A DNA stretch of 64,000 nucleotides from Ilumatobacteraceae bacterium (GTDB lineage Bacteria > Actinomycetota > Acidimicrobiia > Acidimicrobiales > Ilumatobacteraceae). Shown piece after piece: positions 1 to 64,000 of the stretch. A model generated the notes under the pieces. It was not told where the DNA came from. It worked only from the letters and a program-made list of their open reading frames with translations, and did not search any database. The stretch's first letter is position 1. Each line of letters opens with the position of its first letter. The position numbers were made by a program, and so were the translations under genes. The stretch lies in NCBI GenBank assembly GCA_021299715.1, contig JAJTEL010000003.1, positions 1 through 64,000 of the forward strand, read 5' to 3'.

Positions 1-615
1 ATTCTCGGATGGCGCGAATACATCTGGAATTTCTATTGGCAGTACATGCCCGAATACGCCGAACGCAATCAACTGAGTGCGAATCGGAACCTTCCTCCCC
101 TCTTTACCAATCCAAATGCAACATCAATGAAGTGTCTCAGCACTGTTTTGCGCGGTGTGGAACAACATTCATATTCCCACCACATTGAACGCCTCATGAT
201 TCTTGGCAACTTTGCTCTCATCGCAGGAATCAACCCGCAGCAATTCACAACATGGATGTGGAATAGCTACATAGATGCAGCCGAATGGGTAATGGTGCCG
301 AATGTGGTGGGTATGTCGCTCTATGCCGACGGAGGTGTATTGGCCACAAAGCCATACGCCAGCGGTGGAGCGTACATCGACCGCATGAGTAATCACTGCA
401 AAGGATGCGCCTACGACCGCAAGAAGCGCGTTGGAGACGATGCGTGTCCATTTACAAATTTGTATTGGGACTTTATGTTGCGACACCAAGAGACGTTTGT
501 GAAGAATCCACGCGTGGCTAGACAAGTGCGCGCGGGGCAACAGTTGTCAGATGTTGATGATGTACGGGCTACCGCTCAAGCGATACTTCAACGATTGGAA
601 GATGGTGCGCTCTAA
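1..615 (+). CDS. Deoxyribodipyrimidine photolyase-related protein (FeS-BCP/PhrB type), 3' part
   Basis: The reading frame is already open at base 1 and ends at 615, so the N-terminal photolyase domain lies outside the window. The visible part carries hallmarks of the C-terminal FAD-binding domain of iron-sulfur bacterial cryptochromes and photolyases: GWREY, HHIERLMILGN, WVMVPNVVGMS, and a CKGC segment followed by a further Cys. Counted from the Met at base 46, Cys30, Cys118, Cys121 and Cys134 match the four-cysteine pattern that holds a [4Fe-4S] cluster in this family. Known members repair (6-4) photoproducts with FAD and light. The stop overlaps the convergent SdrD-type gene by a few bases. 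Substrate type ((6-4) or CPD) cannot be decided from this fragment. Confidence 0.88.
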   Translation: MLGWREYIWNFYWQYMPEYAERNQLSANRNLPPLFTNPNATSMKCLSTVLRGVEQHSYSHHIERLMILGNFALIAGINPQQFTTWMWNSYIDAAEWVMVPNVVGMSLYADGGVLATKPYASGGAYIDRMSNHCKGCAYDRKKRVGDDACPFTNLYWDFMLRHQETFVKNPRVARQVRAGQQLSDVDDVRATAQAILQRLEDGAL

Positions 616-3600
616 CGCGTTACTGGTAGGCGGTTAAGTCTCTTGTCGGTAACGACACCAAAATCGAGAGTGAAGTCAGTCTTACCCGCAACGAGAAGTG
701 CCGAAGTTGCAAATCTCGACGATGAATTCTTTGACCGGTGAGGTCGGTTTGCAACAGTTGGAACCCAACCAGATGGATACTTGATTCGAACCCGATACTT
801 GCCCGGCTGTAATCCATCGAACTTGTACGTGCCATTTTTCGCTGTCTTTATTGGCTTCACCAATGCACCAGTGATATCTACCACTGGCGTCCCATCCATA
901 TTCTCGACGGAAACTACAGCTCCGGGTAAGCCCCAGTCGGCTGGACCTTGTAGTCCATCTCCGTTTTTGTCGCGCCACACCTTGTCACCGATAGTCACGT
1001 TCGGAATGGCAGCGAGGGCTGCCGCACGAGACTTGTAAACAAAACCAAAGTCAAGCGTTGGATCACGATCACCGTTTATAGAGAGAACACGCGATGTTGC
1101 CGAATTTCTTGAAGAGTCTGTCGCGGTGGTGCCAGATCCCGACTTCGTTGATGTGTACGCATCTGGCGGTGTCACCGTTACCTTGTACTGACCAAACGGA
1201 AGATTGTCGAACGAATAACGTCCAGTTGCATCAGTCTTGGTCGTTGTTACCGGTTGCCCAGCAGTATTCGTTACCGCAGAACCATCGGCTTTCGTGATGC
1301 TCAAGGTAACTCCCTCTAGCGGAACATCTGTCGCATCCTGAATTCCATCGCCGTTCATGTCAAGCCACACATAATCGCCAATAGATACCTCGCCCCAAAA
1401 TCCGAAATCTAATGTTGGATCTCGTTGTCCATTTGTATTCAACTGAACCGATACTGCTGAACCAGTTGATGAATCGTTGGCGCTTGTTCCCACGCCCGCC
1501 ACTGTTGGCACGTAGCCAGACGGTGGCGTTACGGTCACCTTGTATTGACCAAACGGAAGATTGTCAAAGGTGTACCAACCTGCAGCATTGGTTGTGGTGG
1601 TCGTCACCAAATTTCCTGTTATGTCGTAGGCAGAAGTTCCGTCGGCCTTTGTCAATGTCAATGTGACACCCTGCAAGGGAATGTCGGTTGAGTCCTGAAG
1701 TCCGTCATGATTGACGTCGTACCAGACATAGTCGCCCACCGAGACCTTTGGGACAACGCCAAAATCGAGAGAGTTATCTGACTGCGATGCACCAGTAAAC
1801 GCAACGCTTGTTGCTTCGTTAGCCGACGAATCGGTACTAGACGTACCCTGTCCAACAAGTGTTGGTCCATATCCATTTGGATAGGTGATCTTTACTTTGT
1901 ATTGCGCCACCGGCAAGTTGGTGAACGAATAAGCACCGTTTGATGTGGTTGTTACAGGGGCCACTATCTGGCCTAAAGAATTTTGAACCGGATTACCGTT
2001 CATGTCTGTCAGTGTGAGTACGGCGCCAGCAATCCCTGTTTCACCTTGATCCTGAATGCCGTTCGCATTTGCGTCAAGGAAGACCAAGTCCCCCACTGAA
2101 ACGACTCCGGTTATTCCCACATCGTACGTGTGGTTATTGTGCCCAGGAGGCGGCGCCGTAACAGGGACGCGCCAGTCGGTCGCTGTCGTTGCAGAAGCAT
2201 TTGAGTCAATTGACATATCTAACGACGATGCAGCCGAAGTGGCGTTTGCTGTTGTGAGTTGATAACCCCCTAGCGGCCCATTCGATAAAAAGTCGGCGCT
2301 GTTCGCAATACGCAAATAATGCGCTTCGTTGGGAAGTAGACCGCCTCCAGTGGAATCCCCGTTGCCTTGCCAACGTTCAGTGAGATTGGAAGAGAAGTAA
2401 TAGTTTCCATTTACATCGGTAACTGCAGTACCCCAGATGTAGTCATCAGCTACGCGCTTTAACTGAACAGTTACTCCAGCAACACCTGGTTCTCCTGGAT
2501 CTTGAATGCCGTTTGCATTGATGTCATTCCAAATTCGGTTCCCAATTTGAACAGGAGCGTTATTGCATAACACCTCAAGGTCGCCGATGCTGCCACTTTT
2601 TGAGAACGAAACGTCACTCCCTGTCAGACCTTCCGCTTGCGCGATCGCGTCACTCGATAGCACGATTCCATATGGCCAACCGCCGACGCTGCCGGTTGAT
2701 TGAGACATAAAGCGAATTCCGCCTTCATTAATCCAGTCAACTGGGTCCATCATTGATACCGCTACTTCATTTGAACCGTTCTGAATAGCGATACCGCCTT
2801 GACTTTGCTCAAGGTGCGTGCTGTCGTTGTAGTTGTCATCAAAGAACTCACGATTGGGAGCGGTGGCATTCTGCATTGCGTACGATCGCGACGGGGCCGT
2901 ATGCGTCTCTGTATCACTCGTGCAGGAACCATCAGATTCCTGCACAAAAGTTTGACCTTGCTTGCACATCAACAAGGTGTCGCCATGAACAAAAGCCGTA
3001 TAGAGATTTAGGTCAGTCTTATTTGTATCGGGGGCCAGATTGCGCCAGCCCATTTGAATTGAGAAACGGTCGAGAACACCAATGACCATTGATCCGTCAT
3101 TCATAAAGTCGATGTCAGACAGAATCGGCTGCGGATACACCACATTGTTTCTGTTATTCAGGGTCTTAACCGTCGGCCAATCATCTGTCCAGGCCTTCCA
3201 TTTAGACAATGGAATCTGACCAGCCTGACAATTATTTGCGTTACACGCCCGTACGTAGCTCAAATCGACGGTTGCTGCAGTTGACCATGTTGCCGTTGAT
3301 TGGCCAGTAATCACCATTTTTTGAACGGTTGCGTTTTCCGGCGCGGCCGTGGACGAAGGGGTAACGCCTTCGTTTGCGCAAACTGAACCAACAAACACAG
3401 TGTCACCATCAACTGGGTCAAGACCCCATGGCCGAACGACCGATCCAGAAGCCACGCATGTGCTGTTCACAGCCCATGAACCAGCCGCAGTCAATGTGGG
3501 AGTCGTCGCAGTGCCGCTGATTCCGAATCGGTACACCTTCTTGTCGTGCAAATTAGTGACGAAGAGGTATTGACCATCGGGAGATACGTCGAGATCTCCA

Positions 3601-4472
3601 AATCCGGCTTTCCCTACAAGTGGATACGCAGGAAGGTCATAGGCCTGATGCGAACTACTCTGCAGGTCGCGTGCAGTTGTCTGGTTTGAACCAAAACTGG
3701 TGTCGTCACCGCAATTCAGTCCAAAATCTGCTTTCAAGTCGAAGGACAATGCAAGCGTCCCCGTACTGGGATTTGTTGCGTAAATTCCGCACAGCTTCTT
3801 TGGCCCCATTGGCGAATAGCGTCGAACAACTGCCGACGTCCATAACAAACCACGAGCGCCGTCGTATCCAAGACCCCACACAGAGCCCGTTTGATTTGCG
3901 TTAACAACCTTGTCGCGACGGATGCGTGAGTTCCAACTAGTCATGTAGACCGTGGACATGCTCTGAGCATTTGACGGTTGAAAACAAGTTGCTCCCAGTT
4001 CGTTTCCTTGAACGCCAGCCGCAAAAAGATTTGCGCAGTACTGCGCTGGATTAGCAACTCCGTAGGACACATTGGTTGCACCTACCGAAACAAATTGAAT
4101 GCTCGTCTTATTGTCAGTGCCAACAAAAGACGATTGAAAGCCACTTGGTGTATCAAATTCAATTCGGACATTGGAGGTGGAAGCATTCGACACATTCAGT
4201 GTGTACGTTCCGTTTGCGGTTGTTTGTGTGCTTCCTACAACAACTCCGGTTGAATCGAAGGCGCGAACTGTCACGTTCTGAATTCCAACATCGGAACCGT
4301 TGAATGTTCCGTCGACCAACTTGTCGTCAAACACGCGTCCGGAAACTGTTCCTGCCGCCGCGCTTACTGAATTAAGAGAGCCCGAAAAAGCAGCGACTGA
4401 CGACATCAGAAGAAAGAAGGTCAATACAAGATGCTTCCAACTGCGGAAAAAATTTACGCATTTCGCTCTCAC
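612..4472 (-). CDS. Large secreted SdrD-type B-repeat surface protein
   Basis: A protein of 1286 residues with an N-terminal hydrophobic signal segment (about residues 12-38, ending near VSAAAG) and a GTG start. After a first Cna/SdrD-like module (about 40-130) comes a domain of roughly 500 residues with propeller-like motifs such as DLDVSPDGQYLFVTN. Five SdrD-type modules follow, each opening with a variant of IGDxVWxDxNxDGIQD, at about residues 642, 792, 910, 1028 and 1158. Such modules are calcium-binding Ig-like stalk units in Gram-positive adhesins. The C-terminus ends RLNRLPVTR with no hydrophobic segment, so no cell-wall anchor is visible. It may be secreted, held non-covalently, or truncated. 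It is divergent from the LPTTG-anchored giant at 4637, which suggests shared surface biology. Ligand unknown. Confidence 0.85.
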   Translation of the reverse strand: MRAKCVNFFRSWKHLVLTFFLLMSSVAAFSGSLNSVSAAAGTVSGRVFDDKLVDGTFNGSDVGIQNVTVRAFDSTGVVVGSTQTTANGTYTLNVSNASTSNVRIEFDTPSGFQSSFVGTDNKTSIQFVSVGATNVSYGVANPAQYCANLFAAGVQGNELGATCFQPSNAQSMSTVYMTSWNSRIRRDKVVNANQTGSVWGLGYDGARGLLWTSAVVRRYSPMGPKKLCGIYATNPSTGTLALSFDLKADFGLNCGDDTSFGSNQTTARDLQSSSHQAYDLPAYPLVGKAGFGDLDVSPDGQYLFVTNLHDKKVYRFGISGTATTPTLTAAGSWAVNSTCVASGSVVRPWGLDPVDGDTVFVGSVCANEGVTPSSTAAPENATVQKMVITGQSTATWSTAATVDLSYVRACNANNCQAGQIPLSKWKAWTDDWPTVKTLNNRNNVVYPQPILSDIDFMNDGSMVIGVLDRFSIQMGWRNLAPDTNKTDLNLYTAFVHGDTLLMCKQGQTFVQESDGSCTSDTETHTAPSRSYAMQNATAPNREFFDDNYNDSTHLEQSQGGIAIQNGSNEVAVSMMDPVDWINEGGIRFMSQSTGSVGGWPYGIVLSSDAIAQAEGLTGSDVSFSKSGSIGDLEVLCNNAPVQIGNRIWNDINANGIQDPGEPGVAGVTVQLKRVADDYIWGTAVTDVNGNYYFSSNLTERWQGNGDSTGGGLLPNEAHYLRIANSADFLSNGPLGGYQLTTANATSAASSLDMSIDSNASATTATDWRVPVTAPPPGHNNHTYDVGITGVVSVGDLVFLDANANGIQDQGETGIAGAVLTLTDMNGNPVQNSLGQIVAPVTTTSNGAYSFTNLPVAQYKVKITYPNGYGPTLVGQGTSSTDSSANEATSVAFTGASQSDNSLDFGVVPKVSVGDYVWYDVNHDGLQDSTDIPLQGVTLTLTKADGTSAYDITGNLVTTTTTNAAGWYTFDNLPFGQYKVTVTPPSGYVPTVAGVGTSANDSSTGSAVSVQLNTNGQRDPTLDFGFWGEVSIGDYVWLDMNGDGIQDATDVPLEGVTLSITKADGSAVTNTAGQPVTTTKTDATGRYSFDNLPFGQYKVTVTPPDAYTSTKSGSGTTATDSSRNSATSRVLSINGDRDPTLDFGFVYKSRAAALAAIPNVTIGDKVWRDKNGDGLQGPADWGLPGAVVSVENMDGTPVVDITGALVKPIKTAKNGTYKFDGLQPGKYRVRIKYPSGWVPTVANRPHRSKNSSSRFATSALLVAGKTDFTLDFGVVTDKRLNRLPVTR

Positions 4473-4530
4473 ACTTTACGATACCGCGGTCAGCAGAAAT
4501 GCTAAAGAGGAAACATCGCTAACAACGATC

Positions 4531-4549
4531 TCTCAACTTCAACTTGAGA
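4531..4549. promoter_or_regulatory. Inverted repeat between the divergent surface-protein genes
   Basis: TCTCAA and TTGAGA arms with a 7-base spacer lie in the AT-rich 164-base gap between two divergent giant genes. This is the position of an operator or shared promoter element. No regulator is identified and a chance match is possible. Confidence 0.3.
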
Positions 4550-4636
4550 CTCAGCAAAGTTCGAATTCGGAATTAGTAAAAAACTTCCGAGCCCAACGAA
4601 CTGATTGAAATTCTTAACCCTCGCTATTTTCTTTCT

Positions 4637-7600
4637 ATGCAGTTTCTGAGTACGACATTTCTTCCTGTACTCACCAACTGTCGGCGTATGCGCCTCGTGA
4701 CAAGTTGGGTTCTAGCCATAGTGCTGATGGTCCCACTACAGCAACACATAGTTCACGCATATCAAGCAGGTGGAACGGTTTCAATGGCGGTGCAAACCGG
4801 TTACTCCGGTCTAACAACCACCATCTCTGTCAGTAATTCGAGTGCCGTCACAATCGAACCCGGATCTTTTATGAACAGTGGTCGAGATGGGTCCGTAGAC
4901 GGTAGTACATACACACCAAATGTCACTGGAGTTCAAGGTCTTCAATGGGTGACGTATGGATCTGGTTGTCCCATGCCCGCGGCAGGCGCCACAACAAATA
5001 GTTGTTCAAAAGGAACTGTCACCTTTACGTTTTCGCGGCCAGTTGCAAATCCCGCATTTCATATCCACGACTTTGGTGGACGAATGGAAGCTAACTGCAA
5101 ACTCGCAATTCAGGGGACCATGGCACTTGCCAGTTCGTCGCCTGCCGGTGCGACTTTTACAAAATTGTCTGGCGGCATCACTGTGTCAGGAACCTCCATT
5201 ACAGGACGTGCTGCAACTGCACCGATGACAGAGTCCAGCCATTCAAGTGGCACCGTGCGAGTAAACGGAACTGTCCAAACATTGACGTTTAATTACTCCG
5301 TCATTCTCACGCGACAAGGATCCACATGTTCATATGACAACGACACAATGTTGATGTCTGCGGGCGAACGGCTCAATGCAACATTCTCGTACGGAGAAGA
5401 CTTGGGAGATGGTCCATCTTCTCTGGAATCATCCAGTGCTGCCAGCCATGTCATTGGCGACTTAAAAATGGGTTCTGCATCGCTCTCGGCAGAGGCTGCT
5501 ACCACATTGAATTCTTCGTCAGCACCCATCACCGCATCTCCACTTGCATCAGCAAATGCAACAGGTGACAACGATGACGCAATTACTGGATCCCCAGTTG
5601 ACGCGAGTATTGGTCAGGATTACTCGCTCACAGTTCCAATTTCAGGTGCGAGTCAATCTGGACAAGTCTGCGGGTATATCGACTTGAACAACAGTGGCAC
5701 CTACACAACTAGCAATCCGAACGAACGAGCGTGCACGAATTTTGCAGCCAATGCCACCTCTGCTGTGATTGCGTGGACATCAGCACAGTGGCCTGCCGGA
5801 GCAACTCCCGCAACGGTAGGGCTACGGCTTCGTGCCTCTTACGGAACTGGAGCCTCTAGCCCTACTGGTCCAGTCGATTCAGGCGAGGTGGAGGACTATC
5901 GAATTGCGTTGGTCTCTCCCGTTCCCCCGGCCGCAACACCGCTCCAATCGACCGGAACTCAGGACAGCAACCAAACTTTTACTCCCGCCACTTCACAAGG
6001 ACAGTTTGTTGCTGGCCTCACGTGCATCGTGTCTGGCGCCACGTGCGTCTCCAGTTTGGTTGTACCGAACGAAGGTACGTACACAGTTAACGCCAACGGA
6101 TCCATCACATTTGATCCACTGTCTTCCTTTACGGGGAACGCAGCCCCCATCTCATATCGAATTGAGGACTCTCAAGGCCGACAGTCAACATCAACTGCGT
6201 CGGCCACAGTTGTTGCGCGTCCAACTGCGTTGGATGACTCATCAAGCACTACCTATAACACTGCAAAAACAGTTGCGGTTCTCGGCAATGACTCATCAGC
6301 GGCAGGAACAACTCTCGACGCAACTTCGGTGAAACTTTGTGATGTTGGTCAAACTGTGCCGAACTGCACCGCATCAAGCGTGACTGTTCCAAACAAGGGA
6401 ACTTTCACCCGCAATTCTTTAACAGGCGAAATCACCTTTACTCCACTCTCTACGTTTACGGGATCGGCTTCAATTGACTATCAAGTTGCCGACTCACTTG
6501 GCGGAATAGATGGAGCTCAGCTCTCGATGGCGGTGGCTCCACCAGATGCACCGTCTGCTTCACCAACTCAATCATCCGGAAAACTAGATACCAATCAAAC
6601 AATTGCGTTAAGCGCAGCAGCAGGTGCTGGAACCTCTCTTGACCCGTTACAGACGTGCATAGTCTCAGGCTCTTCATGTGTGCGCAGTTTGGTTGTGGCG
6701 AATGAAGGTACGTACACAGTTAACGCAAATGGCACCGTTACTTTTGACCCCCTGCCAACGTTTACCGGCAACGCCACGCCCCAGCAATACCGCGTCTTTG
6801 ACGCGGTTGGTCAGCAAGCACAATCAACTCTCTCTCTCACTGTCGCTGGTGTGCCACAAACACAGAGTGATTCTTCCAGTGGAGCATTCGACACAAACCA
6901 AACCATTTCAGTACTTGGCAACGACTCGGCTGGAAGTGGCACAACGCTCACTGCATCAACAGTTCGCATCTGCACCGCAGTAACAGCGAATGCTTCATGC
7001 ACGCTTACGTCCTTGGTCGTTGCGAATGAAGGGACATACACAGTCAATCCCAACGGCACCGTCACTTTCGATCCTCTGCCAACATTTATTGGAAACGCCA
7101 CCGATGTTAAGTATGTGGTTTCAGATGGATTCGGGCAGACCAACTCAGCGCTCATTGATGCGACGGTTAGCGCGCCAAATGCGGTTGTACCTGCCGTTGA
7201 CACTTCCAGCGGTATTGCCGGCCAGAACCAAACCGTAAACCCCTTACAAAACGACAGTGCACCAAGCGGTGTCACCAAGAATGCGGCAAGCGTCCGCCTA
7301 TGTGGCAGCGCACAAACCAGCCCTAACTGCACGGCAACGTCTGTGACCGTGCCAAACGAGGGAACCTACACAGTCAATACAACAACTGGCGAAATTACAT
7401 TTGCGCCAACTGCGGGTTTTTCGGGACCAGGAGTTGGCGTTACATACGTAGCGACGGATTCTCTCGCGCGCACATTCTCATCCACGTACTCACCGTCTGT
7501 TGTTCCGCCTCCAACGCTTACTTCCGACGTGTCGACGGGTGCGTATGACGTCACGCAAACTATTTCAGTTCTTTCAAATGATGCAGCAGCTTCGGGCACC

Positions 7601-9652
7601 ACATTAAACGCGTCAAGTGTTCGCATTTGTACTACCTCTACAAGCAATGCGGCGTGCACTCTCACCACTCTCACTGTCCCTAACGAAGGGACATACACGG
7701 TCAATCCCAACGGCACCATCACTTTCGATCCTCTGCCTTCGTTTGCAGGCACTGCCACACAAATCAAGTACGTCGCTTCCGACGCTCTCGGGCAGACAGC
7801 AAGTTCCACCATAAGCACGCAAGTTGCTACTCCGCCCGCGCCAATTGCTTTGCCAGAATCAAAAACACTTCTTGCCGGTCAGACGGCGCTCTTTAGTTCT
7901 GTGGTTACCCCAACTGGACTTGTCAGTGGCAACTTAGTCGTAGCAGGAAACGTCTCAAACGGTCCATGTTTGATTGACCCATCTGATTCTCAATGCAAAT
8001 CCACATTTACAATCGCAAACCAAGGAACCTGGACTATTGACCAAACAACAGGAATTGTTTCTTTTGCGGCCAATCCCAACGTAACTCCAGGTTCACTGAC
8101 AAGTGTCGCGTACCGCGTGACAGACCTACTCGGACGAACCGCAACGGCCTCACTCACACCCGTTATTCCTGCCACCCCAACGGCGACGCCGGACCAAATC
8201 ACAACGGCATGGAACACAAGCGCTACGTCTCAAGTCATCAACAACGATGCCGCCGGAACTGGAACTACTTTGTCTGCAGCATCAGTGGCACTATGTGGCC
8301 GTTCTCCCCAGCAAGTTGCGCCGTCATGTACGCAATCGTCTGTGACTATCCCTAATGAGGGCACTTTCAGACTCGGATCGAACGGTTCGGTTGTGTTTGA
8401 ACCCCTCCCCACGTTCGTTGGGCAAGTGTCGCCAGTTTCGTACCAAGTATCTGACGCTCTGGGCCAGACAGCGACCGCAACTGTGCAAGTGACAGTGCAA
8501 ACCCCAGCCGCTTCAATTGCAACATCAGAAACTCGTCAGGTCTCACAAGGAGCAGAGGCAAATTTCTCGCCACTTCTTGGTACCTCTGGGTTAGTTCGCA
8601 CTCCAACGGGGGCTCCGGCTCTGGTACCAACATCAATGTGCGTGGTGAACCCTGCCAACAACTCATGTACAACTAACGATGTTGTCATCGAAGGTGTCGG
8701 TACTTATTCATTGAATACCTCGTCTGGAATTATCACTTTCACTTCGCTCTCAACTACGCCAGTTGGCCCGGTGACGCCCCTCACCTACAGAATCACCGAT
8801 GCTCTTGGTCGTACCGTTACTGCTCAACTCACTCCCACCGTGTACCAAGGCCCCGCAGCGCGAGACGACGTGTCCGTTGGTGCCCCTGGTACAACACAGT
8901 GGATTTCTCTGCTTGGAAATGACACACCAGCGCTAGACAAGAAGCAATTGAAGCCATCATCTATTCGGTTATGCGCAGCTAGCGAAGTTGCGCCTCAGTG
9001 CTCAAAATTGTCTGTCACTGTTCCCAATGAGGGAGCATACTCAGTGACAAACAATGGAATCGTGAAGTTCGTGCCCCATCGCAATTTCACTGGTGCCAGT
9101 CTTGGTGTTCAGTACATCGTGAAAGATTCTGCAAATCGTTCAGCTTCTGCACGTATCTCACCCAAAATTGAATCATCACCTGTTCCAGTCGCACATCCCG
9201 ACTACAAGACTGGGAAGTCTGGAAGCACGATTTCAATTAACCCTCTTAGTAATGACAAAGCCGCTGCTGGTTCCGTATCAACCCAAGGAAAAATCACACT
9301 TCTTGCCACATCGGTTCGCCTCTGTTCGAAGGGGGAAAATGTTCCCTCGTGCTCAGCAACCGAAGTTGTCACACCGGAGGGAACGTACCGTGTGAATACC
9401 AAAACTGGAGTGATTTCGTTTACTCATGCAAAAGGTTTTTCCGGAACCGCTCTTCATGGAATTACTTATCAAGTCACAAACTCTTCCACCAGTGCTCAGA
9501 ACAGTGCTTCGAGCGTGTTCGTACCAACAGTGGCGCAACAACCGACCCTCCCGACGACTGGTCTTTCGCCGCTATCGGTGCTCATCAACGCACTGATTCT
9601 GTTAATCGTTGGAATTTTGCTTACTCGCTTGCCGCGAAAAAGAATTGACTAA
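4637..9652 (+). CDS. Giant CshA-repeat, LPXTG-anchored surface fibril protein
   Basis: A protein of 1671 residues. A signal peptide follows either the ATG at 4637 or, more classically, the internal ATG at 4688 (a basic start then a hydrophobic run ending near IVHAYQAGG). Neither start has a strong ribosome site. A GEVED-like domain sits at about residues 311-425 (ends SGEVEDYRI). Then come about ten CshA-type fibril repeats of roughly 100-110 residues, recognisable by VPNEGTYTVN, ITFDPLPTF and YxVxDALGQT. The end is a complete sorting signal: LPTTG near residue 1637, a hydrophobic helix, and RLPRKRID. A sortase should link it to the cell wall. CshA repeats form adhesive fibrils in streptococci, so an adhesion or cell-contact role is inferred. 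Most of the protein lacks lysine and is Thr/Ser/Ala rich, as is usual for exposed stalks. Confidence 0.88.
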   Translation: MQFLSTTFLPVLTNCRRMRLVTSWVLAIVLMVPLQQHIVHAYQAGGTVSMAVQTGYSGLTTTISVSNSSAVTIEPGSFMNSGRDGSVDGSTYTPNVTGVQGLQWVTYGSGCPMPAAGATTNSCSKGTVTFTFSRPVANPAFHIHDFGGRMEANCKLAIQGTMALASSSPAGATFTKLSGGITVSGTSITGRAATAPMTESSHSSGTVRVNGTVQTLTFNYSVILTRQGSTCSYDNDTMLMSAGERLNATFSYGEDLGDGPSSLESSSAASHVIGDLKMGSASLSAEAATTLNSSSAPITASPLASANATGDNDDAITGSPVDASIGQDYSLTVPISGASQSGQVCGYIDLNNSGTYTTSNPNERACTNFAANATSAVIAWTSAQWPAGATPATVGLRLRASYGTGASSPTGPVDSGEVEDYRIALVSPVPPAATPLQSTGTQDSNQTFTPATSQGQFVAGLTCIVSGATCVSSLVVPNEGTYTVNANGSITFDPLSSFTGNAAPISYRIEDSQGRQSTSTASATVVARPTALDDSSSTTYNTAKTVAVLGNDSSAAGTTLDATSVKLCDVGQTVPNCTASSVTVPNKGTFTRNSLTGEITFTPLSTFTGSASIDYQVADSLGGIDGAQLSMAVAPPDAPSASPTQSSGKLDTNQTIALSAAAGAGTSLDPLQTCIVSGSSCVRSLVVANEGTYTVNANGTVTFDPLPTFTGNATPQQYRVFDAVGQQAQSTLSLTVAGVPQTQSDSSSGAFDTNQTISVLGNDSAGSGTTLTASTVRICTAVTANASCTLTSLVVANEGTYTVNPNGTVTFDPLPTFIGNATDVKYVVSDGFGQTNSALIDATVSAPNAVVPAVDTSSGIAGQNQTVNPLQNDSAPSGVTKNAASVRLCGSAQTSPNCTATSVTVPNEGTYTVNTTTGEITFAPTAGFSGPGVGVTYVATDSLARTFSSTYSPSVVPPPTLTSDVSTGAYDVTQTISVLSNDAAASGTTLNASSVRICTTSTSNAACTLTTLTVPNEGTYTVNPNGTITFDPLPSFAGTATQIKYVASDALGQTASSTISTQVATPPAPIALPESKTLLAGQTALFSSVVTPTGLVSGNLVVAGNVSNGPCLIDPSDSQCKSTFTIANQGTWTIDQTTGIVSFAANPNVTPGSLTSVAYRVTDLLGRTATASLTPVIPATPTATPDQITTAWNTSATSQVINNDAAGTGTTLSAASVALCGRSPQQVAPSCTQSSVTIPNEGTFRLGSNGSVVFEPLPTFVGQVSPVSYQVSDALGQTATATVQVTVQTPAASIATSETRQVSQGAEANFSPLLGTSGLVRTPTGAPALVPTSMCVVNPANNSCTTNDVVIEGVGTYSLNTSSGIITFTSLSTTPVGPVTPLTYRITDALGRTVTAQLTPTVYQGPAARDDVSVGAPGTTQWISLLGNDTPALDKKQLKPSSIRLCAASEVAPQCSKLSVTVPNEGAYSVTNNGIVKFVPHRNFTGASLGVQYIVKDSANRSASARISPKIESSPVPVAHPDYKTGKSGSTISINPLSNDKAAAGSVSTQGKITLLATSVRLCSKGENVPSCSATEVVTPEGTYRVNTKTGVISFTHAKGFSGTALHGITYQVTNSSTSAQNSASSVFVPTVAQQPTLPTTGLSPLSVLINALILLIVGILLTRLPRKRID
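7023..7080 (+). repeat. CshA repeat segment, copy 1 of a near-identical pair
   Basis: This stretch encodes NEGTYTVNPNGTVTFDPLP and is almost base-for-base the same as 7683-7740, including synonymous positions. Other CshA units in the gene are clearly more diverged. This suggests recent duplication or gene conversion within the gene. Confidence 0.75.
7683..7740 (+). repeat. CshA repeat segment, copy 2 of a near-identical pair
   Basis: Second copy of the segment at 7023-7080, about 660 bases (two repeat units) away. Only a few bases differ, one of which changes Val to Ile. The direct repeat could support unit-number changes by recombination and may cause assembly collapse. Confidence 0.75.
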
Positions 9653-10065
9653 CCGCGACCAATCATGCCGCCGCCGATACTGATGGCTGCGATGTTCTGC
9701 ATGATTGTTGGCATGAGAAACTCGCGTACTCGATTCAATGCCGCGTCGGCAGTTGCGTGTCCGCCGCGTTGCAGCACATCCAAGTCAGAAATGGTGTCTT
9801 GCAAGCCATAACCCAGTTGTGCGTGGGCCTCACGCACAGGCGCTTGATCTGCAGGTATTGCCACATCGGCAAGTGAGCCCAGAGATGCGGCTCGAGCGCG
9901 AATGCGATCTGCCTCTGGACCTGGTACATCACCAAGTAAGGTTAACGACTGCATCATCATTGCCGTGGCAACTGACTTTGCATTCGATAGATGAGGAATG
10001 ATTTCATTCTGAAGCCCAACAATGAGGCCCTCTAGAAGATCATCTATTGACGGTGTTGTGTTCAT
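9649..10065 (-). CDS. Uncharacterised protein coupled to an APH-type phosphotransferase
   Basis: A 138-residue protein that I do not recognise. It is largely helical, without signal peptide or membrane segments, and ends in a Gly/Ile-rich tail (SIGGGMIGRG). The central part is acidic and Asp/Ala rich. Its ATG overlaps the stop of the upstream phosphotransferase gene (ATGA), so the two are almost certainly translated from one message and probably work together. The stop overlaps the convergent CshA-type gene by four bases. Comparable small helical proteins sit beside phosphotransferase genes of the ACAD10-like type in actinobacteria, but this is context and not proof of function. Confidence 0.75.
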   Translation of the reverse strand: MNTTPSIDDLLEGLIVGLQNEIIPHLSNAKSVATAMMMQSLTLLGDVPGPEADRIRARAASLGSLADVAIPADQAPVREAHAQLGYGLQDTISDLDVLQRGGHATADAALNRVREFLMPTIMQNIAAISIGGGMIGRG

Positions 10066-11114
10066 ACTGTGGTTCCTGGGTAGCCCATCAATTGCGCCAT
10101 CGCGGGAAGCGCTGGCAAACTTGACTGAATTAAGTACAGCGGCAGCAACAACATGTGTTCTTTACGAATTCTTCGCGCAACCGACTGATGCACTGGTACT
10201 GCAATGTTTGCGGTGCCAAACAATGTGAAATATCCAAGTTCTTCTGGCGTGATGTTATTGCCTGTGAGCTTGTTGTAATACGCGAGAAAGCCACCCTCTT
10301 TCTTGGGATAACTCATGACCTGCGTGTTGCTGAGAATGTCCATTAACACCATCCAGCCAAGATCTTCTCGCGGGTCGCCCACTCGGCTGTTCTCCCAGTC
10401 GATGAGTGCCGAGACTTTTCCGTTCTCATAGAGGAAGTTGGCGGGATTGAAATCGCCGTGGACTATTGCCAATGGCATAGGTCGGGGCTTATTTCGACGA
10501 AGTGTGAGAAATGAATCGAGAAGCATCATCATGACGGGATCCCACGCGATGGTTTTGTATTCGCCGATGTAGTACTCGAATGTTGAATCCATGTATTCGT
10601 CCCATGAACCAGCGCGCACTCCAACTCCGCGTGGGTCAATAAGAGATCCGTCTGGATCAATTGAACTGATGTCAGCAGAATGAAGTTCCACCAACACTTC
10701 ACACAGATGACGCACGACGTCTTCGCATTGGTCTTCGTCTGGCCCACCATTGAAAAGTGCAGAAGTTTGCCCACTTCCCGACGCCCTCTCAAGAACCATG
10801 GCTGGTTCACCGAAAGGTGGAGCATCAAGTTCATATCCGTAACTACGGCTAACAGGTACTTTGGTGTTGTTGCGCAGCGCTTCAATTAAGTTGTGCTCTA
10901 CAGCACGACTCGTGTTCAAAATGGCTTCAATGTCGGGTGGGTTCTTGCGAACAATTAACGGAAGAGTCACCTTTTCCCCTGCACGATGAGCCGTTGCATC
11001 GCACTTGAATGTCTCGCGGCTAAATCCCCCAGGAATTGGCTGCAAATCAAGAATTGAGACATCGGTGAGACCCGATTCTGCACGCATGAGTAAATCAATA
11101 ATCGCCTGCTCCAT
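10062..11114 (-). CDS. Phosphotransferase family protein (APH/ACAD10-like kinase)
   Basis: An aminoglycoside-phosphotransferase-fold protein. Visible motifs are GGFSRETF near the N-terminus (nucleotide-binding loop), VHGDFNPANFL (catalytic loop, HGDxxxxN) and ALIDWENSRVGDP (metal-binding Asp). Relatives phosphorylate small hydroxylated substrates, including 4-hydroxy acyl compounds in the ACAD10/11 group; the substrate here is unknown. I prefer the ATG at 11114, preceded by GGGGG at suitable distance. A longer frame opens at a TTG at 11171, but its GGAGGG lies only one base upstream. The gene is followed by an ATGA-overlapped unknown gene and preceded by another unknown gene ending at 11181, so the three probably form an operon. 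Resistance to aminoglycosides is not implied. Confidence 0.87.
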   Translation of the reverse strand: MEQAIIDLLMRAESGLTDVSILDLQPIPGGFSRETFKCDATAHRAGEKVTLPLIVRKNPPDIEAILNTSRAVEHNLIEALRNNTKVPVSRSYGYELDAPPFGEPAMVLERASGSGQTSALFNGGPDEDQCEDVVRHLCEVLVELHSADISSIDPDGSLIDPRGVGVRAGSWDEYMDSTFEYYIGEYKTIAWDPVMMMLLDSFLTLRRNKPRPMPLAIVHGDFNPANFLYENGKVSALIDWENSRVGDPREDLGWMVLMDILSNTQVMSYPKKEGGFLAYYNKLTGNNITPEELGYFTLFGTANIAVPVHQSVARRIRKEHMLLLPLYLIQSSLPALPAMAQLMGYPGTTV

Positions 11115-11180
11115 AAGACCCCCATCTACGAGCAATGGGTTGAAACTACGACTATTGACAGAGGGTGTCAAACCCTCCGA

Positions 11181-11816
11181 TTAGAACGGCCAGGTGTAGG
11201 TGTTCTCAAACTCATCTTGAAGAACTGTTGCATCGTGGTCTGAGGTGTCCACCACAAGTTCTTCGTCCAGAATGCGCGAGCGATATGTCCAACCCTGCGG
11301 CAACGCCAGCTTGTCGCCCAATGAATCGAGGGTGTCCAGCGAAATGGTGGGGTCAACGCCAACGCACAGAGCCTGCATGACATAGGCCTTGCCTTCTGGG
11401 TTTACTAACTCCCATACTTTGGCTCCAGCATCAAAGAAGAACACAGCACCACGATTTACAAATTTTTCTTCGTAGGGGACGCTTCCCATGCCGGCACTTA
11501 AGTCAATTGTTGCAAGTCGACGCATGGTGAGACCGTTGAAATCTTTCAATACGGGATCGACTACTGCGGCTTTGGTTCCAAGACCATCGAGACACCAATG
11601 ACGCGGGCCATTCAACTTCGCGAACAGCGCGCCCTCGTTCGCCTTAATTTCTTCAGCGTCCAACGTGTCCCACAACTCTGCTGGGCAATCATTCAGCATC
11701 TGTGTCCCGAAGACCTCTGCAGAAATGGTGTCGTCTTTCGCCAGCACCAGAATGACCTCGCCGTATCTCACATTTCGCATGTTCGAAATAACTCGTTGTG
11801 GTGCTGCAGATGACAT
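11181..11816 (-). CDS. Uncharacterised conserved-looking protein, first gene of the phosphotransferase operon
   Basis: A 211-residue soluble protein with no family I can name. The start is set at the ATG at 11816 because a GAGAGAGGGG Shine-Dalgarno sequence lies just upstream; the longer TTG start at 11855 has none. The sequence is mixed alpha/beta with many aromatic residues (PRHWCLDGLGTKAAVVDP, GWTYRSRILDEELVV). Strand-like segments near the C-terminus are reminiscent of small beta-barrel or cupin-like proteins, but no metal-binding motif is clear. It stands 66 bases upstream of the phosphotransferase start and on the same strand, so co-transcription is likely. Good codon structure and a strong ribosome site support a real gene. 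Confidence 0.75.
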   Translation of the reverse strand: MSSAAPQRVISNMRNVRYGEVILVLAKDDTISAEVFGTQMLNDCPAELWDTLDAEEIKANEGALFAKLNGPRHWCLDGLGTKAAVVDPVLKDFNGLTMRRLATIDLSAGMGSVPYEEKFVNRGAVFFFDAGAKVWELVNPEGKAYVMQALCVGVDPTISLDTLDSLGDKLALPQGWTYRSRILDEELVVDTSDHDATVLQDEFENTYTWPF

Positions 11817-11957
11817 TGGGTGCCCCTCTCTCTCCAATGAAATTAGACCAGGCAACCGGTGCCGGCCCTAACGAATGATGTGTGTTCCCGTTGGGTCTTT
11901 CAGATGCTGGATTTCGTTGCTACGGTCATTTCCACTCCATCACGAAGTGAGGCCATC

Positions 11958-12498
11958 ATGACCGAGAACAAGCCACTGAAGCACAAGTACGGCACCATCG
12001 ACAAGGAATACGGAATGTTTCTTGCCACGCGTCCGCCCGAAGAAGATGGCCCTTGGTGATGAAGACTGGGACCGCATCGGCATTGTTCGCTACGCGACCC
12101 GTAAGTCATTCATTGACATGCAGAGCCGCTCCGACTTTGGTGAGAAGCATGTTCACAAAGCAGCCGGCATGGCTCGCACCACATTGGTGTGTTGCCGTCC
12201 TGAAGACGTATCGCTCGACTCTCGCAATCGTCCATCTCCACTTGAACTTCGCACTGTCGCCATGATTGTGCGTCAAGCATCGGATCGTTCTGCTGCCTTT
12301 GCAGACTTGCCAGAAGCAGTTCAGTTTTCTGCTGAAGGAACCATCATTGGTGACGGACGTAAGTGGGACACCGTTCAGTTCATTCCCGTGAATTCGGTTG
12401 ACGAAATTGATGCAATTGCGAAGCGCGTGTCCACCGAAAACGGTGATGCATACGTGATGGGTGTTCAGGTCACACTCGACTCCCTCACGCTTGACTAG
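11958..12498 (+). pseudogene. Broken gene with apparent internal deletion and frameshift (two ferredoxin-like half domains)
   Basis: An ATG at 11958 with GTGAGG upstream starts MTENKPLKHKYGTIDKEYGM and runs only 33 codons to ...PPEEDGPW and a TGA at 12059. In another frame the sequence continues at once with LGDEDWDRIGIVRYATRKSF and stays open to 12498. Both pieces look like parts of one protein of the DUF1330/EthD-like dimeric alpha-beta barrel type, where a segment around a VNLMKYR-type strand normally joins them. I infer loss of several tens of codons and of frame at about 12050-12058. The downstream piece could still be made from the ATG at 12046 (about 150 residues). An assembly or base-calling error is an alternative. 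Confidence 0.6.
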
Positions 12499-12547
12499 TT
12501 GGACTAACAGCCGACACACCTTCACACAACACGGACCAGCATTACTT

Positions 12548-13450
12548 ATGGAAATTCTGCGCACCCCAGACGAATGTTTTGCTGGGCTTCCCGATTACAA
12601 CTTTGAACCGCACTACACCACCATTACGGGATCAGACGGTGTCAGTCTTCGCTTCCACTTCGTAGACGAAGGCACCCGCGATGCAGACCCCATTGTGTTG
12701 CTGCACGGCAATCCGTCATGGTCGTATCTCCATCGCCACATGATTAGCGGTCTCGTTGCGCTCGGTCACAGAGTGATCTCACTCGACCTCATGGGCCTTG
12801 GTCGATCCGATAAGCCAAATGACCCGAATTACTACACACTTGCTCGCCACGTTGAGTGGGTGTCTGCATGGTTCGAAGCCGAAGATCTCCGCAATGTCAC
12901 CATGTACTGCCAAGACTGGGGCGGCATGATTGGGCTTGGCTCTCTCGTCAACATTGGTGATCGCGTTGCACGTGTCATCGCTTCAAATACGGGACTTCCC
13001 GTGGGTGAAGGTGCCAACAAAGCCATGCGTGACTGGTTGGAGTTTTCCAGTTCAGTTCCCGAACTTCCTATTGGGCTTCTTCTCAACGGAGGGTCCACGC
13101 GCGAACTCAGTTCTGCAGAAATGGCCGCATATAACGCGCCGTACCCCGACGGGTCATACCAAACGAGCCCGAAGATATTCCCAAGCCTCATTCCGGTGCA
13201 GCCCGACAACCCTGGCGTTCCACAAAACAGAGAAACCTGGAACTACCTAGATACATGGACAAAGCCGTTCCTCACTGTGTACGGATCAGCAGACCCCATC
13301 GCATTTAAGCCAGGCGCACATCTCAAATTCCAAGAGCGTGTGCCTGGTGCGAAGAACCTCAATCACATCGTGATTGAAGGGGCAAATCACTTCATTCAAG
13401 AAGATGCCCCTGAGGAACTTGTGGCCATCATCCACACGTTCGTTTCATAA
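12548..13450 (+). CDS. Haloalkane dehalogenase-like alpha/beta hydrolase (first copy)
   Basis: A 300-residue alpha/beta hydrolase of the haloalkane dehalogenase group, which hydrolyses carbon-halogen bonds to alcohol plus halide. Visible elements: LLHGNPSWSYLHR with the oxyanion/halide loop HGNP at 53-56, the nucleophile elbow QDWGG with Asp123 followed by halide-stabilising Trp124, GSADPIAF with the likely acid Asp, and GANHFIQED with the catalytic His. Asp rather than Ser at the nucleophile separates it from esterases. The start is the ATG at 12548; the upstream extension is overlap with the preceding gene. HGNP is typical of DhaA-like enzymes, whereas the rest of the sequence resembles the DhlA subfamily. 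A second dehalogenase lies at 16992. The native substrate is unknown. Confidence 0.88.
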   Translation: MEILRTPDECFAGLPDYNFEPHYTTITGSDGVSLRFHFVDEGTRDADPIVLLHGNPSWSYLHRHMISGLVALGHRVISLDLMGLGRSDKPNDPNYYTLARHVEWVSAWFEAEDLRNVTMYCQDWGGMIGLGSLVNIGDRVARVIASNTGLPVGEGANKAMRDWLEFSSSVPELPIGLLLNGGSTRELSSAEMAAYNAPYPDGSYQTSPKIFPSLIPVQPDNPGVPQNRETWNYLDTWTKPFLTVYGSADPIAFKPGAHLKFQERVPGAKNLNHIVIEGANHFIQEDAPEELVAIIHTFVS

Positions 13451-13509
13451 AGTCAGCCCAGTTGGGCCGTTCTGAAACGCAGCGCGCACAACAGCGTGGC
13501 GAGATGTGA

Positions 13510-15771
13510 TTACTGGCGATTCATTTCTGATTGAGCCTCAGCAGCCTTCACGTCTGCGCGTGGCTTCCCAGACTCAATCACTACTTCGTGCAAGACGCCG
13601 GTGTAGGAATACGGCGCGGAATACCGAGTGGAAACTGGTGAGCCATGGTCGTGCCCAATACTGGGGCCCACAGACGACATCATGCGCATGTACAACGGCA
13701 CCGATGCTGTAGCAACTTCACTACCGTCAATTTGCAATGTGAGTTGACCTGCCATGCCGTCTCCACGACGCAAGAGCAAGCGAAGCTCGTGGTCGCCAGC
13801 GGGAACAGCGTTGGCTGATTCAACAATGGTGTGATCGCCGAAGGCGTTGTAGTCGAGCACCAACTTGTTGTTCTGAACAAACAAAGACAAACCAGAGTTC
13901 TGTGTTCCGGTTGCGTACAGAACACCTTCGTCGCCTGGAGTGAACGTAACTGTTGCGTACAGGTCTACGTTGCGTCCGCCAAGACCCGCTGTTGCCTGGC
14001 CGGGCAACGGTGACATTGGTGGGCGATACACATAGCGACGATCTTCGGGGTGTGGTGAGTTCTTTCGGAAACGCGCACCGAACAATTGCACACCGCGATC
14101 ATCTAACGGAAGAACGCCATGGGTTTCTGCTTGTTCCCACCAGAGGGCAACCATCTCGTCCAGTTTTTGTGGATTGGAGTCGGCCACGTCGTTGCACTCT
14201 GAACGATCATTCGCCAAGTGATACAGCTCCCACTTCTCGTCACCGTATGGCTGACCCGATGTGTGCTTCAACACCGCTTTCCACTCTCCAGCAACCACTG
14301 CAAGGCTTCCCGCGTTTTCGAAATACTGCACGGTGTTGGTGGCAGGCGCTGTGGGGTCACCCAATACCGACGCAAATGAATGGCCGGTGACGGGAAGTTG
14401 TTCTAGCCCGCGACGAACATCGGGTGGGGTCACACCAATGAGGTCATACACCGTTGGAACAATGTCGGCGACAAACACAAACTGGTCGCGCTTGCTCCCC
14501 TTTTGTTCGTTTGGAACTCCTTGTGGCCAATGGAAAATCATTGGCACGTGTACGCCACCTTCGTGGGTGTTCTGCTTGTACCAGCGATACGGCGTATTGC
14601 CGCACTGCGCCCAGCCCCACGGATAGTTGCAGTGGCTGTTTGGTCCACCAATGTCATCAATGTTTTTGATGGCTTCGTCTGGCATCTCGATGATTCCGTT
14701 GAAGAACTTCATTTCATGCATGACACCAAACGGCCCGCCTTCTTGCGACGCGCCATTGTCGGCATGCACAACAAGAATGGTGTTGTCCAGTTGTCCTAAG
14801 TGACGCAGACCTTCCACCAAACGACCAATTTGATCATCGGTGTGATCCAAGAATGCAGCGAATGCTTCCTGCATACGTGCAGCCAGTCGCCTTTCATTGT
14901 CGGAGAGGTCTTCCCACGCCTTTACGCCGGGGTTACGTGGTGCAAGTTGAGTATCGGCAGGAATGACTCCTGTTTCAATCTGCTTCTTAAACCAACGCTC
15001 GCGAACAACATCCCACCCTTCGTCAAACTTGCCACGATATTTCGCCATGTATTCGGGTGGGGCCTGGTGCGGAGCATGCGTTGCGCCAAAAGCCACATAA
15101 CCCATGAACGGACGATCAGGTCGAACACCTTTGAAGTCAGAAATGATCTTCAGTGCGTTGTCTACAAGATCTGCAGATACGTGGTAGCCATCTTCAGGTC
15201 CTGCAGGTGGATCAATGGGATGGTTGTCAGCAACAAGCTCTGGATAGAACTGATCGGTTTCACCATCGAGAAATCCGTAGAACCGATTGAATCCACGAGC
15301 AAGTGGCCACTGGTCGAACGGACCTGCCGCAGAGCACTGTTCCATTGGCGCAAGGTGCCACTTACCAACACAGAATGTTCCATACCCAGCATCACCGAGA
15401 ACTTCAGCAACAGTTGCCGCGTGATTGCTGATGTGTCCTAACTGATTCGGAAAGCCCGTAATGAAGTTAGACACTGTGCGCATTCCCACTGCATGATTTG
15501 CACGACCACTCAGCAACGCAGCGCGAGTAGGTGAACACAACGGTGTCACGTGAAAGTTCGTGAACTGCAATCCGTTGGCCGCAAGCGCATCAATATTCGG
15601 CGTGTCAATGTCTGACCCGAAACAACCCATCTGGGCAAAGCCCGTGTCGTCCAGCAAGATAAGAATGACGTTGGGCGCTTGGTCACCCGGATGCGCTGGC
15701 TCGGGATAAAACGGTTCCGAATCCGCAACGTACCGGCTGATCTTGCCTGGGAATTCGTATTTCTGAGCCAT
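13510..15771 (-). CDS. Type I sulfatase (arylsulfatase family)
   Basis: A 753-residue sulfatase. LCSPTRAALLSGR contains the C-x-P-x-R signature (Cys79), in which the Cys is converted to formylglycine. Asp41-Asp42 in LILLDDTGF are calcium ligands, and GKWHLAP and HAPHQAPPEYMAKY are further active-site motifs. The C-terminal third (about 590-735) is a beta-rich domain. No signal peptide is visible, so the enzyme appears cytoplasmic, as in alkyl- or arylsulfatases acting on imported esters. The ATG at 15771 has GAGGG upstream. A formylglycine-generating enzyme or anSME is not in the window and would be needed elsewhere. The neighbours are dehalogenases and a DUF2855 protein, suggesting a role in degrading small ester or halogenated compounds. 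Confidence 0.9.
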   Translation of the reverse strand: MAQKYEFPGKISRYVADSEPFYPEPAHPGDQAPNVILILLDDTGFAQMGCFGSDIDTPNIDALAANGLQFTNFHVTPLCSPTRAALLSGRANHAVGMRTVSNFITGFPNQLGHISNHAATVAEVLGDAGYGTFCVGKWHLAPMEQCSAAGPFDQWPLARGFNRFYGFLDGETDQFYPELVADNHPIDPPAGPEDGYHVSADLVDNALKIISDFKGVRPDRPFMGYVAFGATHAPHQAPPEYMAKYRGKFDEGWDVVRERWFKKQIETGVIPADTQLAPRNPGVKAWEDLSDNERRLAARMQEAFAAFLDHTDDQIGRLVEGLRHLGQLDNTILVVHADNGASQEGGPFGVMHEMKFFNGIIEMPDEAIKNIDDIGGPNSHCNYPWGWAQCGNTPYRWYKQNTHEGGVHVPMIFHWPQGVPNEQKGSKRDQFVFVADIVPTVYDLIGVTPPDVRRGLEQLPVTGHSFASVLGDPTAPATNTVQYFENAGSLAVVAGEWKAVLKHTSGQPYGDEKWELYHLANDRSECNDVADSNPQKLDEMVALWWEQAETHGVLPLDDRGVQLFGARFRKNSPHPEDRRYVYRPPMSPLPGQATAGLGGRNVDLYATVTFTPGDEGVLYATGTQNSGLSLFVQNNKLVLDYNAFGDHTIVESANAVPAGDHELRLLLRRGDGMAGQLTLQIDGSEVATASVPLYMRMMSSVGPSIGHDHGSPVSTRYSAPYSYTGVLHEVVIESGKPRADVKAAEAQSEMNRQ

Positions 15772-15859
15772 GGTCCCTCACAACTAATTAGTGCTGCACT
15801 GTGACCCTAATTGTCCCCCACCTGTCACCCTGCAGGAAAGTCCAGCGAGAATACAGAAT

Positions 15860-15899
15860 GTTCCACGCGACTAGGGCAGACGCACCGCCACCGTGGAAC
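15860..15899. promoter_or_regulatory. Inverted repeat in the sulfatase/DUF2855 divergent promoter region
   Basis: GTTCCACG and CGTGGAAC are exact 8-base inverted copies separated by 24 bases in the 157-base gap between two divergent genes. The spacing suits two half-sites or a looped operator. No regulator gene is adjacent, so the role is uncertain. Confidence 0.35.
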
Positions 15900-15928
15900 G
15901 ATAGGGACGCACCACCTAAGGAGTTCGT

Positions 15929-16981
15929 ATGTACTTAGAAATAGATAGAACCGACATTCGCACCCATCGTTTTGTGGATTCTTCTAGCGCTCCGCTGAAA
16001 GATGGCGAAGTACGCCTTTCCATTGAGAACTTCGCTCTCACGTCCAACAACATCAGTTATGCGCTTGGCGGAGATTTCCTTGACTACTGGGGTTTCTTCC
16101 CCACCGAAGCTGGCTGGGGCCGACTCCCCGCCATGGGATACGGCATCATCACTGAATCGAAGAACGATGCGATTCCTGTGGGCGGTCGTTACTTCGGATT
16201 CTTCCCCGTGGGTAAAGAGCATGTTGTTCACGCCGAACGAACAAGTGGCGGCTTTGTAGACATTGCTCCTTACCGCGAGAAGCACGCAATGGCCTACAGA
16301 GCTTTTGACAAAGTATCTGACACTCCCGCGCCAGATGACAACGCAATTCTGCTCTTGCGCGGCTTGTTCGTCACATCGTATTTGGCAGAAGATTTCCTCT
16401 TCGAGAACGCAATGTTTGGCGCTGGACAAATTGTTGTCAGCAGTGCATCAAGCAAAACTGCAATTGCTTTTGCTCACCGTGTACGTGCGCGTGGTAATAC
16501 TCACTGCATTGCTCTCACATCATCATCGAATGTTGCTTTCGTTGAGATGGTCAACTTGTACGACGAAGTAGCCACCTATGACTCATTAGAAGACTTAGCC
16601 GACTGGGCTCCAACGGTGTTTGTGGACATGGCAGGAAACACAGATGTCATTTCGCGTGTACACAATCACTTTGGTGAGTCACTCATGTATTCATGCCGCA
16701 TTGGAGCAACCCACTGGGAACAGAACGGCTCGCTCAAGGGAATACCTGGTCCAGCCCCCACATTCTTTTTCGCACCTAGCCAATTGGCAAAGCGCGGCAA
16801 GGAATGGGGACGCGACGAATTGAACTCGCGAATGAATTCAGCACTTGCAGATTTCACCACCGACTCACAGCGATGGATGGACATTCAAGAGACTCACGGC
16901 GCAGATGCCGTTGCAGCTGCATACAACGAACTCGTTTCAGGGAAAATTTCTCCCGAAACCGGGCACATCCTTTCTTTCTAA
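15929..16981 (+). CDS. DUF2855 family protein (MDR-like fold)
   Basis: A 350-residue protein matching the DUF2855 pattern: an N-terminal segment with ALTSNNISYALGG, then YWGFFPTEAGWGRLPAMGYG, GGRYFGFFPVG and a central Rossmann-like stretch (VVSSASSKTAIAFAH, FVDMAGN). The layout is that of medium-chain dehydrogenase/reductases, but the usual glycine-rich GxGxxG is replaced by SSASSKT, which suggests acyl or CoA-type ligands or NADPH in a different mode. The biochemical function of the family is not established to my knowledge. AAGGAG lies just before the ATG. The dehalogenase gene follows 10 bases after the stop, so co-expression is likely. It is divergent from the sulfatase. Confidence 0.85.
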   Translation: MYLEIDRTDIRTHRFVDSSSAPLKDGEVRLSIENFALTSNNISYALGGDFLDYWGFFPTEAGWGRLPAMGYGIITESKNDAIPVGGRYFGFFPVGKEHVVHAERTSGGFVDIAPYREKHAMAYRAFDKVSDTPAPDDNAILLLRGLFVTSYLAEDFLFENAMFGAGQIVVSSASSKTAIAFAHRVRARGNTHCIALTSSSNVAFVEMVNLYDEVATYDSLEDLADWAPTVFVDMAGNTDVISRVHNHFGESLMYSCRIGATHWEQNGSLKGIPGPAPTFFFAPSQLAKRGKEWGRDELNSRMNSALADFTTDSQRWMDIQETHGADAVAAAYNELVSGKISPETGHILSF

Positions 16982-16991
16982 GGGCAACACC

Positions 16992-17960
16992 ATGAACTCG
17001 CTTCGTACACCAGATTCAAACTTTGCTCACGTAGACGATTTTCCCTACGCCCCCAGTTACTTAGACATTGACGGAGTGCGAATGCACTTCGTGGACGAAG
17101 GCCCGAAAGATGCGCCCGTGGCACTTCTCATGCACGGAATGCCTACGTGGAGCTACTTGTACCGAAACATGATTCCTCAACTGTTGGCAGCAGGCTTCCG
17201 TTGCGTTGCACCAGACCACATTGGTTTTGGAAAATCAGACAAGATCACCGATCCTGAGTGGTACACCATCGCTCGACATTCGGCGAACATCACTCGTCTC
17301 GTGCAACACCTTGACCTTCAGAACATCAACCTGTTTGTTCAAGATTGGGGTGGCCCCACTGGACTTGCCCAATACGCACTAATGCCAGAGCGTTTCTCAC
17401 GTTTGGTCATTATGAACACGTGGCTGCATCACGCGGAATACGAGTACTCCCCCGCAATTCAGAACTGGATCACGCAAAACAAGCCAGGCGGAATCTTCCG
17501 CGACAACATTCCCGAGAAGACTCAATGGGGAACATTGATGGCAATGTCGACGGGCCGTGTCGCACCACAAGAGTCGCTGTTCTTGGAACTGTCGGGTGAA
17601 ACACCTTCCTACAGCGAAGACGCCGCTCGCGTAAAGCGCGGATACGACTCACCGTTTGCCGGTTTAGGTGACGCTGGAGTGACAGGTCCACGTCGCTTCC
17701 CTCTGTGTATTCCCTTTAATGACCCTGTTGCGGGTAACGCCGTAGAGCAAGAGAAACACTTTGCCGCGGTAAACGCCACGCAACTTCCCGTTCATTTCAT
17801 CTGGGGCGACTCAGATGCGGTCTTCACATTGGACTGGGGAAAGAAATGGCATTCGCTGATTCCTCACGCCACTCTCGATGTGATGGAAGGTGCTGCACAC
17901 TTTTTGCAAGACTCACACGGCCCAGAAATCGTTCAGGCCTTTCTCTCGCGTCTTGCGTAA
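16992..17960 (+). CDS. dhmA: Haloalkane dehalogenase (second copy, DhlA/DhmA-like)
   Basis: A 322-residue alpha/beta hydrolase resembling subfamily I haloalkane dehalogenases. MHGMPTWSYLYRNM contains the HGMP loop (48-51). Asp118-Trp119 in VQDWGGPTG form the nucleophile and first halide-binding Trp. HFIWGDSDAVF carries the probable acid and GAAHFLQDSHG the catalytic His. Family members convert haloalkanes to alcohols without cofactor. The ATG at 16992 is taken because it follows the DUF2855 stop by 10 bases with AAGGG upstream; the longer frame only overlaps that gene. It differs from the copy at 12548 at the oxyanion loop (Met for Asn), so different substrate ranges are expected. Epoxide or other hydrolase activity is less likely because of the QDWGG context. 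Confidence 0.9.
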   Translation: MNSLRTPDSNFAHVDDFPYAPSYLDIDGVRMHFVDEGPKDAPVALLMHGMPTWSYLYRNMIPQLLAAGFRCVAPDHIGFGKSDKITDPEWYTIARHSANITRLVQHLDLQNINLFVQDWGGPTGLAQYALMPERFSRLVIMNTWLHHAEYEYSPAIQNWITQNKPGGIFRDNIPEKTQWGTLMAMSTGRVAPQESLFLELSGETPSYSEDAARVKRGYDSPFAGLGDAGVTGPRRFPLCIPFNDPVAGNAVEQEKHFAAVNATQLPVHFIWGDSDAVFTLDWGKKWHSLIPHATLDVMEGAAHFLQDSHGPEIVQAFLSRLA

Positions 17961-17978
17961 CACGAGAACCGTTTAGAT

Positions 17979-18611
17979 ATGAACAACCGCAGCCCACAAG
18001 AACTTCTCGGCGGAAACGTTGAGTGGTCTGGTAATTGGACCATTGGTGGATGTGAGTTCTACGGGGAGATAATGGATACGTCCACCTTCGGCGTGTGGTT
18101 AACCACCGAGCCAATCTCTCCCGAGCAGTATGCAGAACTTCAAGCGCCCGATGGTTTCCGTAAGTCTGGTTGCGGACGCAGCCAACACGACGCCGCGTTC
18201 TTTCGGCGTCCGCCAAACGCAGATGTTGATGGACCCGTTGAAACAATTCGCGTTGGCAATTACACATTTGCTCTTGTTGCGCGGCCAGGTGTGCCCGAAA
18301 CTGGTTTTGATGGCGTGATGGTGCTGCCTGTCTATAAAAGCCACCGCTTGCTGTTTCGCGCGGGCCGCACACTGGAAATCATCAACACCAACGACGACTT
18401 TCCTGGTGGTACATCACTCGTTCCACAGGTAACAGAATCACATCTGAAGAAACGCCGAACTGAAAGCACCCCTCGCGCAATGCCGCCGGGGTGGACATCT
18501 CACTTCATTACATTGACTGAAGATTTGGTGATTGATCTGCCGAGTCCGGCTCGCGTCGCAATTTTCAACAACGGCGACATTTTTCATGGTCCGACGACCA
18601 TCGAAATTTAG
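17979..18611 (+). CDS. Uncharacterised protein downstream of dehalogenase
   Basis: A 210-residue protein that I do not recognise. It begins 18 bases after the dehalogenase stop on the same strand and is probably co-transcribed. No signal peptide or membrane segment is visible. The sequence is rich in predicted strands, with repeated short hydrophobic runs (VGNYTFALVARPG, GVMVLPVYKSHRLLFRAG, ARVAIFNNGDIFHG), suggesting a beta-sandwich or barrel. Two Cys residues occur early (GGCEFYGE, KSGCGRSQHD) with nearby His. The ATG has only a weak GAGAACC upstream. The stop lies four bases from that of the convergent mftD-like gene, leaving no room for a terminator. Confidence 0.75.
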   Translation: MNNRSPQELLGGNVEWSGNWTIGGCEFYGEIMDTSTFGVWLTTEPISPEQYAELQAPDGFRKSGCGRSQHDAAFFRRPPNADVDGPVETIRVGNYTFALVARPGVPETGFDGVMVLPVYKSHRLLFRAGRTLEIINTNDDFPGGTSLVPQVTESHLKKRRTESTPRAMPPGWTSHFITLTEDLVIDLPSPARVAIFNNGDIFHGPTTIEI

Positions 18612-18615
18612 GAAG

Positions 18616-19791
18616 TTACTTAGTTCCCAACGGACGGAAGAATCCGTCGGGGGCAACAACGTCGTCTCGTGTGAGTTCGTGAACCGAAGACTTTCCTAAA
18701 CCAAGTAGCGCCGAATCAATTCCGCCACGAAGCAAGTCGAGCACATTCTCTACACCTGCTTGACCGTTTGCAGCCAAGCCCCACAAGTATGCGCGACCAA
18801 TCATGACAGCACGCGCGCCAAGAGCAAGCGCCTTCACAACGTCGGAACCACGACGCACTCCGCCATCGAGAAGAACTTCAATTTGTGAACCAACGGCATC
18901 GGCTACTGCAGGCAATGCTCGAATTGGTGCTGGAGTTCCGTCAAGGTTGTTTCCACCATGGTTCGACACGGACAACGCAGTTGCACCAAGGTCTACAACA
19001 CGCTTTGCGTCGTCAACGCGACTGACGCCCTTCACCATGAACGGGCCACCCCACTGCTGTCGCAACCATGCAATGTCTTCCCACGAAGGAAGTGGCGTTT
19101 GCATCCACTCGTAATACGCACCGAAGAACGTTGGTGCTTTTTCTCCTGGCTTTGCCATGTTGGGTGCTGAAAGGTCGGGAATTCGACCAGTCTTTGCAAA
19201 GGTCCACAACCAGCCCGGCTTCTGCAGAACTTCGGGAGCAAGTTTTACTGCTGCCTTAATGTCGATCTTTTCTGGAATCCATGGGCTGCCCCAGTCGCGG
19301 CCGTTCGAGAATGACCAGTCAAGAGTGACAATAAGACCCTTAGCGCCGGCGGCACGAGCACGTTCCATGCGTTGCACAAGCGTGTCTTTATCGCCACACC
19401 AATACATCTGAAAGAACGTCTTGTCGTTTACTGCTGCTACTTCTTCAACTGACTTTGATGCAAACGAACTGAGGCCCATGGGAATACCGCGGTTTTGTGC
19501 AGCGCGCGCAATGGCAACTTCACCTTGTGGATGTACTGCTTGCACACCTGTGGGCGAAATAAGAACGGGCATTGAAATGTCTTGACCCATGACAGACGTT
19601 GCCATCTCGCGCTGGTTTGACAAACCTGCAACATGCGGAGCGAACCCCAACTGATCAAACGAGGCCAAGTTGTCGGCTGTTGACAAACCCTTCTCTGAAC
19701 CAGCGATAAGGGCACCGTACACGGACTTTGGCAAGCGAGCTTTGGCGCGGCGTTGCGCTTCTGCGACTGTTTCGAACCATGCGTTGGCCAT
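18616..19791 (-). CDS. mftD: MftD-like FMN-dependent alpha-hydroxy-acid dehydrogenase (pre-mycofactocin synthase)
   Basis: A 391-residue FMN protein of the lactate/glycolate oxidase fold. Opening residues AWFETVAEAQRRAK, then LPKSVYGALIAGSEKG, FAPHVAGL, GLSSFASKSVEE, VTLDWSFSNGRDWGSP, VSNHGGNNLDGTPA and IGRAYLWGLAANGQAGVENV match from memory the MftD branch and not LldD. MftD oxidatively deaminates the peptide-derived premycofactocin intermediate in making the redox cofactor mycofactocin. The rest of the mft cluster (mftA, B, C, E, F) is absent from this window, so it is encoded elsewhere or this is a paralogue with another substrate. The ATG at 19791 has AAGGA at good distance; the upstream 21-codon extension is rejected. 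A hairpin stands in its leader. Confidence 0.8.
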   Translation of the reverse strand: MANAWFETVAEAQRRAKARLPKSVYGALIAGSEKGLSTADNLASFDQLGFAPHVAGLSNQREMATSVMGQDISMPVLISPTGVQAVHPQGEVAIARAAQNRGIPMGLSSFASKSVEEVAAVNDKTFFQMYWCGDKDTLVQRMERARAAGAKGLIVTLDWSFSNGRDWGSPWIPEKIDIKAAVKLAPEVLQKPGWLWTFAKTGRIPDLSAPNMAKPGEKAPTFFGAYYEWMQTPLPSWEDIAWLRQQWGGPFMVKGVSRVDDAKRVVDLGATALSVSNHGGNNLDGTPAPIRALPAVADAVGSQIEVLLDGGVRRGSDVVKALALGARAVMIGRAYLWGLAANGQAGVENVLDLLRGGIDSALLGLGKSSVHELTRDDVVAPDGFFRPLGTK

Positions 19792-19809
19792 GTTTATTTC
19801 CTTACACGG

Positions 19810-19840
19810 AGGGGGACGGCAAATTGTACCGATGCCCCCT
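19810..19840 (-). other. Stem-loop between the HAD gene and mftD
   Basis: On the minus strand AGGGGG pairs with CCCCCT, and inner CGG/CCG pairs extend the stem around a loop containing TACAATTTG. It lies between the HAD stop (19855) and the mftD ribosome site. It could be an intercistronic processing or attenuation hairpin. There is no U-tract. Confidence 0.4.
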
Positions 19841-19854
19841 ACGGACACGCTCAC

Positions 19855-20532
19855 TCACACATCAGAAAGCAAGAGTGACAAGAGTTCTGATGGCGAACTC
19901 AGCACCACATCGGCCCCCGCCCCACTGAGTTCTGCGTGGTCGCCGAAACCCCACAGCACACCTGCCGACCGCGTTCCCACCTGCACGCCCGCCTCTATGT
20001 CGTGGTGGCGATCACCAATCATCCAACACGTCGATAGTTCGGGTAGTGAACCGTGCTCGCGTTGGACATCGTCCAATGCTTGGCGCAACAACACCGATTT
20101 ATGAACGGGAGCATCGTCGGCAGGGCCAACGACGGTCACCATGTGATGATCCATTCGTGTTGCTTTCACTGCAATATCTGCCTGAGTTTGCGGCTTCGCT
20201 GTCACTACAGAGAGATGCCAATGTTTTGCGAGTTCGTCAACGACATCGCGCATTCCTTCAATGACCGGCGTGTGTGGCAAGTGATGTGCCTTATAAATGC
20301 GTCGATACTCGTAAATGAATTCATTGGTTCGTGATTCGTCTATCCCGCGGGCACGCAGTAGTTCAGGCATGGTGGTCTGAAACGGTGGCCCAATAATTCG
20401 CGTGACTTCTGCCGGGGTGAGTGGACCCGCCCCCACGGCCGCAAACATGTCGTTCACCGACTGGGTAATTCCGGCGCCGGAGTCGGCGATGGTGCCGTCC
20501 AGGTCGAAAAATAGGTACCCGCGCTTGGCCAC
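19855..20532 (-). CDS. HAD-superfamily phosphatase (phosphoglycolate phosphatase-like)
   Basis: A 225-residue HAD hydrolase. FFDLDGTIADS carries the nucleophile Asp10 and acid Asp12 (motif I). VVTAKPQTQ includes the motif II/III region, and CWMIGDRHHDIEAGVQVG is motif IV with the metal-binding Asp residues. A helical cap sits between about 17 and 85, as in phosphoglycolate phosphatases and pyrophosphatase PpaX relatives. The substrate is a small phosphoester that cannot be named from sequence. The start is a GTG at 20532 with AGGGTGG upstream. It precedes mftD by 63 bases on the same strand and is divergent from the znu operon. Confidence 0.87.
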   Translation of the reverse strand: MAKRGYLFFDLDGTIADSGAGITQSVNDMFAAVGAGPLTPAEVTRIIGPPFQTTMPELLRARGIDESRTNEFIYEYRRIYKAHHLPHTPVIEGMRDVVDELAKHWHLSVVTAKPQTQADIAVKATRMDHHMVTVVGPADDAPVHKSVLLRQALDDVQREHGSLPELSTCWMIGDRHHDIEAGVQVGTRSAGVLWGFGDHAELSGAGADVVLSSPSELLSLLLSDV

Positions 20533-20576
20533 CTCGCCACCCTAGGTCCCCATCCATGGCCATCCTGAGGTTCTAT

Positions 20577-20602
20577 TTTGGTAATCGTTCTCATTCTCAG
20601 TA
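20577..20602 (+). promoter_or_regulatory. Possible Zur box in front of znuACB
   Basis: Read on the minus strand, TGAGAATGAGAACGATTACC resembles actinobacterial Zur sites (TGAAAAcGATTTTCA type). It lies 11 bases before the znuA ATG, where a zinc-bound repressor would block transcription. The match is imperfect and no zur gene is in the window. Confidence 0.4.
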
Positions 20603-20612
20603 TGGTGTTGGC

Positions 20613-21650
20613 ATGACATCTCGTTTGCTTGCCAACGCCCTGTTACTCACACTGCCTGCTCTTGCGGCATGTGGGGGTTCATCGTCCACATCTTCGAATG
20701 ATGCATTGCAGGTATCGCCGTCTACAGACAATGCATTGCAGATATCGGCCGCTCTCTACCCCATTGCTGAAATTGTGCAACGTGTTGGTGGAGACACAGT
20801 TGAAGTGGTCAACCTCACTCCTCCCGGCACCGATGCACACGACGTTGAACTCACAGCAAAGCAAGTGCAGAAACTTGAAGAATCGGATGCAGTGTTTTAT
20901 TTCGGCGACAACTTTCAGCCAGGAACGCAGAAAGCAATCACCGCGCTCACCGATATGACATCAGTAGACCTTTTTGATTCGGTAGAACTACTCGATGCGG
21001 CCATTGGCGAGTCCGCCGTTGAAGATGAGCATTCCGAAGATGATCACGCCAACGAAAAACCAGCCGACGACGAGCACAACCACGGTGAGCATGACCACGG
21101 TGAGCACGACCCGCACGTGTGGCTAGACCCCGCAAACATGATTGCCATGACCAAAACCGTTGTCTCAACATTGTCAAAACTGCAGCCAGAATCAGCAACT
21201 ACGTTTGCAAATAACGGCGACTCCTATATTGCTGAACTCACGGCGATTGGCGAACTATTGGATGCAGAGATTGGTATCCCCAATGGAAAGACTGCTACCC
21301 GCTGTGAAGAGAAAAACCTCTACACCGCGCACCAAGGCTTCACATACCTTGCCCATCGCGCAGGGCTCACCCTTGTTCCCATTGGTGGTATCAACCCCGA
21401 TGAACAAGTATCTGCGCAGTATCTTGAGTCACTAGCAACAGATTTGAAAGGGAAAGACGTGACCATCTTTTACGAATCCCTCATTACTTCATCTGCTGCC
21501 GAAGCCCTTGCAGATTCACTGAACGTCAATACCGATGTCTTGAATGGCGTTGAAGGTCTCTCTAACGAAGACATTGCCAATGGCATTACCTACATCTCTG
21601 CGCAACGAGACAACATTCAACGAATCGCAAAAGCGTTGCGCTGTTCATGA
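20613..21650 (+). CDS. znuA: Zinc ABC transporter substrate-binding lipoprotein
   Basis: A 345-residue solute-binding protein of the TroA/ZnuA cluster 9 family. The signal peptide ends in the lipobox LAAC with Cys20, so it is a lipoprotein on the outer face of the membrane. An acidic His-rich loop at about residues 136-172 (repeats of GEHDHGEHD) is typical of zinc rather than manganese binders. Conserved His ligands occur in TDAHDVEL, HDPHVWLDP and TAHQGFTYL, and a late acidic ligand in FYESLITSSAAEAL. The start at 20613 is chosen because it begins the signal peptide; the longer frame adds non-hydrophobic residues across the putative Zur box. The stop overlaps the ATPase start (ATGA). Zinc repression is inferred. 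Confidence 0.9.
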   Translation: MTSRLLANALLLTLPALAACGGSSSTSSNDALQVSPSTDNALQISAALYPIAEIVQRVGGDTVEVVNLTPPGTDAHDVELTAKQVQKLEESDAVFYFGDNFQPGTQKAITALTDMTSVDLFDSVELLDAAIGESAVEDEHSEDDHANEKPADDEHNHGEHDHGEHDPHVWLDPANMIAMTKTVVSTLSKLQPESATTFANNGDSYIAELTAIGELLDAEIGIPNGKTATRCEEKNLYTAHQGFTYLAHRAGLTLVPIGGINPDEQVSAQYLESLATDLKGKDVTIFYESLITSSAAEALADSLNVNTDVLNGVEGLSNEDIANGITYISAQRDNIQRIAKALRCS

Positions 21651-22384
21651 CCGATACTGGAGGCGTCCTTCAAGCTGTCGACGTAGCAGTGTCCTACGGC
21701 GACACACGGGCGCTTCTGTATTCGTCTTTTTCTATTGCCGCGGGTGAACTTGTGGCGGTCGTTGGTCCAAACGGCGCTGGTAAGTCCACGTTGTTCAAGG
21801 CATTGGCCGGTTTCGTTGACCACGAAGGCGATGTAGTGGTTCACGGCGAACATTGCCACCACCTTGAACGCAAAGCCATTGCGTACATTCCGCAACAATC
21901 AGACCTCGACCTTCGCTTTCCCATCACTGTCAGCGAAGTTGTTATGGCAGGTCGCCGTCGTTTCCACACCGGCCGCATGCGTGCAACACAACACGATCAT
22001 GCGACTGTCGCATCGTGCCTTGAACAAGTTGATCTAGCAGGCACAGAATTTCGCTCGCTCTCCACGCTCTCCGGCGGGCAAGTACAACGAGTCTTACTGG
22101 CACGCGCACTTGCCCAAGAGGCCGATGTTCTTCTTCTTGACGAAGCGCTCTCTGGAGTAGACACTCGACATACCGATGAACTCATCTCGCTGTTCTCCAC
22201 TTTGTGCGCGCGCGGAACCAGTGTGTTGGTCTCCACCCACGACCTAGGGCTCGTGCGTTCACGTTTCACGCGATGCCTCACCGTGAATGGCCGCGTGCTG
22301 GGCGACGGCTCCCCTGCTGTTGAACTCTCTGGGGACAAACTCGAGCGCCTCTTCGGCTCACCGTCTGGAAGCGATGCAGCATGA
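21647..22384 (+). CDS. znuC: Zinc ABC transporter ATP-binding protein
   Basis: A 245-residue ABC ATPase with Walker A GPNGAGKST (residues 40-48), signature LSGGQVQRVLLARAL (about 141-155), Walker B DVLLLDEALSGVD and switch HD in STHDLG. The middle region, IAYIPQQSDLDLRFPITVSE, is characteristic of metal-chelate/manganese-zinc importers. It energises ZnuB and receives metal from ZnuA. Four-base overlaps with both neighbours show translational coupling in one operon. Manganese transport is possible by homology alone, but the His-rich ZnuA partner favours zinc. Confidence 0.92.
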   Translation: MTDTGGVLQAVDVAVSYGDTRALLYSSFSIAAGELVAVVGPNGAGKSTLFKALAGFVDHEGDVVVHGEHCHHLERKAIAYIPQQSDLDLRFPITVSEVVMAGRRRFHTGRMRATQHDHATVASCLEQVDLAGTEFRSLSTLSGGQVQRVLLARALAQEADVLLLDEALSGVDTRHTDELISLFSTLCARGTSVLVSTHDLGLVRSRFTRCLTVNGRVLGDGSPAVELSGDKLERLFGSPSGSDAA

Positions 22385-23244
22385 ACTGGCTGCTTGACCC
22401 GTTTCAGTCGGACTTCTCCCAGCGAGCAGGTCTTATTTGCATCATGGTGGGTGTTCTTGCGCCCGTTGTCGGCACATGGGTGTCGCTGCGACGACTCGCT
22501 TATCTGGGCGATGCAATGTCTCACAGTGTTCTGGGTGGAGTTGCTCTTGGGTTTGCATGGTTCGGTACCAATGCGGTGTTGCCTGGTGCACTCGTGGCCG
22601 GCGTCTTCATGGCCCTCACCATTCACTACCTGTCGCAGAACCGCCGGTTGTCAAACGACTCTGTCATCGCAGTCGTCGGGAGCGGAATGTTCGCATTTGG
22701 CGTCATCGCACTGAACTCCATCGACAGCACCGTGTCCGTTTCCCATTTTCTCTTCGGTCAATTACTCACTGTCACCACAACAGACCTTTACATCACGCTT
22801 GTGCTTACGGTTCTTGCGCTTGCGTTTGTGTGGTGGCGCTTCCCCGACCTCACTTTCTCCACCTTCGACCGCGATCATGCAACACAAATTGGTATTCGTG
22901 TTCAACGCCTCGATGCAGCAATGCTCGTACTGTTGGCGGTCTGCGTGGTGGTGTGCTTAAACACCGTCGGTATTGCGCTCACGGTGTCGCTTCTCATCAC
23001 GCCAACAGCTACGTCGCGGTTGTTCTTCAACAATGTGGTGTCAATTACACGTGGCGCAATAGCTTTCGGACTTGTTGAAGTTCTTGGGGGCTTTGTTGCC
23101 GCATACCATCTCAACCTTCCGCCAGGCCCCACCATCACATTGGGAGCCACACTGACATTCATCGTGTTGTATGCACTTCGTTTCGCTCGCAGCGAACGCA
23201 CATATGTTCACCACACACACGAACATCACGATCATTCTCACTAG
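22381..23244 (+). CDS. znuB: Zinc ABC transporter permease
   Basis: A 287-residue ABC-3 family permease with about eight membrane helices. Typical segments are RLAYLGDAMSHSVLGGVALGF and LLITPTATSRLFFNN. The C-terminus carries a short His-rich tail (HHTHEHHDHSH) after the last helix, which may bind zinc on the cytoplasmic side or may simply be a metal-sensing end. The ATG overlaps the znuC stop by four bases. It is the last gene of the operon. The next gene starts 90 bases later behind its own palindromic site. Confidence 0.9.
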   Translation: MNWLLDPFQSDFSQRAGLICIMVGVLAPVVGTWVSLRRLAYLGDAMSHSVLGGVALGFAWFGTNAVLPGALVAGVFMALTIHYLSQNRRLSNDSVIAVVGSGMFAFGVIALNSIDSTVSVSHFLFGQLLTVTTTDLYITLVLTVLALAFVWWRFPDLTFSTFDRDHATQIGIRVQRLDAAMLVLLAVCVVVCLNTVGIALTVSLLITPTATSRLFFNNVVSITRGAIAFGLVEVLGGFVAAYHLNLPPGPTITLGATLTFIVLYALRFARSERTYVHHTHEHHDHSH

Positions 23245-23298
23245 TACCGAAGGCATACCTTTCAACAGGTACGTGACTACCTCCACGTTCTGTAAGCC

Positions 23299-23315
23299 TT
23301 CACAAAATTTGTGAA
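23299..23315. promoter_or_regulatory. Perfect palindrome upstream of the universal stress protein gene
   Basis: TTCACAAAATTTGTGAA is a perfect 8+1+8 palindrome that ends 18 bases before the usp ATG. A second inverted pair, GTGAAC and GTTCAC (23311-23330), overlaps it. The form recalls CRP/FNR-class operators (TGTGA/TCACA elements), which often govern stress protein genes, but the spacing is not canonical. Confidence 0.4.
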
Positions 23316-23333
23316 CGGCGATACGTTCACATC

Positions 23334-23768
23334 ATGACAACGAATGCATCAGGTAAGCGTCGGATTTTGGTGGGCATTGACGGTTCACCCAATAGTGCGA
23401 AAGCAGTGGACTGGGCAATTTCTTTTGCGCATTCGGGTGACACTGTCATTCTTCTTTCTGCGTGGAGCCCCATTGTGGTTCCGGCAGAAATGGCCACCAC
23501 CTACACCTTTGACGACACTGGGGCGCGCAATCTTCTCGAAGAGGAAGCCAAGCGCGTTGCACAAGCGGCAGCAAATCGAGGCGTATCGCTTGCTCGACAC
23601 TTCGAGAACAATGACCCACGCAATGCCTTGTTGTCCACGTCATGCGACATGATTGTTGTTGGCGCCCGAGGCCATGGTGGTGTTATGGGTCTACTGCTCG
23701 GCTCCGTTGCCGACTATGTGTCACGGCATGCAAAAGTGCCTGTGGTCATTGTTCCCGCTGGCGAGTAA
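23334..23768 (+). CDS. Universal stress protein (UspA family)
   Basis: A 144-residue single-domain Usp protein. It shows ILVGIDGSPNSAKAVDWA at the N-terminus and the ATP-binding pattern GARGHGGVMGLLLGSVADYV (G-x2-G-x9-G-S) near the C-terminus, so it belongs to the nucleotide-binding subgroup. These cytoplasmic dimers help cells survive starvation or redox stress by mechanisms that are not well defined. The start ATG at 23334 lies close behind palindromic promoter sites. A DUF6941-like gene follows 13 bases after its stop on the same strand. Confidence 0.92.
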   Translation: MTTNASGKRRILVGIDGSPNSAKAVDWAISFAHSGDTVILLSAWSPIVVPAEMATTYTFDDTGARNLLEEEAKRVAQAAANRGVSLARHFENNDPRNALLSTSCDMIVVGARGHGGVMGLLLGSVADYVSRHAKVPVVIVPAGE

Positions 23769-23781
23769 GTACCGTGAGGTC

Positions 23782-24216
23782 ATGAACCTCGACCCCATGG
23801 CAGAGACCGGCATTGATCTCACCACGCTTCTTCTGTGCGATTACGCCAATATTCGCGAAGGAATGATCAACATCGTTAGTGGTGGCATTACTCGTATTGG
23901 AAGCTCGGTTGGTTTCCCCACCGCTATAGATGCTCATCTCGCAATGTCTGTCTATGTGCACCCGCATCGAGTGGCAGAGACCCACACAGGTCGCATCGTG
24001 CTGCGTTTCCCCGACACTGTGGAAGAGATTGCACGCATCGAGTTTCAGTTTCATGGCGATGCCGATCTTCACCCAGGTGAGGGCTTGAACTTTCACTTTG
24101 CTCTCCCCCTTCAAGGAATTGCCGCGCCACACGCTGGGCAAATAGATGTTTCCGTCACCGTCAATGAATCCCCCATTGGGCTTTTGAGTTTCTGGATGGT
24201 GGATGCATCTGAGTGA
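23782..24216 (+). CDS. DUF6941-like small protein
   Basis: A 144-residue protein with LLLCDYANIREGMINIVSGG near the N-terminus. This resembles DUF6941 proteins, which are usually annotated as hypothetical. Predicted alternating strands (IVLRFPDTVEEIARIEFQF, GQIDVSVTVNESPIGLLSF) suggest a compact beta-sandwich. No signal peptide or membrane segment is present. I place the start at the ATG at 23782 because GAGG lies just upstream; an internal ATG at 23797 is possible. It probably shares a transcript with the universal stress protein. No function is known. Confidence 0.72.
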   Translation: MNLDPMAETGIDLTTLLLCDYANIREGMINIVSGGITRIGSSVGFPTAIDAHLAMSVYVHPHRVAETHTGRIVLRFPDTVEEIARIEFQFHGDADLHPGEGLNFHFALPLQGIAAPHAGQIDVSVTVNESPIGLLSFWMVDASE

Positions 24217-24243
24217 TGCGGCATTTACGCCTACAGTGCGCGT

Positions 24244-24504
24244 ATGGAAAGTCTGGCTTTAGCGGCAGCCATCATTGTCTTCAGCATCATTGTTCTCGGA
24301 GTGGTTGCTACCTTCACCGTCATCCGCACACCGAAAAGTGCACTAGGTCGCATGGTTACGCTCATCCTGAACACCATTGGAATTGCCGCAGGTGCATGGT
24401 TGGCTGCACTCGATATTGGTATGGGCGCACGCGTTATTGGCGCAGCAGTAGCTGTCACTAATGCAACAAGCCTCGTTCGTATCTTGCGCTCTCGCGCCGT
24501 GTAA
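24244..24504 (+). CDS. Small two- or three-helix membrane protein
   Basis: An 86-residue hydrophobic protein with helices at about 4-26, 38-55 and perhaps 57-75, and a basic C-terminus (RILRSRAV). No family is recognised. It lies 27 bases after the DUF6941-like gene on the same strand. Length and hydrophobicity suit a small integral membrane protein, and the coding frame is clean, but the evidence is limited to the open frame and membrane pattern. Confidence 0.6.
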   Translation: MESLALAAAIIVFSIIVLGVVATFTVIRTPKSALGRMVTLILNTIGIAAGAWLAALDIGMGARVIGAAVAVTNATSLVRILRSRAV

Positions 24505-24551
24505 CTAGCGAGTGCGACGACGTCGGAAACTGTTACGAGTGAAGTAACCGC

Positions 24552-25040
24552 TTAGTGATCTAAGTGTTTGTAACGCTCAATAGCGTCGACAATTTCTTTC
24601 TCGGCTGCCGAGCGACCTTCCCAACCTTTGACGGTGGTGTCTTTGTTGGGCTCAAGAAGTTTGTACACCTCAAAGAAGTTGCCCACTTCATCGAGGAGAT
24701 GTTCTGGCAAGTCATCAATGTCTGCGTATTGGCTAAATCGCGGATCATGAGACGAAACGCACAACACCTTTGCATCAGGGCCTTTTTCGTCGGCCATCCA
24801 GAACACCGCTACTGGACGAACCCACACGTGGCAGCCAGGGAATGTTGGCTGACTTAACCACACCAGTGCGTCGAGTGGATCACCATCTTCGCCGTGAGTT
24901 CCGGGAAAGAAGCCGTAGTCAAGCGGATACTGCGTGGCAGTGAACAGAGTTCGGTCGAGCCAGATTGCTCCGGTCTCGTGATCCATCTCGTACTTATTGC
25001 GAGACCCCTGAGGGATCTCCACCACCATCTCTACTTCCAT
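24552..25040 (-). CDS. ppa: Inorganic pyrophosphatase
   Basis: A 162-residue soluble family I pyrophosphatase, the usual bacterial length. It hydrolyses PPi to phosphate and drives biosynthetic reactions in the cytoplasm. Visible active-site elements are EIPQGSRNKYEMD, YPLDYGFFPGT, the metal-binding GDPLDALV, and CVSSHDPRF in the later barrel. The gene lies four bases after a TetR-type gene on the same strand and is the last of the long minus-strand run from 35025. An essential housekeeping gene. Confidence 0.96.
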   Translation of the reverse strand: MEVEMVVEIPQGSRNKYEMDHETGAIWLDRTLFTATQYPLDYGFFPGTHGEDGDPLDALVWLSQPTFPGCHVWVRPVAVFWMADEKGPDAKVLCVSSHDPRFSQYADIDDLPEHLLDEVGNFFEVYKLLEPNKDTTVKGWEGRSAAEKEIVDAIERYKHLDH

Positions 25041-25044
25041 TGAG

Positions 25045-25677
25045 TCAGTCTATGGCGGGTGAGTTCTGAAGCCCCATGGCTCCGTTCAACATTGAACGCA
25101 TTAGCGATGCGAACTGTTCGTCTGTGACGCCGCCGCCACCCTCTTCAAGAAGATCATTAAGAACAAATCCGAATCCGTAGCTTTGCAGCAACATTGAAAG
25201 TGCAGCAGTGGACATGGTGGGCTCTGCATGTGTAATTCGACGCACAGCGTTGTCCACAAATGCGGTAAGGCGATCGTGCAAAATGTTCTGCACCAAGCTA
25301 AGGCGAGCACGCAACGTGGGAATTTCCATTGATGCCGCAAGAATTTGCATGCGTTGCCAACGCCGTGGACGACGGAAGTCTTGTTGCGGTAACGCAAGCA
25401 CTGCTAACAAATCGTCGACTGTAGGTGATTCCAACGCATTGAAGTAGGCCTCGGATGCATCGAGTTGTTCCAACACATACTCTTCAAACATTTCGCCAAG
25501 CACTTCAGCCAAGAGGCCGTCGCGATCGACGAAGTATTTGTAAATAAGCGGCACAGAAACTTTTGCGTTCTGCGCAACGTCTTGAACTCGAAGACCCAAG
25601 ATTCCTTTGGTCTCTACTTCTGCACGGGCTGCAGCGATGATTCGCTCACGTGATGATGGGGTGTGATGTGGCTCCAC
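25045..25677 (-). CDS. TetR family transcriptional regulator
   Basis: A 210-residue regulator. The N-terminal helix-turn-helix domain (about 8-55) shows RERIIAAARAEVETKG, LRVQDVAQNAKVS and PLIYKYFVDRDGLLAEVL, the standard TetR pattern. The C-terminal ligand domain is all helical and unassigned. It starts with GTG at 25677, 11 bases after the topA stop, and ends four bases before ppa, so it sits inside a housekeeping operon. Its own target is not evident. It may act on genes elsewhere. Confidence 0.88.
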   Translation of the reverse strand: MEPHHTPSSRERIIAAARAEVETKGILGLRVQDVAQNAKVSVPLIYKYFVDRDGLLAEVLGEMFEEYVLEQLDASEAYFNALESPTVDDLLAVLALPQQDFRRPRRWQRMQILAASMEIPTLRARLSLVQNILHDRLTAFVDNAVRRITHAEPTMSTAALSMLLQSYGFGFVLNDLLEEGGGGVTDEQFASLMRSMLNGAMGLQNSPAID

Positions 25678-25688
25678 GAGGGGTGACC

Positions 25689-28034
25689 CTATCGCTTGCC
25701 TCGAGCCTTTTTCGGTCGGGCAAGTAGCTCCAAGGCAACTTCCAACGTGACCGTTGTGGGGTCGGTTTCGGCAGGGACCGGACGCGTATCGCCGGCTCTT
25801 TCTACATAGATGCCGTATCGGCCACGCTTCACAAACACTTCGTCACCCGACACCGGGTCAACCCCAAGACTGCGGGGAAAGGTCAGTAGCGGCTGAATGT
25901 CGGCCAGCGAGACCGTGGCTATGTCGGTGTCTGCAGGTAGCGACACACTGCGTGAACCCACCGTGGCATACGGACCATACGGCCCCACTTTCACCGAGAC
26001 TTCTTCGCCGTTGTGCTCTCCCACAATGCGTGCTTCTGTTGGTGTGTTGAGCAACGTCAACGCAAACTCAACAGTGAGTTGCGACAACTCGGTGTTGTCG
26101 GGAACGGCCACATTGCGAGAACCACACTTGATATACGGGGACCCACTTGTTCGTGATGGACGCGAGCGAGTTCCGCGAACAGATTTCTTTCCCGCAAACG
26201 AGCGGCCTGGCTTCAGCACGATGGGGTCGCCCGTTTCTGGGTGGACACCAATGACAAGTACGTCGTGATCGGCAGGTTTATACGACTTCTCTACGTCGTC
26301 AATAACAGAGACCAACCCAGGCCAATGACCATCGCCGCGTGAATAGAACTTTGACAACATGTCCACCAACGTTGCCGTACCTTCGACAATTGAGTCGAGC
26401 TCCTCTTCCATCTCACGGGTGAAGGTGTAGTCGATAAGCGATGGAAAACACTCTGCAAGGAACTGCTGCACCGCAACACCCGTGAGTGTGGGAATAAGCG
26501 CTTGGTCGCCGCGCTTTGACCACACGTATTCGTCGCGCAGTGACTGAATGATGGGGGCATATGTTGATGGACGACCAATTTCTTGTGCCTCAAGTGCTCG
26601 GATGAGAGAAGCTTCTGTGTATCGAGCAGGTGGACGAGTGACATGTTCTTTCACTTCTACTGCCGACACCGCATAGACGTCGCCCACGGTGAATTCAGCG
26701 AGCGGTGTTGGTTCTTCGTCTTCGGGAGTTGAGTACAAACGCCGATGTCCGGGCTCGACAATTGTGGTGCCCGATGCCGTCAGCACGCACCAGTGCTCTG
26801 GGTGCGTGGTGTTTGCGTGCAACGTAACGGTGACAGTTGTGCCCGTGGTGTTCACCATTTGCGATGCCACAGTTCGCCGCCACACCATGTCGTATACCGC
26901 TGCTTGCTGCGCAGACAGACCCTTCGGATGTCGCAACGACAGATTGGAAGGCCGAATGGCTTCGTGAGCTTCTTGCGCCGACTTGCGCTTCGGAAAATAC
27001 AAACGTGGTTTGTCGGGAACACACGTCGCACCAAACATTTCGATGGCTTGCTGTCGTGCGGCAGCCATGGCAACTCCGGACAAAGCGGGGCTGTCTGTTC
27101 GCGGATACGAGATAAGGCCTTTCTCGTGCAACTGGTTCATCACCACCTGTGCTAGTGACGCCCCAATCTTTAAGCGGCTGTAGATGTCTTGCAGCAGATC
27201 ACTTGTTGTGTACGGACGACGCGGCTTCCGTGAATACGCCTCAGTCTTCGAATTGGCAACGGTGAGAGAAGTTTCCTGAAGTGCTGCTGCAAGTTGTTGC
27301 GCATCTGGCAGTAACAGCAACTGTGCGGGCGGGGCAACAGAGCCAGCATCGTCAATATCGTCGGACTTCGCCACAGGAACAGTGTCAATTGTGCGCAACG
27401 TCGCAACGACTTGTGCATCAATCGCAAGTGTGGCTTCAATTCCGCAATAGGTCGTTTCTACAAATGCAAGGCGTTCCTTCTCGCGTTCTACCACCATTCG
27501 CAGTGCGGGACTTTGCACACGACCTGCACCCAGATTTCCTCGCACCTTGCTCCATAACACCGGCGACACACTGAACCCGTACAAGTAGTCGAGATAGCGA
27601 CGAGTACGTGCGGCCTCTACCAAGGTTGGGCGAATTTGCTTGCGATCGTCCAAAGCGGCCAGAACCTCAATTCGAGTGATGGAGTTGAACACAATGCGCG
27701 ACACCGGGACTGTGGGCTGCAAGAACTCCACCAGCAAGAACGCGATCATTTCTCCTTCGCGGTCACCGTCGGTGGCCAGAATGAGTTCGCTTGCCGTAGC
27801 CAGCTCGTCACGAAGCATGTCGATAATTTCTTGCCCCTTCTTTGAAAGAACATAGGTGGCAGTGAAATTCTTGGCCGTGTCTATGGAACCGCGCTTTGCG
27901 GGAATGTCTGCGAAGTGGCCGTACGACGCCTTAACAGTGAAGCCATCTCCCAGAATTTTCGAGATTGTGCTCACTTTGTTGGGGGACTCGACAATGACGA
28001 GAGGGCGGGACGAGGAAGTGTTGCGTTTATTCAT
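25689..28034 (-). CDS. topA: DNA topoisomerase I
   Basis: A 781-residue type IA topoisomerase that relaxes negative supercoils. The TOPRIM domain has VIVESPNK with Glu17 and ATDGDREGE with Asp89/Asp91. The catalytic Tyr is Tyr310 in GLISYPRTDS. EIGRPSTYAPIIQSL marks the later core. There are no zinc-ribbon cysteines at the C-terminus; it has actinobacterial-type C-terminal repeats (KVGPYGPYATVG, KRGRYGIYVERAG) and a short basic end (KKARGKR). It is shorter than many actinobacterial TopA proteins because the Lys-rich tail is brief. The ATG is at 28034. Confidence 0.96.
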   Translation of the reverse strand: MNKRNTSSSRPLVIVESPNKVSTISKILGDGFTVKASYGHFADIPAKRGSIDTAKNFTATYVLSKKGQEIIDMLRDELATASELILATDGDREGEMIAFLLVEFLQPTVPVSRIVFNSITRIEVLAALDDRKQIRPTLVEAARTRRYLDYLYGFSVSPVLWSKVRGNLGAGRVQSPALRMVVEREKERLAFVETTYCGIEATLAIDAQVVATLRTIDTVPVAKSDDIDDAGSVAPPAQLLLLPDAQQLAAALQETSLTVANSKTEAYSRKPRRPYTTSDLLQDIYSRLKIGASLAQVVMNQLHEKGLISYPRTDSPALSGVAMAAARQQAIEMFGATCVPDKPRLYFPKRKSAQEAHEAIRPSNLSLRHPKGLSAQQAAVYDMVWRRTVASQMVNTTGTTVTVTLHANTTHPEHWCVLTASGTTIVEPGHRRLYSTPEDEEPTPLAEFTVGDVYAVSAVEVKEHVTRPPARYTEASLIRALEAQEIGRPSTYAPIIQSLRDEYVWSKRGDQALIPTLTGVAVQQFLAECFPSLIDYTFTREMEEELDSIVEGTATLVDMLSKFYSRGDGHWPGLVSVIDDVEKSYKPADHDVLVIGVHPETGDPIVLKPGRSFAGKKSVRGTRSRPSRTSGSPYIKCGSRNVAVPDNTELSQLTVEFALTLLNTPTEARIVGEHNGEEVSVKVGPYGPYATVGSRSVSLPADTDIATVSLADIQPLLTFPRSLGVDPVSGDEVFVKRGRYGIYVERAGDTRPVPAETDPTTVTLEVALELLARPKKARGKR

Positions 28035-28131
28035 GGCGGCAGTTCTTAAACCATGCCTGTTGCAAAGTGGGTGGGTCTACCCCACGAAAAGCCTTGTCCT
28101 GCAAGGAAAAAAGAAAAACTTGACAAGCCGG

Positions 28132-28158
28132 GCGCACGCGCGCGTGATGCGCGCACGC
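28132..28158 (-). terminator. GC-rich hairpin between the RCC1-repeat gene and topA
   Basis: On the minus strand a 10-base stem (GCGTGCGCGC with its partner, two wobble pairs) closes a 7-base loop 11 bases after the RCC1-gene stop. A T-rich run (28103-28119) follows some 13 bases further. It may end or attenuate transcription before topA, but the gap to the T-run makes it atypical. Confidence 0.4.
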
Positions 28159-28168
28159 GAGGGAACGG

Positions 28169-29794
28169 CTACGACACAACAATTTTTGCGGTCTTTAAGG
28201 TTCGTATTCCTCGCTTGGGAATAAGCGTGACCAGCACCGAACAGGTGCCCTTTCGGATTCCTTTTACCTTTGTTCCTACAAACGTGCAGTAGCGCGACCC
28301 GCGCACAATGGTGAATCGCATTGAGCCTTGTGATGTTTTGGGAATGGTGAGCGAAACATGAGCGGCAATTGCGCGCGCAGTTATGAATCTGTTGCGCTTC
28401 ACACGCAAGTTGCGAGCGGCAAGTGACGTGAATTGCTGATTTGACGCTGTAGTTGTGGGCGGTACCACTGTGGTGGTAGTCGTCGTGCTTGATGTGGACG
28501 TTGTACTTGACGTTGACAAACTTGTAGACGATGTTGACGTACTTGTGGTGGTGGTTGTTGTGGGCGACACAGTCAGCAACGACACGGTGGCAGCAGACGT
28601 GTAACGCGTTATTGGCGACTCGCCTTGTTGGCCAACGGTGGTCTCACCCCAACACTTCACTGCACCAGCGTCGGTCACTGCGCATGCGTGCTTTGTTCCT
28701 ACGGCAACATCAACAATGTTTGCGCTGAGGCCACTGACAGCCATCGCAGTGTGACGTGGCGATGTAGTTGTGGTGTCACCAAGTTGGCCGTTGTTGTTCA
28801 GCCCAAAACATTCCACTGTGTTCGTTACCAACACCACGCAGGTAAACCCCGTACCCGCATGCACAGAACGAGCGTTGGCAGACAACGACACTGCAGACGG
28901 TGGAAACCCTTCGGGAGTTGTGCTGGAATCAACGCCCAATTGGCCGTAGTTATTTCGACCAAAACACCACGCCAGTGCGCCCACAACTGCACATGTGTGA
29001 TCTGAACCAGCAGACACATCTGCTGACACACCCGATGCCAACGCAGAAAGACGTTGCGGAGTTAACACATCGGATGACCCGTTTGTACCAAGACGACCGT
29101 GGTTGAATGCTCCCCAACACCACGTGTCACCGCTAGTGCTTGTTGCACATGTATGCAGTGCACCCACATCTAACGCAGCCACAGTGAATTGCGACGGGAT
29201 AGACGTCACTGCCGACGGTGTTGGCTGCGCCAACGTACTTGTTGCTGCGTTGCCAAGCTGCCCGCGATTGTTACGACCCCAGCAGGACACCGCGTTATTA
29301 ACAAGGACGGCACACGTTGAATTTCCACCGGCAGCAACAAGTGTTGCGGTGTCACCCAGAGTTACTTGCACGGGATTCGGTTGATTGCTCAAACTTGCAT
29401 CTCCGACTTGCCCATATCCGTTTTCACCCCAACACCAGACTGTTCCGTCGTTCGCCAACACACAAACGTGCCTGTTCCCCGATGCAATGCGTCGCGCCAC
29501 GCGACCACCTGGCAATGTGGCTGCTTGCACCGGAGACAGCGCATAACCATCGGGAATGCTGGCGTGCGCGCTAGACCCCAATTGGCCGTACGTGTTGTCG
29601 CCCCAACACCACACCACATCGTTGCTTGCAATGGCACACGTGTGTGCATCTCCGGCCGCTATGCGCCCCACTGCTGGCAGTGATGACACAGAGACAGCGC
29701 TCACTCGCGCAGCGAACGGAAGTCCAAGTAGTGCAAGCACGACAACAAGCACACTCCAACGAGTTCGTGCTGTTGTCCCCCCGGATACACCCAC
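28169..29794 (-). CDS. Secreted RCC1-repeat protein with Thr/Ser-rich linker
   Basis: A 541-residue protein with a signal peptide (about 12-33). About seven RCC1-type repeats follow, each with the core HTCAI...VWCWGxNxxGQLG, forming a predicted beta-propeller (about 40-400). Then come a low-complexity Thr/Ser linker (about 405-445) and a basic beta-rich C-terminal domain that resembles the cell-surface Ig-like units of this organism. There is no sortase motif or membrane anchor. Bacterial secreted RCC1 proteins have no agreed function; a binding or surface role is inferred. The start is a GTG at 29794 with a weak ribosome site. Confidence 0.85.
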   Translation of the reverse strand: MGVSGGTTARTRWSVLVVVLALLGLPFAARVSAVSVSSLPAVGRIAAGDAHTCAIASNDVVWCWGDNTYGQLGSSAHASIPDGYALSPVQAATLPGGRVARRIASGNRHVCVLANDGTVWCWGENGYGQVGDASLSNQPNPVQVTLGDTATLVAAGGNSTCAVLVNNAVSCWGRNNRGQLGNAATSTLAQPTPSAVTSIPSQFTVAALDVGALHTCATSTSGDTWCWGAFNHGRLGTNGSSDVLTPQRLSALASGVSADVSAGSDHTCAVVGALAWCFGRNNYGQLGVDSSTTPEGFPPSAVSLSANARSVHAGTGFTCVVLVTNTVECFGLNNNGQLGDTTTTSPRHTAMAVSGLSANIVDVAVGTKHACAVTDAGAVKCWGETTVGQQGESPITRYTSAATVSLLTVSPTTTTTTSTSTSSTSLSTSSTTSTSSTTTTTTVVPPTTTASNQQFTSLAARNLRVKRNRFITARAIAAHVSLTIPKTSQGSMRFTIVRGSRYCTFVGTKVKGIRKGTCSVLVTLIPKRGIRTLKTAKIVVS

Positions 29795-29812
29795 GGGGAA
29801 AGTGTAGAACGA

Positions 29813-30199
29813 CTACTGAGAGTTGCCAGTCGCCTCGGCTGCTTCGGCCTCGGCAATTTCACGACGTACTTCGTCCATGTCTAACCCTTCGGCCGATGTG
29901 ATGATCTGCTCAAGCGTGTGTTCGGGCAGTGCACCCGCCTGGTTAAACAACAAGACGCCGTCGCGGAAAATCATGATGGTGGGAATAGAACGAATCTGCA
30001 GTGCTGCAGCCAAGCCTTGTTCGGCTTCGGTGTCTACTTTGCCGTAACGAACACTGGGGTGGGCTTCTGATGACTTTTCAAACACGGGTGCAAACATTTT
30101 GCACGGACCGCACCAGTCGGCCCAGAAATCAACAATGGTGATGCCTTCGGCCAGAACGGTCTCTTCGAAGTTCTGTTCTGTGAGTGTGAGAGTTGCCAT
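29813..30199 (-). CDS. trxA: Thioredoxin
   Basis: A 128-residue thioredoxin with the redox motif WCGPC (Cys30, Cys33), the buried Asp in IVDFWADWCGPC, and the cis-Pro loop IRSIPTIMIFRDG. It reduces protein disulfides in the cytoplasm. The C-terminal 25 residues form an acidic Glu/Ala-rich extension (REIAEAEAAEATGNSQ) beyond the usual fold. It lies just after a rhodanese lipoprotein gene on the same strand, a setting that suggests a shared role in sulfur or thiol handling. No thioredoxin reductase is present here. Confidence 0.93.
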   Translation of the reverse strand: MATLTLTEQNFEETVLAEGITIVDFWADWCGPCKMFAPVFEKSSEAHPSVRYGKVDTEAEQGLAAALQIRSIPTIMIFRDGVLLFNQAGALPEHTLEQIITSAEGLDMDEVRREIAEAEAAEATGNSQ

Positions 30200-30214
30200 G
30201 GGGAGTCCGTTTCT

Positions 30215-30610
30215 TTAATTGGTAACGATGGGGAGCGACAGAGATTGAGCCGCTTCTTCAAGCGCCCCAAGGTCAACCACATTTGTGAAGCCTGCATTCC
30301 GCATACGGTCAACAGCATCTGCTGAACGATTGCCAGATCGGCAATACACCGAATACGCAGCGTCTTTGTCTAAGACGGCTAAGGCATTGTCAAAATCGCC
30401 ATTTTGAATGTCCAAGTTGCGGGCGCCTTTTACATGACCTTCAGAAAATTCAGAGGCGGTGCGAACGTCGATGACCTTGTCAGCGGGGACGAGAGCAATA
30501 TCGATAACAGTGGTATCGGACGATTCTGCGCCACTGTTGCCCGACGAACACGCGGCTACACCAACACTGAGTACCACCGCCAGACCAACTCGTTGAACAA
30601 CAGATTTCAT
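30215..30610 (-). CDS. Rhodanese-domain lipoprotein
   Basis: A 131-residue protein. The signal peptide ends in a lipobox VAAC with Cys21, so it is probably a lipoprotein on the outer membrane face. A single rhodanese domain follows (about 42-128) with VIDVRTASEFSEGHVKGA and the active loop YCRSGNRS, where Cys90 would carry the persulfide. The start at 30610 is chosen because it begins the signal peptide and has AAGGGG upstream; a longer frame has no signal. A thioredoxin follows directly. The physiological sulfur donor and acceptor are unknown. Confidence 0.87.
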   Translation of the reverse strand: MKSVVQRVGLAVVLSVGVAACSSGNSGAESSDTTVIDIALVPADKVIDVRTASEFSEGHVKGARNLDIQNGDFDNALAVLDKDAAYSVYCRSGNRSADAVDRMRNAGFTNVVDLGALEEAAQSLSLPIVTN

Positions 30611-30636
30611 ACCCCTTAGGGTATCTGAAATTGGCG

Positions 30637-32541
30637 TCACTGCACTGTGACTTTCAGCGTGGTGCTCATCTTTGGGTATGTGCGCCACTTCGCCACAGTC
30701 AGTCTGATGGTGCACGTTGTTGTGCGCTTTGGAGCAACGAGTCGACCAGATGAGAAAGAGCACAACCCCGATTCAGTCCATGTCTTTTTCCCTTTCGATG
30801 GCGTCGTGAGAATCCATGACAAAGGGGTTCGCGAACTTTTCTTTACGGCGGTTTTCTTCACGGTAAATCCGGGTCGCACGGTAATTGTGGTGGGTAGCGA
30901 CAACAGTCCGGTGACAGATCGAACTTCTACTGAAAATGTGTAGTTCGTTCCGTTGGTAAGTCCGCCAATGGTGCATGTTGTTTCTGTTGTGACACATCCA
31001 GCCGATGGTGGAACAGATGACACCACGTAGACAGATCCGACAACAGGTGCTGGTGTCCACGACATAGTTGCAGACTTATTAAGCGATGCAACTGTTGCGA
31101 CCGATGGTGCAAGAGGAAGTTGTCCCGCAACAACCGTTGTCTCGGCAACAGGCCCGAATCCGTCTGCGGTTGATCCGATAACTGAAATTATGTATGTGGT
31201 TCCGTTCACTAGGCCAGTCACTGTGCACGTTGTTCCGCCAACAACTGTGCACGATGCAGACCCCGGAGTTGCGGTAGCCGTGTAGGTGGCGCCGGCCGAA
31301 ATGCCGTCCCACGACACCACAGCCCCACCATTTGATGGAACTGCCGCAAGTTGACGCACCTGACTAGGCACAGACGGAACATACAGAAGTCTGTTAGGAG
31401 TTTGCGACGTACGACCCGAATTGAAATAGGTAATGGCATTCAGAGTTGCGTTGCCACTTAACCAGTTCCATGCAGCCGTGGATCCGGTAGCGAACGACGT
31501 TGGCCCCACTTCCATTAATTGCAGATAACGAGCCAATGCGCCAGCAACAAAGGGAGACGCCATTGATGTACCCGACAAACCGGCATACGTGTTGGTTACT
31601 CCATTCAGATATGGGTACGCGGAAGGGATTGCGCCGCCCTGTATTGATGAACCGCCTGGTGCAAACATGTCCACACAGGTGCCGTAGTTACTGAAGGAAC
31701 TCTCGCCGTCTAACAATGTGGACGAGCCCACAGAGACAGTTCCGAACGTAGACGCTGGCGTAGCGCTACACGCCGATGTTGCACTGTTCCCCGCTGCAGC
31801 GGTCACAAGAACGCCCTCGTTCATAAGAGACGTGATTGCGTTGTCTACTTCGGCGACTTGCTCGCCGAAACCAACACTGAGATTTAGAACGGCTTTCGTG
31901 CCTGGATTGTGGTTGGCAAGTATCCACGCCAGACCTTCCACAATCATTGTGCGAGTTCCGTTGCCACACGAATCGAGTGCGCGAATAGGAATGACTGTTG
32001 CGTTCTTTGCAACACCAACTCCATCTCCTGCCGCAATTGCTGCAACATGTGTTCCGTGCCCGTCGTTGTCGGTACGTCCAACATCTGTGGCATCGGGTAA
32101 TTGAGGCGCATCGAATGTTGCAGGGTCAACGGCGTGGCTACCGTCATTTGGGCACGCTTGAATTCCGGACTGCGGGTTAGACAGTGCGTTTCGATAACTG
32201 TTCAATGCGGTAGCGCTAGAGCGATAACTCCATCCGTTTGCCACGCGAGATCCAAATTCAGGATGATTTCCCGAAACACCAGAATCGAGAACGTAAATGT
32301 TGACACCCGTTCCATCGTTGGAAAAATTGTATGAACGAGTGCTGGTCACGGGAGTGCGTTGGTCGATGCGATCGAGTCCCCACGACAACGAACCTGTTGG
32401 CCCGGTTGTTTGTGGAGACGATGTCACCAATCGGCGCGCAATAGGTTCTGCCTGAATTACACGTTGTGCTTGCAGTGGCGTTGCGGAAAGTACGGCGACA
32501 AGAAGAGCCGTTACCGCGGCAACACCGCCCCACCGCTTCAT
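30637..32541 (-). CDS. Secreted subtilisin-like serine protease with fibronectin III domains
   Basis: A 634-residue S8 peptidase. A signal peptide (about 1-26) and short propeptide precede the catalytic domain. The catalytic triad is Asp86 in VLDSGVSG, His162 in DGHGTHVA and Ser326 in GTSMASPFVAG, with the oxyanion Asn in AAAGNSATS. Two fibronectin type III-like domains (about 395-560) and a basic beta-rich C-terminal domain follow. It is exported and probably degrades external protein. The ATG at 32541 overlaps the folD stop (TGATG), an odd coupling with a folate enzyme that may only reflect gene packing. Confidence 0.92.
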   Translation of the reverse strand: MKRWGGVAAVTALLVAVLSATPLQAQRVIQAEPIARRLVTSSPQTTGPTGSLSWGLDRIDQRTPVTSTRSYNFSNDGTGVNIYVLDSGVSGNHPEFGSRVANGWSYRSSATALNSYRNALSNPQSGIQACPNDGSHAVDPATFDAPQLPDATDVGRTDNDGHGTHVAAIAAGDGVGVAKNATVIPIRALDSCGNGTRTMIVEGLAWILANHNPGTKAVLNLSVGFGEQVAEVDNAITSLMNEGVLVTAAAGNSATSACSATPASTFGTVSVGSSTLLDGESSFSNYGTCVDMFAPGGSSIQGGAIPSAYPYLNGVTNTYAGLSGTSMASPFVAGALARYLQLMEVGPTSFATGSTAAWNWLSGNATLNAITYFNSGRTSQTPNRLLYVPSVPSQVRQLAAVPSNGGAVVSWDGISAGATYTATATPGSASCTVVGGTTCTVTGLVNGTTYIISVIGSTADGFGPVAETTVVAGQLPLAPSVATVASLNKSATMSWTPAPVVGSVYVVSSVPPSAGCVTTETTCTIGGLTNGTNYTFSVEVRSVTGLLSLPTTITVRPGFTVKKTAVKKSSRTPLSWILTTPSKGKKTWTESGLCSFSSGRLVAPKRTTTCTIRLTVAKWRTYPKMSTTLKVTVQ

Positions 32542-33407
32542 CACACGCGCACGCCCTGCATGATGGCGGCATTCACCGTGTTCTCCATAAGGCAGGCAAC
32601 CGTCATAAGACCTGTTCCGCCAGGCATTGGGGTGAGTGCAGAAGCAATTCCAGTAACCGAGACTGGATCAACATCGCCAACTATTCCCGCCTCAGTGCGT
32701 GAAATACCAACATCGACAACCACCGCGCCGGGAGAAATATGTTGAGCAGAGATGGAGTGTGCAATTCCGGTGGCAGAAATAACAATGTCTGCACTACGAG
32801 TAATCTCGACAAGATTTTCGGTACGCGAATGAGCAAGCGTGACGGTGCAGTCAATTCCTTTGCGCGCAAGCAACACCGACAACGGAAGCCCAACAAGTGT
32901 TGACCGACCTATGACAACAGCATGTTTTCCGGCCGTTGGAATGTTGTAGTGCTGAAGGAGTCGCAGTACGCCAAGCGGAGTACAACCAACATGGCCAGGT
33001 AACCCCCGCATTAAAAGACCCATGGACTGGCTTGTTAACCCATCGACATCTTTTTCGGCGGGCAACAAGTTCAACACGGCATCCGCGTTGAGATGAGTGG
33101 GAAGAGGTAACTGCACCAAGATGCCATGGACATCTGAGTTGTTTGCTAAATCGCGAACACAATCTTCAAGTTGTTCTTGAGTTGTTGACTGTGGCAGTTC
33201 TACGTGCACGGACTGGAGACCAAGACTGTTTGCCGTACGGTGCTTGCTAGCCACGTATTTCTGACTTGGCGCGTCGTTACCCACAAGAACTGTTGCCAGC
33301 ACAATGCGCGGCGATCCGGCAATTTCAAGACGAGCAGACAAGGACGCCAATAACGCATCGCGAGCAGGGCCACCCGCAAGTGAAAGCGTGTTGACACCAG
33401 AACTCAT
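32541..33407 (-). CDS. folD: Bifunctional methylenetetrahydrofolate dehydrogenase/cyclohydrolase
   Basis: A 288-residue FolD that interconverts 5,10-methylene- and 10-formyl-tetrahydrofolate through the methenyl form, in the cytoplasm. Signature elements: SQKYVASKHRTANSLG with the catalytic Tyr and Lys, VQLPLPTHLN, PAEKDVDGL, GCTPLGVLRLL, VVIGRSTLVGLPL (Rossmann loop) and AVVVDVGISR. The ATG is at 33407. The stop overlaps the start of a secreted protease gene. Confidence 0.95.
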   Translation of the reverse strand: MSSGVNTLSLAGGPARDALLASLSARLEIAGSPRIVLATVLVGNDAPSQKYVASKHRTANSLGLQSVHVELPQSTTQEQLEDCVRDLANNSDVHGILVQLPLPTHLNADAVLNLLPAEKDVDGLTSQSMGLLMRGLPGHVGCTPLGVLRLLQHYNIPTAGKHAVVIGRSTLVGLPLSVLLARKGIDCTVTLAHSRTENLVEITRSADIVISATGIAHSISAQHISPGAVVVDVGISRTEAGIVGDVDPVSVTGIASALTPMPGGTGLMTVACLMENTVNAAIMQGVRV

Positions 33408-33462
33408 GGTGTCATCGTACTTGTGACCCCATTTTCTGTGACTTCAGGAAGTGAAGAATTCC

Positions 33463-35025
33463 TTAAGACTGAACTGAATCGGGCCGTGCAGGAAGGAATT
33501 TCAACGCAAACAATGAGCCCACCAAGGCCATTCCTGCGGTCACTAAACACGCCGTAGAAAAGCCATGCATGAACGAGTCACTAACCGCGTTCAGAACACT
33601 TTGTTGTGCTGCAGACGGAGCCTCTTGGGCCACGAAATACGCCGCGCCCACTGAATCTTGAGCGCTCTCAAACACACCCGCAGGAAGTGCTTGTACAAGA
33701 CCAGGCAACGCCGTGAACTTTTCCACCAATTTGGGTCCGTACATGCTGACGAACACCGAACCCACCACTGCTACTCCAAGTGTTCCGCCTACTTCACGAC
33801 TGATGTCGTTTACAGCAGAACCAACACCAGCTTTTTCACGTGGAAGTGATCCCATGACGGCGTCAGTAGAGGGAGAAGTGACGAGTGATAGCCCGTTTGC
33901 CATAAACACCATTCCGATGACAACGTGCCCCCAATACGACGACCCCGCATCCATGCGCGACGCAATGATGAATCCAATCGCCATGTTCAACAACCCAAGC
34001 GCGACTACTCGCTTAGTTCCAAACTTCAACGCTGCACGGGCAGCAAACGGTGCAGTACCGCCGGCCGCCACTGCAAACGGCAAGGTATGAAGACCCGCGC
34101 TCAGAGTGTCGTATCCGCGAACAAACTGGAAGTACTGAGTGACCAAAAATGTGAAACCAAAGAGACAGAAAAACGCAATTCCAATGCTTGAAGTGGCCAC
34201 ACTAAAACGTGCGCTCTTGAAGAACGACACTTCAAGAAGGGGCTCCTCTTTTGTCATTTCAATTTTTACAAAAGCGAATAACGCAACGACAGCAAGAACA
34301 AAACCTGCATTTGATTTCAGACTTCCCCACCCCCAATGTGGAGATTCAATAACGGTGAACACGAGCGCGGAAACTGCTACGACCGAGAGCACGAACCCCG
34401 TCTTGTCAATTTTGTGCGCATTTTCATTTCGCGAATCGGGAATAATGCGTGCACCAATCAACAGCGCAATTGCAACAATGGGAATGTTGATGAGGAACAC
34501 AGAGCCCCACCAGAAATGTTCCAACAAGAAACCACCGGCTACGGGACCAAACGCAACGGCCATACCCGACACCGCCGACCACAAGCCGATGGCCTTCGCA
34601 CGCTCGATGGGGTCAATGAACAAGTTGGTAATGATTGCCAGAGTTGCTGGGAAGACAAGTGCTGCGCCAATGCCCATCGCTCCGCGCCAAAAAATAAGTG
34701 ATCCACTGGTGTTTGCAAACGCCGCCGCACCACTACACGCCGCAAACAGAACGAGGCCCACCTGCAATGTTCGCTTTCGCCCGTATCGGTCGCCAATGCC
34801 TCCGCCCGCCAACAACAATCCAGCGAACACCAGCGCATAAGAATCCACAATCCACTGAAGACCAGTGGTTGTTGCGTTGAGTTCGCGTTGCAGGGTGGGG
34901 AGCGCCACGTTGACAATGAGGTTGTCAACAACCACAAGAAAAACGCTGACGCTGAGGATGGCCAAGATAAGCCAACGCTGGGCGTAGACACGGTCGGAGG
35001 GTGTTGATGCATTCATACTTGACAT
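33463..35025 (-). CDS. MFS drug/metabolite exporter (DHA2, EmrB/QacA type)
   Basis: A 520-residue transporter with about 14 membrane helices, as in the DHA2 proton antiporters. Markers are the first-helix NLIVNVALPTLQRELNAT, the loop GDRYGRKRTLQVG and the helix-5 motif GPVAGGFLLEHFWWGSVF. The gene is divergent from a TetR gene, and two palindromic operator copies lie between them, so it is probably induced by a ligand of that regulator. The frame opens at the ATG at 35025, but an in-frame ATG nine bases later (35016) fits the promoter better. The substrate is unknown. Confidence 0.9.
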   Translation of the reverse strand: MSSMNASTPSDRVYAQRWLILAILSVSVFLVVVDNLIVNVALPTLQRELNATTTGLQWIVDSYALVFAGLLLAGGGIGDRYGRKRTLQVGLVLFAACSGAAAFANTSGSLIFWRGAMGIGAALVFPATLAIITNLFIDPIERAKAIGLWSAVSGMAVAFGPVAGGFLLEHFWWGSVFLINIPIVAIALLIGARIIPDSRNENAHKIDKTGFVLSVVAVSALVFTVIESPHWGWGSLKSNAGFVLAVVALFAFVKIEMTKEEPLLEVSFFKSARFSVATSSIGIAFFCLFGFTFLVTQYFQFVRGYDTLSAGLHTLPFAVAAGGTAPFAARAALKFGTKRVVALGLLNMAIGFIIASRMDAGSSYWGHVVIGMVFMANGLSLVTSPSTDAVMGSLPREKAGVGSAVNDISREVGGTLGVAVVGSVFVSMYGPKLVEKFTALPGLVQALPAGVFESAQDSVGAAYFVAQEAPSAAQQSVLNAVSDSFMHGFSTACLVTAGMALVGSLFALKFLPARPDSVQS

Positions 35026-35055
35026 TGTCTAACAAACCCTCTTGACACTGTCAAG
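35018..35055. promoter_or_regulatory. Twin operator overlapping the divergent tetR/MFS promoters
   Basis: CTTGACACTGTCAAG (35041-35055) is a perfect 7+1+7 palindrome, and CTTGACATTGTCTAA (35018-35032) is an imperfect second copy 23 bases away. The palindrome contains the TTGACA -35 box of a promoter for the + strand tetR, with TAATAT 16 bases later. The minus-strand promoter also uses TTGACA here. This is the classic layout of TetR auto-repression plus exporter repression. Confidence 0.75.
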
Positions 35056-35078
35056 TTCTCTTGTAATATGCAAGGCGT

Positions 35079-35684
35079 ATGGCGCGCCAACGTTCAACTC
35101 CTGCTACCCCAGAGGCAAGTGTTGACGTTCAGCGCGCCGTATTAGACGGGGCTCTCGACATCATTGCTACCGAAGGTGCCGAGGCGGTTTCCATGCGAGA
35201 AGTGGCCCGACGCGCTGGCGTCAGCCACCAAGCGCCGTACCACTACTTCGGGGACCGCGCCGGAATTTTTGCAGCGATTTCAGAAGAAGGGTTTCGACGA
35301 TTTACCGAAGAGTTCCGTCGCGCGCTTGAACTTCCAGGAGATGTTGCCGCCAACTGCTTACGTGCATACGTGTCATTTGCGGTAGCACACAAAGGTCATT
35401 ACCGCGTGATGTTCCGTTCAGACATTTGCGGAATACGAACACACGAACAGACCATGAAAGCTGCCGATGAAGCATTCCTCACTCTTCTGGATCTGGCCGA
35501 AGCAATTCACCCACAGAGAGATGCGGCCGATGCAATATCGTTACCCGTCGCTTTGTGGGCACAAGCTCACGGATTGGCAACTCTCTTTATCGATGGCCCA
35601 CTTCTCGACAAACTTCCTCCCGACACAAATCTCGATGAATTAGTCAACAAAGTTGCACAACTCACCGAGTGGAACACCAAATGA
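35079..35684 (+). CDS. TetR family repressor, likely controlling the divergent exporter
   Basis: A 201-residue regulator. The helix-turn-helix domain (about 15-62) shows GALDIIATEGAEAVSMREVA and VSHQAPYHYFGDRAGIFAAIS; the C-terminal domain (about 85-195) resembles the TetR_C_33-like or WHG group. It probably binds the palindromes at 35018-35055 and represses itself and the MFS gene. Its stop overlaps the ATG of a carotenoid oxygenase gene (ATGA), so regulator and oxygenase are co-expressed. This hints that the ligand may be a carotenoid cleavage product or related hydrophobic compound. Confidence 0.9.
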   Translation: MARQRSTPATPEASVDVQRAVLDGALDIIATEGAEAVSMREVARRAGVSHQAPYHYFGDRAGIFAAISEEGFRRFTEEFRRALELPGDVAANCLRAYVSFAVAHKGHYRVMFRSDICGIRTHEQTMKAADEAFLTLLDLAEAIHPQRDAADAISLPVALWAQAHGLATLFIDGPLLDKLPPDTNLDELVNKVAQLTEWNTK

Positions 35685-37042
35685 AATCTTCAGCCAATCC
35701 ATTTCTGTCAGGAAATTTGGCTCCTGTCACCGAAGAAGTCACCGAAACAAACTTGCGTGTCACCGGTACGTTGCCACCACAACTAGATGGTCGCTACGTG
35801 CGCAACGGACCAAACCCGTACGGTGCAGTGAACGAAGAGAAGTATCACTGGTTTTCCGGTGACGGAATGGTGCATGGAATTCGTATTCGCGATGGCAAAG
35901 CCGAGTGGTACCGCAACCGATGGGTTCGTGAACCAAGACTTGCGCAGAAAATGGGAGTGGAAGCACCACCATCAGATTGGCCCGCAGATCACAACACGTT
36001 TTCTGCAAACACAAATGTTGTTCAGCACAATGGAAAAACCTATGCAATTGTTGAAGCAGGGGCTCCACCTATTGAACTGAACTTTGAACTAGACACCGTG
36101 CGCATCTCAAACCTTGATGGCACGTTGCCCATGGCATTTTCTGCCCACCCAAAGCGTGATCCACGTACGAACGAACTTCACGTCATGACGTACTGGTGGG
36201 GCTGGGGAAATCAAGTGCAATACGTTGTTGTTGGCGCAGATGGTCGTGTCTCGCGCACCGTCGACATTCCACTTCCTGGTGGCCCAATGATTCACGACAT
36301 CTCCATCACAGAGAAATATGCGCTGGTGTTCGACCTTCCGTGCGTGTTCAACATTGAAGCCGCGGTGAACGGTGCAGGCCTTCCCTACTACTGGGACAAC
36401 AACTACGAAGCACGCATTGGTTTGTTGCCACGCAACGGAAGTGCACACGACATCTCGTGGGTCACCATTAACTCGTGTTATTTCTTCCACCCCATGAACT
36501 CCTACGACCTCCCCGATGGTCGCGTTGTGCTCGACGCAGCACGTCACCCGCGTATGTTCGACCGCGAACGCCGCGGCCCAAGCGAAGGTCCGCCAACACT
36601 GGTGCGATGGATTCTCGACCCTGCAACAGGTCGCGCAACAGAAGAAGTTCTCGATGATCGAGCACAAGAATTTCCTCGCATTCACGAAGGACTCATTGGG
36701 TTACCCAACCGATACGGCTACGCCGCAGGTATTGCACACGGCTTTTCACAAGACGTTCTGTACAAAGCCGACTTAGAAAAGAAGACATTCACGGCACGCA
36801 ACGATGCAGCGCAGTTTGGTTACGGCGAACCTGTCTTTGTTCCGCGTTCCGATGCACCCGTCACTCCAGACAACGAAGACGACGGATTTGTCATGGCCTT
36901 ACGACAGAACTTGGACTCGGGCCTATCCGAGCTAGCTATCTTCGATTCACGTGGTTTCACCGACGATCCGGTGGCGGTGGTGCATCTCCCTGTGCGAGTC
37001 CCCAATGGATTCCACGGAAACTGGATGCCCATTAACCAATAA
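35681..37042 (+). CDS. Carotenoid oxygenase family protein
   Basis: A 453-residue iron-dependent carotenoid or stilbene cleavage dioxygenase of the RPE65/CCO family. This seven-bladed propeller enzyme holds Fe(II) by four His. Candidate ligands are in FSAHPKRDP, MIHDISITEKY, FFHPMNSYD and the C-terminal GFHGNWMP. FSGDGMVHGIRI near residue 65 is a family signature. The start is taken at the ATG at 35681, overlapping the tetR stop, rather than the GTG 12 bases earlier. Whether it cuts carotenoids, apocarotenoids or lignin-like stilbenes cannot be told. No carotenoid biosynthesis genes are in the window. Confidence 0.92.
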   Translation: MKSSANPFLSGNLAPVTEEVTETNLRVTGTLPPQLDGRYVRNGPNPYGAVNEEKYHWFSGDGMVHGIRIRDGKAEWYRNRWVREPRLAQKMGVEAPPSDWPADHNTFSANTNVVQHNGKTYAIVEAGAPPIELNFELDTVRISNLDGTLPMAFSAHPKRDPRTNELHVMTYWWGWGNQVQYVVVGADGRVSRTVDIPLPGGPMIHDISITEKYALVFDLPCVFNIEAAVNGAGLPYYWDNNYEARIGLLPRNGSAHDISWVTINSCYFFHPMNSYDLPDGRVVLDAARHPRMFDRERRGPSEGPPTLVRWILDPATGRATEEVLDDRAQEFPRIHEGLIGLPNRYGYAAGIAHGFSQDVLYKADLEKKTFTARNDAAQFGYGEPVFVPRSDAPVTPDNEDDGFVMALRQNLDSGLSELAIFDSRGFTDDPVAVVHLPVRVPNGFHGNWMPINQ

Positions 37043-37054
37043 CAAAGGGATTTA

Positions 37055-37079
37055 ATTCCCGACCAATCTTGTCGGGAAT
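37055..37079 (+). terminator. Hairpin after the carotenoid oxygenase gene
   Basis: ATTCCCGAC and GTCGGGAAT form a perfect 9-base stem with a 7-base loop, 12 bases after the stop at 37042. A short T-run (ATTTTG) follows a few bases on, so this is a plausible but weak intrinsic terminator before the peroxiredoxin promoter. Confidence 0.5.
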
Positions 37080-37133
37080 AGGAAATTTTGCCGTATCCTC
37101 AGTCTGAATAACCGTTCCTACAAGGAGAACAAC

Positions 37134-37766
37134 ATGACTGTGCGTCTTGGCGATACCGCCCCCGACTTCACTGCTGCCACCACCCAAGGCACCATCAATT
37201 TTCACGAATGGCTCGGCGAGTCCTGGGGTGTTCTGTTCAGCCATCCGAAAGATTTCACTCCGGTCTGCACCACCGAACTTGGATATGTGGCACGCATTAA
37301 GCCCGAATTCGACAAGCGCAACGTAAAGGTCATCGGTTTGTCTGTTGACCCCGTCGACTCTCATGAAAAGTGGGAAGCCGACATTGCAGAAACACAGGGA
37401 ACACCTGTGAATTTCCCCATGATTGGCGATGCAGACAAGAACGTGTCGAACTTGTACGACATGATTCACCCAAATGCCAGCGACACCATGACTGTTCGTT
37501 CCGTGTTCATCATCGGACCAGACAAAAAGATCAAGTTGAGCATTACGTACCCTGCATCAACAGGCCGCAACTTCGACGAAATTCTTCGCGTTATCGACTC
37601 GCTGCAACTCACTGCAAAGTTCAAAGTGGCAACACCTGCTAACTGGACAGACGGCCAAGACGTCATCATCGGTGCAGCAGTGTCTGACGATGAAGCAAAG
37701 ACACTCTTCCCACAGGGATGGAAGACGGTAAAGCCGTACCTTCGCGTCTTGCCACAACCTAAATAA
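37134..37766 (+). CDS. 1-Cys peroxiredoxin (Prx6 group)
   Basis: A 210-residue peroxiredoxin. HPKDFTPVCTTELG carries the peroxidatic Cys45, and no second Cys is present in the protein, so it is the 1-Cys type. The C-terminal dimerisation region (about 160-205, with VATPANWTDGQDVII and PQGWKTVKPYLRVLPQP) matches Prx6. It reduces hydrogen peroxide and alkyl hydroperoxides in the cytoplasm with an external reductant. AAGGAG is well placed before the ATG at 37134. It is transcribed alone, between two hairpins. Confidence 0.95.
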   Translation: MTVRLGDTAPDFTAATTQGTINFHEWLGESWGVLFSHPKDFTPVCTTELGYVARIKPEFDKRNVKVIGLSVDPVDSHEKWEADIAETQGTPVNFPMIGDADKNVSNLYDMIHPNASDTMTVRSVFIIGPDKKIKLSITYPASTGRNFDEILRVIDSLQLTAKFKVATPANWTDGQDVIIGAAVSDDEAKTLFPQGWKTVKPYLRVLPQPK

Positions 37767-37790
37767 CCTGCATTTCTATTGCCTTTTTGT

Positions 37791-37827
37791 TCTGTCGGAG
37801 TTGGGTCTAAGACCTAACTCCGACAGA
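37791..37827 (+). terminator. Strong hairpin after the peroxiredoxin gene
   Basis: Two 18-base arms (TCTGTCGGAGTTGGGTCT and its near-perfect complement, one wobble pair) make a long stem, followed on the + strand by CTTGTTTTA. It ends the peroxiredoxin transcript and sits only nine bases before the next ATG, so it may also affect expression of the ABC exporter. Confidence 0.7.
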
Positions 37828-37835
37828 CTTGTTTT

Positions 37836-38576
37836 ATGACCTCCCCCACCCTTACGGTTGCCGCTTCGGCGAAAAACGCCACGAAAAAATACGGAAAAGA
37901 CGAAGGCGTGGTGTACGCGCTCAACAATGTGTCCGTCGACTTCTACTCCGGACAATTCACCGCCATCATGGGCCCCAGTGGTTCTGGCAAGTCCACCCTT
38001 ATGCACTGCATTGCAGGTCTTGATGAACTCACCGAAGGCACCGCTGTTATTGACAACGTTGAACTGTCAACACTCAGCGACAAGAACTTAACTCAGCTTC
38101 GTCGCGAGAAGATTGGCTTCATTTTTCAATCTTTCAACTTGGTGCCAACACTGACAGCAGAAGAAAACATTCGCTTGCCGCTCATGTTGGGTAACAACAA
38201 GGGTGACGAAGAGTGGATTCAACGAGTCATTTCCACCGTGCACTTAAACGATCGCCTTACACACCGCCCCAGTGAGTTATCAGGCGGACAACAACAACGT
38301 GTTGCGGTGGCACGCGCGTTGGCAAGTAAGCCCCGCATCATCCTGGCCGACGAACCAACCGGGAACCTCGACTCCACCACCGGTAGCGAAATTTTGAAGT
38401 TCATGCGAATGGCAGTTGATGAATTAGGCCAGACCATCGTGATGGTGACGCATGATCCTGTTGCTGCGGCATACGCCGACCGCATTGTGTTCTTGGCCGA
38501 CGGCAAAATTGCTGGCGAAATGCTGGAGCCCACTGCAGAAAAAGTCCTCGACCGCATGAAGAGCCTCGGCAACTAA
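37836..38576 (+). CDS. ABC exporter ATPase (MacB/LolD type)
   Basis: A 246-residue ABC ATPase with Walker A GPSGSGKST (about 48-56), FNLVPTLTAEENIRLPLML after it, signature [15 protein letters not shown], Walker B RIILADEPTGNLDS and switch VTHDPVAAAYADR. DEPTGNLDS is typical of mechanotransmission (type VII, MacB/LolD/FtsE) systems. It partners the FtsX-like permease that starts four bases after its stop. Such systems expel lipids, peptides or antibiotics or act on envelope proteins; the substrate is unknown. No usual ribosome site is visible, because the ATG follows the hairpin directly. Confidence 0.92.
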   Translation: MTSPTLTVAASAKNATKKYGKDEGVVYALNNVSVDFYSGQFTAIMGPSGSGKSTLMHCIAGLDELTEGTAVIDNVELSTLSDKNLTQLRREKIGFIFQSFNLVPTLTAEENIRLPLMLGNNKGDEEWIQRVISTVHLNDRLTHRPSELSGGQQQRVAVARALASKPRIILADEPTGNLDSTTGSEILKFMRMAVDELGQTIVMVTHDPVAAAYADRIVFLADGKIAGEMLEPTAEKVLDRMKSLGN

Positions 38577-38580
38577 TCAC

Positions 38581-41121
38581 ATGTTTCGTATTGCATTAAA
38601 GAGCATTGTGGGCCGAAAGGCACGTTTGGTGCTCACATCGTTGGCAGTCATTTTGGGCACGGCGTTCTTGTCTGGCACCTCTGTGTTTTCTGCAACTCTC
38701 GACCGAACTTTCAACAACTTGTTTGAAGATGTGTTCAAGAACATCGACGGATACGTTCGTTCCACACAAGTAGTAGAAGGCGACTTTGGTCTTATTGAAC
38801 GTCAACGTATTCCGGCCGATTACGTCGACAAAGTTTTGTCTGTTCCTGGTGTCAGTGACGCTGTTCCCGACATTCAGGCGTTCGCGCGAATTGTTGGAAA
38901 AGATGGCAAACCCATTGGCACCGAAGGCGCCGGGCCGCCAACATTCGGCAGCGTTGCGGTGGAATTTAAAGGTGCACTGTGGACAATTGCGGAAGGCAAG
39001 TTTCCTAAGGGCCCAACGGAAGTAGCACTTGACGAAGCGTCTGCGGAAAAGGCCGGATACGTTCTGGGCGACAAGGTGAAGGTTGTTGCACAATCTGGTA
39101 GTCGCACCTTCACCTTGGTGGGCATCGCGTCGTATGGAGATGTTCGCTCACCAGGTGGAGCAACGTTTGCTCTGTTCGATGTACCTACTGCTGCGGAATT
39201 TCTTGGCAAGCCTGGTTTTGTAGATGCCATCTTGGTGGTCGGCGACGGTTCACGTTCCGATGATGCATTGGCAAAAGACATTGACGCCATCTTCGAACCC
39301 AGTCAGAAAGTAGAAACACTGACTGGTGCCGAAATTACAAAAGAAACGCAAGACGACATTGGTCAGGCTCTGTCATTCTTCAGCATCTTTCTCACCATCT
39401 TCAGCGTTATTGCTTTAGGTGTGGGAAGTTTCGTTATCTACAACGTGTTTTCCATTAGTGCTGCTCAAAGACAAAAAGAAAATGCACTTCTTCGTGCACT
39501 TGGTGCAAACAGAGCACAAATCACTCGGTCCATGCTGATTGAGTCAATAGTCGTCGGATTGTTTGGTTCGTTGCTTGGATTTGTGGGCGGCATTGGAATT
39601 TCCAAGTTGCTCTCTGTTGCGCTACCTGCGCTTGGCTTTGACTTGCCAAGTGGTGGACTTGTTATTTCTGCATCAATTCTCATCAACACGGTGATTGTTG
39701 GCTTGGTAGTAACAGTTTTGTCTGCAGTGCTTCCCGCTCGACGTGCTGGCAAAGTTCCACCTCTTGCCGCCATGCGCGCAACAGCCATCGAAACTGCAGG
39801 TCCGGGCCGCGTTCGCTTGTTCTGGGGGCTCGGCTCCATGCTTGTTGGGCTTGGAATTATTGGTGCCGTCATTGGTGGAAGCTCCAACAATCTTCTCGGC
39901 TTTGGTGTGCTCTTTGTCTTTATCGGAACAATCGTCATTGGGCCATCAATTGCTCGACCTGTTGCACTGTTCTTGGGACGACCCGCAGAAACCTTGCGCG
40001 GTGTCACGGGCCAAATGGCTCGCCAGAACGCCGCACGTAATCCGAAGAGAACGTCGCGCACTTCTGCACCAGTACTTATTGGAGTTGCCTTGGTGACTGC
40101 TGTATCGGCTCTTGCTGCCAGCATCAACGGCCAAATTGCAGACATCTTCACAGAACAGTTCAAGGGTGACTACGCCGTCAATAGCAACGCACAGGGCTTT
40201 GGCGGCCTCAGCCCCGACCTTGCAACAACACTGTCCAGCATTGACGGAGTTAATGATGCTTCGGGTATCGGAACTGTCCTGACAAAAATCAACGACAAGG
40301 GCCGAACACTTATTGTGATCACGCCATCCTCCATTGGTGGCAACTACGACATTGGCCTCGTTAATGCCGACTATTCCGTGCTGGACAAAGACGGAATTCT
40401 CATCTCTGAATCGTTGGCCGAGCGTGACAACTTGAAAATTGGCTCCGTCATCCCTGTCACATTTGGAGACGGTGTTACTCGAGACCTCACTGTGCGCGCG
40501 TTGTATGTTCACAACGATCTTGCCGGAGACCGTGTCATAAGCCGAGAGACTTTTGCCAATACAACAGTGTCTAGTTTTGACTTCTCCATCTATGTCACGT
40601 TGGAAAAAGGTGCCGACAATGAAAAAGTTCGCGCCGAGCTTCAGAAGGCTGTAGATGAATACGGTCAAGGAAAACTCTTGTCACGTGACGAGTACATTGA
40701 TGAACAAGCGGGTCAAGTGAACCAACTTCTCGGACTCATCTATGGCCTGTTGGCGCTGTCTGTCATCATCGCAATTGTCGGAATCATCATCACCTTGCTG
40801 TTGTCCGTCTTTGAACGTCAGCGAGAAATCGGACTATTGCGTGCAGTAGGTATGACGCGTTCACAAGTTCGCACCACAGTGCGCTGGGAAAGCGTCATCA
40901 CGTCATTACTTGGTGCAGTTGTGGGAATTCTTCTTGGACTTGGACTGGGTTGGGTCATTGTGTTCGCTCTTCGCGATCAAGGCCTCACGTCATTCCAGAT
41001 TCCCGTCGGTTCCACCGTGTTCATCATGGTGATGTCATTCGTTGTTGGTGTGTTAGCCGCGGTGTACCCAGCATGGCGTGCAACCAAAGTCGACATGCTC
41101 GATGCGTTAAACACCAACTGA
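38581..41121 (+). CDS. FtsX-like ABC permease, MacB-type with two transporter halves
   Basis: An 846-residue permease. An N-terminal helix (about 12-35) leads into an extracellular MacB_PCD-like domain (about 40-235). A block of three helices follows (about 255-390; FSIFLTIFSVIALGVGSFVIYN), then central helices near 415-455, a second extracellular domain (about 510-690), and the last three-helix FtsX block (about 710-835; ERQREIGLLRAVGMTRSQV). This double arrangement is the usual actinobacterial single-chain form. Together with the upstream ATPase it makes one exporter or envelope machine. A PPOX protein gene follows one base after the stop. Confidence 0.92.
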   Translation: MFRIALKSIVGRKARLVLTSLAVILGTAFLSGTSVFSATLDRTFNNLFEDVFKNIDGYVRSTQVVEGDFGLIERQRIPADYVDKVLSVPGVSDAVPDIQAFARIVGKDGKPIGTEGAGPPTFGSVAVEFKGALWTIAEGKFPKGPTEVALDEASAEKAGYVLGDKVKVVAQSGSRTFTLVGIASYGDVRSPGGATFALFDVPTAAEFLGKPGFVDAILVVGDGSRSDDALAKDIDAIFEPSQKVETLTGAEITKETQDDIGQALSFFSIFLTIFSVIALGVGSFVIYNVFSISAAQRQKENALLRALGANRAQITRSMLIESIVVGLFGSLLGFVGGIGISKLLSVALPALGFDLPSGGLVISASILINTVIVGLVVTVLSAVLPARRAGKVPPLAAMRATAIETAGPGRVRLFWGLGSMLVGLGIIGAVIGGSSNNLLGFGVLFVFIGTIVIGPSIARPVALFLGRPAETLRGVTGQMARQNAARNPKRTSRTSAPVLIGVALVTAVSALAASINGQIADIFTEQFKGDYAVNSNAQGFGGLSPDLATTLSSIDGVNDASGIGTVLTKINDKGRTLIVITPSSIGGNYDIGLVNADYSVLDKDGILISESLAERDNLKIGSVIPVTFGDGVTRDLTVRALYVHNDLAGDRVISRETFANTTVSSFDFSIYVTLEKGADNEKVRAELQKAVDEYGQGKLLSRDEYIDEQAGQVNQLLGLIYGLLALSVIIAIVGIIITLLLSVFERQREIGLLRAVGMTRSQVRTTVRWESVITSLLGAVVGILLGLGLGWVIVFALRDQGLTSFQIPVGSTVFIMVMSFVVGVLAAVYPAWRATKVDMLDALNTN

Positions 41122-41122
41122 C

Positions 41123-41509
41123 ATGAAAACTCCACACGACATCACTCCAGAGATGTTGGAGTTCTTGCGCGAGTATCACCTGGCATCACTCACCACCATG
41201 CGAGCCGACGGCTCACCACATGTAGTTCCCGTTGGTTTTTCCTACGACCACGAAGCACAAACGGTTCGAGTTATCACGTTCGCATCTTCACTGAAGTACA
41301 AGAACGCGCTTCGCGGCGGTCGAGCAGTTGTCAGCCAAGTGGATGGCGGACGATGGCTGACCTTAGAAGGCACTGTGAGTGGTACAGCAGATCCCGCACG
41401 CGTTGCTGCCGCTGTTGCGGGTTACGCGGCGCGTTATCGCCAGCCAGGCGAACGAGAAGACCGCGTCGCAATTGAAATTGCTGTAGACCGAATACTGGGC
41501 AGGGCGTAA
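41123..41509 (+). CDS. PPOX-class flavin/F420-binding protein
   Basis: A 128-residue split-barrel protein of the pyridoxamine 5'-phosphate oxidase-like superfamily, close to the short actinobacterial F420-dependent group. LASLTTMRADGSPHVVPVGF, SLKYKNALRGGRAVVSQVDGG and LEGTVSGTADP are typical. These small dimers bind FMN or F420 and reduce varied substrates or sequester cofactor. Cofactor and substrate are not decided by the sequence. The gene starts one base after the permease stop, so it is the third gene of that operon. Confidence 0.85.
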   Translation: MKTPHDITPEMLEFLREYHLASLTTMRADGSPHVVPVGFSYDHEAQTVRVITFASSLKYKNALRGGRAVVSQVDGGRWLTLEGTVSGTADPARVAAAVAGYAARYRQPGEREDRVAIEIAVDRILGRA

Positions 41510-41516
41510 AGAAGCT

Positions 41517-42413
41517 CTACGAGGCTGTACGCGACCGCAAGATGTCGCTAACAAACTGTGAACCGGCGGGATGCGGGTCGATTGTGCGAGCAATGGGATC
41601 ACTGTCGTCGCGTTCGGGGTATGGCTCACATCCCACTTGGCACCCTGGGCACCAATACAAGAGTCGGGCCATTTCGCCCATTTTTGTTAACCGAATGACA
41701 TCGCCACAACGTACGCATTTTTGACCATTACGTCCGTACACGGCAAGACCTCCCGGCACATCGGGAGCAGTAACGCGTACAGGAGAATTCAAATTTGCAC
41801 GCAGTTGTGTTGCTGCGGTGAGAACTAGATCGAGGCAGGTTGATTGGGGAACATTTGACACTTTTGCCCACGGATGAATTCCGCATGCCCACAACACTTC
41901 GCACCGGAAAACGTTTCCTACTCCACTCATCACTCGCTGGTCGAGAATCGCATCGCCAATTGTTGCGTCGGGATTGTCGTAATGAAACAAGCGCGCAGCA
42001 CATTCGTGAAGGTCGGCGTTTTCGTTACACAGATCTGGACCCAAACGACCAGCTCGTGGATGTCGAGTTTGATCGAACTCGCGATATGTCTCTACAACGG
42101 GCGCGTTGAAACACACTGCCACCCATTCGTCCGTTTCAATAATGACACGAGCTTGGTGACGACGCTTCCGCCATTTTTCTCCGGGGTGATACAAGTGCCA
42201 CGAACCAGTCATTCGCATATGCGTATGCAAAATGATTCCATCGTCAAACACGATTTCAAGATGCTTTCCGTGGCTCTCAACGCGCTCCACTGCTGCTCCA
42301 CGACGAGGAGCCGGACCAGTTAATCGTTGGGCTTCAAATTTGGAGACAGTTCGACCTACTAACGCTGTTCGCAACGCTGCGGCTGCGCGATAGATGGTGT
42401 CTCCCTCGGGCAC
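41517..42413 (-). CDS. nei: Fpg/Nei family DNA glycosylase (Nei2-like)
   Basis: A 298-residue bifunctional glycosylase/AP lyase for oxidised bases. The mature N-terminus PEGDT supplies catalytic Pro2 and Glu3. GKHLEIVFDDG holds the conserved Lys. DQRVMSGVGNVFRCEVLW is the helix-two-turn-helix. The C-terminal zinc finger is formed by CVRCG and CPGCQ with an Arg in the hairpin (MARLLYWCPGC). A start GTG at 42413 has AAGG upstream. It most resembles actinobacterial Nei2 (endonuclease VIII), but Fpg-like activity on 8-oxoguanine cannot be excluded. The NUDIX-like gene upstream ends 14 bases before it. Confidence 0.92.
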   Translation of the reverse strand: MPEGDTIYRAAAALRTALVGRTVSKFEAQRLTGPAPRRGAAVERVESHGKHLEIVFDDGIILHTHMRMTGSWHLYHPGEKWRKRRHQARVIIETDEWVAVCFNAPVVETYREFDQTRHPRAGRLGPDLCNENADLHECAARLFHYDNPDATIGDAILDQRVMSGVGNVFRCEVLWACGIHPWAKVSNVPQSTCLDLVLTAATQLRANLNSPVRVTAPDVPGGLAVYGRNGQKCVRCGDVIRLTKMGEMARLLYWCPGCQVGCEPYPERDDSDPIARTIDPHPAGSQFVSDILRSRTAS

Positions 42414-42427
42414 GCCTTAAGAGTAGT

Positions 42428-42964
42428 TCAGGGCAGTTGACCAACAGACGCAAGAGCCAATCGAATTAACCGGTCGTGCCCACTTGTCATTTCACGAATG
42501 ACATCTGTACTGACTGCTTGTTCCGGAGTGAACCATGCAAGGTCGAGGGCTTGTTGGGTGGGATGACACTCGCCAGTGACGGGGACCACAAACGCAAGGC
42601 TGACGGCATGGTGACGCGGATCATAAAAACCAGACACCGACGGATCTTGAAAATATTCCACCACAGTGAACGGTGATGGCTCTGGTGGTATGCGCGGGAA
42701 GGCCATTGGGCCTAAATCCTTCTCTAAATGACGCATGAGAGCGTCTCTAATGCGTTCATTCAGCAGAACTCGACCCGACACCACCATGCGACTGATAGTG
42801 CCATCTGCGGCCTGTCGTAACAGCATGCCAACGTGGGTGACAGTGCCGTCATGGTCGGTGCGCACGGGAACAGCGTCGACATACACCAGGGGTACCTGGT
42901 TACGTACCGCCTGGATGTCTTCTGGGTTCAGCCAGGCGTGCTGAGTGTCGGTTTGCTCGCTCAT
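42428..42964 (-). CDS. NUDIX-like protein (DUF4916)
   Basis: A 178-residue protein resembling actinobacterial DUF4916 NUDIX-fold proteins. It has a VPLVYVDAVPVRTD opening strand, MLLRQAADGTISRMVVSGRVLLNERIRDALMRHLEKDLG where a Nudix box is normally found, and FYDPRHHAVSLAFVVPV later. The canonical GX5EX7REUXEEXGU is degenerate, so hydrolase activity is uncertain. The start is taken at the ATG at 42964, where GGCGGGA lies upstream; the longer frame overlaps the aldehyde dehydrogenase gene. It is the middle gene between that dehydrogenase and the Nei-type glycosylase, all on one strand. A role in nucleotide clean-up beside the DNA repair gene is only inferred. Confidence 0.82.
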   Translation of the reverse strand: MSEQTDTQHAWLNPEDIQAVRNQVPLVYVDAVPVRTDHDGTVTHVGMLLRQAADGTISRMVVSGRVLLNERIRDALMRHLEKDLGPMAFPRIPPEPSPFTVVEYFQDPSVSGFYDPRHHAVSLAFVVPVTGECHPTQQALDLAWFTPEQAVSTDVIREMTSGHDRLIRLALASVGQLP

Positions 42965-42989
42965 TCCCGCCGAGATTACTACGGGATTT

Positions 42990-44369
42990 TCACCACTCTG
43001 TTGATACGTATTTCGTTTCGAGGAAGGCCAGCAACCCTTCGTGGGCACCCTCGCGACCAAGGCCCGATGCTTTTACGCCCCCGAATGGAGCGGCTGGGTC
43101 TGACACCAATCCGCGGTTCAAACCCACCATGCCGGTTTCTAATGCGTTGGCGATTCTCATGCCGCGCCCAACATTGCGTGTGTAGATGTACGAAACAAGG
43201 CCGTGTTCAACATTGTTGAACAAAGGAAGTGAGTCTTCTATTGAATCGATTCGCACTATGGGAGCTACGGGACCAAAGACTTCTTCATTCAAGATGGGAT
43301 TAGTGGACGAGACATTGGTTAGAACAGTGGCGTCGACACCGTGCATTGGAGCCGGCGTTATTCCTCCACCACATTCAATAGTTGCTCCTGCATCCACTGA
43401 CGCTGCAATGAGGTGCGCCACACGAATTTGCTGAGCGTTGCTCACTAATGGCCCAAGTGTGACCCCATCTGCCAGACCATTACCAACGACGAGTGCAGAC
43501 ATTCGAGCAGTGAATTTCTGTACAAACTCATCGTGTACTGCGGAGTGAACAAAGAATCTATTGGCAGCAGTACACGCCGCTCCCCCATTGCGCATCTTCG
43601 CGATCATGGCACCGTCCACTGCGGCATCAATATCTGCATCGTCGCACACGATGAACGGAGCGTTTCCCCCAAGTTCCATTGAACAGTTCACAACGCGCTC
43701 TGCCGCCTGCGACAACAACAATGAACCCACACGAGTACTTCCGGTGAATGACAATTTGCGCACAACACCCAACGACAACAACGCATGAACTGCTTCACCA
43801 GGTGGGTCGGGCGTGAGTACCTGAAGCACGTCTTTTGGAACTCCACAGCGATACAAAATGTCTGCAATTGCATATGCGGTAAGCGGAGTTTCACTCGCAG
43901 GTTTCAGCAAAACTGTGCAACCTGCTGCCAAGGCAGGACCTATCTTTCGAGTAGCCATTGCTGCTGGAAAATTCCACGGCGTAATGCACAGGGCAACCCC
44001 AACTGGTTGACGAGTAATTGCAAACCAGTGAGACCCATTCGGCGCTTGGCGCAAGTCACCATCGACGCGAACTGCTTCTTCGCTGAACCAACGAAAAAAC
44101 TCTGCTGCATACAGCACTTCTGCTTTTGCGTCGGACAGCACTTTTCCGTTTTCACGCACAATAAGTTCGGCCAATTGCTCTTGCTCAGCCAGCATCGTTT
44201 CATATGCGCGTCGCAACATCTCCCCGCGTTCACGGCCTGTGCGCTGGCGCCACGGTATGAACGCTTCAGATGCTGTTACTGCGGCACCCAGACAGTGCGC
44301 CGTGGTGTGCAATGGAACTTCACCCACCTTTTCACCAGTCGCAGGGTTTAACACTTCAATTGTCGCCAT
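42990..44369 (-). CDS. Aldehyde dehydrogenase (succinate-semialdehyde dehydrogenase-like)
   Basis: A 459-residue NAD(P)-dependent aldehyde dehydrogenase. Features are CITPWNFPAAM (cofactor site), the general base Glu in MELGGNAPFIV, the catalytic Cys in GGAACTAANRF, and NEEVFGPVAPI at the oligomer interface. It is closest in pattern to GabD-type enzymes that oxidise succinate semialdehyde, but glutarate semialdehyde or other short aldehydes are possible. The start is the ATG at 44369, just inside a GTG at 44372; no strong ribosome site is present. It follows the pstS terminator hairpin and precedes the NUDIX-like gene by 25 bases. Confidence 0.9.
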   Translation of the reverse strand: MATIEVLNPATGEKVGEVPLHTTAHCLGAAVTASEAFIPWRQRTGRERGEMLRRAYETMLAEQEQLAELIVRENGKVLSDAKAEVLYAAEFFRWFSEEAVRVDGDLRQAPNGSHWFAITRQPVGVALCITPWNFPAAMATRKIGPALAAGCTVLLKPASETPLTAYAIADILYRCGVPKDVLQVLTPDPPGEAVHALLSLGVVRKLSFTGSTRVGSLLLSQAAERVVNCSMELGGNAPFIVCDDADIDAAVDGAMIAKMRNGGAACTAANRFFVHSAVHDEFVQKFTARMSALVVGNGLADGVTLGPLVSNAQQIRVAHLIAASVDAGATIECGGGITPAPMHGVDATVLTNVSSTNPILNEEVFGPVAPIVRIDSIEDSLPLFNNVEHGLVSYIYTRNVGRGMRIANALETGMVGLNRGLVSDPAAPFGGVKASGLGREGAHEGLLAFLETKYVSTEW

Positions 44370-44394
44370 CACACCATTCTGCCCGACAACGCAG

Positions 44395-44424
44395 AACGAC
44401 CCGGTGCGAATGCACCGGGTCGTT
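44395..44424 (-). terminator. Perfect 13-base hairpin after pstS
   Basis: AACGACCCGGTGC and GCACCGGGTCGTT pair perfectly around a four-base loop, 22 bases after the pstS stop on the minus strand. No U-tract follows, so it is of the I-shaped kind often seen in actinobacteria. It separates pstS from the aldehyde dehydrogenase gene. Confidence 0.7.
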
Positions 44425-44445
44425 CCGTAATGGGGATGGAGAGAA

Positions 44446-45813
44446 TCAGCCTGCGCTGATCTTTGCTACCTGAGCAATTGCCTTTGTCAAAATGGCTCCC
44501 TGAAGCGCGGTGTACCCGGCTCCGGCAGCATTCTTTGGCGCACATTGATTCAAGAAGAAGGTGAAGTAGCTCTTCACCGATGTGTTGTCGGCGCTGACGG
44601 TCTTCGATGCAAGTCCGTAAGAGATTGCGTTAATGGGATACGCATCTGCTGCGGTGTTAGCGAAGTTCTGGGTAACAAGTCCCGTGTCTGCCACTTCTGC
44701 GGCCTCGAACCAGATTGCCGAGCTCACTGGAGATGGCTGAACAAAGCGCTTTCCTGGGTTCATCACTGCTGCGGACTTCACGCCACGCTCGTCGAGGAAC
44801 GACAGTTCTGCATAGGTGATTGCACCGTTGTTATCACGAACATAGTTTGCAAGTCCTTCGTTACCACGTGCCGACTGGAACGAACCGTCGGTGGGAACAG
44901 TTCCGGGGAAAGCTGTGGCGAAGGTGTCGCTGGTTGGCTTTGTCCAGATTGCTGGGAACGACTTGTTTAAATAGTTTGCAAAGTTGTTCGTTGTTCCCGA
45001 TCCATCGCTGCGATGAACAACACGAATGGGAAGATTCGGGAAAGTGATAGTGACACCGTCGACTACGTCTTCAACCGCCAGAATTCCGATGGTTGTCTTG
45101 CCAGCTTTCACTGTGTACACAGTGTCCTTTGCGTAGTTAATAGAACGTGTCACGGTTGCACGTGGTGCTGTTGAAGTCACAATCTTTGGTGAACCGCCAA
45201 GTGCAGTGCGAGTGATAGTCACTTTTGACTTTGCAAACTTTGCGCGAGCAGCCGAGCTCATCTTTACTGTGAAGTTGACTTTCGTGCCTACTTTGGCCAC
45301 AGTTGCAGTGACGCCTGCAGCTGAAGATGTCAGTTTCTTCTTGACGTTGGTTGCCTTGTTGACAGCAGCAATAGCTGGGTCATTCCAGTTCGTAATTTGG
45401 CCGGCAAAGATCTTTGCTACCAATTCACCAGTGAGTCGAACTTGCGCATTTGCTGGGCTCAAACCATCAACCTTGTAGCCAATGGCAATCGGTCCGCCTA
45501 CCAGTGGCACGTAGACCAAGTCAGCAGGCGCTGTGCCTGATGAATACGCAGACTCTGAGCCACCGAACTTATAGGTGCGGTTTGCAAAGTTGGTCTTTCC
45601 GGAACTAGATCCGACTGATGCGTAGGTGACGACATCTGATGCGGTGTTGTATTGCGAGTTGCGGTTGTACAACGCAGCGCAAATATCCATCATGTTGGCA
45701 AGGAAGCTTGCGCCGCCTCCACCGATTGGTGCAGCACTTACTGGGCTGACCGGAGTCATACTCGCGACTGCTGCAATTGCTGCAACCGCCGCCAACTTAC
45801 GACGAAGTTTCAT
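44446..45813 (-). CDS. pstS: Phosphate-binding protein PstS with an inserted domain
   Basis: A 455-residue periplasmic-type binding protein, longer than the usual 320-380. The signal peptide ends near SPVSA-APIGGGG without a lipobox Cys, so it may be freely secreted or wall-trapped rather than lipid-anchored. Phosphate-site motifs GGGGASFL, FGGSESAY and RSDGSGTT (268-275) are intact. Between TNWNDPAIAAVNK (about 141-153) and LPIRVVHRSDG (about 261) lies an extra segment of some 100 residues rich in Val/Thr/Lys that looks like an Ig-like beta domain. Normal PstS has only a few residues there. AGAAGGAG precedes the ATG, and a PHO box lies upstream. It feeds the PstCAB transporter. Confidence 0.92.
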   Translation of the reverse strand: MKLRRKLAAVAAIAAVASMTPVSPVSAAPIGGGGASFLANMMDICAALYNRNSQYNTASDVVTYASVGSSSGKTNFANRTYKFGGSESAYSSGTAPADLVYVPLVGGPIAIGYKVDGLSPANAQVRLTGELVAKIFAGQITNWNDPAIAAVNKATNVKKKLTSSAAGVTATVAKVGTKVNFTVKMSSAARAKFAKSKVTITRTALGGSPKIVTSTAPRATVTRSINYAKDTVYTVKAGKTTIGILAVEDVVDGVTITFPNLPIRVVHRSDGSGTTNNFANYLNKSFPAIWTKPTSDTFATAFPGTVPTDGSFQSARGNEGLANYVRDNNGAITYAELSFLDERGVKSAAVMNPGKRFVQPSPVSSAIWFEAAEVADTGLVTQNFANTAADAYPINAISYGLASKTVSADNTSVKSYFTFFLNQCAPKNAAGAGYTALQGAILTKAIAQVAKISAG

Positions 45814-45903
45814 AGGGGTTTCTCCTTCTGGGTTTTCTTCCCAGTGGCAACCTACGAAACCTACTTATCGGCAATCCTTACGGGCGTTAAACGTTTGACA
45901 ATG

Positions 45904-45925
45904 TTTGAGTGAACAAACAGTGAAC
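45904..45925 (-). promoter_or_regulatory. PHO box upstream of pstS
   Basis: On the minus strand GTTCACTGTTT is followed at once by GTTCACTCAAA: two 11-base direct units matching the Streptomyces-type PhoP box (GTTCACC-N4). It lies about 90 bases before the pstS ATG, downstream of the pstB stop, so pstS has its own phosphate-controlled promoter. No phoR-phoP pair is in the window. Confidence 0.75.
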
Positions 45926-45931
45926 GCGTAT

Positions 45932-46819
45932 TCAGCCAAAACGACCCTGTACGTAGTCCGCCGTGCGCTGATCGGAGGGGTTCGAAAAGATGTTGGTGGT
46001 GAGATCGGCTTCAACTAAACGACCTGGTCCGCCATCGGACAAGAAGAATGCGCAGTAATCACTTACGCGTGCTGCCTGCTGCATGTTGTGCGTCACCATC
46101 ACAATTGTCATGGATTCAGAAAGCTGAACAATTGTCTCTTCGACACGCAGGGTTGAGCCTGGGTCAAGAGCAGAACATGGTTCGTCTAGCAACAACACAT
46201 CCGGCTTTAATGCCAATGCGCGGGCGATACACAAACGTTGTTGCTGTCCGCCCGACAACGAGCCACCTGGAGCCTTCAAACGATCTTTTACTTCATTCCA
46301 AAGACCAGCGCGAGAAAGACAGTCTTCAATAAGCGCATCTTTGTCGTCAGTTTTTACGCGGGCAAGTTTTAGACCGGCAACGACGTTTTCACCAATATTC
46401 ATTGCAGGAAATGGATTCGCCTTCTGAAACACCATGCCAATTCGGCGACGAATTTCAATGGGATTCACTCCTGGAGCGTAAATATCATTGCCTTCAAACA
46501 ACACCTCACCAGCCATAGCTGCTTTTGGAATGAACTCGTGCATTCTGTTGAGCAAACGAAGGAAAGTTGACTTACCGCAACCAGATGGACCAATAAGGCC
46601 AGTCACCGTGTTTTCGGGAAAGTGCAACGAAACATCTGCTAACGCGTGGTGCTTGTTGAACCATGCGTGCACACCAACCGCTTCAAGTCCACCGCGGCGA
46701 GACACTTCCAAGTTTCCGGCGTTGCGCTGAGTGCGATCTTCCACAATGCCACTGTCGGCCGGAACCGATGGAACGATGACTTCTGGTGAACCGATTTCGT
46801 TATTCATGTTGTTATCCAT
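45932..46819 (-). CDS. pstB: Phosphate ABC transporter ATP-binding protein
   Basis: A 295-residue PstB. Walker A is [26 protein letters not shown], signature [15 protein letters not shown], Walker [15 protein letters not shown] and switch [13 protein letters not shown] are classic. An unusual N-terminal extension of about 48 residues, acidic then basic and probably disordered, precedes the ATPase core. It drives phosphate import by PstA/PstC. The gene starts nine bases after the pstA stop and is the last of the pstCAB transcript. Confidence 0.95.
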
Positions 46820-46828
46820 TGTGTGTAC

Positions 46829-47881
46829 TTACTTTCGTGAAAGGCGTGAACTGAAGAGTCGAGCAAAAACAAAGAGGACGAAGACAACACCAAGAAGCAC
46901 AAGAGAACCGCCCCATGCGCGTGTGGTGGCATTGTCGTCGCCCAAACCAAGACTTGAAAAGATGTAAATAGGAAGACTTGCAATAGGTTCGGTAAGGCTT
47001 GTCGTCGTCGCAACGAAATATGAAGCAGTCAAGATGAGTGGTGCTGTTTCGCCCACAACACGCGCAATTCCAAGAACTGCTGCTGTCACCAATCCCGATG
47101 CCACTGTTGGTAGCACCACTCGAAATGTGGTGCGCGCCTGTGACGCACCAAGCGCATAGCTGGCAGAACGAAGATCTTCTGGAACAATCTTCAGCACTTC
47201 TTCTGATGTTCGGGCAACGGTGGGAAGCATGAGAATGACCAGCGACAAGGCACCAGCCCATGCACTAAACCCACCGAAAAAGATCACCACCGTGGCGTAG
47301 ATGAAAAGACCGGCCACAATTGACGGCACACCGCTCATTGCCTGGGTAAGGAAACGCACCATCTTTGCGAAGCGCCCTTTAATTTCCACAATGTAGACAG
47401 CAGCGAGAATTCCCAATGGGACCGCGATGAGCGATGCGATGAGAACCATCAAGAGCGTGCCGATGATTGCGTGTGCCACTCCCCCGTACTGCAAGAGATC
47501 ACTTGACGGGGTAATGCGCATGTCGTCCGTGAGGTACTTGGCATGAAACGCCTTAGAACCTTTTTGATACACCGTGACCACGATTGACACCCATGGAATT
47601 GTCACTGCTGCAAATGCAACGGTGATTAATGACGTGGCCAAGCGGTCAGTCGCCATGTTCCATCCGTGCTTCACGGACCCCACAAACGCAAGTAACGGCA
47701 TTGCGAATGCGAGACCGACATACCAACCAAGGAAACCGCTGAGTCCGGTAAACGAGTTCAAAAGCGAACCAAACACACCGGAAAGAACGACCAAAACTGC
47801 GACTCGAAGAGCCGTGGCGCGCGAATGGTCCCACGGGCGACGTGGCTGTGGCACGACGTCGGTGTACTGATACGTGGTCAT
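46829..47881 (-). CDS. pstA: Phosphate ABC transporter permease PstA
   Basis: A 350-residue permease. Three N-terminal helices are followed by the BPD_transp_1 domain with the EAA-type loop (ALGASQARTTFRVVLPTVASG). IVEIKGRFAKMVRFLTQAMSGVPSIVAGLFIY is the segment typical of PstA. Longer than E. coli PstA because of additional N-terminal helices, as in other actinobacteria. It pairs with PstC to form the phosphate channel. The start codon overlaps the pstC stop by four bases (ATGA). Confidence 0.94.
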   Translation of the reverse strand: MTTYQYTDVVPQPRRPWDHSRATALRVAVLVVLSGVFGSLLNSFTGLSGFLGWYVGLAFAMPLLAFVGSVKHGWNMATDRLATSLITVAFAAVTIPWVSIVVTVYQKGSKAFHAKYLTDDMRITPSSDLLQYGGVAHAIIGTLLMVLIASLIAVPLGILAAVYIVEIKGRFAKMVRFLTQAMSGVPSIVAGLFIYATVVIFFGGFSAWAGALSLVILMLPTVARTSEEVLKIVPEDLRSASYALGASQARTTFRVVLPTVASGLVTAAVLGIARVVGETAPLILTASYFVATTTSLTEPIASLPIYIFSSLGLGDDNATTRAWGGSLVLLGVVFVLFVFARLFSSRLSRK

Positions 47882-48840
47882 ACAATTTTCCTTGAACGGT
47901 TCACAATGACAGTGGCAAAGAAGTTCACCAAGAGCGTGACCAAGAACAACACAAGTCCGGCCGCCATAAGACCTTTCAGTTCGTACGCCGTTGCCTCACC
48001 AAACTTGTTCGCAATCAACGAGGCAACGTTGCCGCCAGATGAAGCCAAGATTTGGAAATTCACTTTGAACACAAGATTCAATGTGAGGTACACAGCAACG
48101 GTCTCGCCCATTGCTCGGCCAAGACCCAACATGGCACCACCTACAAGCCCGCTCTTGCCAAATGGCAACACCACCGTTTTGATGCCAGCCCATTTCGTGC
48201 CACCAAGCGCGTACGACGCGTCAACAAGATCGCGCGGAGCTTGGCCGTACACCTCGCGTGCAACCGATGTGACGATGGGCAAAATCATGACGGCTAGCAG
48301 AAGTCCCGCCAGCAAAGGAGACCTACCAAAAATTGGTGTTTGCACATTGAACAACGGAAACCAATTCAGGTACTTGTACAACGTTGCCGACCAGTCTTCA
48401 ACAAGTGGAAGCAGAACCACATAGCCCCAGATGCCATAAATAACCGATGGTATGGCAGCAACTAGGTCTAGAACTGCGGTGAGCAGTGTGCGCAAAAAAC
48501 GTGGTGCGTAGTATTCAATGAAGAGTGCTGCAGCAATTGCAAACGGAACAGCAACTGCAATAGCAATGAACGCAGTCAGTACAGAGCCCACCAACATGGC
48601 GCCAATACCCAATACGGCAGTACTTGGATCTTCTGGATTTCCAATATCCCACTTTGATGTTGTAATGAATTTCAGGCCGTAGTCCGCAAAAATTTCGAAA
48701 CCGCGGAACAACAAAAACGCTGCAATGAGGATGAGAACAACCAATGAGAACAGTGCCGCTGAGGAAACAAATCCGCGGAAGACTTTGTCGACCGTGGTGT
48801 AGTAGGTCTTAATCTCTCGCTGCTCTGGCGGGGAGTCCAT
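47878..48840 (-). CDS. pstC: Phosphate ABC transporter permease PstC
   Basis: A 320-residue permease with six or more helices. Typical PstC features are FITTSKWDIGNPEDPSTAVLG in the first periplasmic loop, AALFIEYYAPRFLRTLL, DLVAAIPSVIYGIWGYVVL and the EAA loop ALGGTKWAGIKTVVLPFG. I use the ATG at 48840; a GTG three codons earlier (48849) is possible, and neither has a strong ribosome site. It is the first gene of pstCAB, and a three-unit PHO box lies 50-80 bases upstream. Confidence 0.94.
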   Translation of the reverse strand: MDSPPEQREIKTYYTTVDKVFRGFVSSAALFSLVVLILIAAFLLFRGFEIFADYGLKFITTSKWDIGNPEDPSTAVLGIGAMLVGSVLTAFIAIAVAVPFAIAAALFIEYYAPRFLRTLLTAVLDLVAAIPSVIYGIWGYVVLLPLVEDWSATLYKYLNWFPLFNVQTPIFGRSPLLAGLLLAVMILPIVTSVAREVYGQAPRDLVDASYALGGTKWAGIKTVVLPFGKSGLVGGAMLGLGRAMGETVAVYLTLNLVFKVNFQILASSGGNVASLIANKFGEATAYELKGLMAAGLVLFLVTLLVNFFATVIVNRSRKIV

Positions 48841-48892
48841 CGTTAGCACGACGAAAGTTTTCCAGTACTACCTGTACCCCAATAGACGACAA

Positions 48893-48922
48893 GGTGAACG
48901 AGGGGTGAACAGGTAGATGAAC
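48893..48922 (-). promoter_or_regulatory. PHO box upstream of pstC
   Basis: On the minus strand three units begin GTTCAT, GTTCAC and GTTCAC with 12- and 11-base spacing, the pattern of tandem PhoP-binding units in actinobacteria. The position before pstC and the second box before pstS predict induction of the whole phosphate uptake set under phosphate starvation. Confidence 0.78.
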
Positions 48923-48960
48923 TTTTCGGGTCTCTCCACTGAATGCAGAGAAATGCGGAG

Positions 48961-49671
48961 CTAACCGCCCAAATATGCGGCGCGAACCGCTGGGTCTTCC
49001 AGAAGGTCGTGCCCAGACCCGTCTTTCACTACGTACCCGGTTTCCAGCACATAACCCCGATGGGCGACACGAAGCGCTTGCGTTGCATTCTGTTCCACTA
49101 ACAACACAGAGATACCTTCTGAGTTGATTTGCTTGATGATTTCAAAAATTTGAGCAATCAACATAGGAGCAAGACCCATAGATGGTTCGTCTAACAACAA
49201 CAACCGCGGACGGCTCATGAGTGCTCTACCAATGGCCAACATTTGTTGTTCACCACCAGAGAGTGTTCCGCCCAACTGTGAGATTCTCTCTTCAAGGCGT
49301 GGAAACAGATGGAAGACGTGTGCGAGGTCTGCTGCCTTTTGTGCAGAGTCACCACCGCGCACGTAGGTACCCATGTCTAAGTTCTCGCGAACCGTCATGC
49401 CTGGAAAAATGCCTCGACCTTCTGGCGCCTGACAGATACCCAACTTGACGCGATCATGTGGCGCCATTTTGGTGATGTCTTGACCATCAAAAATGACAGA
49501 CCCTTGGGTCACGGTACGAACACCCGAAATTGTGCGCATGGTGGTGGTCTTTCCTGCACCATTAGCGCCAATCAAAGTGGTGATTTCTCCTTCGCCAACG
49601 CCGAAAGAGATTCCCTTAATTGCTTCAATTCGTCCGTAGAAGACATGTAGATCTGTGACTTCAAGAAGCAT
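48961..49671 (-). CDS. livF: Branched-chain amino acid ABC transporter ATPase LivF
   Basis: A 236-residue ABC ATPase. Walker A GANGAGKTTTMRTI, FDGQDITKMAPHDRVKLGI, ICQAPEGRGIFPGMTVRENL, signature LSGGEQQMLAIGRALMSRP and LLLLDEPSMGLAPMLI are the usual LivF pattern (EGRxxFPxMTVxENL). It couples ATP hydrolysis to uptake of leucine, isoleucine, valine or related compounds with LivG. It overlaps livG by 11 bases and is the last gene of the liv transcript, just before the pstC promoter. Confidence 0.93.
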   Translation of the reverse strand: MLLEVTDLHVFYGRIEAIKGISFGVGEGEITTLIGANGAGKTTTMRTISGVRTVTQGSVIFDGQDITKMAPHDRVKLGICQAPEGRGIFPGMTVRENLDMGTYVRGGDSAQKAADLAHVFHLFPRLEERISQLGGTLSGGEQQMLAIGRALMSRPRLLLLDEPSMGLAPMLIAQIFEIIKQINSEGISVLLVEQNATQALRVAHRGYVLETGYVVKDGSGHDLLEDPAVRAAYLGG

Positions 49672-50437
49672 TGTCGTCCACTCCTAGGTAGGCCGCGATG
49701 ACATCGGGGTTGCTACGAACTTGGTCGGGTAAGCCATCGGCAATTTTTTTGCCAAAGTCGAGTACGGCAACACGGTCGCTGACTTTCATTACAACGTTCA
49801 TGTCGTGTTCAATGAGCAGCACCGTGTATCCCTGTGCGCGAATTTTCAGAATAAGTTCATTCAGTTCTTGCTTCTCTGCAGGGTTGAAACCAGCCGCTGG
49901 CTCGTCCAAACACAACAACTGTGGTTCGGTTGCCAACGCACGAGCAATTTCTAGGCGGCGCTGATATCCGTACGGCAAGTTGCGAGCAGCGTTATGCGCA
50001 CGATCTGCAATACCCATGAATTTCAGCAATTCCATCGAGCGCTCGCGTGATTCGTTTTCCTCACGACGTTGACGTGGCGTCCGTAAGATTGCTCCACCGA
50101 CTGATGACTTCTTGCGAGCATCGGCACCCACCATGACATTTTCTACTGCTGTCATTTCTGAGAAGAGACGAATGTTCTGGAACGTACGTGCAATGCCCGC
50201 CTTTGTGATTTCAAATCGCTTGAGACCTGCCAAAGACTGACCATTGAAAGTGACTGATCCGATGGTGGGCGCATACACGCCAGTCATCACATTGAAACAT
50301 GTTGTTTTCCCTGCACCGTTTGGCCCAATAAGTCCAAGGATTTCTCCGCGAGAAATTTGAAGTGTGACTTCGCTCAGTGCCGTGACGCCACCGAATTGCA
50401 TGGTGACATTGTTGAAGTCAAGAAGTATCTCGCTCAC
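49661..50437 (-). CDS. livG: Branched-chain amino acid ABC transporter ATPase LivG
   Basis: A 258-residue ABC ATPase with Walker [28 protein letters not shown], the LivG mark [24 protein letters not shown], Walker [20 protein letters not shown] and switch [21 protein letters not shown]. The start is a GTG at 50437 overlapping the livM stop by four bases, with GGAGGTGG upstream. It works with LivF on the LivH/LivM channel. Confidence 0.93.
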
Positions 50438-51522
50438 TGTGCCACCTCCTCGTTCTGGGAAGACCGTTGTCGTTTCTTGTGCTCATCGCCTACTCGCTTT
50501 GGCAAAATTCCTTCTGGGCGGAACACCATCATGAGAACAAGAACTACGCCAAAGACGAAGACGCGCTTGTCGGCAAAGTTGCGAAGTCGCTCGGGAACAT
50601 ACGCAACTAAGACTCCACCCAAGATGGCTCCGTACATGTTTCCGGAACCGCCCAATACAACTGCGGCCAAGAAGAGAATGGAAAGCTGAAGCGGGAAGTT
50701 GTCGGGGTTAATGAAGCCCACCTTGCCGGCGTAGTGAACTCCGGCAAGACCGCCCACTGCGGCGCCAATTGTGAAGGCCCACAACTTGAACTTAAAGGTG
50801 TGTACACCCATAAGTTCTGCGGCATCTTCATCTTCACGAATGGCAACCCATGCGCGACCGACTCGCGAGTATTCAATGCGATGCAAAACGAACACCACAA
50901 TGAGAACAAGCGTGAGACCCAAGTAGTAATAAGGCTTCGGATCGATAACACCAAATTTCAAACCGAAAATTGACGGTGGCTTCTTAATGTTGCTAATTCC
51001 ACGACTTGCACCAAGCCAGTCCATGTTCTTTGCAGTTAGGCGAATAATTTCACCAAAGCCCAATGTGACGATTGCCAAATAGTCGCCACGCAAGCGCAGG
51101 GTTGGTGCACCAAGAATGACACCAAACAACATGGAGACAACCACAGCAATGGGAAGCGACAACAACCAGGGAAGATTTCCGTGGGCGCTGGTGAGAATTG
51201 CGGTGACATATGCGCCAACTGCATAGAAGCCCACGTATCCCAAGTCGAGAAGACCGGCAAGCCCCACCACAACATTCAAACCAAGTGCAACGAGGACAAA
51301 GATGATGACCTGGTCGTTAAGTACCGTGGAGAACTGTGTTCCGGGGGTGTCAACAATTGGGCCAATGACGGGAATATCTGTCCAGAAGGGCGCGAGATAA
51401 AGAGCAATGATGACGATGGCGTAGAAGGAGTACTTCTGCCATTGGTTCATTCGATGGAATGCATCACCAATTGAATCGAATGCGTCTCTGACAGGCGCGA
51501 AAGCGTTTCCGATGGTGCTCAT
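50434..51522 (-). CDS. livM: Branched-chain amino acid ABC transporter permease LivM
   Basis: A 362-residue LivM-type permease with about ten helices. The signature stretches are LNVVVGLAGLLDLGYVGFYAVGAY, LRLRGDYLAIVTLGFGEIIRL, EDEDAAELMGVHTFKFKLWAF and GGSGNMYGAILGG. The N-terminus (about 1-30) is a polar extension before the first helix, and the C-terminus is basic (RVGDEHKKRQRSS). Both ends overlap neighbouring genes by four bases, so livHMGF are translationally coupled. Confidence 0.93.
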   Translation of the reverse strand: MSTIGNAFAPVRDAFDSIGDAFHRMNQWQKYSFYAIVIIALYLAPFWTDIPVIGPIVDTPGTQFSTVLNDQVIIFVLVALGLNVVVGLAGLLDLGYVGFYAVGAYVTAILTSAHGNLPWLLSLPIAVVVSMLFGVILGAPTLRLRGDYLAIVTLGFGEIIRLTAKNMDWLGASRGISNIKKPPSIFGLKFGVIDPKPYYYLGLTLVLIVVFVLHRIEYSRVGRAWVAIREDEDAAELMGVHTFKFKLWAFTIGAAVGGLAGVHYAGKVGFINPDNFPLQLSILFLAAVVLGGSGNMYGAILGGVLVAYVPERLRNFADKRVFVFGVVLVLMMVFRPEGILPKRVGDEHKKRQRSSQNEEVAQ

Positions 51523-52643
51523 ACACGTGCCTTTCCAAGCGACTCACCAAGTAGGCCAGTGGGACGGAACATAAGAACAACCAACAAGACAGTGAACGCA
51601 ATGACGTCTTTCCATTGCCCACCAAAGATTGCAGAGCCATAGTTTTCTACTAGCCCAAGAACGAGACCGCCAAGAAGTGCGCCCTTCAAGTTTCCGATGC
51701 CACCCAAAACTGCCGCGGTGAAGCTCTTCACTCCCAAGATAAAACCAATGTTGAAACGAGTTTGGTCGTACACCAATGTGAACAACATGGCTGCTCCACC
51801 GGCCATGACTCCACCAAGAGCGAAAGTGACGATGATGATCATGTCGACATTCACGCCCAAGATGCGTGATGTTTCTGCGTCTTGTGCAACTGCGCGAACA
51901 CCACGACCAAGGCGGGTTTTGTTTACGAACAACGTGAGTGCTGTCATCATGAGCAATGCGCCCACAATCACAATGACATAGTCAATTCGCACGTCTGTGC
52001 CAAACAAGTTGAATACAGTCTTCTTTTCCAGAATTCGTGCTGTTTGGTATTGGTCACGACCATGTGTGCCCCACACGCCAACTGCTTCGGCTATTGCTGT
52101 TGATGCGCCGATGGCAGAGATGAGGAATGCAAGACGAGGTGCTTTACGGCCGCGCTTAAAAATTCGCAAATAGCTATACGCAATAGGTGCAGTGAGAACG
52201 AGAGAGATAATGACATTGACCTGCGTGTCATCAATAAAGATGAGCGACACGATGAATGCTGTGAGGAATGCAAGCGCAACTGCGCCAATGCTGTCGCCAT
52301 TGCCGCGAAGTGGTCGATACGCCACGCGTTCGAGCAGTACTGCACTAATGCCCGAGAACACCATTGCGATAATGAGGATGACAACAAGAAAGAAGATAAG
52401 AGTCATTCCCGCGCGATACGGATAGTTACCGTCTTCAAGAAGTGGAATGTTTAAGAACTGCGACGAGGCCAGTAGAGAACCAAAAGTGCCCACCATAAAG
52501 ATTTCGGAGTGGGCAAAGTTGATCAGTCGCAAGACGCCGTACACCAACGTGTACCCCAGTGCGACGAGTGCATAAATGGATCCAAGCGCCAAACCAGTGA
52601 CGGTGAGATCCCAAAAAGTGCGGATAATGAGCCAGTCAGGCAT
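51519..52643 (-). CDS. livH: Branched-chain amino acid ABC transporter permease LivH
   Basis: A 374-residue LivH-type permease. Diagnostic segments are GSIYALVALGYTLVYGVLRLINFAHSEIFMVG at the N-terminus, RTGRGVRAV-like RLGRGVRAVAQDAETSRILGV in the coupling region, and ILGVKSFTAAVLGGIGNLKGALLGGLVLG at the end. It is longer than E. coli LivH because of an extra membrane segment in the middle (about 115-200). The first gene after the livJ terminator, it is translated from the ATG at 52643. Confidence 0.93.
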   Translation of the reverse strand: MPDWLIIRTFWDLTVTGLALGSIYALVALGYTLVYGVLRLINFAHSEIFMVGTFGSLLASSQFLNIPLLEDGNYPYRAGMTLIFFLVVILIIAMVFSGISAVLLERVAYRPLRGNGDSIGAVALAFLTAFIVSLIFIDDTQVNVIISLVLTAPIAYSYLRIFKRGRKAPRLAFLISAIGASTAIAEAVGVWGTHGRDQYQTARILEKKTVFNLFGTDVRIDYVIVIVGALLMMTALTLFVNKTRLGRGVRAVAQDAETSRILGVNVDMIIIVTFALGGVMAGGAAMLFTLVYDQTRFNIGFILGVKSFTAAVLGGIGNLKGALLGGLVLGLVENYGSAIFGGQWKDVIAFTVLLVVLMFRPTGLLGESLGKARV

Positions 52644-52707
52644 TGGTGAAACCAGTTCTGTAATTGGACAATGTCATTTTGTGACGGTTGTTACAGCGTA
52701 GACAAAA

Positions 52708-52742
52708 CAAACGGCCGAGGAACAAAGTTCCCCGGCCGTTTG
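52708..52742 (-). terminator. Intrinsic terminator between livJ and livH
   Basis: CAAACGGCCGGGGAAC and GTTCCTCGGCCGTTTG form a 16-base stem with one mismatch and a three-base loop, followed on the minus strand by TTTTGTC. It lies 26 bases after the livJ stop. Partial read-through would give more binding protein than transporter, a common arrangement. Confidence 0.85.
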
Positions 52743-52767
52743 CCAGTCTTTTAGTAGTCCCTAAGGA

Positions 52768-53895
52768 TTACTCGATGAGGCCGATGCCCTTAATGGCGCC
52801 GTCCTTGATTTCGTAGGCGTACACAGCGGAGCCAGTGACTTCGCCGGTCTCGTCCCACTTCAACTGCTTGGTCACACCAGCTGCGTCGTATCCGTTGATG
52901 AACTCAAGGATGTCGGCGCGAGTTGTCTTGCCGTCCTTGATTGCTGCAATGAATACTGATGCTGCGTCGTATGCCTCTGCTGCGTAGGTTGCTGGGTTCT
53001 CTCCGTCATTCGCATCTTGGAATGCCTTGAGGAACTCTGGGTTGGTGTCGAATGGAGCACAGGTGCAGGTAAGGATTGCGCCTTCTGCTGCTGGGCCTGC
53101 TGCTTCAATGAATCCAACGTCGAGTGTTCCGTCACCTGAGTAGAAGGTTGCTGTTACACCAGCGTCTGCCATCTGCTTTGCAAGCTTGCCTGCTGCAGCG
53201 TAGTAACCGCCGAAGAACACCGCGTCAACGCCTGCGTCCTTAGCTGCGGTGATGATTGCTGAGTAGTCAGATGCTTCTGGGTCGAGGCTGTTGAGTTCAA
53301 CTGCCTTGTCGCCAAGTGACTCCTGAACGATGTCAGCGAGACCCTTACCGTATTCAGAGTTGTCGTCGACAACGCCGACCTTCATCTTGCCGTCAGCAAC
53401 AATCTTTGCAGCTGCGCCTGGACCCTGCTTGTCGTCACCTGCAAGTGCACGGTGGAAGATGTCCCAACCGTTCTTTGAAAGGTCTGGGTTTGTTGCCGAA
53501 GGAGTAATGATTGGCAATCCTGCTTCTTCAAACTTCGGGTTGACTGCTGCAGACTCACCAGAGAATGCAGGTCCAACGATGCCAACGACGCAAGGATCTG
53601 CAATTGCCTTGTCAGCAAGAGCAGGTGCCTGGTCGGGGTCACCCTGGGAGTCGTAAGCCTCAACAACGAGTTGGTTGTCTGCGTTCTCGGCGTTGTGTTG
53701 TGCAACAGCGAGGTCGAGACCCTTCTTGATGTTGATGCCAAGGTTTCCTGCATCGCCTGTAAGTGCGCCGAAGAATGCAATCTTCAAGTCGCCTTCACAA
53801 CCGTTACCGGAAGCGTCGTCACCGCCACCGCAGGCAACGCCTACGAGTGACAGAGCGAGCAATGTTGCGCCTGCGCGCAGCACACTCTTCTTCAT
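52768..53895 (-). CDS. livJ: Branched-chain amino acid ABC transporter substrate-binding lipoprotein
   Basis: A 375-residue type I periplasmic binding protein (Peripla_BP_6). The signal peptide ends in a lipobox near LVGVAC-GGGDD, so it is a lipoprotein. LKIAFFGALTGDAGNLGINIKKGLDLAV, VGIVGPAFSGESAAVNP, PIITPSATNPDLS and YAAEAYDAASVFIAAI are typical of leucine/isoleucine/valine or broader amide binders. The ligand is not fixed by the sequence. AAGGGG stands before the ATG. It lies downstream of kynU on the same strand, behind its own putative promoter with direct repeats. Confidence 0.93.
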   Translation of the reverse strand: MKKSVLRAGATLLALSLVGVACGGGDDASGNGCEGDLKIAFFGALTGDAGNLGINIKKGLDLAVAQHNAENADNQLVVEAYDSQGDPDQAPALADKAIADPCVVGIVGPAFSGESAAVNPKFEEAGLPIITPSATNPDLSKNGWDIFHRALAGDDKQGPGAAAKIVADGKMKVGVVDDNSEYGKGLADIVQESLGDKAVELNSLDPEASDYSAIITAAKDAGVDAVFFGGYYAAAGKLAKQMADAGVTATFYSGDGTLDVGFIEAAGPAAEGAILTCTCAPFDTNPEFLKAFQDANDGENPATYAAEAYDAASVFIAAIKDGKTTRADILEFINGYDAAGVTKQLKWDETGEVTGSAVYAYEIKDGAIKGIGLIE

Positions 53896-53956
53896 GTGTT
53901 TTCCCCTTTAAGGAATGTGGCGGTTACCCGCCGTTACTGGGTAGTAGAGCAAAACT

Positions 53957-53976
53957 ACCTGTAAAACCACCTGTAA
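53957..53976 (-). promoter_or_regulatory. Direct repeat in the livJ promoter region
   Basis: On the minus strand TTACAGGT occurs twice with a 12-base period, between the kynU stop and the livJ start. Tandem sites about one helical turn apart suggest a regulator binding on one face. No candidate regulator is nearby. Confidence 0.35.
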
Positions 53977-53977
53977 C

Positions 53978-55159
53978 TCAATGGTTGGCCAAGTGTTCTG
54001 CCAATTTCACCACGTCTGCGTATGAGTTATACAGGGGGGCAAAGCCAAATCTCATCAGGTCGGGGGGCCGAAAGTCGGCAATTACACCCTGTTCGGCCAT
54101 GGACTCCACCAGAGCCTTGCCGCCCGCAAACCCAAGCGCCACATGGCTTCCACGCTGCACTGGATCCCGCGGGCTGCCCAAGGTGAAGCCTTTTGGGGCT
54201 AAGAACTGGTCGAATAGTTCCACAAAGAATGAGGTGAGAGCCATGCTCTTTTCCCGAATCTGGGTCATGGTGACCCCTGAAAACACATCAAGCGATGCCT
54301 CCAACGATTTCATGCTGAGAACGTTCGCTGTACCGGTGAGAAACCGCGAGATGCCAGGGGCTGGGCGGTAGTCCACTTCAAACTCAAACGGTTCGGCATG
54401 ACCCCACCAGCCCTGAAGTGGCTGACCGGCTTCTTCCAACAATCGAGGTGCCACATAAATGAATGCAGGCGCCCCTGGCCCACCGTTTAAATATTTGTAT
54501 CCGCATCCGACCGCGAAGTCGGTGTTCAGTTGACCTGCGTGGAACGGAACTGCCCCAGCGGTGTGTGCAAGGTCCCACACCATGAGCGCACCGTTCTGAT
54601 GTGCAGCAGAGGTAATTCCGACTGCATCAAGAATTCGTGCACTGCGATAGTCCACATGAGTTGCAGTGACTACTGCAGTACGCGAGGAGATTGCACCAAC
54701 AATTTCATCAGCCGCAACAGCAACGAGAGTGAGGCCGTGTTGCGTGGCGACACTTTGCGCAATGTAGATATCGGTAGGAAAGTTGTTGATGTCAACAACA
54801 ATTTCTGTTCGACCAGGACGTAGAGCCACAGCGGCGTGAAGCGCTTTACTGAGATTGATAGACGTGTTGTCGGCACAGATCACGGTGTTTGCATCTGCAC
54901 CGATGAGTGGAGCAATTGCGTTACCCACACGTGAGGGCATCTGTAACCATGTCTCGTTCCATGAGCGAATGAGTCGTTCACGCCATTCATATTCAATTGT
55001 GTGATGCAGAGCTTCACGTGATTGAAAAGTAAGCGGCCCCAATGAGTTGCCATCGAAGTACAACGTTCCTTCGGGTATGTCGAAGTGAGCACGCTGAGAA
55101 GCAAGCGGGTCTACTGCATCTAGCTGAGCCGCTTTTGCATATGCGTCGCGCATTGACAT
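53978..55159 (-). CDS. kynU: Kynureninase
   Basis: A 393-residue PLP-dependent fold-type I hydrolase that cleaves kynurenine (or 3-hydroxykynurenine) to anthranilate (or 3-hydroxyanthranilate) and alanine. YFDGNSLGPL near the N-terminus, VIDINNFPTD-like VVDINNFPTDIYIAQ, WDLAHTAGAVP (PLP-binding Asp) and GCGYKYLNGGPGAPAF with Lys222 as Schiff-base Lys are all present. The ATG at 55159 has AAAGGGTG upstream and is four bases from the upstream formamidase-like gene. It ends a three-gene operon with that gene and a dioxygenase. Confidence 0.95.
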   Translation of the reverse strand: MSMRDAYAKAAQLDAVDPLASQRAHFDIPEGTLYFDGNSLGPLTFQSREALHHTIEYEWRERLIRSWNETWLQMPSRVGNAIAPLIGADANTVICADNTSINLSKALHAAVALRPGRTEIVVDINNFPTDIYIAQSVATQHGLTLVAVAADEIVGAISSRTAVVTATHVDYRSARILDAVGITSAAHQNGALMVWDLAHTAGAVPFHAGQLNTDFAVGCGYKYLNGGPGAPAFIYVAPRLLEEAGQPLQGWWGHAEPFEFEVDYRPAPGISRFLTGTANVLSMKSLEASLDVFSGVTMTQIREKSMALTSFFVELFDQFLAPKGFTLGSPRDPVQRGSHVALGFAGGKALVESMAEQGVIADFRPPDLMRFGFAPLYNSYADVVKLAEHLANH

Positions 55160-55163
55160 GACA

Positions 55164-55940
55164 TCACCCTTTCAACTGTGCGAGCACCCAGTCTCCCACG
55201 CGAGTGCCTTTGCGCAGAAGGTCGTACGGAAGATTGAAATGGTCGCGATTCTCAACGACATCAATCGTCACTTGTGCCCCATTGCGCTGCAAGAGTTCTC
55301 CATATTCACGATTTTGACGAATGAACTCGGCCGATTCATGTTGCCCAACGGCAAGCAGAGCGTGTGGTGGAGAAGCAACTGGGGCTAACAACTGTGGACT
55401 GATATCTGCTGCCGTCTCGTTGGTGAGGCCAAGTGGATCATTCGTGGGAGTTCGCACAATGGGCCGCACGTCATAGATGCCACTCAACAACGCAACTGCA
55501 TGAAGACGGCCTTGTAGCGACGCATGTCGTGCACACATGGCAACGAGATGCGCTCCAGCGCTGCAGCCCGCAACAACAACGCGAGAAGGCTGAAGAGTAT
55601 TGAGAACATTCTGAACATCGACAACGCACTCGTCAATAATCTGGGCCACTGTTGCGTGTGGAGCCAACGTGTATTCCACTGCGTGTAGTGAAACGCCGTG
55701 CGCCAGCGCATCTGGTGCGTTGAAAAGAGAATCGGCGGCAGACAGTCTCTGCCAATAGCCACCGTGAATGTAGACAAGAAGTGGTTGACCTGGAACAGTT
55801 AACGATGAATTGCGATAGGGCTGGCTAAGAGTTGCATACTCGACGAGATACTCGTCTAACGGCCGAAGGGCAAAGCGAGAGGGTGAGTACTGAAGGTCGA
55901 CATCTTCATCGGTCGCATCACTCCACAAAAAGTTGCTCAC
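55164..55940 (-). CDS. Kynurenine formamidase-like alpha/beta hydrolase
   Basis: A 258-residue alpha/beta hydrolase. YIHGGYWQRLS (HGGYW at 59-63) is the oxyanion motif of the eukaryotic AFMID/BNA7-type N-formylkynurenine formamidases. Ser127 in AGCSAGAHL is the nucleophile, and the His is in NRDHFNLPYDL. It would hydrolyse N-formylkynurenine to kynurenine, which fits the kynureninase gene four bases downstream. The start is a GTG at 55940 overlapping the dioxygenase stop. A general esterase role cannot be ruled out, but motif plus context make formamidase the best call. It is unrelated in fold to bacterial KynB. Confidence 0.85.
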   Translation of the reverse strand: MSNFLWSDATDEDVDLQYSPSRFALRPLDEYLVEYATLSQPYRNSSLTVPGQPLLVYIHGGYWQRLSAADSLFNAPDALAHGVSLHAVEYTLAPHATVAQIIDECVVDVQNVLNTLQPSRVVVAGCSAGAHLVAMCARHASLQGRLHAVALLSGIYDVRPIVRTPTNDPLGLTNETAADISPQLLAPVASPPHALLAVGQHESAEFIRQNREYGELLQRNGAQVTIDVVENRDHFNLPYDLLRKGTRVGDWVLAQLKG

Positions 55941-56776
55941 GGAAGTGGACGACTTCCCGCCACAGTGGTGCGATGAAGCTCACGTCGAAACCCGGCGTAA
56001 TCATTGAGTGCGTAGTGCTGCGTTGATCTGTTATCCCAAACAGCAAGATCACCAACCGACCACTTATGCCGAACACTGAACTTCGCATCCGTGGTGTGCA
56101 GATGCAACCACTCCATGAGGCGAAGTTTTTCGTCGTCTGAAACACCAACAAGGTCTCGCACGTATGCCCTGTTGTAGAACAAGATCTTCTTACCCGTTTC
56201 TGGATGCGTGGTGATAAGCGGATGAACTTGTGCTTCGTTCGCCGAATCGTCACACACAATGTTCATGCTTGACAAGCCTGAATGTATGGGCTGCATCTTT
56301 GGCGAATAGGCGTCACGTGCAGTGTGCACCGCATGAAGCGTGGCGAATTGTTCCTTCTGTTGCTCAGAGAGTGCTTCATAGGCCGCCGCCATGCACGACC
56401 ACAATGTGTCTCCCCCATACGGAGGAATATCTAATGCATACAAGATGGTGAAAGACGGTGGCGTTGCGAGAAAACTGAAATCGCTGTGCCACGCACCGCC
56501 GAAGTTAAATGCCTTTCCATCGCTTGCTTCTTTCAGAACCTTGATGACTTCTGGATGATCGGGGCTTGGCTCGATGAATGGAGACTCTGCGGCTGGTCCG
56601 AATCGATGCGAAAATTCCACTTGCTGTTGAACCGTCATCACTTGATGCGGCAAGAACACCACACCGTATTCACACGCCAGTTCACGAAGTTCCTGAAACT
56701 GAGTATCTGTTAACTGGGTGACGTTGACATCTGTCAATTCGGCACCAAGTACCCCTGTTAACCGTTCAACTTTCAT
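55937..56776 (-). CDS. TauD/TfdA family Fe(II)/2-oxoglutarate dioxygenase
   Basis: A 279-residue non-heme iron dioxygenase of the TauD type. HSD in GAWHSDFSFLATPPS supplies the first His and the Asp, and QHYALNDY near the C-terminus supplies the second His; FRRELHRTTV has the Arg for 2-oxoglutarate. It is likely to hydroxylate or cleave a small organic substrate. The start is the ATG at 56776, where the TauD domain begins with GGTGGGG upstream; the longer frame is out of family. It is the first gene of the operon with the formamidase and kynureninase. Taurine, alpha-ketoglutarate-dependent 2,4-D and similar activities are equally possible by sequence. Confidence 0.88.
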   Translation of the reverse strand: MKVERLTGVLGAELTDVNVTQLTDTQFQELRELACEYGVVFLPHQVMTVQQQVEFSHRFGPAAESPFIEPSPDHPEVIKVLKEASDGKAFNFGGAWHSDFSFLATPPSFTILYALDIPPYGGDTLWSCMAAAYEALSEQQKEQFATLHAVHTARDAYSPKMQPIHSGLSSMNIVCDDSANEAQVHPLITTHPETGKKILFYNRAYVRDLVGVSDDEKLRLMEWLHLHTTDAKFSVRHKWSVGDLAVWDNRSTQHYALNDYAGFRRELHRTTVAGSRPLP

Positions 56777-56841
56777 GTCCCCACCGTAGAACACCCGCGC
56801 CGTGCAGTGAACTGGCGGGGCTCTGTGCCAACATCTAGTTC

Positions 56842-57321
56842 GTGGGTTTTCGAGACGGCGACGGATGGGTGTTGTGCCAGCAATGCAACGCACGCCATTG
56901 GGGTCGTTACGGTGCCGCCGGCCTTCTATTGGTGCGTACCGATCTCTCCCCTGTTTGCGTTCTACTGCAATTACGTGCCAGCTGGGTACATGGTGGCGGC
57001 ACATGGGCACTGCCTGGTGGCGCACTTGATTCGCACGAGAACCCTGTGATGGCTGCAGCGCGTGAGGCTTACGAAGAAGCAGGCATTGACCCAGACATCC
57101 TCGACTTCAAAGCAATCTTTACTGACGACCACGGAAACTGGCGTTACGACACGGTGATTGCACACGCGCATTCCGAAATTGGCGAGTTTGAAGCGAATGC
57201 AGAATCTGAAGATTTGCAATGGGTACCAATTGACAATGTTGGTGGTTTCAACTTGCATCCAGGTTTGCGCGCCACATGGCCAACCCTGATTGACCACGTC
57301 AAAGCGACTCTCACCGCTTAA
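56842..57321 (+). CDS. NUDIX hydrolase
   Basis: A 159-residue NUDIX protein. The Nudix box GGALDSHENPVMAAAREAYEEAGI is intact (G-x5-E-x7-R-E-x2-E-E-x-G). An N-terminal CQQCNARHWGRYGAAGLLLV segment carries a CxxC and is common in actinobacterial NUDIX proteins of the MutT-like group. The likely substrate is a nucleoside diphosphate derivative, not defined by sequence. It begins at a GTG at 56842, two codons after an in-frame stop and with no ribosome site, so it may be leaderless. Its stop overlaps the next ATG (TAATG). Divergent from the dioxygenase operon. Confidence 0.87.
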   Translation: MGFRDGDGWVLCQQCNARHWGRYGAAGLLLVRTDLSPVCVLLQLRASWVHGGGTWALPGGALDSHENPVMAAAREAYEEAGIDPDILDFKAIFTDDHGNWRYDTVIAHAHSEIGEFEANAESEDLQWVPIDNVGGFNLHPGLRATWPTLIDHVKATLTA

Positions 57322-58496
57322 TGCGAACCACTATGCAAAAACGACTTGTCACCATTCTTCAGTCTGCGAGCGCACTTGGGGCAATGAGTTACGGCGTGAT
57401 GTTCACCGTGCTCGATGATTACCGAGATCAATACGGAATCTCTGAATCAAAACTCGGACTCATCGTTGCATCTGGGTTTGTTGCTGGTTTCTTATCGAAT
57501 GTTTTCCTCGCGCCAATCGCCGACAAAGGATTCGCTCGACGTTTAGTAATGCTCGGACTTCTCACTCAAATTGTTGGGTGTTTAGTAATGGCGTTTGGGT
57601 CATCATTTCTTGTTCTCATCTTGGGAAGATTCCTCACAGGAATCGGAGGTGGCGCTGCAGCCCCTGCCCTTAGCCGCATCATTATCTTGGCCAATCCGCA
57701 AGAGATGGGATCCAATCTTGGACGCATTGTTTCTGCAGGTGTCGCTGGATTTGCTCTCGGACCCGTTATCGCCGCAGTCACTGTTGAACCACTTGGATTA
57801 GCAAGTCCGTTCCTCATTGTTGGTGGATGCCTTTTCGTTGTCTTCATTCTGCTGTCAAAGGTGCATGTTGACGAAGCAGATGAGCACACTGCTCCATCTC
57901 AACGTTTTGCGTTTGACCTTTTGAAGATGCGCGCCATTCTTGGAGTCATTGTTATCGGACTTGCGTTGTACATCATGATTGGCACATTTGATTCCATTTG
58001 GTCCGTCATGATGGATGACATTGATGCACCCGATTGGGTGGCCAGTGTTGGAATTACCGTCTTTGCACTGCCCATGATGTTTCTTGCCCCTATGGGTGGA
58101 CGCCTTACTCAAAAGCACGGACCCTTCCGTGCCAGCATTACTGGGCTTTCCATTGCTGCCGTCTTCATGACCCTGTATGGCACGTTGTCATCGCCGTACA
58201 TCATGTTGTTTGTTGGGGTGCTTCATGGCGTCGTTGACGGTCTCACAATTACTGGTGGATCTGCAGCGTTGGCATTAGTTGCACCACCTCAAAGACTTGC
58301 GTCTGCCCAGGGCGTCTACAACGGATTACTCACATTGTCCGGGGGCTTAGCCGCGGGTGTGGCAGGCGCAACATACGACAGAATCGGACAAAGTACTTAT
58401 GTTGTGTGCGCAGTGGTCATGCTGTTCTGCATTGCCCTAGGAGCTCTCTTAGCTAAACCGCACTTATCTATACGCGGATCAGACGTTCAGGCTTAA
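57321..58496 (+). CDS. MFS transporter
   Basis: A 391-residue major facilitator with about 12 helices and the loop FLAPIADKGFARRLVMLG in place of the canonical A motif. GRFLTGIGGGAAAPALSRIIIL and GGRLTQKHGPFRASITGLS are also typical. Direction and substrate are unknown. The ATG overlaps the stop of the NUDIX gene, so both are coupled. The convergent molybdenum hydroxylase gene overlaps its stop by a few bases. Confidence 0.9.
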   Translation: MRTTMQKRLVTILQSASALGAMSYGVMFTVLDDYRDQYGISESKLGLIVASGFVAGFLSNVFLAPIADKGFARRLVMLGLLTQIVGCLVMAFGSSFLVLILGRFLTGIGGGAAAPALSRIIILANPQEMGSNLGRIVSAGVAGFALGPVIAAVTVEPLGLASPFLIVGGCLFVVFILLSKVHVDEADEHTAPSQRFAFDLLKMRAILGVIVIGLALYIMIGTFDSIWSVMMDDIDAPDWVASVGITVFALPMMFLAPMGGRLTQKHGPFRASITGLSIAAVFMTLYGTLSSPYIMLFVGVLHGVVDGLTITGGSAALALVAPPQRLASAQGVYNGLLTLSGGLAAGVAGATYDRIGQSTYVVCAVVMLFCIALGALLAKPHLSIRGSDVQA

Positions 58497-60742
58497 CGCG
58501 CTTTTTGAAGTGCGTTCCACACATTCACTGATGTGCAGGGCATGTCAATGTGTGTGACACCTAAATAACTGACTGCATCAACAACTGCGTTATGGACCGC
58601 AGGTGTTGCACCAATGGTTCCCGCTTCACCAATTCCCTTGGCCCCTAACGGATTACGCGGTGTGGGCGTCTCCATTGGAATGCGCTCGAAACTAGGAAGT
58701 TCAGCAGCAGAGATAAACCCGTAGTCGGCCAAGTTCGACGTGATGGGGTTTCCGTCGGGGTCGTAGGCAACAACTTCAAGAAGTGCTTGCGCAACACCTT
58801 GAGCAATTCCACCATGAACCTGACCATCAACAATAAGCGGGTTAATGATGATGCCAGCGTCGTCACACGCAATGTGTCGCATCACGCCTACTGCGCCGGT
58901 TTCTATGTCTACTTCAACAACACAGACGTGAGTGCCAAATGGGAAAGTTGCGCCTTCGGGTACGTAGTCCACTTCGGCTTCAAGGGGAGCATCTAGACCC
59001 ACCATCAGTTCGCTCCACGTGCGAAGTGGCGCGGGAGAACCAACAACGTGGAATCCACCGCGAACAGTGTCGATGACCACGTCTTCCACTGCAGCTTCCA
59101 ACAAATCTGCGGCGCGTTGACGTGCCTTGTCGATGACTGAATCAGTGGCCAACTTGACGGCACTGCCACCCACCTGCAATGAACGAGATCCGCCTGTTCC
59201 ACCGCCACGCGAGATGTCGTCGGTATCACCAAATCGGAATTCAATTTTGTCGAAAGGAATTCCAGTTGCATCTGACACCAACATGGCCCACGCAGTGTGG
59301 TGACCTTGTCCGTGAGACGACGAGCCAGTGCGAATAATTGCGCCGCCCTCATCGGTGATCTCTACTGCGCCGTAGTCACCAGAACCCATTGGGTTTGTGG
59401 TTTCTACATACGATGCAATGCCGATTCCCATCTGCAATGGGCTACCAGAAGCACGACGACGCGCTTGCTCTTCGCGTAACTGCTGATAGCCGGCGGCTTC
59501 TAACGCTTTATCGAGCGCTGCTGCATACTCGCCAGAGTCATACTTTGCGCCCATTGCTGTAGTGAGTGGGAACGATGACGGCGTTAAGTAGTTCTTACGA
59601 CGTACGTCAGCCGGGTCAAGTCCGCACACGCGAGCAAACTCGTCGATTGTTCGCTCAATTGCTGCAGTTGCTTCGGGGCGACCCGCACCTCTGTAGGCAA
59701 CTGTTGGCGTTGTGTTTGTGACAACGGAGTGTGATTCAAACTGCACATTGGCAATGTCATACACACCACCAGCCATGAGGCGAGTCATGAATGGAAGAAC
59801 AGCTCCGGCTTTTGCATACGCACCTGCATCTTGCAGCAGATCGAGCCGATACGCCGTAATGCGCCCATCGCGAGTGCCGCCCATGCGCGTACGTTGACGT
59901 TGCGCGCGACCGTGGCCCATTGACACCATGTTTTCCGTACGAGTTTCCGTCCATCGAACAGGTGTGTTCAACTTGCGTGCAGCCCATCCCACAAGGATTT
60001 CTTCGGCATACACGCCTGACTTTGCACCAAAGCCACCACCAACGTCGGGGGTAATGACGCGAACCTGTGACTTGTCGAGACCAAGAGTGTCGGCCAAACC
60101 ATCGCGCGCACCGTGTGCTCCTTGGCTACATGCCCATTGTGTAAGCCGTTCACCATCCCACACCGAGGCGCATGCACGAACTTCCATTGGTGCTGGCGCA
60201 ACGCGCTGGTTTTCAATAACCAAATCGACGACCATTTCGCAATCGGCAAAGATGTCGTCGTTGTTGTCGCTTGCAAACGTGAGAACAATGTTTGATTCAG
60301 CATCGGGATGCAAAAGCACATCACCACGGAATGAATCGTCCATATCTAGGACCACTGGAAGTGGTTCGTAGTCCACAATGACAGTTTCTGCAGCGTCGGT
60401 ACCCAATGTTTTGTCGGTGCTGACAACGACCGCAACAATGTCTCCTACAAATCGAACTGTGTCAACGGCCAGATACGGAAAACGAATTTTTTTGTTCATG
60501 AATCCGTGTGCGGGAGGTGCTGGCTCTAGATCAACATCGGCGGCAGTCCATACCGCCACCACTCCTGGCATTGCACGCGCATCTTCGGCATCGATAGACA
60601 CAATTTTTCCGTGCGCCATAGACGAGCGAACAAAAGTGAGATGAAGCGCACCCGGCAGTTCTAAGTTCCCAATGTAGGTTCCCTCACCTTTAAGGAAGCG
60701 GGGGTCTTCAACACGAACAACACGTGTACCCAAAATGCTCAT
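58493..60742 (-). CDS. Molybdenum hydroxylase large subunit (xanthine dehydrogenase/CO dehydrogenase family)
   Basis: A 749-residue molybdopterin-cytosine-dinucleotide type subunit. The N-terminal Ald_Xan_dh_C domain opens with RVEDPRFLKGEGTYIGN. VITPDVGGGFGAKSGVYAEE and VAYRGAGRPEA follow, and GAKGIGEAGTIGATPA holds the catalytic Glu. AYRGAGR instead of AYxCSFR argues against a true carbon monoxide dehydrogenase (form I) and for the related form II or another hydroxylase. The start is the ATG at 60742, overlapping the SDR stop and 9 bases after GGAGG. No FAD (medium) or iron-sulfur (small) subunit gene is adjacent, which is unusual. The substrate is unknown. Confidence 0.9.
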   Translation of the reverse strand: MSILGTRVVRVEDPRFLKGEGTYIGNLELPGALHLTFVRSSMAHGKIVSIDAEDARAMPGVVAVWTAADVDLEPAPPAHGFMNKKIRFPYLAVDTVRFVGDIVAVVVSTDKTLGTDAAETVIVDYEPLPVVLDMDDSFRGDVLLHPDAESNIVLTFASDNNDDIFADCEMVVDLVIENQRVAPAPMEVRACASVWDGERLTQWACSQGAHGARDGLADTLGLDKSQVRVITPDVGGGFGAKSGVYAEEILVGWAARKLNTPVRWTETRTENMVSMGHGRAQRQRTRMGGTRDGRITAYRLDLLQDAGAYAKAGAVLPFMTRLMAGGVYDIANVQFESHSVVTNTTPTVAYRGAGRPEATAAIERTIDEFARVCGLDPADVRRKNYLTPSSFPLTTAMGAKYDSGEYAAALDKALEAAGYQQLREEQARRRASGSPLQMGIGIASYVETTNPMGSGDYGAVEITDEGGAIIRTGSSSHGQGHHTAWAMLVSDATGIPFDKIEFRFGDTDDISRGGGTGGSRSLQVGGSAVKLATDSVIDKARQRAADLLEAAVEDVVIDTVRGGFHVVGSPAPLRTWSELMVGLDAPLEAEVDYVPEGATFPFGTHVCVVEVDIETGAVGVMRHIACDDAGIIINPLIVDGQVHGGIAQGVAQALLEVVAYDPDGNPITSNLADYGFISAAELPSFERIPMETPTPRNPLGAKGIGEAGTIGATPAVHNAVVDAVSYLGVTHIDMPCTSVNVWNALQKAR

Positions 60743-61497
60743 GCGGACCATCCTCCGTCAACAATGAACTCCGACCCTGTTGAGTATGCACTGTCATCGC
60801 TTCCCAAATACAACGCAAGGCGGGCAACATGAATTGGTTCGGCTTCGTATCCAAGTGGGATACGCATACGAACAGCCTCGCGAACTCCCTCGCCGGCGGC
60901 TTCAAAAGTTTGAAGCATTGGAGTATCGATAATTCCAGGATGGATGGAGTTCACCCGAACGCCAAAGGGGGCTAATTCTTTAGCAACACCTTTTGTCATG
61001 CCGCGCACAGCCCACTTACTTGCACCGTATGCCAAGAAACCAGGAGTGCCGTTGAGTCCGGCAACAGATGAGATGTTGACGATGCTTCCCGACTTACGTT
61101 GCACCATATGTGGAGCAACGGTCTTCATTCCAAGAAAGACGCCAGTCACGTTGATATCCATTGTCTTTTCAAACATTGCAAGTGTTGTATCGAGAACAGT
61201 GCCTCGTTCGAAAATTCCTGCATTGTTGACCAGAACGTCAATTTGACCGAATGCAGAAAGCGTCTCCTTTAACACCGCATCCCAATCGGCTTCGTTTGTC
61301 ACGTCGTGATGCAAGAACAAACACCGCGAACCGTCTGGTGACAAGCGCTCTGCTGTCTTCTTACCGTCCTCGTCAAGAATGTCGGTGATAACGACTCGAG
61401 CGCCTTCATCAATAAAGAGTTGCGCTTCCGAAGCGCCCATTCCTCGTGCTCCACCGGTGATAAGAGCGACTTTGCCGTCAAGACGTGATTTACCCAT
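60739..61497 (-). CDS. Short-chain dehydrogenase/reductase
   Basis: A 252-residue classical SDR. TGGARGMGA (14-22) is the cofactor loop, VITDILDE gives the acidic residue preferring NAD, NNAG is the core motif, and the catalytic Ser, Tyr and Lys are in NISSVAGLNG and YGASKWA. It resembles 3-alpha(20-beta)-hydroxysteroid dehydrogenase-type enzymes, but the substrate cannot be named. It may use mycofactocin as some actinobacterial SDRs do, though the diagnostic insertion is not evident. Its stop overlaps the molybdenum hydroxylase start, so the pair is coupled. Confidence 0.9.
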   Translation of the reverse strand: MGKSRLDGKVALITGGARGMGASEAQLFIDEGARVVITDILDEDGKKTAERLSPDGSRCLFLHHDVTNEADWDAVLKETLSAFGQIDVLVNNAGIFERGTVLDTTLAMFEKTMDINVTGVFLGMKTVAPHMVQRKSGSIVNISSVAGLNGTPGFLAYGASKWAVRGMTKGVAKELAPFGVRVNSIHPGIIDTPMLQTFEAAGEGVREAVRMRIPLGYEAEPIHVARLALYLGSDDSAYSTGSEFIVDGGWSA

Positions 61498-61519
61498 AGG
61501 AGAGTTCTACTCCATGAGG

Positions 61520-62329
61520 TCAGTTGTGGACTACCCCTGCTTTGTCCTCGGCTCGAATTTGCAGAATCAACCGAGTGGCCACCACCAACAACAAGGTGGC
61601 AAATAGGACATTTGAGACGGTGTCGGTCATGCGAGCAGAAATCCAGCCGCCTGCCACAGCAGCGAGAATGCCACCAAGTCCCAAGATGGCGGCTGCGCGA
61701 AGATCGACATTCTTCTTAGTGCGGTTGCGCCATGTTCCCATGATGGAAGTGGGAATAATGACGGCGACGGAAGTACCTTTCGCGACGGCAGCGGGCATTT
61801 GCAACAACATCATCATTGCGGGAACCATGACAACTCCGCCTCCAACACCGAGTAGCCCGGCAAGGATTCCCGTTGCAACTCCAATGAATACAAGACCAGA
61901 GATGGTGCCCGCCGACAACACGTCGCGGGTGCCACTTTCGAGGGGAAGAAACAATCGCACTGCGGTCACCACAAGGAGCGTTGCGAATCCAATGGCCAGT
62001 GTGCGATGCGGAAGAACATGCAACAGACGGGTTCCGATAAGTGCGCCCGCAAGTGCACCAACCGCGAGACAGGCACCAACACGCCAGTCCACATGGTCGT
62101 GCGCCCAATACGACATAAGAGAGGATGCAGATATTGGAAGAACCGCCGCCAAGGACGTGCCATGGGCGATGCGTTGATCCATCTTTGCCACCAACACAAG
62201 TCCCGGCACAATGAGAATTCCGCCTCCAACTCCGAACATGCCAGAGAGAAATCCGGCGGCAATGCCAACGAGCACAATGGTGCTAGTTGAGGCCGAATGG
62301 TGGGTAGGTGACGGAGAACTTTCACTCAT
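61520..62329 (-). CDS. TauE/SafE family anion exporter
   Basis: A 269-residue membrane protein with about eight helices in two repeated halves. Each half opens with a GxGGGxxxxP motif: GFLSGMFGVGGGILIVPGL and GILAGLLGVGGGVVMVPAM. Members are proposed to export sulfite, sulfonates or other small anions. The start is the ATG at 62329, because the long upstream frame is hydrophilic and overlaps the divergent lipoprotein gene. It follows the SDR/molybdenum hydroxylase pair on the same strand as its upstream neighbour (22 bases gap), so co-transcription is possible. Confidence 0.88.
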   Translation of the reverse strand: MSESSPSPTHHSASTSTIVLVGIAAGFLSGMFGVGGGILIVPGLVLVAKMDQRIAHGTSLAAVLPISASSLMSYWAHDHVDWRVGACLAVGALAGALIGTRLLHVLPHRTLAIGFATLLVVTAVRLFLPLESGTRDVLSAGTISGLVFIGVATGILAGLLGVGGGVVMVPAMMMLLQMPAAVAKGTSVAVIIPTSIMGTWRNRTKKNVDLRAAAILGLGGILAAVAGGWISARMTDTVSNVLFATLLLVVATRLILQIRAEDKAGVVHN

Positions 62330-62378
62330 TGCGTTCCATGGTGACACACTCGGCCTTCTGTTCCCTATCGTTTGATGC

Positions 62379-64000
62379 ATGCGAGCGAAAAATATCGTTC
62401 CGTTTTTGGGATTGGCACTGATTTCTTTGAGTTCGTGCTCTTCTTCCACATCATCTCCAACATCGTCTTCGCAGCCCAACACATTGGTTGCGCGCATCAT
62501 GTCGAATTGCAAAGACGTTGTGAAGCCAGAACTTGGTCCGGGAACACTGTGTGTAGACAATGGCTTCAGACTGAAGCGAGACGACTTCTCATTTGCCAAC
62601 TACGGTCGTTCACCCCGCGCCGATGACAACCTGACAGCACAAACATTGATAGACCTCTTCGGCTACGACACTGTCTGCACTCCGGGCCCTGCAACTGAAT
62701 GTGTCGTCAGACCATCGGCAGTACAACTCATCGAGTTGTGGAACACAGCGCTTGCTGGCGGTCGGTGCGAAGGATTAGCAACGCTCAGTACGCGGTTGCA
62801 CATGTCATTAGATGAACCTCAACAATTTTCTGGAAATGCAAATCGCACATCGGAACTGTCGTCACGTGACCCCGATGTTTCCGGAGCGGTTGTCTATTGG
62901 TGGGCCACTCAATTAATTGACGAAGTGAAACGCACGGCATCCGACTCACGGCTGAAATCACCTCTCCAACTTGTTGACGAACTTATTAAAGGGTTGTACA
63001 ACAAGCTTGGCTACACGCTTGGTCTGTACTTCGAAACGCAAGGGCACACAGTCACGCCGTTCGCCGTAACTCAACGAGACGATTTTTTTGTTATTCATGC
63101 CTACGACAACAACTTCCCTGGCAAACGCCGAGAGATTTTGGTCAGTAAGTACACCGACACATGGACGTATCTCGGTGCATCAACTGGAATAGATGGCAGC
63201 CCCGTTGACTGGACCGGAGAAAAGGGATCTTTTGAACTGACCTCTATGTCATCAAGACAAGGACCATTCACATGTCCCTTCTGTAGAAAGCCGAATGAAG
63301 ACACGCCCACTGTTATTTCCTTGGCCTCGCGTGATGCTCAGCAACCTGGCTTTTTGCGCGTGACGTCTCGGAAAGGAGTCGCAGAAATGACTCCAACTGG
63401 ATTTACAAGCACAATTGACGACGCCACGTTCTCGGTGAGCAAGGGCGCTGGTGGTCTTGCAACCCTCACACTGCCTGCATCCGTTGTTGATTTCGATATT
63501 GAAGTCACTCGACGCTCTGCAGATGTACCGTCTGGAGACGTCGTCATGACAATCGATAAGCCCGGGTTTGCCCGACTTCAACTCGCCGGAAACTTAGCGA
63601 CACATGCGTGGGACGAAACCGCACTACCGGTGATGTCGGCGCGGAAGGCCAACGTCACAATTTTGGCGCCGCTCCTCCACTCTATTTCTGTCAGTATCGC
63701 CAGAAATGGAACATTGGCCCGAAAGCAATTAGACCCGGCCGAAGAATTTCATATCTCACGAATCTCTAATCAATCTGTCACCATCAGTGTGAAGGGCATT
63801 GCAGAAGATGTCACCGCTTCGCTTCCCATCTTTGCGCCCGACACAAGCGAGCACGTCGATATCGCACTAAAAGACAATGAACTCGTTCTCACCACGTCGT
63901 CTCCCACGTCCGTCAGAGCGCGCAAGCCCCGTGCCGCAAACTTCATTCCGCGCGAACGAGAAACGCCCCGTTCGTCAACAACTTCCACAACTGTTGCCAG
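62379..64000 (+). CDS. Lipoprotein with papain-like (C-H-D/N) domain, 3' end outside the window
   Basis: An ATG at 62379 opens a frame that stays open to the last base (about 540 codons seen), so the C-terminus is missing. The signal peptide (FLGLALISLSSC) ends in a lipobox with Cys20, followed by a Ser/Thr-rich spacer. GRCEGLATLS (Cys130), GHTVTPFAV (His223) and HAYDNNFPG (Asp243/Asn244) have the spacing and flavour of papain-like cysteine enzymes seen in actinobacterial lipoproteins. CPFC occurs at about residue 300. The rest is beta-rich with an Arg/Ser/Thr-rich end. Protease, transglutaminase or inactive binding roles are all possible. It is divergent from the TauE/SafE gene, with starts 49 bases apart. 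Confidence 0.8.
   Translation, partial: MRAKNIVPFLGLALISLSSCSSSTSSPTSSSQPNTLVARIMSNCKDVVKPELGPGTLCVDNGFRLKRDDFSFANYGRSPRADDNLTAQTLIDLFGYDTVCTPGPATECVVRPSAVQLIELWNTALAGGRCEGLATLSTRLHMSLDEPQQFSGNANRTSELSSRDPDVSGAVVYWWATQLIDEVKRTASDSRLKSPLQLVDELIKGLYNKLGYTLGLYFETQGHTVTPFAVTQRDDFFVIHAYDNNFPGKRREILVSKYTDTWTYLGASTGIDGSPVDWTGEKGSFELTSMSSRQGPFTCPFCRKPNEDTPTVISLASRDAQQPGFLRVTSRKGVAEMTPTGFTSTIDDATFSVSKGAGGLATLTLPASVVDFDIEVTRRSADVPSGDVVMTIDKPGFARLQLAGNLATHAWDETALPVMSARKANVTILAPLLHSISVSIARNGTLARKQLDPAEEFHISRISNQSVTISVKGIAEDVTASLPIFAPDTSEHVDIALKDNELVLTTSSPTSVRARKPRAANFIPRERETPRSSTTSTTVA

Follow-up and report, generated by a model that had tools for sequence, protein, structure and literature searches.

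The pst locus

The window, i.e. the whole stretch of 64,000 nucleotides analysed here, carries a pst cluster on its minus strand in the order pstC-A-B-S. Open reading frames and synteny identified the first gene, pstC (47878..48849), and pstA (46829..47881), both encoding permease subunits, and pstB (45932..46819), encoding the ATPase subunit and syntenic with its homologues. The last gene, pstS (44446..45813, stop codon included), encodes a protein of 455 residues. Its ATG start codon is at 45813-45811 and its stop codon at 44446-44448, and it is preceded by an AAGGAG ribosome-binding site (45822..45827), all on the minus strand.

Two PHO-box-like direct repeats were detected by pattern search, both on the minus strand. 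One, GTTCACTGTTT GTTCACTCAAA, lies in the gap between pstB and pstS (45904..45925, the core at 45909-45925 being an exact match), while the other, also exact, lies upstream of pstC (48894..48910). These were the only two exact matches in the 64 kb, and no further repeat appeared there when up to one mismatch was allowed. At least two matches were obtained in 11 of 100 shuffled sequences, though not specifically at these two sites. The repeat upstream of pstS recurs in relatives. In S. coelicolor, the pstS box is made of two 11-nt direct repeats (PMC7866108). Since pstS has a PHO-box-like repeat of its own in the window, the gene is probably inducible separately from the rest of the cluster and in excess of it.

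The pstS product matched the Pfam family PBP_like_2 (E 5e-27) and TIGR00975 (E 1.3e-46), the latter in two stretches flanking an inserted domain. Searches with NF008171 and with phmmer against the PstS chains of the PDB likewise produced two stretches, on either side of residues ~154-256. The TIGR00975 score of 159.2 bits is below the equivalog cut-off of 205, the match being split by the insert, and we therefore name the protein a variant PstS rather than a TIGR00975 equivalog. It starts with a Sec-type signal peptide (residues 1-27, 45733..45813), probably cleaved between V-S-A and A. The first part of the periplasmic-binding-protein (PBP) lobes follows (residues 28-152, 45358..45732; family matches over 30-167, PDB matches over 13-154), then the inserted domain (residues 153-257, 45043..45357) and the second part of the lobes (residues 258-455, 44449..45042; TIGR00975 stretch 256-452), which contains the RSDGSGTT motif (268-275). 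The phosphate-site residues S36 F37, G68 S69, R268 and S272 G273 T274 are all present and mostly invariant. The protein thus combines the two-lobe fold, the phosphate site and the pstC, pstA and pstB company of a PstS, and by family membership it would be expected to transport phosphate.

One position of the binding site deviates. Asp56 of E. coli PstS makes a short hydrogen bond to phosphate; its place is taken in the window by Glu87 (45553-45555, minus strand), as in many close relatives, other genera having Asp. The exchange might change affinity or specificity. Two cysteines, C45 and C424, are nearly invariant among the insert-bearing PstS (one homologue, L025, lacks both) and could form a disulfide joining the N- and C-terminal helices.

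Position and reality of the insert

W143 and R268 lie 124 residues apart in the window PstS, as against 23 in canonical PstS by the same measure, giving an insert of about 101 residues. The insert is located in the loop that connects the helix of TNWNDPAIAA to the strand of RSDGSGTT, where it splits the two PstS lobes. The initial annotation had set about 100 extra residues at 153-257 (bases ~45040-45357), separating this helix from a strand that normally follows closely; the numbers are right for the minus strand, and the two spacings bear out the separation. It had also put the domain next to the phosphate-binding loop, which holds along the sequence; in space, PBP topology would place it on the surface of a lobe, away from the ligand. 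Indeed, the strand following the insert (264-268) ends at the cleft arginine R268, while its N-terminal end, on the outside, is the one attached to the insert. The domain should hence stick out of the second lobe on its outer side.

About 20 other genomes of the same genus or family encode complete PstS proteins that carry the insert at this position. As the insert also has low dN/dS values and shows no indels in close pairs, it is neither a chance feature nor an assembly artefact. This result confirms that PstS has acquired a domain in one family of aquatic Acidimicrobiia, mostly with small genomes. Conservation across five genera rules out that the insert is recent or mobile. An origin from a domain repeated elsewhere in the genome was rejected as well: no second copy is present there, and the only similar sequence was a remote module at a C-terminus in a related genome. 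With 0.49 in the insert and 0.52-0.53 on either side, the GC content shows nothing unusual. No report of a PstS with Ig-like or other inserted domains was found in the literature searched. The paper on PDB entry 9l8j reportedly describes an "evolutionary hotspot" in a Synechocystis phosphate-binding protein.

Predicted fold

AlphaFold2 modelling of the window PstS with 49 sequences produced a model with a mean pLDDT of 91.6 and a pTM of 0.82. With the whole model as Foldseek query, the best PDB matches were all PstS (nearest 8ods and 4lvq, and also PstS of E. coli and M. tuberculosis), while later, weak matches of about the length of the insert were antibody V domains and CBM56. In the model, residues 155-252 form strands and one short helix with a pLDDT mostly between 80 and 97. 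The same strands were obtained when the insert was predicted alone (mean pLDDT 86), and the resulting model is a beta-sandwich of seven or more strands. Structure prediction had been named beforehand as a check on this domain, and it returned a confidently folded segment; together with the 23-residue spacers of canonical PstS, the model rules out that the insert is disordered or a normal part of the lobe.

The insert alone retrieved CBM56 first, then antibody and other sandwich domains, all weakly (E 0.01-0.1). The CBM56 match (5t7a, 6a6c), with E 0.012, TM 0.51/0.58 and 13-16% identity, represents the nearest solved fold. Members of the insert family gave scattered weak matches to the Pfam families Big_5, Big_6 and Big_3_5 (best E 8e-4), whose beta-sandwiches are of similar size; the window insert matched no Pfam Big family above its curated cut-off (Big_5, 12.9-13.6 bits against 23.6). 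Big domains occur in arrays within surface proteins, unlike the present insert, which sits in the middle of a binding protein. Y233, nearly invariant among the inserts, is reminiscent of the tyrosine in strand F of Ig and Fn3 folds. The Ig-like character proposed at the outset is thus well supported as a predicted fold by the two models, the Foldseek searches and the weak Big matches, for a sandwich that probably folds independently, belongs to no named Big family and may be of any Ig subtype.

Compared with the known PstS (TIGR00975; 8ods from X. citri, 4lvq or PstS3 from M. tuberculosis, 1pbp/1ixi from E. coli), the window protein shares the fold (target-normalised TM 0.80-0.88), the RSDGSGTT phosphate motif and the adjoining pstCAB genes. 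It differs by the Ig-like insert, the absence of a lipobox, the last position of pstS and E87 in place of E. coli D56.

Distribution and selection

A profile of the insert matched 46 of 150 genomes of the family, all strong matches falling in five genera (g1, g2, g4, g6 and g34) with genomes of about 1.2-2.3 Mb. In a class-wide sample of 395 genomes, the profile matched in no other family, and order-level relatives have PstS without the insert. Most of the named relatives are MAGs of aquatic origin that bear the label Acidimicrobiaceae, Ilumatobacteraceae or simply Actinomycetota. In two genomes of the same genus (G026, G031) and one of the same family (G036), no PstS of the window class was detected at an estimated completeness of 93-98%.

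The insert evolves faster than the lobes, with for instance 43-50% identity against 71-86%. Its dN/dS nevertheless ranges from 0.05 to 0.49, and no insert indel was found in 11 close pairs. By these comparisons the insert is under purifying selection, and its presence in five genera marks it as old.

The same loop in other lineages

PstS of Nanopelagicales type (L050, L056-L068 and others) carry a basic insert of 34-45 residues in the same loop. Its sequence is different, with a conserved YKKDxxGxxxKDxxGxPxVLR-like pattern, and looks hairpin-like; no similarity to the Ig-like domain was detectable in it. The window PstS has further in common with these and similar freshwater actinobacterial proteins the absence of a lipobox and the gene order, pstC-A-B-S with pstS last being found in both the Ig-like and the Nanopelagicales classes. 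Lipoprotein PstS whose spacer is 23 residues long have, by contrast, the order pstS-C-A-B where the contig shows it. The family f22, which has small genomes and belongs to the same order as the window genome, has pstS first, yet lacks the lipobox; its loop expansions are smaller (29-50 residue spacers) and some are lysine-rich. Taken together, the alignments indicate that this loop is a hot spot for insertion in the PstS of aquatic Actinobacteria.

Charge of the insert

The charge pattern, like the substitute-anchor pattern and the comparisons with modules of other proteins given below, was picked out post hoc, after inspection of the data. The window insert has a net charge of about +14, against +2 for the lobes. 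Over 39 Ig-like inserts the mean was +12, against +1.4 in the lobes, and in all but one of these inserts (38/39) the charge was above that of every lobe segment of matching size. The 22 inserts of the hairpin class had a mean charge of +6.3. Only one or two insert positions are conserved while the basic charge persists, indicating that what is maintained is the net charge and not a particular site. Aromatic residues make up 4.7% of the insert and 10.4% of the lobes, and none is conserved except one core tyrosine. The exception to the basic charge is the second copy in a tandem pair of insert-bearing PstS genes (L042:67-2799), which is of unusual composition and globally acidic (lobes -9, insert -5).

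Lipobox and anchoring

Monoderm bacteria normally retain their solute-binding proteins by lipidation. The lipid anchor was said to be missing from the window PstS, and the signal region agrees: an AxA site is present and a lipobox is not, so that the protein lacks the lipidated cysteine of actinobacterial lipoprotein PstS. Loss of the lipoprotein pathway was ruled out as the cause, since the window genome carries both lgt and lspA. A LivK binding protein encoded in the window is lipoprotein-like and acidic (-32).

In a survey of 146 PstS, none combined a lipobox with an expanded loop; 61 had a lipobox and a canonical loop, 73 an expanded loop without lipobox, and 12 had neither. Among the insert-bearing proteins, L039 and L052 have cysteines within the signal but were counted as non-lipidated because of the AxA site downstream of them; L030 and L080, canonical proteins that the pattern had failed to pick up, were counted as lipoproteins. 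The association between absence of the lipobox and presence of an insert was strong (Fisher p 4e-29) by a statistic that ignores ancestry. The tree requires about two changes in the lipobox and about six in the loop, with a single independent discordant pair, and the association is therefore inseparable from ancestry.

Most of the 12 PstS with neither feature have another possible holding device, calls of a C-terminal membrane segment or of a signal anchor being made by simple sequence rules. These devices are a C-terminal membrane helix (L028, L188, L191), a basic C-terminal tail (L149, L026), an adjacent gene for a lipoprotein PBP (L071, L074, L078, L087) or an uncleavable-looking signal anchor (L055 copy 2). 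In L172 and L187, which have no lipobox and no insert, no obvious substitute was seen. The proteins with a C-terminal helix are 501-543 residues long, and pstB or pstA lies upstream of their pstS. In the four cases with a neighbouring lipoprotein gene, this gene follows the insert-free, unlipidated PstS (L071:7095-8339, L074:7100-8083, L078:3752-5026, L087:7134-8204) and encodes a diverged PBP-like protein starting with CTPPMPP, CDPPMPP or CTPPIPP.

The L055 locus contains two adjacent pstS copies (6001-8396) that are 74% identical over 403 alignment columns (53 gaps). In copy 1, a loop insert (+14) is combined with a cleavable signal. Copy 2 has no insert, and its product starts with a hydrophobic run of 21 residues without an AxA site. 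In this one case, membrane anchor and insert appear to swap roles between the copies.

Possible roles of the insert

The reading we favour, to which we would give slightly less than an even chance, is that the insert is a charge-based surface retention module replacing lipidation. PstS would be exported by means of a cleavable signal peptide, without lipid anchor, and its Ig-like beta-sandwich would fold by itself on the outside of the second lobe. Being strongly basic, the insert would bind anionic envelope polymers or the membrane and keep PstS at the cell surface. The PstS pool driven by the PHO box would then stay beside the PstCAB permease instead of diffusing off. We infer both the retention and its electrostatic mechanism. 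The initial annotation had suggested a wall- or partner-binding module in lieu of the lipid anchor. This proposal stands in part, on correlative evidence: the basic charge, the fact that the insert never occurs with a lipobox, the L055 pair and the basic modules found elsewhere. Ancestry, however, confounds the link to the lipobox. This confounding also counts against retention, as do L172 and L187 without a substitute and the acidic insert of L042 copy 2.

Ig-like folds are common protein-interaction modules, and the insert might instead dock PstS by shape, not charge, onto a specific protein such as PstC/PstA, another PstS (oligomerisation) or a surface phosphatase. Its exposed position on one lobe, deduced from topology, and the proximity of pstS to pstCAB wherever the contig shows it are consistent with docking. 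A fixed interface would however be expected to have more than one or two conserved positions and not to evolve faster than the lobes; moreover, in other lineages with this gene order, the site is occupied by a short loop of unrelated sequence. We regard docking as rather doubtful. Somewhat less probable still is that the insert is a passenger with its own fold, tolerated in a permissive surface loop with little effect on transport or location. Although the acceptance by this loop of unrelated inserts of several kinds and lengths, and the faster divergence of the insert, would suit a passenger, the purifying selection, the constant length in close relatives, the maintenance across five genera with small genomes and the strong basic charge persisting despite sequence drift all argue against it. 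Tethering of PstS to cell-wall or extracellular glycans by a carbohydrate-binding module is improbable: the best structural neighbour of the lone insert is CBM56, a beta-1,3-glucan-binding sandwich, but that match is weak (13% identical), and the insert is poor in the aromatic residues that usually form glycan-binding platforms, those it has being unconserved bar the core tyrosine.

Extended to other lineages, charge-based retention would imply that PstS of aquatic Actinomycetota lost its lipid anchor, after which the same loop was repeatedly expanded by unrelated basic modules, among them the Ig-like domain and hairpin-like loops, that hold the protein at the envelope by charge. We put this scenario forward tentatively, as a possibility that falls well short of even chances. 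If true, abundant aquatic Actinobacteria living on scarce phosphate would have exchanged lipid for basic inserts, another solution to transport, and a monoderm cell would retain a solute-binding protein at its surface in a non-lipid, modular way. The insertion also shows that a PBP loop can take up an entire folded domain, which is useful for sensor design.

Basic modules in other exported proteins

Unlipidated exported proteins of the same genus carry small basic beta modules at their C-terminus, on bodies that are neutral or slightly acidic. Proteins of the L126 type have a charge of +12 to +17 in 65-74 residues, the body being at -1 to -2. The L126 module showed a weak relation to the PstS insert (67.5% in hhalign; HMMER score with a large composition bias) and is perhaps distantly related to it. 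In the window itself, an exported subtilase with fn3 domains (30637-32541, minus strand) ends in a 76-residue module with a charge of +15, against -8 for its body. This module looks beta-rich and is present in a single copy in the genome.
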